IMG/VR virus record: IMGVR_UViG_3300042147_000038
Span: 1 to 30,105 of that record
DNA from: a virus
Reading direction: 5' to 3' (one strand)
DNA: 30,105 bases
Within the stretch, counting starts at the first letter, position 1; each line of letters opens with the position of its first letter. Of this stretch, positions 1 to 30,105 are shown one piece after another. The notes beneath the pieces were generated by a model that saw nothing but the letters and a program-made list of their open reading frames with translations, searched no databases and was not told the DNA's origin. The translations under genes and the position numbers were made by a program.

Positions 1-457
1 TGTGTATGGCAGGTTTCGTTTCACACTTACTAGGCGTTTACTTACTTCCGCCTTTCGTGTTACTTTTCATACCTGCTTCGGTTTCCACTTAGTTTTTAGA
101 AGCGGCGGGTTACTGTAAACAGCGGCTTCAACTTTACCGGAAAGTTGCGTTAGATTTTATAGCCTACTTATGCAGGCAACTTAAACGCTCCGATTTTCAC
201 GGTTACTTTTGGTCCAAAAGCGTTACCTTCTCTATTAGGTTACATACACAACAACTGTTTGAAAGAACTTTAAAATGCCGGTCTTTCCCGGCTGTCAACG
301 TTTCTGTTCGTTGTCTTTAATCCACCCGTATACAAGTGCTGCTGACTTACGCAGTTCACCAACTGGAAGGAAACGTTAACTCCTACCGTGTGCCCCTGGG
401 CTGACTCGAACAACCGATTTTTCACACTGGGAATTTTTACAAATACATCATAGTCTG
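1..457. other. Left-end stretch without a convincing gene
   Basis: All frames on both strands are broken by frequent stops up to about position 270. A 71-codon minus-strand frame (270-485) runs through the rest, but it overlaps the 3' end of the lipoprotein gene and its composition looks like chance, so I do not call it (chance of being real about 0.2). The stretch holds five copies of GTTAC (starts 59, 109, 202, 222, 239), a near-palindrome CTTTTGG-T-CCAAAAG at 206-220, and a small GC hairpin GCCGG-6 nt-CCGGC at 277-292 that could act as a weak terminator for leftward transcription (TTTT follows it on the minus strand). A GTG at 24-22 on the minus strand may start another early gene that leaves the window. 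Confidence 0.45.
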
Positions 458-859
458 TTAACCTACTATGTCGCTTATTAACCATGTGCTATGAGACGAC
501 CACTCTCTACAGGGGCATTTGAAAGAACTTAAAAGGCACCAGCCTAGAAAAGCAGCGCCGTAAACTGAATGGAAAGAGTTCGTTAAATGATTTTTACACG
601 CATCACCTATCACCAACTGTAACTTGTTATCCGTTCCGCAAAATGATTCTTCAACCGTTGGTTTGGATTCAAAACGTTCCAGATCTTCGCCTTTAACTTT
701 GCACCAGTGTACTGAAGTATCAGTATACAAGAACTTATTGCCTTCATAGTGGTGCAAGAGATAGGTCACTGATTTTTCTTTATCAATGATATTGTCAGAA
801 TTCTTCGAACAAGAAAAAAGGAATACGGAGGTTAGGCATAGAAGAATGAGTTGTTTCAT
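458..859 (-). CDS. Putative lipoprotein, early operon
   Basis: A 133-residue protein opening with a clear lipoprotein signal: basic MKQ, a hydrophobic run, and lipobox LFSC with the lipidated cysteine at residue 17. It should therefore be exported and anchored in the envelope. Residues 25-80 look like a normal soluble domain. From about residue 95 the composition changes (many Cys, Trp and Ser), as if the last part were read in a shifted frame or the gene were decaying; it runs into the gene-poor left end. It is the last clear member of the leftward early operon, 5 bp after the 865-1101 gene. Small lipoproteins expressed by temperate phages sometimes exclude superinfecting phage; that is only a possibility here. 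No family recognised. Confidence 0.6.
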   Translation of the reverse strand: MKQLILLCLTSVFLFSCSKNSDNIIDKEKSVTYLLHHYEGNKFLYTDTSVHWCKVKGEDLERFESKPTVEESFCGTDNKLQLVIGDACKNHLTNSFHSVYGAAFLGWCLLSSFKCPCREWSSHSTWLISDIVG

Positions 860-864
860 GTTAA

Positions 865-1101
865 TTATTTTTTTCTTGATACATTGTAACTAAAGCCCCA
901 ACCAGAAAAAGAAGGTTTTATATACTTACTGCCTTTAGCTGAGTTTATTTTTTTGAACGTTTTAGCAATCCTTTGCTGATGTTTTGGGTTTCTATTATCA
1001 AGAACAGGTATTGTAAATTCACCATCTTTCTGGCTTATAATCTTATAACCTACCAGAACATTTTCTTTATTTAAAAGAAGCTTTGTTTTTCCGTTGCTCA
1101 T
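865..1101 (-). CDS. Small basic protein, unknown function
   Basis: A 78-residue lysine-rich protein without a signal peptide or membrane segment. The start ATGAGCAACGG is preceded on the minus strand by an A/T-rich leader (AAGCAAATAATA), the usual initiation context in Bacteroidota. It lies 12 bp after the small membrane protein gene at 1114-1248 and 5 bp before the lipoprotein gene, so it is cotranscribed with them. The basic C-terminal half (RIAKTFKKINSAKGSKYIK) could contact nucleic acid, but no fold is recognised. Coding status rests on operon spacing and composition rather than homology. Confidence 0.6.
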   Translation of the reverse strand: MSNGKTKLLLNKENVLVGYKIISQKDGEFTIPVLDNRNPKHQQRIAKTFKKINSAKGSKYIKPSFSGWGFSYNVSRKK

Positions 1102-1113
1102 TATTATTTGCTT

Positions 1114-1248
1114 TTAATTATTATCGTACCAATCCCTTTCATCAAACCAAAAACGTTCCGGTTTCTTCTTTCCTAGTTTGCTCAAACCCCTAAACACTAC
1201 ATATACATTCGCTACTATTACCAATGACCAAAAGACGTTTGAAAGCAT
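1114..1248 (-). CDS. 44-aa single-pass membrane protein
   Basis: I translated this frame by hand: ATG at 1248, TAA at 1114-1116, 44 residues. Residues 5-20 (VFWSLVIVANVYVVF) form one transmembrane helix, followed by a positive segment (SKLGKKKPERF) and an acidic, aromatic tail. The polarity suggests a C-terminus in the cytoplasm. It fits exactly into the gap between the 1260-1580 gene (12 bp upstream) and the 865-1101 gene (12 bp downstream), which supports it as a real operon member. Function unknown; phage early operons often carry such miniproteins that act on host membrane processes. Confidence 0.6.
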   Translation of the reverse strand: MLSNVFWSLVIVANVYVVFRGLSKLGKKKPERFWFDERDWYDNN

Positions 1249-1259
1249 GGAGGGTTAGT

Positions 1260-1580
1260 TTAGTTCGATCCGATTAATGATGTTTCGTTTTCCAGTACTT
1301 TTTCAAGAGATATAGATTGAAAGGTTTCTTCTATGGCCCGGAAATAAGAATGGTGGTGGAAAACATCGTTACTAGGTAGTTCGTGAGTGACATTATGTGT
1401 ATTACAAACAGGCTTATCGCCTTCACCTTTAATACCAACGGATACGCACCATCTGTTACAACAATATTTAAAGTAAATCGCATGCACTATGTGTGTTGAA
1501 CCTTTTTTAAGCCTATCGGTTCCTGTAATAGCAACTACTTTTTGTCCAATATAAAACGGTGGCAAATTCATGTTACTCAT
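1260..1580 (-). CDS. Conserved-looking phage protein, unknown function
   Basis: A 106-residue protein beginning MSNMNLPPFYIGQKVVAI. The pattern 'PPFYIGQKVVAITG', then a Cys-containing strand (FKYCCNRWCVSVG) and a charged helical C-terminus, suggests a small beta-barrel-like fold. It resembles short hypothetical proteins common in Bacteroidota prophages, but I cannot name a family. The pairs C39-C40 and C44 plus H and C residues at 58-61 could bind a metal; this is inference. The start overlaps the end of the 1573-1701 gene by eight bases (ATGAGTAA), a typical coupling arrangement. Confidence 0.65.
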   Translation of the reverse strand: MSNMNLPPFYIGQKVVAITGTDRLKKGSTHIVHAIYFKYCCNRWCVSVGIKGEGDKPVCNTHNVTHELPSNDVFHHHSYFRAIEETFQSISLEKVLENETSLIGSN

Positions 1581-1701
1581 AAGATTTCAGTTTACGTTTA
1601 GCTATTTTCAAAGAATGATTTTGTTTGACGATGTGTGATACTGCTTGCCAGAACATTGCCGTGAATGCAAGAGCAGCAAGGATGAATAGAATCTGGTACA
1701 T
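1573..1701 (-). CDS. 42-aa single-pass membrane protein
   Basis: Hand-translated: ATG at 1701, TAA at 1573-1575, 42 residues. Residues 2-20 (YQILFILAALAFTAMFWQA) are one transmembrane helix, followed by a basic tail (KIAKRKLK). The stop overlaps the start of the next gene (1580) by eight bases. The first 104 bp lie inside the 3' part of the 1598-1810 frame, so either the two genes truly overlap or the upstream gene ends earlier. The hydrophobic-then-basic design and stop/start overlap make this the better-supported reading in 1598-1701. Confidence 0.6.
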   Translation of the reverse strand: MYQILFILAALAFTAMFWQAVSHIVKQNHSLKIAKRKLKSYE

Positions 1702-1810
1702 TTTTTATTTGGGTTAATGTTTGACGAATGAATTGCTTTGCTTCAGTCCTGGTTTCTTCTTTTAACCGCTGGGTGTAGTGAGAGATTAAGAAAAGATCCC
1801 AGTAGGTCAT
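1598..1810 (-). CDS. Small unknown protein, 3' half overlaps next gene
   Basis: The start ATG (1810) overlaps the TGA of the HTH gene upstream as ATGA, a strong hint that translation begins here. The first 37 residues (MTYWDLFLISHYTQRLKEET onward, then Q/T-rich) look like a short amphipathic helical protein. The rest (DSIHPCCSCIHGNVLASS) is read through the start of the 42-aa membrane gene in another frame and looks non-native. The original stop may have been lost, since a TAA lies one frame away at the end of the good part. Function unknown. Confidence 0.45.
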   Translation of the reverse strand: MTYWDLFLISHYTQRLKEETRTEAKQFIRQTLTQIKNVPDSIHPCCSCIHGNVLASSITHRQTKSFFENS

Positions 1811-2001
1811 GATGGAACTTTTTTAGTTTTCACAGTTCTTGACTTAATATAGTTTTCAATAGCTTCTGTAGTGAACCTCCATTGGTTTCCTATTTTGGTG
1901 CCGGCTAATTTTTGATCCTTCACCAATCTTGAAATAGTGTCATTGCTTACCTGAAGGAGGTCGGATACTTGTTGAAGCGTTAAGAGTTCAAGAGTTTGCA
2001 T
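1807..2001 (-). CDS. Excisionase-family HTH DNA-binding protein
   Basis: A 64-residue protein that is essentially a single MerR/excisionase-type winged HTH (HTH_17). It shows the family pattern LTLQQVSDLLQVSNDTISRL for the helix-turn-helix, followed by the wing GTKIGNQWRFTTEAIENYI. Such proteins in phages bend DNA as recombination directionality factors, or act as small transcription factors. Position as second gene of the leftward early operon, with an integrase on the same genome, fits an excisionase: it would be made when the lytic programme starts and would help the integrase excise. It overlaps the following gene by ATGA. Confidence 0.75.
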   Translation of the reverse strand: MQTLELLTLQQVSDLLQVSNDTISRLVKDQKLAGTKIGNQWRFTTEAIENYIKSRTVKTKKVPS

Positions 2002-2050
2002 GTTATTAAATAAATAAGGGTTTACTACTATGGAATATCAAAAAAGGGTG

Positions 2051-2272
2051 TTAGCTTACATTTACTTTCTCTTCTTCTAGAATTTGCGAATCGGTAAGAC
2101 CCAATTCTTCACGAATAACCTTTAGTGCGGAGGCTTTTGTTAAGTTATCATCGTTATCATTTATCCACCTGTAAACGGTATGAATGGCAACCCCAACAGC
2201 ATCGGCTATCTTTTGTTTTACTTCTTTTTCCGACCCACGTAAAGCCAGAATTGTTATATTTGATAATTGCAT
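2051..2272 (-). CDS. Cro-like HTH regulator, first early gene
   Basis: A 73-residue protein with an HTH core around residues 20-50 (QKIADAVGVAIHTVYRWI, then a helical LTKASALKVIREELGL). It is the first gene of the leftward operon and divergent from the repressor at 2381, the position of Cro in lambdoid switches. Its leader reads AAATAAATAAACAAAAATG on the minus strand, a strong A-rich initiation context. I infer that it binds the palindromes at 2317-2361 and promotes the lytic choice. It could instead be an activator of the early operon; the sequence cannot tell. Confidence 0.7.
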   Translation of the reverse strand: MQLSNITILALRGSEKEVKQKIADAVGVAIHTVYRWINDNDDNLTKASALKVIREELGLTDSQILEEEKVNVS

Positions 2273-2316
2273 TTTTGTTTATTTATTTGCATTTCTGCAA
2301 CTGTTTAACGAATGTA

Positions 2317-2361
2317 TAAACTATAGTTTCATTTTCCTAATAATTATGAAACTATTATTTC
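2317..2361. promoter_or_regulatory. Paired operator sites in the divergent immunity region
   Basis: Two similar 14-bp sites lie in the gap between the Cro-like and repressor genes: taaactatagtttc at 2317-2330 (its inner 12 bp, AAACTATAGTTT, are a perfect palindrome) and gaaactattatttc at 2348-2361, 11 of 14 identical. Their centres are 31 bp apart, close to three helical turns, as expected for cooperative dimers. In addition ATAGTTTCAT (2323-2332) and ATGAAACTAT (2346-2355) form a perfect 10-bp inverted repeat with a 13-bp loop. A further small palindrome TTGCA-4 nt-TGCAA sits at 2287-2300. I infer binding by the repressor and/or Cro-like protein. Confidence 0.55.
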
Positions 2362-2380
2362 AATTATTCAATTTATTGAT

Positions 2381-3001
2381 TTGAATCAAGTATCAGATAT
2401 ATTGCTGCAAACCAGAAGTAAAAAAGGATGGAATAAAAGCCAAATGGCTAGGACTATAGGTGTCTCTAGCCAGCTTTATGGTCAATACGAAAGGGGTGAA
2501 AAGGTTCCTGGCGGAGATTTTTTCTTAAAATGGCAAAATGTTTTTGGAGTGCCATTGGGTTCTAAATCTGAAACTAATGTTTCACGTGAACTACCTGGAA
2601 AAAAAATAGAAGATCAAGATATGTTTAATGAAACGATCCTACAGGCGATTTTAAGATTAGCTGACAACAACGATAAGATATTAGACGCAAACAAGGAAGC
2701 TATGAATAACACTAAAATAGCTTTGGAATCAAACCAAACTCTAGCCAATACGAATGCCGATATGTTTGCAATGCTAAAAGAAAGTTCTGGCGTCAGTTCA
2801 GAATTAACCGAGATCGTAGCAAACCAAAAGATGATGCTGGTCTATTTAAAGGCGCTCTTTGGCCTTGGTGTCGATACTCCAACTCAATTAACCGACGATG
2901 AAATGAAAGAGCAATTAGAAGAAATGGGCAAAGAGATCGCCGCTGCGGCCCGGAAAAATCGGCAAAGTGGCAAACACGAGCTTCACAAGAAGAACAGTTA
3001 G
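2381..3001 (+). CDS. HTH-type phage repressor without S24 peptidase domain
   Basis: A 206-residue protein with an XRE-family HTH at residues 4-58 (WNKSQMARTIGVSSQLYGQY is the helix-turn-helix). The position, divergent from a Cro-like gene across paired operators, makes it the likely lysogeny repressor. Residues 75-165 are helical and probably form a coiled coil for oligomerisation (repeated NK, AN and NTN segments). There is no Ser-Lys LexA/S24 auto-peptidase domain, so induction probably uses an antirepressor or another route rather than RecA-stimulated self-cleavage. The start is a TTG at 2381: no in-frame ATG exists upstream before a stop at 2324-2326, and starting at a later ATG would remove the first HTH helix. 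Confidence 0.75.
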   Translation: MNQVSDILLQTRSKKGWNKSQMARTIGVSSQLYGQYERGEKVPGGDFFLKWQNVFGVPLGSKSETNVSRELPGKKIEDQDMFNETILQAILRLADNNDKILDANKEAMNNTKIALESNQTLANTNADMFAMLKESSGVSSELTEIVANQKMMLVYLKALFGLGVDTPTQLTDDEMKEQLEEMGKEIAAAARKNRQSGKHELHKKNS

Positions 3002-3125
3002 TATATGCGATCATAAAGTTTAGGATTGGTGGGAAATGAATATACGATTAGACGCCGAAAAAACCATCGTCGTTTATCCGGAGTTTAAAATTATTTTGAT
3101 AATTTAAAAGTAAACCCTTTTATCT

Positions 3126-3257
3126 ATGATATTACTACAGGCGTTTAAAACGCATGACACTTCACCAGTTTTGGCTATTGCCGCTATCGTTGGATTTATA
3201 TTCTTAATAATATCTGTAGTAAACGGAATGACTAAAGAAAGGGATAAGAAAATTTAA
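3126..3257 (+). CDS. 43-aa single-pass membrane protein
   Basis: Hand-translated: ATG 3126, TAA 3255-3257. Residues 15-33 (VLAIAAIVGFIFLIISVV) are one clear transmembrane helix, followed by a short charged tail (MTKERDKKI). Upstream lies an A/T-rich leader with a hairpin AAATTAT-TTTG-ATAATTT (3088-3105). The gene lies downstream of the repressor on the same strand and may be expressed in the lysogen; its stop overlaps the integrase stop by 3-4 bases in a convergent arrangement. A membrane miniprotein expressed with the repressor would fit superinfection exclusion, but this is inference. Confidence 0.55.
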   Translation: MILLQAFKTHDTSPVLAIAAIVGFIFLIISVVNGMTKERDKKI

Positions 3258-4426
3258 TCATACAGCCCTTTCACGGCCTGGTTAATTTGCTGATCAGATA
3301 ATGATTTCAGATACTTCTGAGTGGTGCCGAAATCAGAATGACCCAAGGCGTCTTTAAGTATCTCCATTGATACCCCTCTTTGAAGTGACAGGTAAGAAAA
3401 GCTATGTCTGCTTATATGTGTTGAAATATTTTTATCTATACCGCAAATATTAGCTACCCTTTTAAGGTGCATATTTACCAGCGAACAGGCCGAATCAACC
3501 AAAGACTTTTTCTGCCAATTATCTTTGATCAGTTCTTTAACAACCGGAAACATATAAGGCTTGCCGTGGTATTTATCAATAATGGCCTGTAGTTTGCTGT
3601 GTATTTCAATTTCCCTCACCTTCTTACCTTTGTTCATCCGGTATCGGATAACCCCGTTTTTAATCATAGTCCTTTCAAACATGGCTACATTCTGAAACCT
3701 CATGCCGTGGCAGTAGAATGAAAAAAGAAACATATCACGGGCGATATCATCCAACCCGTAAAGCCTGGTTGATTCCATCAGCTTAATTTCGTCCAGAGTA
3801 AGTTTCTCCCGGTTGATAGGATCTGCTTTCAGTTTCTTTTGGGCTATTTTAAACCAATCTTTACCATCGTAAGAATCCAGTGAATTAATAACCGTACTTA
3901 AATCGGTCATATCCTTTTTGATAGTAGATATTTTGGATCCTTCTTTTATCCGGTGGCTAATATACTTATCCACCCATGTTTTACTAAGATCGGATAGTGA
4001 AACATCCCGTCCCCAGGCTACCTTTAAAATATTCAGTTTGGCCCGTAGCCTATTATAGGAAGCTACCTGGTTGTTTGCCTCGAGAGTGTTGAGCCGGATC
4101 TTAACAGCCGTAAAAAACGTACCCCTCCCCTTTTTATTCCCCAAATCATCTACATCAATTTCCCGGCCTTCAATATCTGCCAGGTAAACAGTTTCAGCCA
4201 GCTTTGCCCTTTTAGTCTCAATAGCGGCATTAATCAGAACAGAATCATTATGCTTTGTTACCCACTGCTCAGATCCTTCCCGAAACTGGTGATCCTTCAC
4301 AGCGTACCCTGTGGAAAAGTATTTGGTCTTCCGATTGGCGATTACCCGAATCAAAATAGGGATAGTTCCGTCTTTCTTTGGCTGATTCTCTTTGAGCACG
4401 ACTTTTATCGAAGCCATTTGTTTCAC
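3254..4426 (-). CDS. int: Tyrosine-type phage integrase
   Basis: A 390-residue site-specific recombinase of the Bacteroidota phage/conjugative-element type. The N-terminal ~90 residues are an arm-binding domain (ASIKVVLKENQPKKDG start, FSTGYAV), residues 105-200 the SAM-like core-binding domain, and residues 205-390 the catalytic domain. Catalytic residues are visible: Arg243 (CHGMRFQNV), Lys266/268 in a beta-hairpin (MNKGKKV), His337 and Arg340 (HISRHSF), His363 (LGHSDF) and the nucleophile Tyr372 (TTQKYLKSL). All are present, so the enzyme should be active. The gene reads toward the repressor; its promoter lies in the attP-like region to its right. The tentative start is the first Met of MKQMASIK; the second Met (residue 4) is equally plausible. 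Confidence 0.95.
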   Translation of the reverse strand: MKQMASIKVVLKENQPKKDGTIPILIRVIANRKTKYFSTGYAVKDHQFREGSEQWVTKHNDSVLINAAIETKRAKLAETVYLADIEGREIDVDDLGNKKGRGTFFTAVKIRLNTLEANNQVASYNRLRAKLNILKVAWGRDVSLSDLSKTWVDKYISHRIKEGSKISTIKKDMTDLSTVINSLDSYDGKDWFKIAQKKLKADPINREKLTLDEIKLMESTRLYGLDDIARDMFLFSFYCHGMRFQNVAMFERTMIKNGVIRYRMNKGKKVREIEIHSKLQAIIDKYHGKPYMFPVVKELIKDNWQKKSLVDSACSLVNMHLKRVANICGIDKNISTHISRHSFSYLSLQRGVSMEILKDALGHSDFGTTQKYLKSLSDQQINQAVKGLYD

Positions 4427-4470
4427 TTTTAGTTAAGCAATAGTAAAACATTTATACAATATCCTGCTAT

Positions 4471-4587
4471 TTATTGCCAATTATTGCCAGACGTTGCGGA
4501 AGTGGTTAATTGGCTGTAATCTTTACCAGTAGCTAATTACAGCCTATTATAGCGGGTTTCAAAGGATTTAAAGTGTGGAGCTGAGGG
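4471..4587. other. Candidate attP region with tmRNA-like core
   Basis: Next to the integrase lie, in order, two direct repeats TTATTGCCA (4471-4479, 4481-4489), a perfect 9-bp inverted repeat GGCTGTAAT/ATTACAGCC (4512-4520, 4536-4544), and GTGGAGCTGAGGG at 4575-4587. The last is the reverse complement of CCCTCAGCTCCAC, the T-stem/acceptor 3' end I recall for Bacteroidota tmRNA (ssrA) genes, a frequent prophage insertion target. I infer that 4575-4587 is the attP core and the repeats are integrase or excisionase arm sites. The exact core length and the host sequence could not be checked. Confidence 0.5.
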
Positions 4588-4646
4588 CACACAAACTGCC
4601 ACGCCAGTAAAGGGTTACAAACTTTAGTTAAACAAATTAAATTTTG

Positions 4647-4654
4647 TAGCTTTG
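4647..4654 (+). promoter_or_regulatory. Candidate Bacteroidota -7 promoter element for packaging genes
   Basis: TAGCTTTG at 4647-4654 matches the Bacteroidota primary-sigma -7 element TAnnTTTG exactly. A good -33 TTTG is not evident at the expected distance. The element ends five bases before the terminase small-subunit ATG, so transcription would start at or next to the start codon, giving a leaderless or nearly leaderless message. It is the only obvious promoter before the long rightward gene run. Confidence 0.4.
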
Positions 4655-4659
4655 GTTTC

Positions 4660-5085
4660 ATGGCAGATAAGATTGGCAGACCAAGGCTTTACGATAACGT
4701 TGACGACCTGGAACAGGCTGTCTATGATTATTTCTTTCCTTGGGAAACTCAAACCACTGAAACAAGAGTTGGCACACTTACCAGCGAACCAAAACGAGGC
4801 GTAAACAAAAAGCCATCTATCACAGGCCTTTCATTATCATTGGGTTTTGCAGATAAAACCACCCTTTATGAGTACAGAGATAGGCCAGAATTTTCCTACC
4901 CGATAAAAACGGCTATCACAATGATAGAGCAATATCACGAAGAAGGATTATGTGAAAACAATGTTGCAGGTAGAATCTTCGCTTTAAAGAACATGGGTTG
5001 GAAAGATCAAACACAAATGGATATGACCAGCGGCGGCGAGAAGATAAACGGGTTCAACTATATGCCACCTACAGAAGGTGTTTAA
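4660..5085 (+). CDS. terS: Terminase small subunit
   Basis: A 141-residue DNA-packaging protein of the Gp3/P22-Sf6-like small-terminase type. It opens with the typical GRPRLYDNVDDLEQAVYDYF, has the HTH-like segment PSITGLSLSLGFADKTTLY, and ends with FALKNMGWKDQTQMDM, a motif regularly seen in this family. The protein should form a ring that recognises the phage pac or cos site and hands DNA to the large subunit. It opens the rightward gene run right after the integrase/attP region. Unusually, the large subunit is not adjacent but 5.2 kb downstream. Confidence 0.9.
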   Translation: MADKIGRPRLYDNVDDLEQAVYDYFFPWETQTTETRVGTLTSEPKRGVNKKPSITGLSLSLGFADKTTLYEYRDRPEFSYPIKTAITMIEQYHEEGLCENNVAGRIFALKNMGWKDQTQMDMTSGGEKINGFNYMPPTEGV

Positions 5086-5183
5086 ATATTTATAATAATC
5101 CTGGTAAGAGGATATTTAAGTTTTGCGGTGGATATTGAAAGGCTCTTACCGGCCTGATATTGAAACCGCTTTAATATTTAATT
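5086..5183. promoter_or_regulatory. Structured intergenic region after terS
   Basis: This gap contains an 8-bp inverted repeat GGTAAGAG/CTCTTACC (5103-5110, 5143-5150), a second nested one GCGGT/ACCGC (5125-5129, 5165-5169), and three related direct repeats: GATATTTAAG (5111), GATATTGAAA (5131) and GATATTGAAA (5156). It ends with an A/T-rich leader before the next gene. No T-tract follows, so it is not a classical terminator. It could be a protein-binding site (for example a packaging site next to terS) or a regulatory RNA fold. Confidence 0.35.
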
Positions 5184-5378
5184 ATGACAACAGAAGATCA
5201 AAAAGAAAAAGCAACGAGAGTTCCCTGTAATTATGAATCAATTGAGAAAGGTGCATTGTCGCTTGAATTCCATGAACGAGTTGAGTTGCGTAAAAAGTTA
5301 TCAGATTCTATTGACGATGAGTTAAAAAGTTTGGAAGTGCAGTTAGAAAAAGCAAAGGCAATTGTAAACGGGCAGTAA
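5184..5378 (+). CDS. Small charged helical protein, unknown
   Basis: A 64-residue protein with 20 or so charged residues, predicted to be nearly all helix: LSLEFHERVELRKKLSDSID, then a Glu/Lys-rich stretch with Leu spacing typical of a short coiled coil. The start has an A/T-rich leader (TTTAATATTTAATTATG). It is the first gene after terS and just left of the homing endonuclease. It superficially resembles small antitoxin-like or addiction-module proteins (ELSLEERVEL-type helices), but no toxin partner is adjacent. Function unknown. Confidence 0.65.
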   Translation: MTTEDQKEKATRVPCNYESIEKGALSLEFHERVELRKKLSDSIDDELKSLEVQLEKAKAIVNGQ

Positions 5379-5379
5379 T

Positions 5380-6180
5380 ATGATTCAGATTCCATTTTCC
5401 TTTGAAAAAGGGTTTATATATAAGATAACCAACCCAAAGGGATGCGTGTATATTGGTAAAACAAAGAACGTTAACGAGAGGTTTAAGTTTTATCGTTTAC
5501 TGCATTGTAAAAAACAGGTCAAAATATACCGATCTATTTTAAAGTACGGATGGGAAAGCCATAAGGCTGAAATAATTCACACTATTCCGTATGATGAGAA
5601 TGAGCTGAATAAACTTGAGGTAGAATATATAAAGCTTTTTGATTCTTTTAATTCTAGTACCGGCCTTAATTTGACTCCTGGAGGTAAAAGCGGGTTTGTC
5701 AGTGAGGAAAACAGGAGGTTACTTAGCCAGCACAGAACCGGCAAAAAACTATCAGAAGCAACGAAACAAAAGCTAAGAGAGATTAATTTAGGGAAGAAGC
5801 AATCCGCTGAGACAATTGCAAAAAGAGTTTTAGTAATAAAGGGCATGAAAAGGAGTGAACAATCCAGAAAAAATATAAGCATGGCAAGAACTGGAATTGT
5901 TTTTAGTGAATCTCATAAGGAAGCAATGAGGAATGCAAAGAGGCCGCCAATTACAGAAGAAAGTAAAAAGAAAAGAAGCGATAGCATGAAGTTGAGCCCC
6001 GCAAGTTTCGGTAGGCCCGAAAACAGAACTTACAAAGGCAAGAAGGTGATTAATGTTTTGGATAATAAAGAGTTTCAAAGCCTAAAAGCTGCTTGCCATT
6101 ATTACGGCCTAGTGTATGATACGATTAAGGCTCAAATAAACGGCTACAATAAAAATACCTCATTCTTAAAACGGGCCTGA
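5380..6180 (+). CDS. GIY-YIG homing endonuclease with NUMOD3 repeats (left)
   Basis: A 266-residue free-standing homing endonuclease. The GIY-YIG nuclease domain spans residues 11-100: F12-I13-Y14 and Y24-I25-G26 (GFIYKITNPKGCVYIGKT), Arg34, a Glu near 80-82 (LEVEYIKLF) and Asn97 (GLNLTPGG), so the catalytic set looks complete. Residues 105-205 carry three or so NUMOD3-type DNA-binding repeats (SEATKQKLREINLGKK, SEQSRKNISMARTG, SESHKEAMRNAKR), and 222-266 a NUMOD1/HTH-like end. Such enzymes cut phage genomes lacking the gene and copy themselves in. The first ten codons and the upstream bases resemble the start of the next gene (see findings). It ends in TGATG overlapping the glycosyltransferase start. 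Confidence 0.9.
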   Translation: MIQIPFSFEKGFIYKITNPKGCVYIGKTKNVNERFKFYRLLHCKKQVKIYRSILKYGWESHKAEIIHTIPYDENELNKLEVEYIKLFDSFNSSTGLNLTPGGKSGFVSEENRRLLSQHRTGKKLSEATKQKLREINLGKKQSAETIAKRVLVIKGMKRSEQSRKNISMARTGIVFSESHKEAMRNAKRPPITEESKKKRSDSMKLSPASFGRPENRTYKGKKVINVLDNKEFQSLKAACHYYGLVYDTIKAQINGYNKNTSFLKRA

Positions 6181-6713
6181 TGGTACAATGTATAATTCCC
6201 TTTTCATTTACAAAAGACCTTGGGGCCGCTTACAACACAGCAATGGCAAAAGTAACCGATGAATACGCTATCATCATGGATTATGACGCTATGATTTTAA
6301 CGCCAAACACTTTATCTTTAGTTGACAAGTATGTAAAGGTCTATCCGGAAGCGGCACTGTTAACAGGATATGCAGCCAGGTCGCACAAATCAAGCTCACA
6401 ACACTACCCTATCAATAACCAGGGGAATATTTTACAAGCTATAACAATCGCTGAAAGATTGGAAAGAAAACCTATGAAGGTGAAACGAATCGAAAAGAAT
6501 CTAACCGGGTTCTTTATGGTTATTAAAAAAGCTACATGGGATAAATATAAGTTCGCTGAAGGGATAGGGTGTTTGGGTGTTGATACCGATTACTGGCGGA
6601 AATTGATAGCGGGAGGTGAAACGATATTACTGATGGAGACAATTTTCGTATGGCATACCTATAGGCTAAAGAATGGAATAGCAGATAAGAGACATTTATT
6701 AAATGGGGCATGA
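6180..6713 (+). CDS. Glycosyltransferase-like protein (GT-A fold)
   Basis: A 177-residue GT-A/family-2-like glycosyltransferase. It opens with a strand and helix (CIIPFSFTKDLGAAYNTAMA) and the nucleotide-sugar/metal motif D34-Y35-D36 (IIMDYDAMIL), followed by the middle helix of the fold. Near the C-terminus GIGCLGVDTDYWRKLI and VWHTYRL fit the acceptor and catalytic half. At 177 residues it is short compared with usual GT2 enzymes (about 230 or more), a size common in phages. It should transfer a sugar to an unknown acceptor (phage DNA, virion protein or cell-surface glycan). It overlaps the next gene by ATGA. Confidence 0.75.
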   Translation: MVQCIIPFSFTKDLGAAYNTAMAKVTDEYAIIMDYDAMILTPNTLSLVDKYVKVYPEAALLTGYAARSHKSSSQHYPINNQGNILQAITIAERLERKPMKVKRIEKNLTGFFMVIKKATWDKYKFAEGIGCLGVDTDYWRKLIAGGETILLMETIFVWHTYRLKNGIADKRHLLNGA

Positions 6714-7342
6714 GAACGGTATATACGGTAATATTCGGCGACTACGATAATTTGAAGGAGCCTTTGATAATTACATCAGGCTGGCGTTACTTATGCTTTA
6801 CGGATCAACCATTAACCTCAGACGTTTGGGAAATAATACAAGTGGATACATGGGAAGACAAGCGGATGCACAGCAGAGAGTATAAAATAAACTTTGACCG
6901 GTATATTGACGCTGAAGAAAGTATTTATATCGACGGTTCTTTTCAGATCAATTGCGATTTAAATCAATGGTGGGCAGATAAGTTTCAACAGCCTACAACA
7001 TTTATAAAACATCCACGGCGTAACTGCGTGTTTGATGAAATAGAAAGATGTATTTTACATAAGCGGTGCGATATTGATAAGCTGACAAGGCAACGGCAGG
7101 CGTATAAGGGACAGGTAAAGAAAGGTAATGGAGTTATCCAGTCGGGCATAATGATGCGGCAAAGAACTCCTGAAGTGATTGGACTGATGCGGGAATGGTG
7201 GGATGAATTACAAAAGTATTCAACAAGGGATCAAATCAGCATGGCGTTTGTGGCAAGGAATAAGAAGCTGAACACAATAACATGGAACTATGCGAAGGCA
7301 ACTGAATTTATATTTTTAACTCATTATTGTAGACGAAAATGA
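6710..7342 (+). CDS. DUF616/TOD1-MUCI70-type glycosyltransferase-like protein
   Basis: A 210-residue protein starting MRTVYTVIFGDYDNLKEP, the signature opening of the DUF616 (TOD1/MUCI70) family, a nucleotide-diphospho-sugar transferase-like fold. A metal-binding-like acidic motif is seen in SIYIDGSFQI (about residue 83-90), preceded by KRMHSREYKINF, and a conserved QSGIMMRQ segment with DQISM later. In bacteria such proteins occur in surface-polysaccharide gene sets. Here it sits in tandem with another transferase. It overlaps both neighbours by four bases, so the set is translationally coupled. Acceptor and donor unknown. Confidence 0.75.
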   Translation: MRTVYTVIFGDYDNLKEPLIITSGWRYLCFTDQPLTSDVWEIIQVDTWEDKRMHSREYKINFDRYIDAEESIYIDGSFQINCDLNQWWADKFQQPTTFIKHPRRNCVFDEIERCILHKRCDIDKLTRQRQAYKGQVKKGNGVIQSGIMMRQRTPEVIGLMREWWDELQKYSTRDQISMAFVARNKKLNTITWNYAKATEFIFLTHYCRRK

Positions 7343-7548
7343 AAGTATATATTTTAATAGGAGGCATTGAATATGAAGGGGAGAGGATTTACGGCGTGTT
7401 TGCGACTAAGGAGTTAGCCGAAGCCTATCAGCAAATAATTGAGAAAGATAAATCGAATATTGAAGATTATTTTGAGATACAGGAAGAAGATGTTATTGAA
7501 AACGAAGGGCAATTAAATAAGACGAAATATGCAAAATATAAAAGTTAA
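7339..7548 (+). CDS. Small acidic protein, DUF7336-like
   Basis: A 69-residue acidic protein: MKVYILIGGIEYEGERIYGV then FATKELAEAYQQ, a beta-beta-helix start that resembles short DUF7336-type proteins (VYVL..GIDYEGE...VFST...AE). The assignment is tentative. The C-terminal third is very acidic. It overlaps the preceding gene by ATGA and the next by 20 bp. Possible roles include a small accessory or immunity-type protein; the sequence gives no direct clue. Confidence 0.6.
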   Translation: MKVYILIGGIEYEGERIYGVFATKELAEAYQQIIEKDKSNIEDYFEIQEEDVIENEGQLNKTKYAKYKS

Positions 7549-7816
7549 ACTTTATTTGGCTACTGGGCAAAGGGACCCTCCATTTGTTCAAATATCGAAT
7601 GTTTTTATATGGCCATATCTAATTATGCCAAGTAAAGGAGATACGATTGATATATACCAAGATCCTTTTTTAGTGCCAGACCATGAAGATTTTAATGACG
7701 AAATCAGAAATGCATTAGATCGCGGTACGGTGGAGTTAATCTATAAAGCGTTTAGCACAGAAAAAGAAGATGACGAAAATAGCGCTGATATTATATTTTA
7801 CTGCAAACCATTTTAA
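7529..7816 (+). CDS. Hypothetical protein in glycan island
   Basis: A 95-residue protein that I do not recognise. It appears mainly beta (KVKLYLATGQRDPPF, ISNVFIWPYLIMP), with a mid-protein segment PSKGDTIDIYQDPFLV and an acidic linker (EKEDDENS). The 20-bp overlap with the preceding gene and 3-bp gap to the methyltransferase mark it as part of the same operon. The PSKGDTI pattern is reminiscent of small phage proteins whose fold binds a partner through a beta-sheet, but nothing firmer can be said. Confidence 0.6.
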   Translation: MQNIKVKLYLATGQRDPPFVQISNVFIWPYLIMPSKGDTIDIYQDPFLVPDHEDFNDEIRNALDRGTVELIYKAFSTEKEDDENSADIIFYCKPF

Positions 7817-7819
7817 CTT

Positions 7820-8392
7820 ATGACACGAACCGAACTAATAAACTACATCATTAAGAAGCAGGGGTATAAATCGTACTTGGAAATTGGTGTTGGAACTGGA
7901 AAGAATTTTAAGGCTATTGTTTGTAAAGAAAAAGTTTCTGTAGATCCTGATATCTTGACGACTGCAACCTATAAACTGTCAAGCGAAGCATTTTTTAATC
8001 ACTACAACAAAAAAAAGTATGACCTAATTTTCATTGACGGCCTTCACGAAGCCGACCAGGTAAGAAAAGATATTATCAACGCATGGGAATGTTTAACCGA
8101 TGGCGGGTGTTTAGTGCTTCATGATACCAACCCTGACCGGGAAGAAATAACGCATGTTCCCAGAGATTCAAAAGAATGGTGTGGGGATGTGTATAAGGCT
8201 ATTCATCAAATTGACGGCCCGCCAAAGTTTACCCTTAAAGATGATCACGGCGTAACAGTGATACGAAAAACAGGGCCGCTGGTTATGAGTGATGGGGTTA
8301 TTGAATGGGAAGGATTTGAAATGTTCAGGGAAGTAATATTGCATTTGGTAACGGCTGAGGAAGCTATTCAAATTATTGACGGATGGAAATAA
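7820..8392 (+). CDS. Class I SAM-dependent methyltransferase
   Basis: A 190-residue methyltransferase of the Methyltransf_24 type. Motif I is SYLEIGVGTGKNF (19-30), the ribose-binding acidic residue falls at D42 (VSVDPDIL), motif IV is DLIFIDGLHEADQV (68-81), and GGCLVLHDTNP (95-105) is the usual post-IV strand with an Asp that often binds metal. These enzymes act mostly on small molecules and sugars (O-methylation), rather than DNA, where a DPPY-type motif is expected and is absent. Its place between glycosyltransferase-like genes suggests methylation of a sugar or its acceptor. It overlaps the next gene by 10 bp. Confidence 0.85.
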   Translation: MTRTELINYIIKKQGYKSYLEIGVGTGKNFKAIVCKEKVSVDPDILTTATYKLSSEAFFNHYNKKKYDLIFIDGLHEADQVRKDIINAWECLTDGGCLVLHDTNPDREEITHVPRDSKEWCGDVYKAIHQIDGPPKFTLKDDHGVTVIRKTGPLVMSDGVIEWEGFEMFREVILHLVTAEEAIQIIDGWK

Positions 8393-8634
8393 CTCCTGAG
8401 ATATTTAAAGAAAATGGGTTCGCTGATGATGGCGTCGGTCTTTACCATCCGACGTATTACAATATTAGGTTTCATCAATTATTTGCGGCAGATGATAAGA
8501 CGCTGATAAATTGTTTCGTTGCAACTGTTGATGACCAATTGCAGTTAGATGGTAATGACGCTATCGAGTTTGATACCGTTGAAAAAGTAAAATCATTTTA
8601 CAGTCAGCTTAACATTACTGATATATGGAAATAG
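8383..8634 (+). CDS. Hypothetical protein in glycan island
   Basis: An 83-residue protein of unknown function, acidic, with mixed alpha/beta prediction: MEITPEIFKENGFADDGVG then YYNIRFHQLF and a strand NCFVATVDDQLQL. The opening 'ITPEIFKENGF' followed by a description-like beta sheet is a common arrangement in short Bacteroidota phage proteins. It overlaps its neighbours by 10 bp on both sides, supporting it as a coding gene in the same translationally coupled run. Confidence 0.6.
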   Translation: MEITPEIFKENGFADDGVGLYHPTYYNIRFHQLFAADDKTLINCFVATVDDQLQLDGNDAIEFDTVEKVKSFYSQLNITDIWK

Positions 8635-8939
8635 TTTTGCCAGACGGGCGTAAAGCAACGGTATTAGGCCCAGTAACCACTAAGAGCGTTAAGATAAGGC
8701 TCGAAGATGGCAGGGAAACCCTTTGGCCGTCCGATAAGATAAAAGAGGTAAAGGAAGGTGAGGACACGCTTAAAATGATTGTTGTGCCTGCGATTGAAAG
8801 ATTGAAGGAATTGAATGATGATATTGCTTTATTGAATAGTAGTGGCGTTGGTTTCATAAACCAGTCGTTAAATGATTTAAAAAAGAAACTTGCTAAAGAA
8901 GCGATTAAAGACTTTGAAAAGAAATGGGGATTGATATAG
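8625..8939 (+). CDS. Hypothetical protein with small beta-barrel start
   Basis: A 104-residue protein. Residues 1-38 read as a small SH3/Tudor-like barrel (MEIVLPDGRKATVLGP, SVKIRLEDGRETLWPS), which in other proteins binds peptides or nucleic acid. Residues 45-104 are helical and charged, likely a coiled coil (LKKKLAKEAIKDFEKK). Family not recognised. It overlaps the preceding gene by 10 bp and the following Stealth-like gene by 16 bp. Confidence 0.6.
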   Translation: MEIVLPDGRKATVLGPVTTKSVKIRLEDGRETLWPSDKIKEVKEGEDTLKMIVVPAIERLKELNDDIALLNSSGVGFINQSLNDLKKKLAKEAIKDFEKKWGLI

Positions 8940-9577
8940 CCATACCATTAGCCCGTGACCGCTATCACAGCTATTACGAGCTAAAAATGACTTTGAGATC
9001 CATTGAAACAAACTTAACCGGATACCGAAACATTTATATCATTGGCGAAAAACCGAACTGGATAACAAACGTTACTCATATTCCTTTGAAAGACTTAACA
9101 GGCCGCAAAGCATATTCTATCTATCGTAAAATGCTGACGGCTGCGAATAATGAATCCGTATCAACTAAATTCATCAGTTGGTCAGATGATACTTATTTAC
9201 TCGAACCGCTGAACGTAGAAGGAATAAAAGACTGGTATGATGAGACGCTAAAAGATTGGACATTTAAGAATATAAATAATCTTTACAGAAACATTATTAA
9301 AAATACCTGGAAAGTATTTCCTGATGGCTTATTCTACAATGTTCACACACCTTGCGTTTATGAGAAGGAAAGGTTTATCGGGTTGAATAAGTACAATTGG
9401 ACTACTACAGAGTATTTAATAAAGTCAATGTACTTCAATGATGGCGAAAGTAATCCAGTGCCAATGAAAGATCCCAAAAGACATAAAGGTTTATTTTATT
9501 CCACTCAGAAAATGACCGGCGAAGATGATAAGATGCTGAGAGGAATGTTTAGTAAGAAAAGTAAATTTGAGTTATGA
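8924..9577 (+). CDS. Stealth-like sugar-phosphotransferase
   Basis: A 217-residue protein with the layout of Stealth-family hexose-1-phosphate transferases, the group that includes capsule enzymes and the GlcNAc-1-phosphotransferase of lysosomal targeting. It has an initial strand IDIAIPLARD (CR1-like), ELKMTLRSIETNL with IYIIGEKPNWI (CR2-like), then FISWSDDTYLLEPL (83-97) with the acidic pair D88-D89 expected at the active site. A His-containing C-terminal part (MKDPKRHKGLFYST) may correspond to CR3/CR4. It is shorter than typical family members (300 or more). Probable role: adding a sugar phosphate to a glycan or virion component. It overlaps the following nuclease by ATGA. Confidence 0.7.
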   Translation: MGIDIAIPLARDRYHSYYELKMTLRSIETNLTGYRNIYIIGEKPNWITNVTHIPLKDLTGRKAYSIYRKMLTAANNESVSTKFISWSDDTYLLEPLNVEGIKDWYDETLKDWTFKNINNLYRNIIKNTWKVFPDGLFYNVHTPCVYEKERFIGLNKYNWTTTEYLIKSMYFNDGESNPVPMKDPKRHKGLFYSTQKMTGEDDKMLRGMFSKKSKFEL

Positions 9578-10299
9578 GGGCTAATTATACAAGAAGTGAA
9601 GGTCGAATGTCAGGTATTTATATGATCCATAATTCGGAGAACCATTATCTATATATAGGCAGTGCTGTCATTTTACGAAAGAGAAAATCAACCCATGATC
9701 ATAGGTTAAGAAAGGGTAATCATCATTCAATCAAATTGCAAAGGTTTGTAAATAAATACGGTATTGATAAATTGATTTTTTCTCCAATAATATTCTGTGA
9801 CAAATCGGAACTACAGGAAAAAGAGCAAGTTCTTTTAAATATATTCAAACCATTTTACAACATAGCAACGGATGCATCTAATGCATTGTTAGGCCGACCG
9901 TTTACAGATGAAATGAGAGCCAAAATATCTGCAATTCACAAAGGGAGGGTATTATCTGATAACCATAAAGAGTTAATAAGGTTGTCTTCTTTAGGCAGGC
10001 CGTCCCCCACTAAAGGCAAGCCAGCGCACAATCGAGGCGTAAAGCATACGGCAGAATCTTCTCGAAAAATGTCGCTATCAAGGGTTGGAAAAAAACAATC
10101 GGAATTAACTAAATTAAAAAGGTCTTTACTTTTTAATGGGGGTGGCAATCCAAAGGCTAAAATAGTAGTTGATATGTCAACAGGTATATTTTTTGACTGT
10201 GGGAAAGAGGCCGCAAATGCCTATGGAATTAATCCAGGCACGCTTAAATGTTGGCTGAATGGTAGAAGAAAAAATCCGACAAATCTAATTTACGCATGA
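9574..10299 (+). CDS. GIY-YIG homing endonuclease with NUMOD3 repeats (right)
   Basis: A 241-residue GIY-YIG nuclease: G14-I15-Y16 and Y27-I28-G29 (SGIYMIHNSENHYLYIGS), Arg35/37, a Glu around 82-84 (ELQEKEQVLL) and Asn96 (PFYNIATD). The catalytic set looks intact. Residues 108-185 hold NUMOD3-like repeats (TDEMRAKISAIHKGR, SDNHKELIRLSSLGRPS, TAESSRKMSLSRVGKKQ), and the C-terminus an HTH-like NUMOD1-type unit (AANAYGINPGTLKCWLNG). Two starts are possible, 9574 (ATGA overlap with the upstream gene, adding 11 residues) or 9607 (MSGIYM). It abuts terL with an ATGA overlap. With the left copy it brackets the glycan island. Confidence 0.9.
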   Translation: MRANYTRSEGRMSGIYMIHNSENHYLYIGSAVILRKRKSTHDHRLRKGNHHSIKLQRFVNKYGIDKLIFSPIIFCDKSELQEKEQVLLNIFKPFYNIATDASNALLGRPFTDEMRAKISAIHKGRVLSDNHKELIRLSSLGRPSPTKGKPAHNRGVKHTAESSRKMSLSRVGKKQSELTKLKRSLLFNGGGNPKAKIVVDMSTGIFFDCGKEAANAYGINPGTLKCWLNGRRKNPTNLIYA

Positions 10300-11648
10300 C
10301 ACCGACAATCACGCCAACTATAAAGCAGCATCAAGCTTGGGAGAGATTGAAGGATAATATAACAACTGAAGTTTGTTTTGGTGGGGCGGCTGGTGGAGGA
10401 AAAAGTCACCTTGGGTGCGAATGGCTACAAACATCATCTTTTTTCTATCCCGGTTCGCAATGGTTTATAGGACGTAATTCCCTCAAAGACCTTCGAGAAT
10501 CTACCGTTATTTCTTGGCACAAGGTATTAAAGCATCACAAAATTAAAGCTCAGTCTTTATTTACCTACAACGGGCAAGATTATTATTTTAAGTTTCATAA
10601 TGGCAGTATTGTTTGGTTATTAGATTGCGCTTACTACCCATCAGATCCATTCTTTGAGCGGTTTGGGTCAAGAGAATTTACGGGCGGTTGGTTCGAGGAG
10701 GGTGGTGAAATACATCCTATGGCCTATCAAATACTATCTTCTAGGGTTGGTCGTATGTACAATGATAAATATGGTTTATTAGGGAAAGTGTTAACAACGT
10801 GTAACCCGAAAAAGAACTTTCTATACGAGAAATTTTATAAGCCGTGGAAGAAAGGTGAATTGCCGCCAGATAAAGCCTTTATTCAATCATTGCATACCGA
10901 CAACCCGCATGTTGATAGCGGATATGGTGCAGTGCTTCAGAAATTAACCGGAGTAGCCCGCCAAAGGCTTTTACTTGGTGATTGGGAATACGACGAGGAT
11001 GCAAATAGTCTTATCGAGTACGAAAAAATACTCGACATTTTCAAGAATAACCACATGAACGGTGGAGTACATTATATCACAGTCGACGTAGCAAGAAAAG
11101 GTCAAGACAGTACTGTAATAGGCTTGTGGAGCGGTTTTGGTGTCCGATTTTTCCAGTATGAAAAGCTATTAACCACAGAGGTTACAAAAAAAGTTAAACA
11201 ATTACAAGAAAAATACCGAATTTCGGCAAGCAATATTATTGTAGATGAGGATGGTGTAGGCGGTGGTGTATGTGATCAGTTGCAATGCCAGGGGTTTGTA
11301 AATAATTCCAGGCCTCTTCCAAACTACAGTAATCCACAATTAGATCAGCGGGGAAATATCATTGTTGAAAATTTCGATAACCTTAAATCGCAGTGTTATT
11401 TCAGATTAGCAGACCGGATAAATAAAGGGCATTTGTTTGTTGACTGTGAGGAGCCGGAAATGATAGAAAGGATTATCCAGGAGCTTGAACAAGTTAAACA
11501 GAAGGATATTGATTCAGATAAAAAGAAAGGTGTAGTTCCAAAGGAAGAGGTAAAAGAGATATTAGGCAGGAGCCCCGATTTTTCCGATTGCTTAATGATG
11601 CGTGAATATTTTGAACTGAAACCAAGTTTTGTAATAGCAGCAGGATGA
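10296..11648 (+). CDS. terL: Terminase large subunit
   Basis: A 450-residue ATPase-nuclease that translocates DNA into the prohead and cuts it. The ATPase domain has a Walker A GGAAGGGKSHLG (29-40), the Walker B/catalytic acid GWFEEGGEI (E134/E135) and coupling motif TTCNPK (167-172). The nuclease (RNase H-like) domain shows YITVDVARKGQD (Asp264), IIVDEDGVGGG (Asp317) and a C-terminal acid in SPDFSDCLMM (about 427). All motifs are present, so the protein looks functional. Length is normal for a siphovirus TerL. It follows the homing endonuclease with ATGA and is followed by a tiny membrane-type gene with the same overlap. It would act with TerS and the portal at 11808. Confidence 0.95.
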   Translation: MTPTITPTIKQHQAWERLKDNITTEVCFGGAAGGGKSHLGCEWLQTSSFFYPGSQWFIGRNSLKDLRESTVISWHKVLKHHKIKAQSLFTYNGQDYYFKFHNGSIVWLLDCAYYPSDPFFERFGSREFTGGWFEEGGEIHPMAYQILSSRVGRMYNDKYGLLGKVLTTCNPKKNFLYEKFYKPWKKGELPPDKAFIQSLHTDNPHVDSGYGAVLQKLTGVARQRLLLGDWEYDEDANSLIEYEKILDIFKNNHMNGGVHYITVDVARKGQDSTVIGLWSGFGVRFFQYEKLLTTEVTKKVKQLQEKYRISASNIIVDEDGVGGGVCDQLQCQGFVNNSRPLPNYSNPQLDQRGNIIVENFDNLKSQCYFRLADRINKGHLFVDCEEPEMIERIIQELEQVKQKDIDSDKKKGVVPKEEVKEILGRSPDFSDCLMMREYFELKPSFVIAAG

Positions 11649-11824
11649 TAAAAATAATATTAGGTATTTTTTACGGATTGTCTGTTGCAATTGAATTCTT
11701 ATACAGCATTCCAGAGACTGTAGTTACTTCGATAGGAAATAAATTATCCGAATTATCCGACGCCTTAGAAACGGTCTATAAAAAGGCAAAGGGAAAAGAA
11801 AAACAAATTGAGAAAGTTAACTGA
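11645..11824 (+). CDS. 59-aa protein with N-terminal hydrophobic segment
   Basis: Hand-translated: ATG 11645 (overlapping the TerL stop as ATGA), TGA 11822-11824. Residues 1-20 are hydrophobic (MIKIILGIFYGLSVAIEFLY), with a helical, lysine-rich second half (AKGKEKQIEKVN). It overlaps the portal gene start by 17 bp. The stop/start overlaps on both sides support expression. Function unknown; a membrane-tethered peptide between terL and portal is unusual, and it might instead be a short helical virion or packaging accessory. Confidence 0.5.
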   Translation: MIKIILGIFYGLSVAIEFLYSIPETVVTSIGNKLSELSDALETVYKKAKGKEKQIEKVN

Positions 11825-13220
11825 GCGTGTTTCCAATTTAGAAAACCATTCGCAGAAAGCTGCGACCCTCTTCCCCACCACTCAACCATTTCAAGTTCTT
11901 AATGGTAATATAATTTCTTCCGCCGAAAACGGTCAAGATTTCCTCGACAAAGGATTTAATAAGAACGATAGTATTTTTTCTGCTACACAGTTAGTTTCAG
12001 AAAAGATAAAAATGGCCTCATGGTCGCCTTATACCGTAAAGGATGAAAAGGCGCTGAAGTCTATGCGGGTTATATTAAACAAAGGCGAGTTTTCGGTTAA
12101 GGATATTGCGAATTTAAGCTACCTTAAAACAAAAGCACTTGAACTATACGATTCAGATGCTAAATTAACCCACCTTCTTAAATATCCAAATGACAATGAT
12201 ACTTTCCCTGATATAGTAGCAAATAGCTCAGTAAATAAACTTCTCTTAGGAAACCGGTTTATATGGGCTGATATACTTGAATCAGGCGCTAATCAGGGTA
12301 AGCCAAATTCGATTGAGTTATTGCCTTCCCAATATGTAACGCTTGTCGTTTCCCGCACATGGCCATTTAAAATACTTGCTTATAAAATAATGGCATGGGG
12401 TGATCTGACTTTTTCAAAAGAGAAGGTTTTTATTGATCGCTACTATAATCCCAATGCAGATATAAACGGAACGCATTTATATGGGTTCGCTCCTATGCGA
12501 CCGGGTGAAGGTATTGTGGATAGGAGTAACAGCGAAAACATGGCTGCCGCTATGGCTTTTCATAATGGAGGGCCAAGGACTATTATTTGGGTTGATGAGC
12601 CCGCCTGGTCGGATGCGACGGCAAGGCTGGGGCAAGCTAACGCAGTAAAAGCAATATTAACGTCAAAAGAATATTCTGGGGCTGCTAATTCAAATAAACT
12701 AGCTGCATCAGCATGGAAAATGGGCGCTACTCCCGTAGGTCTTTCTCCTGTTGATTTAGGTATACCCGAATCAGAAGTTAATACGTTGAGGAGAATATGC
12801 AATCTAATAGGCGGCATTCCTTCGCAGTTAATGAACGATCCGGATAATAAAACATTTAATAGCCTGGTTGAGGCAGAGAAGGCGCTAACAACAAGAGCGG
12901 CACTCCCGTTAATGAATTCCTTCAGGGATCAGTTTAATAGAAAATTGGGAACAGATTGGGGCTATAAAGACAAGGGAATATATATTGACTATGATATTTC
13001 TGTTTACTCAGAACTACAGGAAGATTTAGGCAAGAAGTGGACAGGGTACGTTGAAAGATTGCCGGTTTCTAATGGTTATAAAATGGATTTGATGGGACTT
13101 GATCATGAAGAAGGACAGGAAGAGTGGATGAAACAAATTCTAGTGCCATCGGGATTTGAATTAAGCGATAGTTATGGTGAAAACGAAACAGACAGAGCTT
13201 TGGAAGAAGGTGATGAGTAA
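11808..13220 (+). CDS. Portal protein (HK97 family)
   Basis: A 470-residue portal that forms the dodecameric ring at one capsid vertex for DNA entry and tail attachment. Family features: YDSDAKLTHLLKYPNDNDTF with a NSSVNKLLLGNRFIWADIL core, the wing strand SIELLPSQYVTLVV, GFAPMRPGEG, and the long crown/clip helix VEAEKALTTRAALPLMNSFR. Length is normal. The start is a TTG (11808): no ATG exists until deep in the domain. The first ~15 residues (MRKLTERVSNLENHSQK) are an extra coiled-coil-like tip. The C-terminus is acidic. The gene is 8 bp overlapped by a 40-aa frame. Confidence 0.9.
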   Translation: MRKLTERVSNLENHSQKAATLFPTTQPFQVLNGNIISSAENGQDFLDKGFNKNDSIFSATQLVSEKIKMASWSPYTVKDEKALKSMRVILNKGEFSVKDIANLSYLKTKALELYDSDAKLTHLLKYPNDNDTFPDIVANSSVNKLLLGNRFIWADILESGANQGKPNSIELLPSQYVTLVVSRTWPFKILAYKIMAWGDLTFSKEKVFIDRYYNPNADINGTHLYGFAPMRPGEGIVDRSNSENMAAAMAFHNGGPRTIIWVDEPAWSDATARLGQANAVKAILTSKEYSGAANSNKLAASAWKMGATPVGLSPVDLGIPESEVNTLRRICNLIGGIPSQLMNDPDNKTFNSLVEAEKALTTRAALPLMNSFRDQFNRKLGTDWGYKDKGIYIDYDISVYSELQEDLGKKWTGYVERLPVSNGYKMDLMGLDHEEGQEEWMKQILVPSGFELSDSYGENETDRALEEGDE

Positions 13221-13335
13221 GTACCCAAAGACGCCAAAGGAAAAGACATGCCAGATTGAAAAAAGAAGGCTTGAATATTTAAGGCAGCAATATTATGAAC
13301 GCCTCACAGCGGAGAAAATACAGCAGGAAGGTTGA
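13213..13335 (+). CDS. Possible 40-aa basic protein between portal and MuF
   Basis: Hand-translated: ATG 13213 (overlap ATGAGTAA with the portal stop), TGA 13333-13335. The peptide is very basic and helical (KRRLEYLRQQYYERLTAEK), with no hydrophobic core. It overlaps the MuF-like gene start by 41 bp, so it is a short frame filling the gap. Compositional bias and the overlap pattern make it plausible but not certain; it may only carry the ribosome to the next start. Confidence 0.4.
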   Translation: MSKYPKTPKEKTCQIEKRRLEYLRQQYYERLTAEKIQQEG

Positions 13336-14194
13336 AAAGATCAACAGGCGGTTAGAAAACGAATGGTTTAACCGTATCAGGAAAACTATTCAGCTAAAGG
13401 CAAATATTGTTATTTCAAGACTTAGAGCAGGCGGCACCTCTTCCGCTTTTTCGTATTTGAGTAATGATTTAGGAAACCCGGACTTAGCCAACCAAGTGAA
13501 AAATATGTACAAGGCCGTGGGCTTAGTACATGCAAAAAGAGTAAATGACGAATTGAGGTCCGAACCAAGGATATTAAAGTCTATTGTTGAAATGTTCCAG
13601 ACAAAACGAATAGGATTTAACTCAACATGGGCGGCATTTGTAAATGACTATTTAGAAAAGTTCCTGTTTGAGAAAATAACCTTTGACGTAAATAGTACAA
13701 CAAGAGATGCATTAATGCGGGCTGTGCAAAGAGGGATAAATGAGGGGTTGGGAGTTGATGATATTATAAGAATTTTGGAAGATTGGCCTTATGCTCGTTT
13801 CAAGGCAGCAAGGATAGTGAGGACAGAAATTAACAGGGCGGCGAATGTTGGTGCTATGGCAGGAGGATCAACGTTTCAGTTTGAGCAGCAAAAAGAATGG
13901 ATCGCAGCCATGGACAACAGAACAAGGGGGACGAACCCGAAAGATCATGCTAACCACAGGGAATTGGACGGCAATATAGTAAATGACGGTACAGCATTTA
14001 CTGATGTAAGGAATGGGGATAATTTACAGTTCCCAGGTGATCCGTCAGCAAGTGCAGCCAGTGTTATTAACTGCCGGTGTTCAGTTGCGTTAACAGCAAA
14101 GAGGGATGAACGGGGTAGATTAATTCCTAAGCGTTCCAGAATATCAGTGATACAGCCGGGGCAAATACGCAGACCAGTAACAATAACGATATGA
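13295..14194 (+). CDS. MuF-like minor head protein
   Basis: A 299-residue protein with the Phage_Mu_F domain in residues 170-265: RIVRTEINRAANVGAM (helix), KEWIAAMDNRTR, then DHANHRELDGNIV and a zinc-like ending GDPSASAASVINCRCS with Cys residues. MuF-type proteins bind the portal or the inner capsid face, are few per virion and can be ejected with DNA. The N-terminal ~130 residues are helical and very basic (RRKYSRKVEKINRRL), normal for this family. It overlaps the next gene by ATGA. Confidence 0.9.
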   Translation: MNASQRRKYSRKVEKINRRLENEWFNRIRKTIQLKANIVISRLRAGGTSSAFSYLSNDLGNPDLANQVKNMYKAVGLVHAKRVNDELRSEPRILKSIVEMFQTKRIGFNSTWAAFVNDYLEKFLFEKITFDVNSTTRDALMRAVQRGINEGLGVDDIIRILEDWPYARFKAARIVRTEINRAANVGAMAGGSTFQFEQQKEWIAAMDNRTRGTNPKDHANHRELDGNIVNDGTAFTDVRNGDNLQFPGDPSASAASVINCRCSVALTAKRDERGRLIPKRSRISVIQPGQIRRPVTITI

Positions 14195-14460
14195 AGCATA
14201 AAATCAGAAAGAAATTCCATCATAAGAACTACGTGTTCCTTTTATCGGTTGCCGAAGGTCACGCAATATGGTCCGTACATGAATACGATGGAGACAACAA
14301 AATATCTTATGCTGAATTATCTGCTTTGTTTCAAAAAGAACATGACAAACAAGTAGACCAACTGATACAAGAATCATTAAAAGATGAACCGGTTGAATTT
14401 ACCGAGGAAACAATTCTTGACCTAACCGAAAACATTAATAAAGATGAAAAGCTTTTATGA
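14191..14460 (+). CDS. Hypothetical small protein in capsid module
   Basis: An 89-residue protein, basic at the N-terminus (KHKIRKKFHHKNYVFLLSV) and acidic at the C-terminus, without signal or membrane segments apart from the short strand NYVFLLSVAEG. No family is recognised. It overlaps the MuF-like gene by ATGA and the protease gene by 17 bp. Position between MuF and the protease suggests a minor head or assembly factor. Confidence 0.6.
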   Translation: MKHKIRKKFHHKNYVFLLSVAEGHAIWSVHEYDGDNKISYAELSALFQKEHDKQVDQLIQESLKDEPVEFTEETILDLTENINKDEKLL

Positions 14461-15247
14461 TATCAAAACAGCAGAAAACAGCGTAAAGGATGTAGACACT
14501 ACTTCCCGCCGTGTTAAGGTCGTTATCTCTGAAATGATGAGTAAGGACCTGGACAATGATGTTATTGATATCAGTGCTTACGATAAAACCTTACAGGAAA
14601 GAGGCCCGAAAGGGAAAAGTTTGATATGGCACCTTACAGACCATTATCCTTCTTTAAAATTCGCTGTAGGCAAACCGTCAGAAATATTTGTAGATGGTCA
14701 GCAGTTGGTCATGATCACGGATATCCCAAAAACGCAATGGGGCAATGATATGTTAGAGTTTTATTCTAACGGGGCAATCAACCAGCACTCTATTGGGTTC
14801 AGGACTATTAAGAAAGAACCAATGCTTGCCGGAACTCCCGAGGAATACACTTTGATAAAAGAAATCCTTCTTTATGAGGGCTCAGCGGTGCTTTGGGGTG
14901 CTAATCCCAACACTCCTACCCTGTCCGTTGGTAAGTCTTTGAATAAGACTGAACTTACAAAAAGATATGAAACTTTAGAAAAATTAAAAACTTCAGGAAA
15001 CTTTAGTGACGAAATTTTTCCTATCTTAGATGCGCAGTTGAAAGAAACTCAACAGCAAATTGTCGATATCTTCTTACAAGATTCCAAATTCGAAACCACT
15101 CAGCCGATAGCACAGACTATCACTCAGCCGGACGTAAAGGACTTTGTAAAGCAAGTAGAAATACAAAATCTATTAACAGCTTTAAAAAGTTTAACATGCT
15201 CCGCAAATTCTATAACGCAACCGCAACAGATACGGGTGGTGACATAA
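14444..15247 (+). CDS. Prohead maturation protease (HK97/S78 family)
   Basis: A 267-residue serine protease that matures the prohead by trimming the capsid protein delta domain. Catalytic features are seen: LIWHLTDHYPS with His63 (or His67), the nucleophile Ser116 in NQHSIGF, and an acidic or His third member in EILLYEGSAVL. The N-terminal strand VKVVISEMMSKDLDNDVIDI is typical of the fold. After residue 165 it continues with a helical linker (KSLNKTELTKRYETLEKL) that may be a scaffold-like tail. The 52-bp overlap with the capsid gene suggests coupled translation of protease and its substrate. Confidence 0.9.
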   Translation: MKSFYDIKTAENSVKDVDTTSRRVKVVISEMMSKDLDNDVIDISAYDKTLQERGPKGKSLIWHLTDHYPSLKFAVGKPSEIFVDGQQLVMITDIPKTQWGNDMLEFYSNGAINQHSIGFRTIKKEPMLAGTPEEYTLIKEILLYEGSAVLWGANPNTPTLSVGKSLNKTELTKRYETLEKLKTSGNFSDEIFPILDAQLKETQQQIVDIFLQDSKFETTQPIAQTITQPDVKDFVKQVEIQNLLTALKSLTCSANSITQPQQIRVVT

Positions 15248-16431
15248 AACAAGCAACCGCCGCCGTTCTGGAAATGAAAACAGCACAGGAAACATTTCTT
15301 GCAGAACAAAAAAAAGCAGCCGAAACTGCAAAGGCAGAACTCGAGACAACAAAAGCCCAACTAAAAGAAACCCGTGATAACCTGGATAAGGTTATTAAAG
15401 CACAGGATACATTAATTGCTGAAGCCCAAAAGCAACAGTTAAACGTTCCCGGCGCCCCCTTATACGATCAACTTGGCAAAGCTTTGACCGAAAAAGAAGC
15501 TTTGTTGAAAGCATACAAAGAAGGAAGTGGCAAAGGTTTTACTATCCAGATGGATCGTAAGATAGCTGCTATCATGTCCTCTTCTGGCAATCTTACCGGA
15601 TCTTATTTTGTGGCTCCAACCGTGGTGCCGGGTGTGGTTCTTCAGCCTTATGAAGAGGTTCACATGCGAAACATCCTGCCTGTTGGCCAAACCAACTCTA
15701 ACGTTATCCGTTATGTTCGTGATAATGGTGGTGAAGGCGTTCCGACTACTGTAGCAGAGGGTGCAACTAAACCCTTAATTGATCGTGATCTGGAAATAAA
15801 AGATGCGCCTGTACGTAAGATCGCTTGCTACATGCGTGTGCCAGAGGAAATGATCGAAGATATTCCTTACCTGCAATCTTTCCTTACTCAGATCGGTATC
15901 GAGGAAGTAATGCTGGTTGAAGATGACCAGATACTCTATGGTAACAACGTAGGGCAAAACCTTCATGGTTTGATTCCAAACGCAACCGCTTTCGATACTG
16001 GTTTACTTGCTGCTGTAGATGCGCCGAATGAGTTCGATATTCTTCGTGCTGCAAGAACCCAGGGCAGGCTTGCAAAAAGACGTCCAACCGTCGCACTGGT
16101 TAACCCAGGTGACTATTACAATATGACTTCCCGCAAGGATAGTACTAACAACTACTTATTCCTTGGCGGTGGTAACGGCATTCAACCAGGCAGAAACGTT
16201 GACGGCTTAACAATCATTGACCATACTATTATTGAACCAGGCGATTGGCTCGTATTAGATCCAAGGGCCGCGGCAATCTTTGATCGTACCGGTATGTCAG
16301 TACGTTTCTATGACCAGGATCAGGATAACGCTATTAAGAACTTGATCACTATCGTTATTGAAAAGAGGTTGGCTTTGCCGATCTACTACACTAACGGTTT
16401 GATCACAGGAACTTTTGAGGCGGCAAGCTAA
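15196..16431 (+). CDS. Major capsid protein (HK97 fold)
   Basis: A 411-residue HK97-type capsid subunit. The N-terminal 20-85 is a coiled-coil delta/scaffold region (AAVLEMKTAQETFLAEQKK, AELETTKAQLKETRDNLDKV) that the S78 protease should remove near residue 115. The body shows GSYFVAPTVVPGVVLQPYEE, IRYVRDNGGEGVPTTVAEGA and the P-loop/A-domain strands (DWLVLDPRAAAIF, IVIEKRLALPIYY) typical of this group. It is the end of the capsid block: a GC hairpin follows it at 16439. The start ATG lies inside the 3' end of the protease gene; a later Met would remove the delta region. Confidence 0.93.
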   Translation: MLRKFYNATATDTGGDIKQATAAVLEMKTAQETFLAEQKKAAETAKAELETTKAQLKETRDNLDKVIKAQDTLIAEAQKQQLNVPGAPLYDQLGKALTEKEALLKAYKEGSGKGFTIQMDRKIAAIMSSSGNLTGSYFVAPTVVPGVVLQPYEEVHMRNILPVGQTNSNVIRYVRDNGGEGVPTTVAEGATKPLIDRDLEIKDAPVRKIACYMRVPEEMIEDIPYLQSFLTQIGIEEVMLVEDDQILYGNNVGQNLHGLIPNATAFDTGLLAAVDAPNEFDILRAARTQGRLAKRRPTVALVNPGDYYNMTSRKDSTNNYLFLGGGNGIQPGRNVDGLTIIDHTIIEPGDWLVLDPRAAAIFDRTGMSVRFYDQDQDNAIKNLITIVIEKRLALPIYYTNGLITGTFEAAS

Positions 16432-16438
16432 TTAATAC

Positions 16439-16456
16439 GGGCGGGTAACACCGCCC
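16439..16456 (+). terminator. GC-rich hairpin after the capsid gene
   Basis: GGGCGG (16439-16444) and CCGCCC (16451-16456) form a 6-bp all-GC stem with loop GTAACA, 7 bp after the capsid stop. The following bases are TATTATTATG, so the U-tract is poor. It may be a weak or attenuating terminator that reduces expression of downstream genes relative to capsid, a usual need in this position. Confidence 0.35.
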
Positions 16457-16463
16457 TATTATT

Positions 16464-16601
16464 ATGAAGCCTGAGCAAAGTCATATTCCCAAAAAAGAGC
16501 AAGCCCATCAGCCCAAGCAAGAGATTTCCCATAAGAAAAAAAAGAAGGTAAAACCTGTTTCAAAACGTGAGTTACCGCCGAATATACAACCTCATACATG
16601 A
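16464..16601 (+). CDS. Possible 45-aa basic, proline-rich protein
   Basis: Hand-translated: ATG 16464, TGA 16599-16601. It is rich in Lys, Pro, Gln and His (HIPKKEQAHQPKQEISHKKK), disordered, with no core. It overlaps the connector gene's GTG start by 35 bp. A/T-rich leader (ccctATTATTATG). Short disordered basic peptides at this point of the head module occur in some phages, but chance coding cannot be excluded. Confidence 0.4.
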   Translation: MKPEQSHIPKKEQAHQPKQEISHKKKKKVKPVSKRELPPNIQPHT

Positions 16602-17400
16602 TATAGCTGATATCAGTGATGAATCAGATATCATAACTGAGCCGGTAACGGTTGCGGAGATGAAAAACTTTATGCGGTTGGAAGGTTTTTGGCCGGATGA
16701 AGAAAACGGTATTGATATACGGGAACCTTTTGCGTTGACTTTACTAGAAGGCGAGACAACGGTTCAAAGTGCTTTACTTATCGGGTCAACTATAACCACT
16801 CTTTCAAGAGAGGGAACGGTTTACACTAAAGTTGTGGGTGTGCCAGGCAACAGAGAGTTTGCTCACAATAACACAACAGGTGTAGTTACCTTTTTAAACG
16901 AAGGCGAAGCCGGCGGAGAAGTGATTGATATCGCTTACGGTATAGAAACAGAAGGCGGCAATAATTCTTTTATTCTTGATGATACATTGATAGAGGAAAT
17001 GATCACTGCATCCCGGGAAAGATTGGAAAAATGGTTAGGGCTATCAATTATCCCGCATACCTGGGAAGTATTATTTACCAACCTGGCCGGAGAGATTGAA
17101 TTTCCTTATTCTAATAATATGGCAATCGTTTCGCTGAAAGATTCAGACGATGAGGATATAGAGGAAGAAGATTATTTACTACGAGGAACCACAGATAAAC
17201 GGCTAATCCGTCCCCTATTTGAAAACATGACTATTGTTTATACGGCGGGTTTTGACACGGTGCCTAAAGCGATTAAACAGGCAATCATGCGGGATGTGTT
17301 GTTTCATTACGAGAATAGGAATGATGGCGATAAGGACAGGGTTAATAATGCTTTTGAGATAGCAATAAAGTATAAAAGAGTTTCAACATGGTTGGCCTAA
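16567..17400 (+). CDS. Head-tail connector (gp6-like) with inserted domain
   Basis: A 277-residue protein of the HK97 gp6/adaptor family. The usual connector elements are present but split: an N-terminal helix (TEPVTVAEMKNFMRLEGF, 24-41) and, after an ~80-residue insertion, the second helix (DDTLIEEMITASRERLEKWL, 138-157), the strand HTWEVLFTNLAG and the C-terminal helices (KAIKQAIMRDVLFHYENR). Family members are normally 90-190 residues, and the insertion (about 50-130) accounts for the extra length. The insertion resembles a domain found in two tail-tip proteins of this phage (see findings). Its start is GTG; it overlaps the next gene by 13 bp. It should sit between portal and head closure. 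Confidence 0.85.
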   Translation: MSYRRIYNLIHDIADISDESDIITEPVTVAEMKNFMRLEGFWPDEENGIDIREPFALTLLEGETTVQSALLIGSTITTLSREGTVYTKVVGVPGNREFAHNNTTGVVTFLNEGEAGGEVIDIAYGIETEGGNNSFILDDTLIEEMITASRERLEKWLGLSIIPHTWEVLFTNLAGEIEFPYSNNMAIVSLKDSDDEDIEEEDYLLRGTTDKRLIRPLFENMTIVYTAGFDTVPKAIKQAIMRDVLFHYENRNDGDKDRVNNAFEIAIKYKRVSTWLA

Positions 17401-17714
17401 GAAAACCTATACAGATAATATCTGTAGCTCCTGAGAAGGAAGAAAGCACAGGATTAATGAAACCGGCCGAAACAGTTCTTTATTCAGGGTGGGCAGAAGT
17501 CTCGAATCCAAGTAGTAACAGGAATTATTTTGTCGGTCAGGATTCGATGGAGCATACCAAGTTCTTTAAAATACGCCATAACATGGGTATAACATCCGAC
17601 GTAAACACACGGCTGATATATTCCGGTAAAAGGTACACAGTGAACAGTATTGAAAGGGATAAGGAGAAAAAGTTTTATTGGATTATTAGGGCCACGGCAA
17701 AAACGGATAACTGA
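17388..17714 (+). CDS. Head closure / head-tail joining protein
   Basis: A 108-residue protein of the phage head-tail joining family (HK97 gp7/SPP1 gp16-like small beta-barrel). Features: LRKPIQIISVAPEKEE, TVLYSGWAEVS, FFKIRHNMGITSDVNT and RLIYSGKRYTVNSIE, ending with the strand FYWIIRATAK. It seals the DNA channel after packaging and is the tail docking surface. Thirteen-base overlap with the connector gene and shared bases with the next gene (TGATG) show tight operon structure. Confidence 0.85.
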   Translation: MVGLRKPIQIISVAPEKEESTGLMKPAETVLYSGWAEVSNPSSNRNYFVGQDSMEHTKFFKIRHNMGITSDVNTRLIYSGKRYTVNSIERDKEKKFYWIIRATAKTDN

Positions 17715-18301
17715 TGTTTAAGATAAAAACAACAGGATTTCAGGATTTGATTGATAGGCTTTCAAAAGCTCCGGATAAGATTGTTAAGGAAGTCGATGGA
17801 GTGTTTCAGGATGTTGCTGAAAAGTTTGTTGGCAGGGCTAAAAAAGACGCTCCGAAAGACACAGGTAATGCAGGATTAACAGGACAGATAAGTTACAGGA
17901 AGGAAGGTGAGTTGAAGTATAATATATTCTCTGGATCAAGATACGCTGGTTATTTGGAGTTTGGAACGAAAAGAAATTTTACTCCTATTCCTGGATTTGA
18001 AAAAGAGGCTGCCGAAATAAAAGGTTTAGGTGGTGGTGGAAGTGCCGAAGAGGCGATAGAGAATATTAAAGCATGGGTATTAAGAAAAGGAATAAGATTT
18101 CAAGATGCTACGAAATATAAAAGCGGTAAAAAGAAGGGGCAGCACAGGTTGTTAGATCCGGAAACAACTGCATATATTATTTGGCATTTTATAAACATAA
18201 ACGGAATAAAACCGAAGCCATATTTTTTTAAACAGGTGGCTATTGCAGAAGGACAGTTGGAAAAAGATTTAAAACAGATCGCAGAAGAAATTTTTGATTG
18301 A
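17714..18301 (+). CDS. Tail-completion protein, HK97 gp10-like
   Basis: A 195-residue member of the HK97 gp10/tail-completion (gpZ-type) family. The conserved opening TTGFQDLIDRLSKAP, the motif APKDTGN, then GYLEFGTKRNFTPIPGF and the C-terminal KPKPYFF (INGIKPKPYFFKQ) are characteristic. The middle carries a Gly-rich loop (IKGLGGGGSAEEAI) and a longer than average helical insert. It joins the tail tube to the head. It shares one base (TGATG) with the following gene. Confidence 0.85.
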   Translation: MFKIKTTGFQDLIDRLSKAPDKIVKEVDGVFQDVAEKFVGRAKKDAPKDTGNAGLTGQISYRKEGELKYNIFSGSRYAGYLEFGTKRNFTPIPGFEKEAAEIKGLGGGGSAEEAIENIKAWVLRKGIRFQDATKYKSGKKKGQHRLLDPETTAYIIWHFININGIKPKPYFFKQVAIAEGQLEKDLKQIAEEIFD

Positions 18302-18750
18302 TGAGAAACTTTGTAGGTGATCTTATAATTGCTTATTACCAGTGTTTGAATGGTAATATAACCTACGGAGGGCAGGAAGTGAATGTTTATAATGTTGGAG
18401 TTGATGCAAATGATAAGTTTCATTATATCCAGCTCAGGCCGGAAAGCGAATCAGATGTAAGCAATAAAAGTTCTTTTGTTACCAGCCCGATAGTAGTGAT
18501 GGATATAGTAACAGTTCACGAAGGTTCGATAGATGCCAGTGTAGTGGAAGAAATAGACGATCAGGTAAGGCAATTGATTTTCACGGCAAGGAATACAGTG
18601 GGCATAGTTGTGAATGATGATTTTCAATTGCTCAATGTGATTGCTCAAAACAGTTCTTACCTGGATGGATTCGACGGTACGAGGCATGAATTCAGGAAGA
18701 TAACACGGTTTGTAAACAGGATTAATCAGTTTCAAAATAATATAAGCTAA
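18301..18750 (+). CDS. Tail terminator protein candidate
   Basis: A 149-residue protein between the gp10-like and tail tube genes, the usual place of the tail terminator. It has an alpha/beta order of the gpU/DUF3168-like fold: N-terminal helix (NFVGDLIIAYYQCLNGN), strands VNVYNVGV, YIQLRPES and IVVMDIVTVHEG, a helix EEIDDQVRQLI and last strand. Sequence identity to the known family is not obvious, so position carries most of the weight. I place the start at 18301 (ATG overlapping the previous stop as TGATG); the preceding TTG is less likely. Confidence 0.65.
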   Translation: MRNFVGDLIIAYYQCLNGNITYGGQEVNVYNVGVDANDKFHYIQLRPESESDVSNKSSFVTSPIVVMDIVTVHEGSIDASVVEEIDDQVRQLIFTARNTVGIVVNDDFQLLNVIAQNSSYLDGFDGTRHEFRKITRFVNRINQFQNNIS

Positions 18751-18768
18751 CAATTAAACTTAAATAAA

Positions 18769-19209
18769 ATGGCAACAGAAATTCAGGGTATTGATGACAT
18801 ATTCGAAGTTCGTGAGGTCGGTGAAGAGGATTGGCTCAGGCTTGTTTGTGAAGTCGACAACTCTGCCGAAATGGACAACGAAGTATCTGAGACAGATACC
18901 AAGTGTGGAACATTCGTAGGCGTAAAGGAAATGAAAGGAAATTTTTCTGGTAACGCTGTGAGTAATGCCACTCCAACTTCTTCTGAGGCTTCTTATGAGC
19001 AGGTAGTAGCCTGGCAGAAAGCAACAACATTGCTCGAGTTTAGAAATTATAACGCCGCCTTTGGTGCTATTGCTGAGAGTGCTGCTTATCATTTCGAAGG
19101 GCAGGGCAGATTTACGAACACAAACAAGAGTTCTGCCAGCGGTGAAGTTGTTCAGTTTTCATGGACACTGTCACCAAGTGGAGAAATATTCTTAACGCCA
19201 CAATCGTAA
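18769..19209 (+). CDS. Major tail tube protein
   Basis: A 146-residue all-beta protein right before the tail chaperone and tape measure, so it is the tail tube subunit that stacks as hexamers. Strand-rich segments DWLRLVCEVDNSAEM, GVKEMKGNFSGNAVS, LLEFRNYNAAFG and FTNTNKSSASGEVVQ fit the tube fold. The leader CTTAAATAAAATGGC is a strong A-rich initiation context, and an 18-bp gap separates it from the previous gene, in line with high expression. Three bases separate it from the next gene. Confidence 0.8.
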   Translation: MATEIQGIDDIFEVREVGEEDWLRLVCEVDNSAEMDNEVSETDTKCGTFVGVKEMKGNFSGNAVSNATPTSSEASYEQVVAWQKATTLLEFRNYNAAFGAIAESAAYHFEGQGRFTNTNKSSASGEVVQFSWTLSPSGEIFLTPQS

Positions 19210-19211
19210 TC

Positions 19212-19568
19212 ATGAAAAAAATAAAGCTCTCCGTCGCAGGGCAGGAAGTCGTTTGCAATTTCGGCGTGAATTATTTCTATAAACATTTTTATGAAATAAC
19301 CGGCACTGATATGCTAGTTGATGGCCTAAAAGAATTAGCCAGCGTAAAAATGTTTTCTCTTGTTCCGGCTATTTATTGCGCCGGGTATTTTGCAGAATGC
19401 AGCTTAAAAAAGGAAGAGCCTAAAATAAGTAAAGCTGATTTTGAATCTCATATTTTAAGTATGGATGAGAAAGGGGCTGCAGATATGCTGAACGATTATT
19501 TGAATGAGATAAACCCAAAGGAGGAAACTAAAGAGGGGGAGGAAATAGCCCAAACGGTGAACCCTTAA
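19212..19568 (+). CDS. Tail assembly chaperone (G-like)
   Basis: A 118-residue protein between tail tube and tape measure, the place of the lambda gpG chaperone that coats the tape measure. It begins KKIKLSVAGQEVVCNFGVNY (strand-rich) then is helical (ASVKMFSLVPAIYCAGYFAE, SKADFESHILSMDEKG) and ends in an acidic tail (KEETKEGEEIAQ). I use the ATG at 19212; upstream in-frame starts lie inside the tube gene. The 3' end overlaps a -1-frame extension (next entry), so two products are expected, as in lambda G and GT. Confidence 0.8.
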   Translation: MKKIKLSVAGQEVVCNFGVNYFYKHFYEITGTDMLVDGLKELASVKMFSLVPAIYCAGYFAECSLKKEEPKISKADFESHILSMDEKGAADMLNDYLNEINPKEETKEGEEIAQTVNP

Positions 19569-19891
19569 CATGGGATGAGGTTCGAAAGATAGCGTTTGGG
19601 CGATTAGTAATACTGCCGCATGATTTTTATTCGATGGATATAGATGATGCGGCTTTGATGTATCAGGGATGGGGTGATCAGATGCTTTATGATCAACAAA
19701 TAGCACGAAAAGTGACAATGATTATTTCGGATGTAGTAAATAAGAGCATGGGCGGTAAAGGGGTGATGAAAAAGAGTAAGGATATATGGCCTTTACCAGG
19801 TGATGAACGAAAAATAAAAACTTCTCATTTAGAACTGTTGAAAAAGTTTAAAGAATTGGATTTAAAAAAGGGTGTGAATGGCAAACGCTGA
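19532..19891 (+). CDS. -1-frame extension of tail chaperone (GT-like T domain)
   Basis: An open -1 frame relative to the chaperone runs from after a stop at 19529-19531 to TGA 19889-19891. Its first part, GEPLTWDEVRKIAFGRL then VILPHDFYSMDIDDA, looks like the start of a real T domain but has no start codon before the ATG at 19634. This is best explained by a -1 ribosomal frameshift between about 19532 and 19565 giving a GT-like fusion. The run of five Gs at 19535-19539 (GAG GGG GAG in the zero frame) is a candidate but non-canonical slip site. Later segments include WGDQMLYDQQIARK and a basic end (LLKKFKELDLKKG). It overlaps the tape-measure start by 14 bp. Confidence 0.65.
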   Translation, partial: RGGGNSPNGEPLTWDEVRKIAFGRLVILPHDFYSMDIDDAALMYQGWGDQMLYDQQIARKVTMIISDVVNKSMGGKGVMKKSKDIWPLPGDERKIKTSHLELLKKFKELDLKKGVNGKR

Positions 19892-21716
19892 ATTAAATGT
19901 CATACTTAGTGCGGAAGGAAAGCAGCTTTCAGCTACGATGCAGAAGGCCGAAAAGGATGTGCAAGGACTTGAAAAAGAATTGGCATCATTAAAACCGGCA
20001 TTTGACCAGGTTGATAAGTCTGTTACTAAATCGGCTTCTACCCTTAAATCAGCAGCTTCAGCTACCAATCAATTTGTAAAAGGGGTAAAATTATCAGATG
20101 AGGCATTAAAGAAATTACAGCCATCCTCTAACGCCTCAGCTCAATCACTATTAAACCTGGGAAGGGTTGCACAGGATGCGCCATTTGGTATTTTAGGTAT
20201 AGCTAATAACATAAATCCATTACTGGAATCATTTCAAAGATTACAGAAGGAAACAGGATCTACAAAAACCGCTTTGAAGTCATTGGTATCAGGATTGACC
20301 GGTGCCGGTGGTTTGGGGCTTGCTGTCTCTGTTGTTTCTTCTTTACTGATAGTTTTTGGTGATAAATTATTTGGTGCTAAGGAAGCATCTAAGGCGTCAG
20401 AAGAGGCGCTCAGAAGTTTTGGCGAAGCGTTGGAAGGCGTGAAGGATGGAGTAAAATCTTTAAGCGATGAACTGCAATTTACAAATCAATTAGGTGGTAT
20501 AAATGTAAAAATTCGTGGCGGTGGCGATGTTCAGGATTTACTAGAGCAATCGGTTGCGCAACGGGTGAAGACAACTAAACTAGAAGCACAACGTGATAAA
20601 TTAAAAAGTATTGGCGATCAGATTGCAAAAAATACCGAGCTAAGCGATAAAGACAGGATTGATGCTGAAATCAAATATTTTGATTCACTAAAGAGTATTA
20701 ATTCTGAGATAATAAAAAGTGAACAAGATCAATCAATCATTTACAGGAGGATTGCACTTCAAAGAGTTGAGGATTTAAAGAAAGCTAATGAAGATGCTTT
20801 AAAACTTAACGACAAATTTATTGATGATACCATTGCAAGAGCAAAGAGGTTATCGTCATTTATCAATAAAACTACTATTCGTTTCGCTCCTTTCGAGTTA
20901 GATCCTGAAACTACAAAGTTTGAGCAATTCAAAGAGGCATTAAATTTTATCCAAAGAGGGTTAAATGACCGTTCCTCGTTTTCTATTAAGCCACAGGTAT
21001 TAGTTGAAAACCCTGTACTGATTAAGTCACAGGCCTACTTTGCTTCACTGGCAAAAGAAGCGGAAGGAATGTTTAAAGATATCCAAGAGGAGATAAATAA
21101 ATTAACCAAGCGTAATCCAATTATAATACGGGCTGAAAGAGTAGAGGTTACAGAAAAGGCAAGAGGTGCTGAATTCTTTCAATCACTGGGTATTGCCAGC
21201 GCAGATGAAAACGCCCCACAAAGTTTACTAACAGACACACAAAAAGCGGCGGTCAATCTTGCCGGAGTAATGAATCAAACCGTAATTCCTGCTTTCAATG
21301 GTTTATTTGACGCTATTAAAGCCGGGGAGAACCCTATCAAAGCTTTCTTCCAAAGTTTAGGCCAGGCATTGCAGCAATTAATACAGAAGTTGATACAAGC
21401 AGCTATTCAAGCACTTATATTAAGCGCCATCACCGGAGGCTCTACGTCATTCGGCAAGGCTTTTAAGTCTATTATCGGATTCAAGGCTGAAGGTGGGCCG
21501 GTATTCGCCAACAAACCTTATGTAGTGGGTGAACGTGGGCCCGAGTTATTCATTCCCCAAGGCGGCGGGAAGATAATTCCAAATAATGAAATGAATTCAG
21601 GACTTCAGGGAATAACAGGCGGTATGCAGAATTTAAGATTATCGGCCGTGTTAAGAGGTTCAGACTTGGTTTTATCAAACAACAGGACTTTCCGGTCACA
21701 AAACAGAAACGGTTAA
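19878..21716 (+). CDS. Tape measure protein
   Basis: A 612-residue protein that sets tail length (roughly 90 nm by the ~1.5 angstrom per residue rule) and is likely ejected with DNA. It is largely helical: an N-terminal coiled coil (LSATMQKAEKDVQGLEKELA), a hydrophobic membrane-like segment around residues 138-163 (SGLTGAGGLGLAVSVVSSLL), charged helices (ELSDKDRIDAEIKYFDSL), a second hydrophobic patch near 490-525, and the family's C-terminal motif GGPVFANKPYVVGERGPELF. It is short for a tape measure (often over 700 residues). It overlaps the next gene as TAATG. Confidence 0.9.
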   Translation: MANAELNVILSAEGKQLSATMQKAEKDVQGLEKELASLKPAFDQVDKSVTKSASTLKSAASATNQFVKGVKLSDEALKKLQPSSNASAQSLLNLGRVAQDAPFGILGIANNINPLLESFQRLQKETGSTKTALKSLVSGLTGAGGLGLAVSVVSSLLIVFGDKLFGAKEASKASEEALRSFGEALEGVKDGVKSLSDELQFTNQLGGINVKIRGGGDVQDLLEQSVAQRVKTTKLEAQRDKLKSIGDQIAKNTELSDKDRIDAEIKYFDSLKSINSEIIKSEQDQSIIYRRIALQRVEDLKKANEDALKLNDKFIDDTIARAKRLSSFINKTTIRFAPFELDPETTKFEQFKEALNFIQRGLNDRSSFSIKPQVLVENPVLIKSQAYFASLAKEAEGMFKDIQEEINKLTKRNPIIIRAERVEVTEKARGAEFFQSLGIASADENAPQSLLTDTQKAAVNLAGVMNQTVIPAFNGLFDAIKAGENPIKAFFQSLGQALQQLIQKLIQAAIQALILSAITGGSTSFGKAFKSIIGFKAEGGPVFANKPYVVGERGPELFIPQGGGKIIPNNEMNSGLQGITGGMQNLRLSAVLRGSDLVLSNNRTFRSQNRNG

Positions 21717-23989
21717 TGCCAATAGGACGCTACTATACGATAGAATTTAAGAACGTTGAAGATATCCTCGTTAAGGTTCTTATTGGAGATAAGACAATAG
21801 ACGCCGAAACTCCGGAGATCATTCCTTTACAACCTTCTGGGAGCCCGTTAATACTATCCACATTTGATAACGATGAGGCGAAGTTCACCCCGATAAAAGG
21901 ACAAAAAGCACAGATAACTTTTTTAAGTAATGAACAGTATTCATTAGAGACATTTTCCGATGGTGCTGACGATCGTTTTGATGTTACTATTTTATACGGA
22001 ACGACAATAGTTTTTTATGGCTTTCTTTCCCTGGCTGATAACTCAGAATTATTTGTCAGTGGCAGGAATGAAGTAGTATTAACCGCTAACGATAAGTTAG
22101 GCGCTTTAAAAGATATTCCGCTTACTGATTTTGACGGCGTAAACCCGATAGGGAAATATAAGATCGGTGAATTAATCGCCATGTGCCTGCAAAAAACGGG
22201 ACTTAGTTTACCCCTGAGAGTAATCAATAATTTACGGCATGGCACCGGAGCAATAACTGTTTCTCTGACTGATACAACTTTTACGGCCGGAACCAATATG
22301 ATTACTTTAGGGGCTACCTATAATGGTTTTTTCTATAACGGGCAGCGGCTTTTAGTATCTGGAACGGTTTCGAATAACATAGAATTTACTGTCTCAGGTG
22401 TGGGGCTTTTGCTTGTTACTTTCCTGGTAAGCAGTGAAGATTTAGTAAACGAAACGGCAAGCAACGTAACATTTACCGACGTAACGGGGCTTGATCATAT
22501 TTACCACGGCATTTATTTAGATGCAAAGACATTTGAAGATGAGATTGGTGTAAGTGAGAATTGTTACGATGTACTGAAAAAGATTTTAGGCTATGATTGT
22601 TTTTTAACTCAGTACAAAGAATGTTGGTGGATTTGCCGGATAGACGAGTATGATAGTAATCCTTTTTATGTATCACGTTTTGATGAAAACGGGGTGTATG
22701 TAGATAGTTATGTAGAAACAAATTTATCTAAAACTATCGGTAGAGATCAGGAACATTGGTTTGAAGGGGAAGCGACAATAGTACAACCAACCAGGCCGGT
22801 CGGGTTCGCAAAACTTACGTACACGTTTGATTATCCTGAAGAAATTGTTTGCAATCAGGATTTTTCGAGAGGTACAGGAGATGAGCCAACCGACACAATC
22901 CCTTCCGAAACTATTATATACGATCCTGAGTGCTGGGAGTTTTACGCCAACCATTTTGATGGCTCCGCATGGACTGACGGAACGCCACAAGCCGGGGCAA
23001 GAGGAGAGTTGGTTAAGCTGTTTGAATATGGCTATGAGAAAGACAGGTATATGCTCATCGAACATGAAGACGTTAGTGGTGGTGACGAAGTGCATTATTT
23101 CAAAAGCGCCGCTATTGACATGAGGCGAGGAGATAAAATTAATTTATCCGTTGATTTTAAGATAGAGGGCGTTTCTGGATTAACGTCTTTAAACCCTATG
23201 CAGGTGACTTTAATTCCTCACGATGGATCAGATCCTTGGTATTGGGAGTTAGACACCGCTTCAAATGTTAATCAATGGGTACAGCGTGCAACGCCAACAA
23301 CTAATCCGTTTTCTACGACAATAAGATGGCAGGGTACGAATAGCGATGAGTTTCAAAATGTCGGAGGCGAATCTTTGCCGCTTCCTACCAGTGGATTTTT
23401 ATACGTTCAGTTGAGTACCAACTTCAACATATTTGCCCCTTATATTTTTACAAATCTCCAGTTCACATATATACCGTTTATTAATGGCTCGTATAGGGTT
23501 TACAACGGTCGGCATGAAAAGGTAACCAGAACAGAACCCGGATACTTAGGAAATGTAGATGATGATGTTTTCATATCAGATGCAGAAGTAAAATTGTTTA
23601 AGGGTGCAATGTTTTTCCTAGCTGACGGCATTTATCAATTAACAGTAAAATGGTATAACGCCGCCCTATTTGCGCTTGGATATCCAACAGATTTAAGCAT
23701 GGTAAAACCTTTCGGGAATCATCAAGCCTATGCCGTTTGGAATCAGTACAGGCTAGCTAATAGAATTTTTCAATACCAGTTTCAGGATTTCGGGGCAGAT
23801 ATCCCCTCCCTGGTACATAAGTTTTCAATCTCTGATTTTTCAAGCCACAGTAATGACAGATACTTTTTGATGCTGACAAAAGAAGCCGATTTGATGCTGT
23901 GCAATATGACCGGAACATTAGAACAGGTTTATCATACGACAGAAGGGAAAGACTATGACAGTGATCACGAATTCAAATATATAAGTTAA
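21716..23989 (+). CDS. Tail hub/tip protein (Bacteroidota phage type)
   Basis: A 757-residue protein right after the tape measure, in the place of the distal tail/hub protein. Residues 1-135 are strand-rich and Dit-like (RYYTIEFKNVEDILVKVLIG, TILYGTTIVFYGFLSL). Residues 140-175 and 260-310 form one domain (GKYKIGELIAMCLQKTG, DCFLTQYKECWWICRID) interrupted at about 177-258 by a Thr/Val-rich Ig-like insert. The C-terminal part (390-620) has a carbohydrate-binding-like beta sandwich (GARGELVKLFEYGYEK, INLSVDFKIEG). I have seen this architecture only in hypothetical Bacteroidota phage proteins, so hub is inferred from position. Confidence 0.7.
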   Translation: MPIGRYYTIEFKNVEDILVKVLIGDKTIDAETPEIIPLQPSGSPLILSTFDNDEAKFTPIKGQKAQITFLSNEQYSLETFSDGADDRFDVTILYGTTIVFYGFLSLADNSELFVSGRNEVVLTANDKLGALKDIPLTDFDGVNPIGKYKIGELIAMCLQKTGLSLPLRVINNLRHGTGAITVSLTDTTFTAGTNMITLGATYNGFFYNGQRLLVSGTVSNNIEFTVSGVGLLLVTFLVSSEDLVNETASNVTFTDVTGLDHIYHGIYLDAKTFEDEIGVSENCYDVLKKILGYDCFLTQYKECWWICRIDEYDSNPFYVSRFDENGVYVDSYVETNLSKTIGRDQEHWFEGEATIVQPTRPVGFAKLTYTFDYPEEIVCNQDFSRGTGDEPTDTIPSETIIYDPECWEFYANHFDGSAWTDGTPQAGARGELVKLFEYGYEKDRYMLIEHEDVSGGDEVHYFKSAAIDMRRGDKINLSVDFKIEGVSGLTSLNPMQVTLIPHDGSDPWYWELDTASNVNQWVQRATPTTNPFSTTIRWQGTNSDEFQNVGGESLPLPTSGFLYVQLSTNFNIFAPYIFTNLQFTYIPFINGSYRVYNGRHEKVTRTEPGYLGNVDDDVFISDAEVKLFKGAMFFLADGIYQLTVKWYNAALFALGYPTDLSMVKPFGNHQAYAVWNQYRLANRIFQYQFQDFGADIPSLVHKFSISDFSSHSNDRYFLMLTKEADLMLCNMTGTLEQVYHTTEGKDYDSDHEFKYIS

Positions 23990-24684
23990 TGGAGCCTATA
24001 CATGGAAAGGATTGTTTACTGAGTATAAAGATTGAGGAAGAATTCTATCCGGTATTGTGTGCGGTTGATATGACTTTTTCATGCAGGCAGGAGGTTCTTT
24101 TAGCTACATCGGTGGATTCCGGGAACTGGAGATATAAGAAGCTGAGAAATATATCAGAGTGGAATGTATCAGTATCAGGACTAACAAAAATTGATAACAC
24201 AGATGGACAGGTTAGTTTTTTTTATCTGTTACAGCAAAACATAAGAGGCTCAGAGCAGATCATTCAAATAATGTTCGAGGATTCAAACGGGAACATACAA
24301 GTATTAGAAGGAACGGTTTTAATCCCTGAATTGAGTATAAACGCAAACGTGGGTTCGTTTGCTGACGCTACGATCAGTTTTGAAGGTACGGGGCCGGTTG
24401 AAATAACAGAACCTGTTAGTGATGTAGAGAGTGATATCTGCGAAGATTTGGTTAGCGATACATGGGATGTTGTGGCCACAGAAACATCCATAAGTGGTGC
24501 AGGGCAAGAGGGTAAATCTTTTGCGGGTAAAGAGATTTTAGAAGTTGACAGGTCGGGCATGGTACATAGTTACACAAGCGGAATACCTGGAAACATGGAA
24601 TATGCTTACAACGGGACTGAGATTTCATTTGATCCAACAAATCCATTTAATGATGGTGAAACAATTTTTGTTCTCTGGAAATGA
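23989..24684 (+). CDS. Second tube-like tail protein with C-terminal extra domain
   Basis: A 231-residue protein just after the hub. Residues 1-140 have the tail tube order of strands and the motif SCRQEVLLATSVDSGNWRYK with the loop SEWNVSVSGLTKI and FADATISFEGTG; in the same relative places the tail tube gene (18769) has SETDTKCGTFVGVKEMKGNF. It could be a tube-initiator ring on the hub. Residues 175-231 are a separate ~55-residue domain (RSGMVHSYTSGIPGNMEY, ending GETIFVLWK) shared with the connector and the next gene. It overlaps the next gene by ATGA. Confidence 0.6.
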   Translation: MEPIHGKDCLLSIKIEEEFYPVLCAVDMTFSCRQEVLLATSVDSGNWRYKKLRNISEWNVSVSGLTKIDNTDGQVSFFYLLQQNIRGSEQIIQIMFEDSNGNIQVLEGTVLIPELSINANVGSFADATISFEGTGPVEITEPVSDVESDICEDLVSDTWDVVATETSISGAGQEGKSFAGKEILEVDRSGMVHSYTSGIPGNMEYAYNGTEISFDPTNPFNDGETIFVLWK

Positions 24685-25517
24685 CAACGAGTAAAACATA
24701 TCTGATGGCGGCGGGGCTAAATTATATTCAGAGCAGCGAAATAGTATATACAGAAGTGTATGTAGTTAAGCGGGACGGGTTACAGTATGATAAATACATT
24801 TTAGGAGGATCAACTGAAAGGAAATATACTTATGTGGCTTCAGAGGGGAAGATATATTTTCCTATAGAAGCAAATCCAGGGGGCGAGAACGTTTTTGTGT
24901 TATTTAAAAAGACAACTTTTGTTCCCGATCCTGTTCCCGGCATTTGCACACCCGTTACGATTGAAGATAGCGACATGCCGGATGCTGTGGTTAATGTATC
25001 TTATTCAAAATCGTTCCCTTTAAATGGCACCTCTCCATTTACTTTAAATGTCATTCAAAAACCTACTTGGGCAGCAGTTAATATTAGTCTTTTTGGAGTG
25101 GTTACAGTAATGGGCTTCCCTGATGTGGCAGGGCCGGAAACGTTAGAGTTCTCGGTTAGTAATTGCGGAGGTAGCGCACCCACTGTTTTGCACACGTTCG
25201 ACACGCTTGCAAATTCTGATAATCTATTTATACATAGCTACTCATACTCTAAAATACAGTCAGTTTCCGGCGTATCATATACAATTACGTCAGGGTCTTT
25301 TCCTGTTTTTTTGCCAAAAAATACTCTTCGGGGAATTCATAACGGGTACATAGGTATTATCGCTGTTGTTGTGGGTACGATCATATTCCCAAGATTATTA
25401 AACCTAACTGTAAACGGGAGTTTAGCGGAATCTATTCCTGTTCCAACTAATGGAACTTATTATTTTTCTTCTCAAACTTATTTATCAACTGATATAATTC
25501 AGATAATATTAAACTAA
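24681..25517 (+). CDS. Tail-tip protein with shared domain and Ig-like domain
   Basis: A 278-residue protein. Residues 20-76 are the shared domain (RDGLQYDKYILGGSTERKY, ending GENVFVLFK). Residues 90-165 look like a He_PIG/bacterial Ig-like domain (VNVSYSKSFPLNGTSPF, TVMGFPDVAGPETLEFSVSN), and the C-terminal 100 residues are strand-rich with a hydrophobic patch (GYIGIIAVVVGTIIFP). Ig-like domains on tail proteins commonly bind surface sugars. No catalytic residues seen. It is adjacent to and overlaps (ATGA) the tube-like gene that carries the same domain at its end, and ends as TAATG into the secreted fibre gene. Confidence 0.6.
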   Translation: MTTSKTYLMAAGLNYIQSSEIVYTEVYVVKRDGLQYDKYILGGSTERKYTYVASEGKIYFPIEANPGGENVFVLFKKTTFVPDPVPGICTPVTIEDSDMPDAVVNVSYSKSFPLNGTSPFTLNVIQKPTWAAVNISLFGVVTVMGFPDVAGPETLEFSVSNCGGSAPTVLHTFDTLANSDNLFIHSYSYSKIQSVSGVSYTITSGSFPVFLPKNTLRGIHNGYIGIIAVVVGTIIFPRLLNLTVNGSLAESIPVPTNGTYYFSSQTYLSTDIIQIILN

Positions 25518-27436
25518 TGAAAAAGATAATTATTATACTACTCCTTTTTTCTGCGATAAGTGCCGAAGCTCAAACCGGGTACACTCTTATAAACACTCGT
25601 TACCACTGGCTAGCTGGGATATTTAAGGCACTAGGATTGCCCGCAGGAGGCAATGCGGCATTTACGGCGGGACAGGCTCAGCAAGCGGGATCGGTTTATT
25701 ACGATTCTACAGGTGCTGATGCAGGTTTATATATTTGGAGTGGGTTGGCCTGGGTGAAAGCAAATTACACCGATGCGCAAGCCCGGGCCGCTATCTCATT
25801 AACCACTACCGGAACAAGCGGGGCTGCAACATATAACAGTGGAACGGGGGTGTTTAATATTCCGCAATATTCAGGAACAACGAACACAAACGTAGGGGCT
25901 TTTTACCGGTGGCTGAAACCTGATGCTCAGGAAATAAAAACATTCGCAGCGGGAACAGGAGTTCTTATTGATAGTACTACAAATACAGATGCGTTGACAT
26001 TGAATTTAGATTCGTTGTATTGGGCAAATAGAGATTGGGTAACAGATAGGATTGCTGATATAGAAAACGGTAATCTTCTTTTTGATTCATTGGGCGCTGC
26101 TGGTATATCTCCAATGACAACCTGGAATAACACATTATATGCAAGACGTATTTCAATATCCGGAGGATCTATTGATACCACAGCAAGCGGGGGGTTACTT
26201 ATAACAGTCGCAGGCGCTGGTGTCACTTCGCTTGCCGCCGTAGGATCAGCACCTAACGCTAATGGCGCTACTATTTCGGGAAGTACATTAAATCTTGAAC
26301 CCGCATCTGTATCATTCCCAGGTGTAGTAACTACAGGATCTCAAGTATTTGCGGGTAATAAATTTATTGGTGCCGATGCGTATGCTGGTACAGATGGGAC
26401 TTTTAATGTATCTACATCCAGTGTGTTTGGCGCAGGTGCTGGATCCTCTGAATTAACAATAACTAATTCTAACACTACAACAGGGTTAGCTTCGATAGTA
26501 TTTAGAAATAATGCAGGAAGTTCTAAAGCTCTTATAAGGTGGTTTAATTCTGCCAACTCGTCTACAATAGCGGGGATCGGGTTGGGCGATGCCTTGGTTT
26601 TTACAAATGGTACTTCCGGGAAGCCGATTATGTTAAGCGCAAATGCAGGCCCTATATATCTTGCCCCAAATAATACATCACCGGTATTGACCGCTGTAAA
26701 CGCTGGACAGGTTGGGTTGAATAAAATTACGTCACCTACTGCATGGCTTCATTTACCAGCGGGAACGACAGCGGCAAGCACAGCACCGTTTAAATATACT
26801 TCAGGATCATTACAAACAACTGCCGAAGTTGGTGCTAAAGAGTTTTTAACCGACAAAGAATACTTGACTATTACGACAGGTGCTGCACGAAAGGAAATTA
26901 CATTAAATGACATAGCATTGACTTCTGGAAGAATACCATTTGTAACCACAAACGGAAGATTAACGGACGTATCAACTGTTTTATGGGATGGAACTACAGC
27001 TACTTTTCCTTTACTTAAAATGACAGGCGGGTCGCCAGGTGCCGGGAAAGTATTAACCTCCGATGCAGACGGTGATGCGACATGGACAACAGCTACTAAG
27101 CCGACACTTACAAAAAATTTAATGCTTGAAAATCCGACAGCATCGGAAAACATTTTCATATTCAGAACACCCGTTGCAATAACGGTTACGGATGTTACGG
27201 CGGTACTGGTCGGCGGTTCTCCTTCCGTTACTTACAATGTTGCATTTGGAACGGATAGAACAAGCGGCACAAATGTATATACAGCGGGGCAAACCGTCAC
27301 CAGTGAGACAACAGGAACGGCGGCAAGCGGAGTAAATGACGCAACTATTCCGGCGGGTAGTTGGGTATGGGTTACTACTTCGGCAGCAACAGACGTAACG
27401 CAATTAAATATTTCACTGACCTATACCGAAGATTAA
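25517..27436 (+). CDS. Fibre/adhesin-like protein with Sec signal peptide
   Basis: A 639-residue protein that starts with a clear signal peptide (MKKIIIILLLFSAISAEAQ; cleavage after AEA/Q expected). The rest has the low-complexity, Thr/Gly/Ala-rich repeats of tail fibres: TTGTSGAATYNSGTGVFNIP, YTDAQARAAIS, GAGKVLTSDADGDATW and many 6-15-residue beta repeats. The C-terminal 100 residues form a defined beta domain (FIFRTPVAITVTDV, VWVTTSAATDVTQLNI). This matches fibre proteins of Bacteroidota phages except for the export signal. It overlaps its neighbours as TAATG. Function: receptor binding or surface protein, not settled. Confidence 0.75.
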   Translation: MKKIIIILLLFSAISAEAQTGYTLINTRYHWLAGIFKALGLPAGGNAAFTAGQAQQAGSVYYDSTGADAGLYIWSGLAWVKANYTDAQARAAISLTTTGTSGAATYNSGTGVFNIPQYSGTTNTNVGAFYRWLKPDAQEIKTFAAGTGVLIDSTTNTDALTLNLDSLYWANRDWVTDRIADIENGNLLFDSLGAAGISPMTTWNNTLYARRISISGGSIDTTASGGLLITVAGAGVTSLAAVGSAPNANGATISGSTLNLEPASVSFPGVVTTGSQVFAGNKFIGADAYAGTDGTFNVSTSSVFGAGAGSSELTITNSNTTTGLASIVFRNNAGSSKALIRWFNSANSSTIAGIGLGDALVFTNGTSGKPIMLSANAGPIYLAPNNTSPVLTAVNAGQVGLNKITSPTAWLHLPAGTTAASTAPFKYTSGSLQTTAEVGAKEFLTDKEYLTITTGAARKEITLNDIALTSGRIPFVTTNGRLTDVSTVLWDGTTATFPLLKMTGGSPGAGKVLTSDADGDATWTTATKPTLTKNLMLENPTASENIFIFRTPVAITVTDVTAVLVGGSPSVTYNVAFGTDRTSGTNVYTAGQTVTSETTGTAASGVNDATIPAGSWVWVTTSAATDVTQLNISLTYTED

Positions 27437-28593
27437 TGAAAAAACTTGTAATCATATTATCGTTATTCCCATTTTCGCTGAATGCCCAGATTGTACAAAT
27501 AAATGGAACAGGTAGAACGGTTACTATCAACGCACCTGGAAAACCTTCATCGGTCAGCATAACCCAACCTTCCGAACCACCGGAACCGGATTATTTTGAT
27601 CCGCAATCCGGGGATATAACCTTTACAGACGAACATTTTCAATATTCTATTCCGGGTTATGCAGGATCAGGATATACGGCAAGGAGTTCTGCCGGGTTTG
27701 TGGAATTCCGTACAAGCGAGACGAGTATTAGCGTCAAAGTAGGCGGGAACTGGTCTACTGCCAGCAGTGCGTTTGATGAACAAAGCGATTGTGAAGTATT
27801 AGTAAACGGCGTGTATAATCAATCCGTGAGATTGACCGTCGATAACACGACACAAACCTATGCCATCTCGTTGCCTGTTGGCGAAAAGATAGTACGGCTT
27901 GTGAATGGGTACACTGCCAACGGGAATAACCTGTTACCCGGAAATGGCGTTTTTGTACAAGGCGTAGTAACTATAGGGAATGTCGAAATAAAAATTCCGG
28001 TAACGCCAATAAATAAAAAATTATTTATCGGAAATTCTATAACAACCGGGGCTACCAGCACCCACCCTACTATTACTGGCTTTGCGGGGTTACTTAGAAA
28101 TATAGGATGGCAAATACAGATGGATTCATACGGAGGCAGGCGATTGTTAACCACTTCGGCGGCATTAGGCGATGACATGGCTGAATTTATTTCGGATGAA
28201 ATGAACGGCACTATTACTAATGAGGTGTTTATGTTTTTAGGCACTAATAATTTTGCTCTATTTGGAGGACACAGTAAAGCAAATTTTAAACTGTATTACG
28301 GTTACTTTTTAGATGCTCTTCACACGTTACGATCTGATATAACTATTTATTGTATTTCACCATTTAATAGGGACACATATAGCACCCCTAATTCGCAAGG
28401 CGCAACATGCGAAGATTATGCAGATGCTATAGAAGAGCTTTTAGTGACAAGGACGTGGGCGAAGTTTATTTACGGCAAAGACGCTGTAAGCCTTGCTAAC
28501 ATGGTAGATAGTCCGAGAGTGCATCCAAACCAAGCCGGTCATCAACAAATAAGTGAATATATAGAAGCACAATACAATCTATTAAATCCATGA
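27436..28593 (+). CDS. Secreted SGNH esterase (CE2-like)
   Basis: A 385-residue protein: signal peptide MKKLVIILSLFPFSLNAQ, a beta sandwich (about 50-185, ITFTDEHFQYSIPGYAG, CE2-N-like), and an SGNH hydrolase (195-380). Block I is FIGNSITTG (Ser201), block II Gly near 233-234, block III FLGTNN (Asn271) and the catalytic His363 in DSPRVHPNQAGH. The usual Asp three residues before that His is replaced by Pro361, with Asp358 five before. Such enzymes remove acetyl groups from polysaccharide, fitting a depolymerase or de-esterase on host capsule. I use the ATG at 27436 (TAATG overlap), the start that carries the signal peptide. It overlaps the next gene by ATGA. Confidence 0.85.
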   Translation: MKKLVIILSLFPFSLNAQIVQINGTGRTVTINAPGKPSSVSITQPSEPPEPDYFDPQSGDITFTDEHFQYSIPGYAGSGYTARSSAGFVEFRTSETSISVKVGGNWSTASSAFDEQSDCEVLVNGVYNQSVRLTVDNTTQTYAISLPVGEKIVRLVNGYTANGNNLLPGNGVFVQGVVTIGNVEIKIPVTPINKKLFIGNSITTGATSTHPTITGFAGLLRNIGWQIQMDSYGGRRLLTTSAALGDDMAEFISDEMNGTITNEVFMFLGTNNFALFGGHSKANFKLYYGYFLDALHTLRSDITIYCISPFNRDTYSTPNSQGATCEDYADAIEELLVTRTWAKFIYGKDAVSLANMVDSPRVHPNQAGHQQISEYIEAQYNLLNP

Positions 28594-29309
28594 AAAAAAT
28601 TTTATTAATACTGTTTCTTTTCCCTCTCTTATTGCAGGGGCAGATAGTATATACCGCTTTAACCGAACAAAATTCAAATTCAGTAACCACCACTTTCAAC
28701 ACTCCGTCTTACACCCCTACTACCGGAGCTTTAGTCTTAGCATTTGTTACAAGTGCAAAAGCAACTACTCCCGATATTCCAACCTTTTCAGGTAACGGGT
28801 TGACATGGGTACAAATTGAAACGGAAACGTTGGATGTTATAGCTACACCTACAAAAAGAATAACTGCATTCAGGGCAATGGGTACAGCATCAACAGGAGC
28901 GGCGACAGCCACTTTTGCGAATGCACAGGATGGCTGCCAAATTATTATCCTTCAGTTTACGGGAACAGATATAAGCGGGTCAAACGGAAGCGGGGCAATT
29001 GTGCAGGCGGTAAAAAGCAATGCTGATGCAACGTCAAATCCGTCAATAACTATGGGCGCTATTTCAAGCGTAACAAATTCGGTTGTTGCTTTTTATGCAA
29101 CAGACGATGCTAATATAATCACAGCACCGGAAGCCGGTTGGACGCCAACGACAAATGTAAATAGAAGCGTCCCTGATGCACAGCTTTATGGAGAGTACCG
29201 GTTAACGACAACCGATAATACGCCAACTGTTACAGCAGCCTCAAGCGATTGGGCTGGGATCGCAATTGAAATAAAATCAGTAGCACGAAGGAGAATAATT
29301 ATTGATTAA
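28590..29309 (+). CDS. Secreted beta-rich adhesin-like protein
   Basis: A 239-residue protein with signal peptide MKKILLILFLFPLLLQGQ, then an all-beta body rich in Thr, Ala and Ser: ALVLAFVTSAKATTPDIP, LTWVQIETETLDVI and the helical or strand segment ITAFRAMGTASTGAATATF. Periodic NITAPEAGWTP-type loops resemble concanavalin-like or tail collar domains. No enzyme motif seen. It is the third consecutive protein with a Sec signal, overlapping the esterase by ATGA. Confidence 0.65.
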   Translation: MKKILLILFLFPLLLQGQIVYTALTEQNSNSVTTTFNTPSYTPTTGALVLAFVTSAKATTPDIPTFSGNGLTWVQIETETLDVIATPTKRITAFRAMGTASTGAATATFANAQDGCQIIILQFTGTDISGSNGSGAIVQAVKSNADATSNPSITMGAISSVTNSVVAFYATDDANIITAPEAGWTPTTNVNRSVPDAQLYGEYRLTTTDNTPTVTAASSDWAGIAIEIKSVARRRIIID

Positions 29310-29352
29310 TGAGAATTACTATAGTAACAGTAACACTTTAAAATAAATAGTC
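29310..29352. promoter_or_regulatory. Palindrome and A-rich leader before the spike gene
   Basis: TTACTATAGTAA (29316-29327) is a perfect 12-bp palindrome, and it shares the central ACTATAGT with the operator at 2318-2329. It is followed by AAAATAAATAGTCATG, an A-rich leader. It may be a repressor-like site controlling the spike gene, or coincidence. Confidence 0.4.
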
Positions 29353-30105
29353 ATGGCAGATATAAATGTAATACTGAAGCAAGCCGACAGGCTTATAGTA
29401 ACTCCCGAGGCTGCACCCCTTCCAAATAAATTACCATTGGTAAATATCGGGTTGGATCAAACGATTAAGTTACCTGTTAGTGAAATTACTTTAACCGGCA
29501 ATGTATCGGATAGCGACGGAAGAGTGGTATCTTATAAGTGGGAAAAAATGCTGGGCGGGGCTGGTACTTTTTCAACCCCTACTGCCATCTCGACAAAAGT
29601 TACCGGGCTGGTTGCAGGAACTTATATTTTCAAGTTAACCATAACAGACGACAGGGGCGGCATTGCTGCTGATGATAAAATAGTGACAGTATTAGTTGCC
29701 GATCCTATTGTTGTGCCAACGCCAAGCAAGTATTTGTCATTGCCGTTATCACCTGCAAGGGACTTAACGGGTCAATCGAATGTAATCATTGAAAATGTTC
29801 GTATTGAAAATGCTCCAGGTATAGCATTGAAATTGCATGGATCCAATAACATCACTATCCGAAACTGCTTTATTAATAAAGCGGCATTACACGGTATAGC
29901 TATAGAAAATTCAACAAACATTAATATTTATAACAACTTAATTTATGGAGTTGAATCAGCGGTATATGCTTTGAATAGTCAAACGATCAAAGTAAATAAC
30001 AATCAGTTTGTGAATATGAGGCAGCGAAGAAAAGCAGACGGTACGGGTGGTGGCCTTGGTCAGTTTGTGCAGTTCAATGCAAGTGGTGGTGCAGGTTGTG
30101 AGATT
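29353..30105 (+). CDS. Tailspike-like protein, PKD plus beta-helix, cut by window end
   Basis: An open frame of 251 codons with no stop before the window end. Start MADINVILKQADR follows an A-rich leader; no signal peptide, unlike the three preceding genes. Residues 28-118 form a PKD/Ig-like domain (SDSDGRVVSYKWEKML, GTYIFKLTITDDRGG). From about 137 the NosD-like right-handed beta-helix begins (NVIIENVRIENAP, NNITIRNCFIN, NINIYNNLIYGV), with regular N-rich turns of about 22 residues. Spikes of this kind bind and often cut capsular polysaccharide. No catalytic site visible in the part seen. Confidence 0.75.
   Translation, partial: MADINVILKQADRLIVTPEAAPLPNKLPLVNIGLDQTIKLPVSEITLTGNVSDSDGRVVSYKWEKMLGGAGTFSTPTAISTKVTGLVAGTYIFKLTITDDRGGIAADDKIVTVLVADPIVVPTPSKYLSLPLSPARDLTGQSNVIIENVRIENAPGIALKLHGSNNITIRNCFINKAALHGIAIENSTNINIYNNLIYGVESAVYALNSQTIKVNNNQFVNMRQRRKADGTGGGLGQFVQFNASGGAGCEI

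Follow-up and report, generated by a model that had tools for sequence, protein, structure and literature searches.

A small beta domain common to three virion proteins of a putative Bacteroidota phage, with a proposed docking role

We found that three virion proteins encoded in the window (the whole 30,105-base virus record that was analysed) carry copies of a single small domain, hereafter the module. The head-tail connector holds the module as an insert, a tube-like tail protein ends with it, and the tip protein encoded by the next gene begins with it. Judged by sequence and profile comparison, the three segments are one sequence family, a beta domain of about 75 residues. We estimate a probability of roughly 0.58 that the three copies represent one small beta-jellyroll-like domain working as a plug-in docking module in virion assembly. 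The module carries no family name but is well delimited, and its history can be traced: it is fixed at the tail tip and has apparently moved between connectors as an insert.

Three copies of one domain

The genes and module copies concerned are as follows, with the gene names of the window assigned partly from position.

15196-16431: capsid
16567..17400, + strand: head-tail connector (gp6-type adaptor), 277 aa, with inserted module; PHROG 442, RcGTA adaptor fold
16714..16947, + strand: module copy in the connector, residues 50-127; from the alignment of 15 connectors and model strands 55-127
18769..19209, + strand: major tail (tube) protein without module, for contrast; PHROG 1407 E 1.3e-5, PHROG 238 E 3e-4
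19878-21716: tape measure
21716-23989: hub-like protein
23989..24684, + strand: tube-like protein, 231 aa, with a tail-tube domain (about residues 3-144) and a C-terminal module
24454..24681, + strand: module copy ending the tube-like protein, residues 156-231; from the model and all 8 relatives
24681..25517, + strand: tip protein, 278 aa, with N-terminal module, middle region and C-terminal domain
24681..24914, + strand: module copy starting the tip protein, residues 1-78; profile comparison with tube copies 99.2%
25251..25514, + strand: C-terminal domain of the tip protein, residues 191-278, common only to the tip protein of relative L005

The gene order runs from the capsid through the connector, a small adaptor, a gp10-type protein and a tail completion protein to the major tail protein, and continues with two small genes, the tape measure, the hub-like, tube-like and tip genes and a group of secreted-like genes. 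The tube-like and tip genes adjoin with a start/stop overlap. The tube-like protein scores above the curated cut-off of PF06199 Phage_tail_2 (26.7 bits vs 23.8) and matches the PHROG 1407 major tail protein at E 3e-14. It was noted that this genome encodes two PHROG 1407 major-tail-type proteins, whose genes lie upstream of the tape measure and downstream of the hub-like gene, respectively; the second of these (23989-24684) may form a tail-tip ring. The three genes after the tip gene (25517-27436, 27433-28593 and 28590-29309) possess signal-peptide-like starts (MKK, a hydrophobic run and AQ), and one of them matches a GDSL lipase/acylhydrolase (Pfam E 1.5e-10). A similar start, unusual for virion proteins, was encountered in the gene following the module in L096, L098, L099 and L104. 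Larkinella genomes contain two relatives of the capsid and a Ferruginibacter MAG contains a third, which suggests a Bacteroidota host; the window would represent an uncultured tailed phage of this phylum.

Pairwise alignment scores of the three segments were compared with those of 1000 shuffles per pair, giving 74 vs 26.6±4.8 for connector and tube, 63 vs 24.9±4.4 for connector and tip, and 48 vs 23.9±4.2 for tube and tip; in each pair, 0 of the 1000 shuffles reached the observed score. In a search of this genome, the tip module as the sole query matched the connector segment at E 0.0018. The module profile matched exactly three places in the window (E 1e-28, 2e-27 and 4e-22, these rows being part of the profile), and the major tail protein at 18769-19209 was not matched by it. 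Stronger sequence evidence than this profile search is an independent pair, in which residues 52-113 of the window connector match the tube-like protein of relative L104 with 43% identity over 62 residues (BLAST E 8e-9). Profile-profile comparison of tube copies (n = 9), next-gene copies (n = 7) and connector inserts (n = 2) gave 99.2% for tube vs tip, 94.5% for tube vs connector and 94.4% for tip vs connector. In the same program, none of seven control alignments (five further virion proteins, the tube domain, and the beta domain native to the connector) reached 1%.

The resemblance might be put down to convergence or to a beta-strand motif arising by chance, since the motif is short and since glycine turns and alternating hydrophobics are recurrent in beta proteins. 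Against this stand the shuffle tests, the profile comparison with its negative controls, and the 43% identity that the connector insert of the window shows to a tube-like protein from a different phage, so that this explanation is already disfavoured and appears extremely improbable.

A sequence-only reading of this DNA had proposed a domain of about 55 residues in the same three proteins. All six peptides that it quoted were found exactly at the residues and DNA coordinates claimed, and the shuffle tests, the profile-profile comparison and two structure models agree on one common domain. The placement that it gave was also borne out, inside the gp6-type connector, C-terminal in the tube-like protein and N-terminal in the tip protein. 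The profile comparison that it had put forward as a possible refutation found the three profiles matching each other. The proposed length was too short: according to the models and the alignment, the quoted motif is preceded by one or two strands, giving a domain of about 70-78 residues. The reading knew no named family for the domain, and in Pfam, PHROGs and NCBIfam we found no family that matches or covers it.

The tube copy (76 residues, 18-row alignment) was modelled with a pLDDT of 97.8 and a pTM of 0.86 as seven strands (2-5, 12-14, 28-33, 36-40, 49-52, 56-58 and 70-75). In the model of the whole connector (pLDDT 76.5, pTM 0.60), the insert comprises strands 55-59, 65-67, 74-81, 84-86, 98-101, 106-109 and 118-127. 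The two models have the same strand order with similar spacing, the connector at lower confidence, and match the same solved domains, among them TSP4 of CBA120 and Gp48 of phage B2. Phage neck, tail, fibre or tailspike proteins accounted for 27 of the 30 top-ranked rows of solved structures (Z >= 5) obtained with the tube module. With Z values that are middling (best 7.4), below the aligner's safe range and within reach of unrelated beta domains, the module matched CBA120 TSP4 residues 266-332 (XD3; Z 7.0) and 190-249 (XD2; Z 6.3), phage B2 Gp48 (Z 6.9), the DT57C and T5-portal-entry connectors (Z 6.5-6.7), the T7 gp17 N-terminus (7boz_b; Z 5.6, 63 residues, 2.8 A) and R4C tail chain G (8gtc_G residues 97-173; Z 5.3), while the connector insert matched 7rej residues 181-256 (Z 7.1) and 9d84_B (Z 6.9). 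Chain 8gtc_G was identified as Dit from the text of the R4C paper (PMC10276861). With Foldseek, the best PDB match had E 0.047, and a pair of viral models, one carrying the name head-tail adaptor, scored about 1e-4. Since middling Z values can arise without kinship, these matches are read as fold resemblance and not as membership; as modelled, the module resembles phage docking domains and is a predicted small beta-jellyroll-like domain.

Searches with the 18 copies led to no known family. Their profile found no match among PDB sequences at E up to 10, though TSP4 and T4 gp10 were included, and no relevant Pfam family at E up to 10, including the T7 tail fibre N-terminal family. Among the named phages of INPHARED, no relative of the tube-like proteins, the hub or the stand-alone module was found, with stray matches near E 1, and the connector gave one weak match (E 0.08). 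Across 395 Bacteroidota genomes, nine weak module matches were recorded (E 3e-4 to 0.01). These were set aside as probable chance, and the two that were read, a lipoprotein-like match (L087) and a small CcmE-like protein (L089), look cellular. An iterated profile that absorbed such loci drifted and was rebuilt without them.

Tail-tip conservation and the history of the connector insert

Searches of viral contigs with the tip protein and the tube-like protein alone at first recovered no relatives. The capsid served as the query instead, and relatives were then identified in virus contigs through alignments of the tube-like protein. Besides L003, a near-copy of the window (one base different in 4597), the module was found in L004, L005, L009, L018, L096, L098, L099 and L104, and it ends the tube-like protein in 8 of 8 of these relatives. 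The next gene encodes a bare module of about 90-104 residues in L004, L096, L098, L099 and L104, and a module followed by a long C-terminal extension in the window and L005 only. These two extensions have a common C-terminal domain (score 85 vs shuffles 29.5±4.9). The order of hub, tube-like protein with module, and module gene was encountered in the window, L096, L098, L099, L104, L005 and L004; beside the tube-like gene of L009 and L018, no stand-alone module gene was found. The module is fixed at the tail tip in every relative found; the sample is small (18 copies, obtained from virus-contig scans with short patterns), and absence of the module elsewhere counts for little as evidence.

Apart from the insert, the connector is a well-supported head-tail adaptor. 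It matches the PHROG 442 head-tail adaptor over residues 138-256 (E 6e-17) and TIGR02215 at E 1e-6, which is below the cut-off of that family, and its model aligns with the RcGTA adaptor 6toa_D at Z 15.1 over 171 residues. The window connector and that of L098 carry an extra stretch of about 75-80 residues, which separates the first helix (29-35) from the long helix (136-157) and is a clean insertion in 2 of the 15 aligned connectors. The other 13, including those of the close relatives L007, L096, L099, L005 and L004, lack it, and among the 46 connector sequences gathered it was present in the window, its near-copy L003 and L098 only. The absence of the insert from most relatives indicates that its role at the neck is dispensable. 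No gene in the virion region of the window was found to be common only to the other insert-bearing phage, as a partner gene would be.

In a connector tree built with the insert removed, the window grouped with L007 (87/83) and L098 with L096, L099 and L004 (95/91); these well-supported branches require at least two changes of insert state. In the module tree, the inserts pair as sisters in 94% of the bootstrap trees, with the tube copy of L104 beside them (93/91); the remaining branches are poorly resolved. Because the inserts are nearest kin and the connector backbones are not, the simplest reading is that the insert was probably transferred between connector lineages of different phages. An old gain followed by several losses may also account for this pattern.

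We considered whether the module descends from the beta domain that the connector itself possesses (residues 164-227) and rejected this, as the two are alike in fold only and the profile comparison gave 0.2-0.9%. The long connectors of L017 (10289-11107; also L018) and L036 (2271-3095) were likewise rejected as module carriers, since their added stretches differ in sequence and lie at other sites. This ring protein may often acquire extra domains. It was also noted that L115 (14323-19296, from the L104 record) contains, by eye, glycosyltransferase-like and methyltransferase-like ORFs between the capsid and the connector. One of these starts GGLGRMGNQMF, presumably like GT11 fucosyltransferases, and the ORFs could possibly be a virion glycosylation cassette inside the structural operon.

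Proposed docking role and alternative explanations

We infer the docking role and the binding partners of the module from its likenesses to known docking domains together with the gene layout. At the tail tip, the tube-like ring would offer its C-terminal copies as a seat for the protein encoded by the next gene, which is a module too, and in the window the extension on that module would likely be an adhesin anchored to the tube-like ring. At the neck, the extra copies would stand outside the connector ring, which is probably dodecameric, and may brace against the capsid or hold a neck appendage. In folds of this kind the first strand neighbours the last, which could have allowed the module to be inserted in a loop. 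Docking is weakened by the middling structural Z values, by the lack of a sequence link between the module and any solved domain, by the comparison of virion regions, which revealed no partner gene, and by the dispensable nature of the connector insert. The copies might further bind each other across proteins, so that one interface would be present on the neck and tail-tip rings and the same module-bearing adhesin or stand-alone module would dock at both tail ends. We regard this idea as doubtful; if it were true, a phage would gain neck appendages simply by acquiring the connector insert.

The module might instead be a displayed adhesive or glycan-binding decoration, added to several proteins and keeping the particle near the host. 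The sequence-only reading had suggested a decoration or glycan-binding module; adhesive display has been proposed for Ig-like domains on phage particles, and we consider it unlikely here while still deserving weight. The connector copy comes and goes among close relatives, as accessory decorations do, other connectors of the group (L017/L018 and L036) carry different extra stretches elsewhere, and some domains of carbohydrate enzymes occur towards the bottom of the list of fold matches; moreover, the authors of the R4C study speculate that its T7-fibre-like Dit domain binds saccharides (PMC10276861). However, the best fold matches are mostly docking or attachment domains and not lectins, and the tail-tip module is kept in every relative found, where its N-terminal position with the variable part behind it is the layout of an anchor and not of an adhesin head. 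Glycan binding by the module is possible, with nothing found that supports it specifically, and a decoration role may still apply to the neck copy, which most relatives lack.

The module could also stabilise each ring through contacts with its neighbours in the same ring, with no outside partner. Small beta domains that are C-terminal or inserted in loops can strengthen subunit contacts, and both host proteins are from ring-forming families, yet the stand-alone module gene beside the tube-like gene in all genomes but L009 and L018 would be left unexplained, and we judge this possibility rather improbable. Under the docking role that we favour, the window offers a naturally occurring example in which a docking-type domain has been spliced into a loop of a ring-forming structural protein. 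It also makes it possible to examine directly if appendages at the neck and at the tip share a single attachment interface.

Comparison with known systems

Several known systems place small beta domains on phage particles. Ig-like decorations (Big_2, I-set and FN3) resemble the module in being small beta domains that occur sporadically within virion proteins or at their ends, whereas none of the 18 module copies matches these Pfam families. The N-terminal anchor of T7 gp17 precedes a variable part, as the module does in the window tip protein. T7-type phages are podophages, whereas the window has a long-tail gene order with a tape measure and tube proteins, and the two domains show no sequence match.

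With regard to adaptor attachment domains, the module matches the beta part of the connectors of DT57C (48-109, Z 6.5), the T5-portal entry (Z 6.7) and N4 (58-152, Z 6.3). The attachment domain of the RcGTA adaptor binds the capsid (PMC7296036); the window connector, however, already has its own such domain (164-227). A further likeness is to XD2/XD3 of T4 gp10 and CBA120 TSP4, with counterparts in G7C gp66 and B2 Gp48, each a small beta domain of about 65-75 residues repeated as a virion module, which the tube copy matches at Z 6.3-7.0 (rmsd 1.9-2.1 A over 60-62 residues). In T4 gp10 and TSP4, these are protein-protein assembly domains that hold other virion proteins and have adjacent N- and C-strands (PMC8825819), and the structure of B2 Gp48 was determined along with that of the tailspike Gp49, its partner (PMC11654681). 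They differ from the module in showing no sequence match and in residing on baseplate or tailspike trimers, whereas the module is found on connector, tube-like and stand-alone proteins.

Finally, the siphophage R4C carries extra beta domains on both its neck ring and its distal tail ring, as proposed here for the window. Its adaptor has an extra peripheral Ig-like domain that contacts the capsid, and the insertion domain of its Dit is reported to be similar to the T7 fibre N-terminus (PMC10276861). Unlike the connector insert, the R4C adaptor domain is N-terminal and is not reported to be related to the Dit domain, whereas the window copies, by sequence comparison, are one family.
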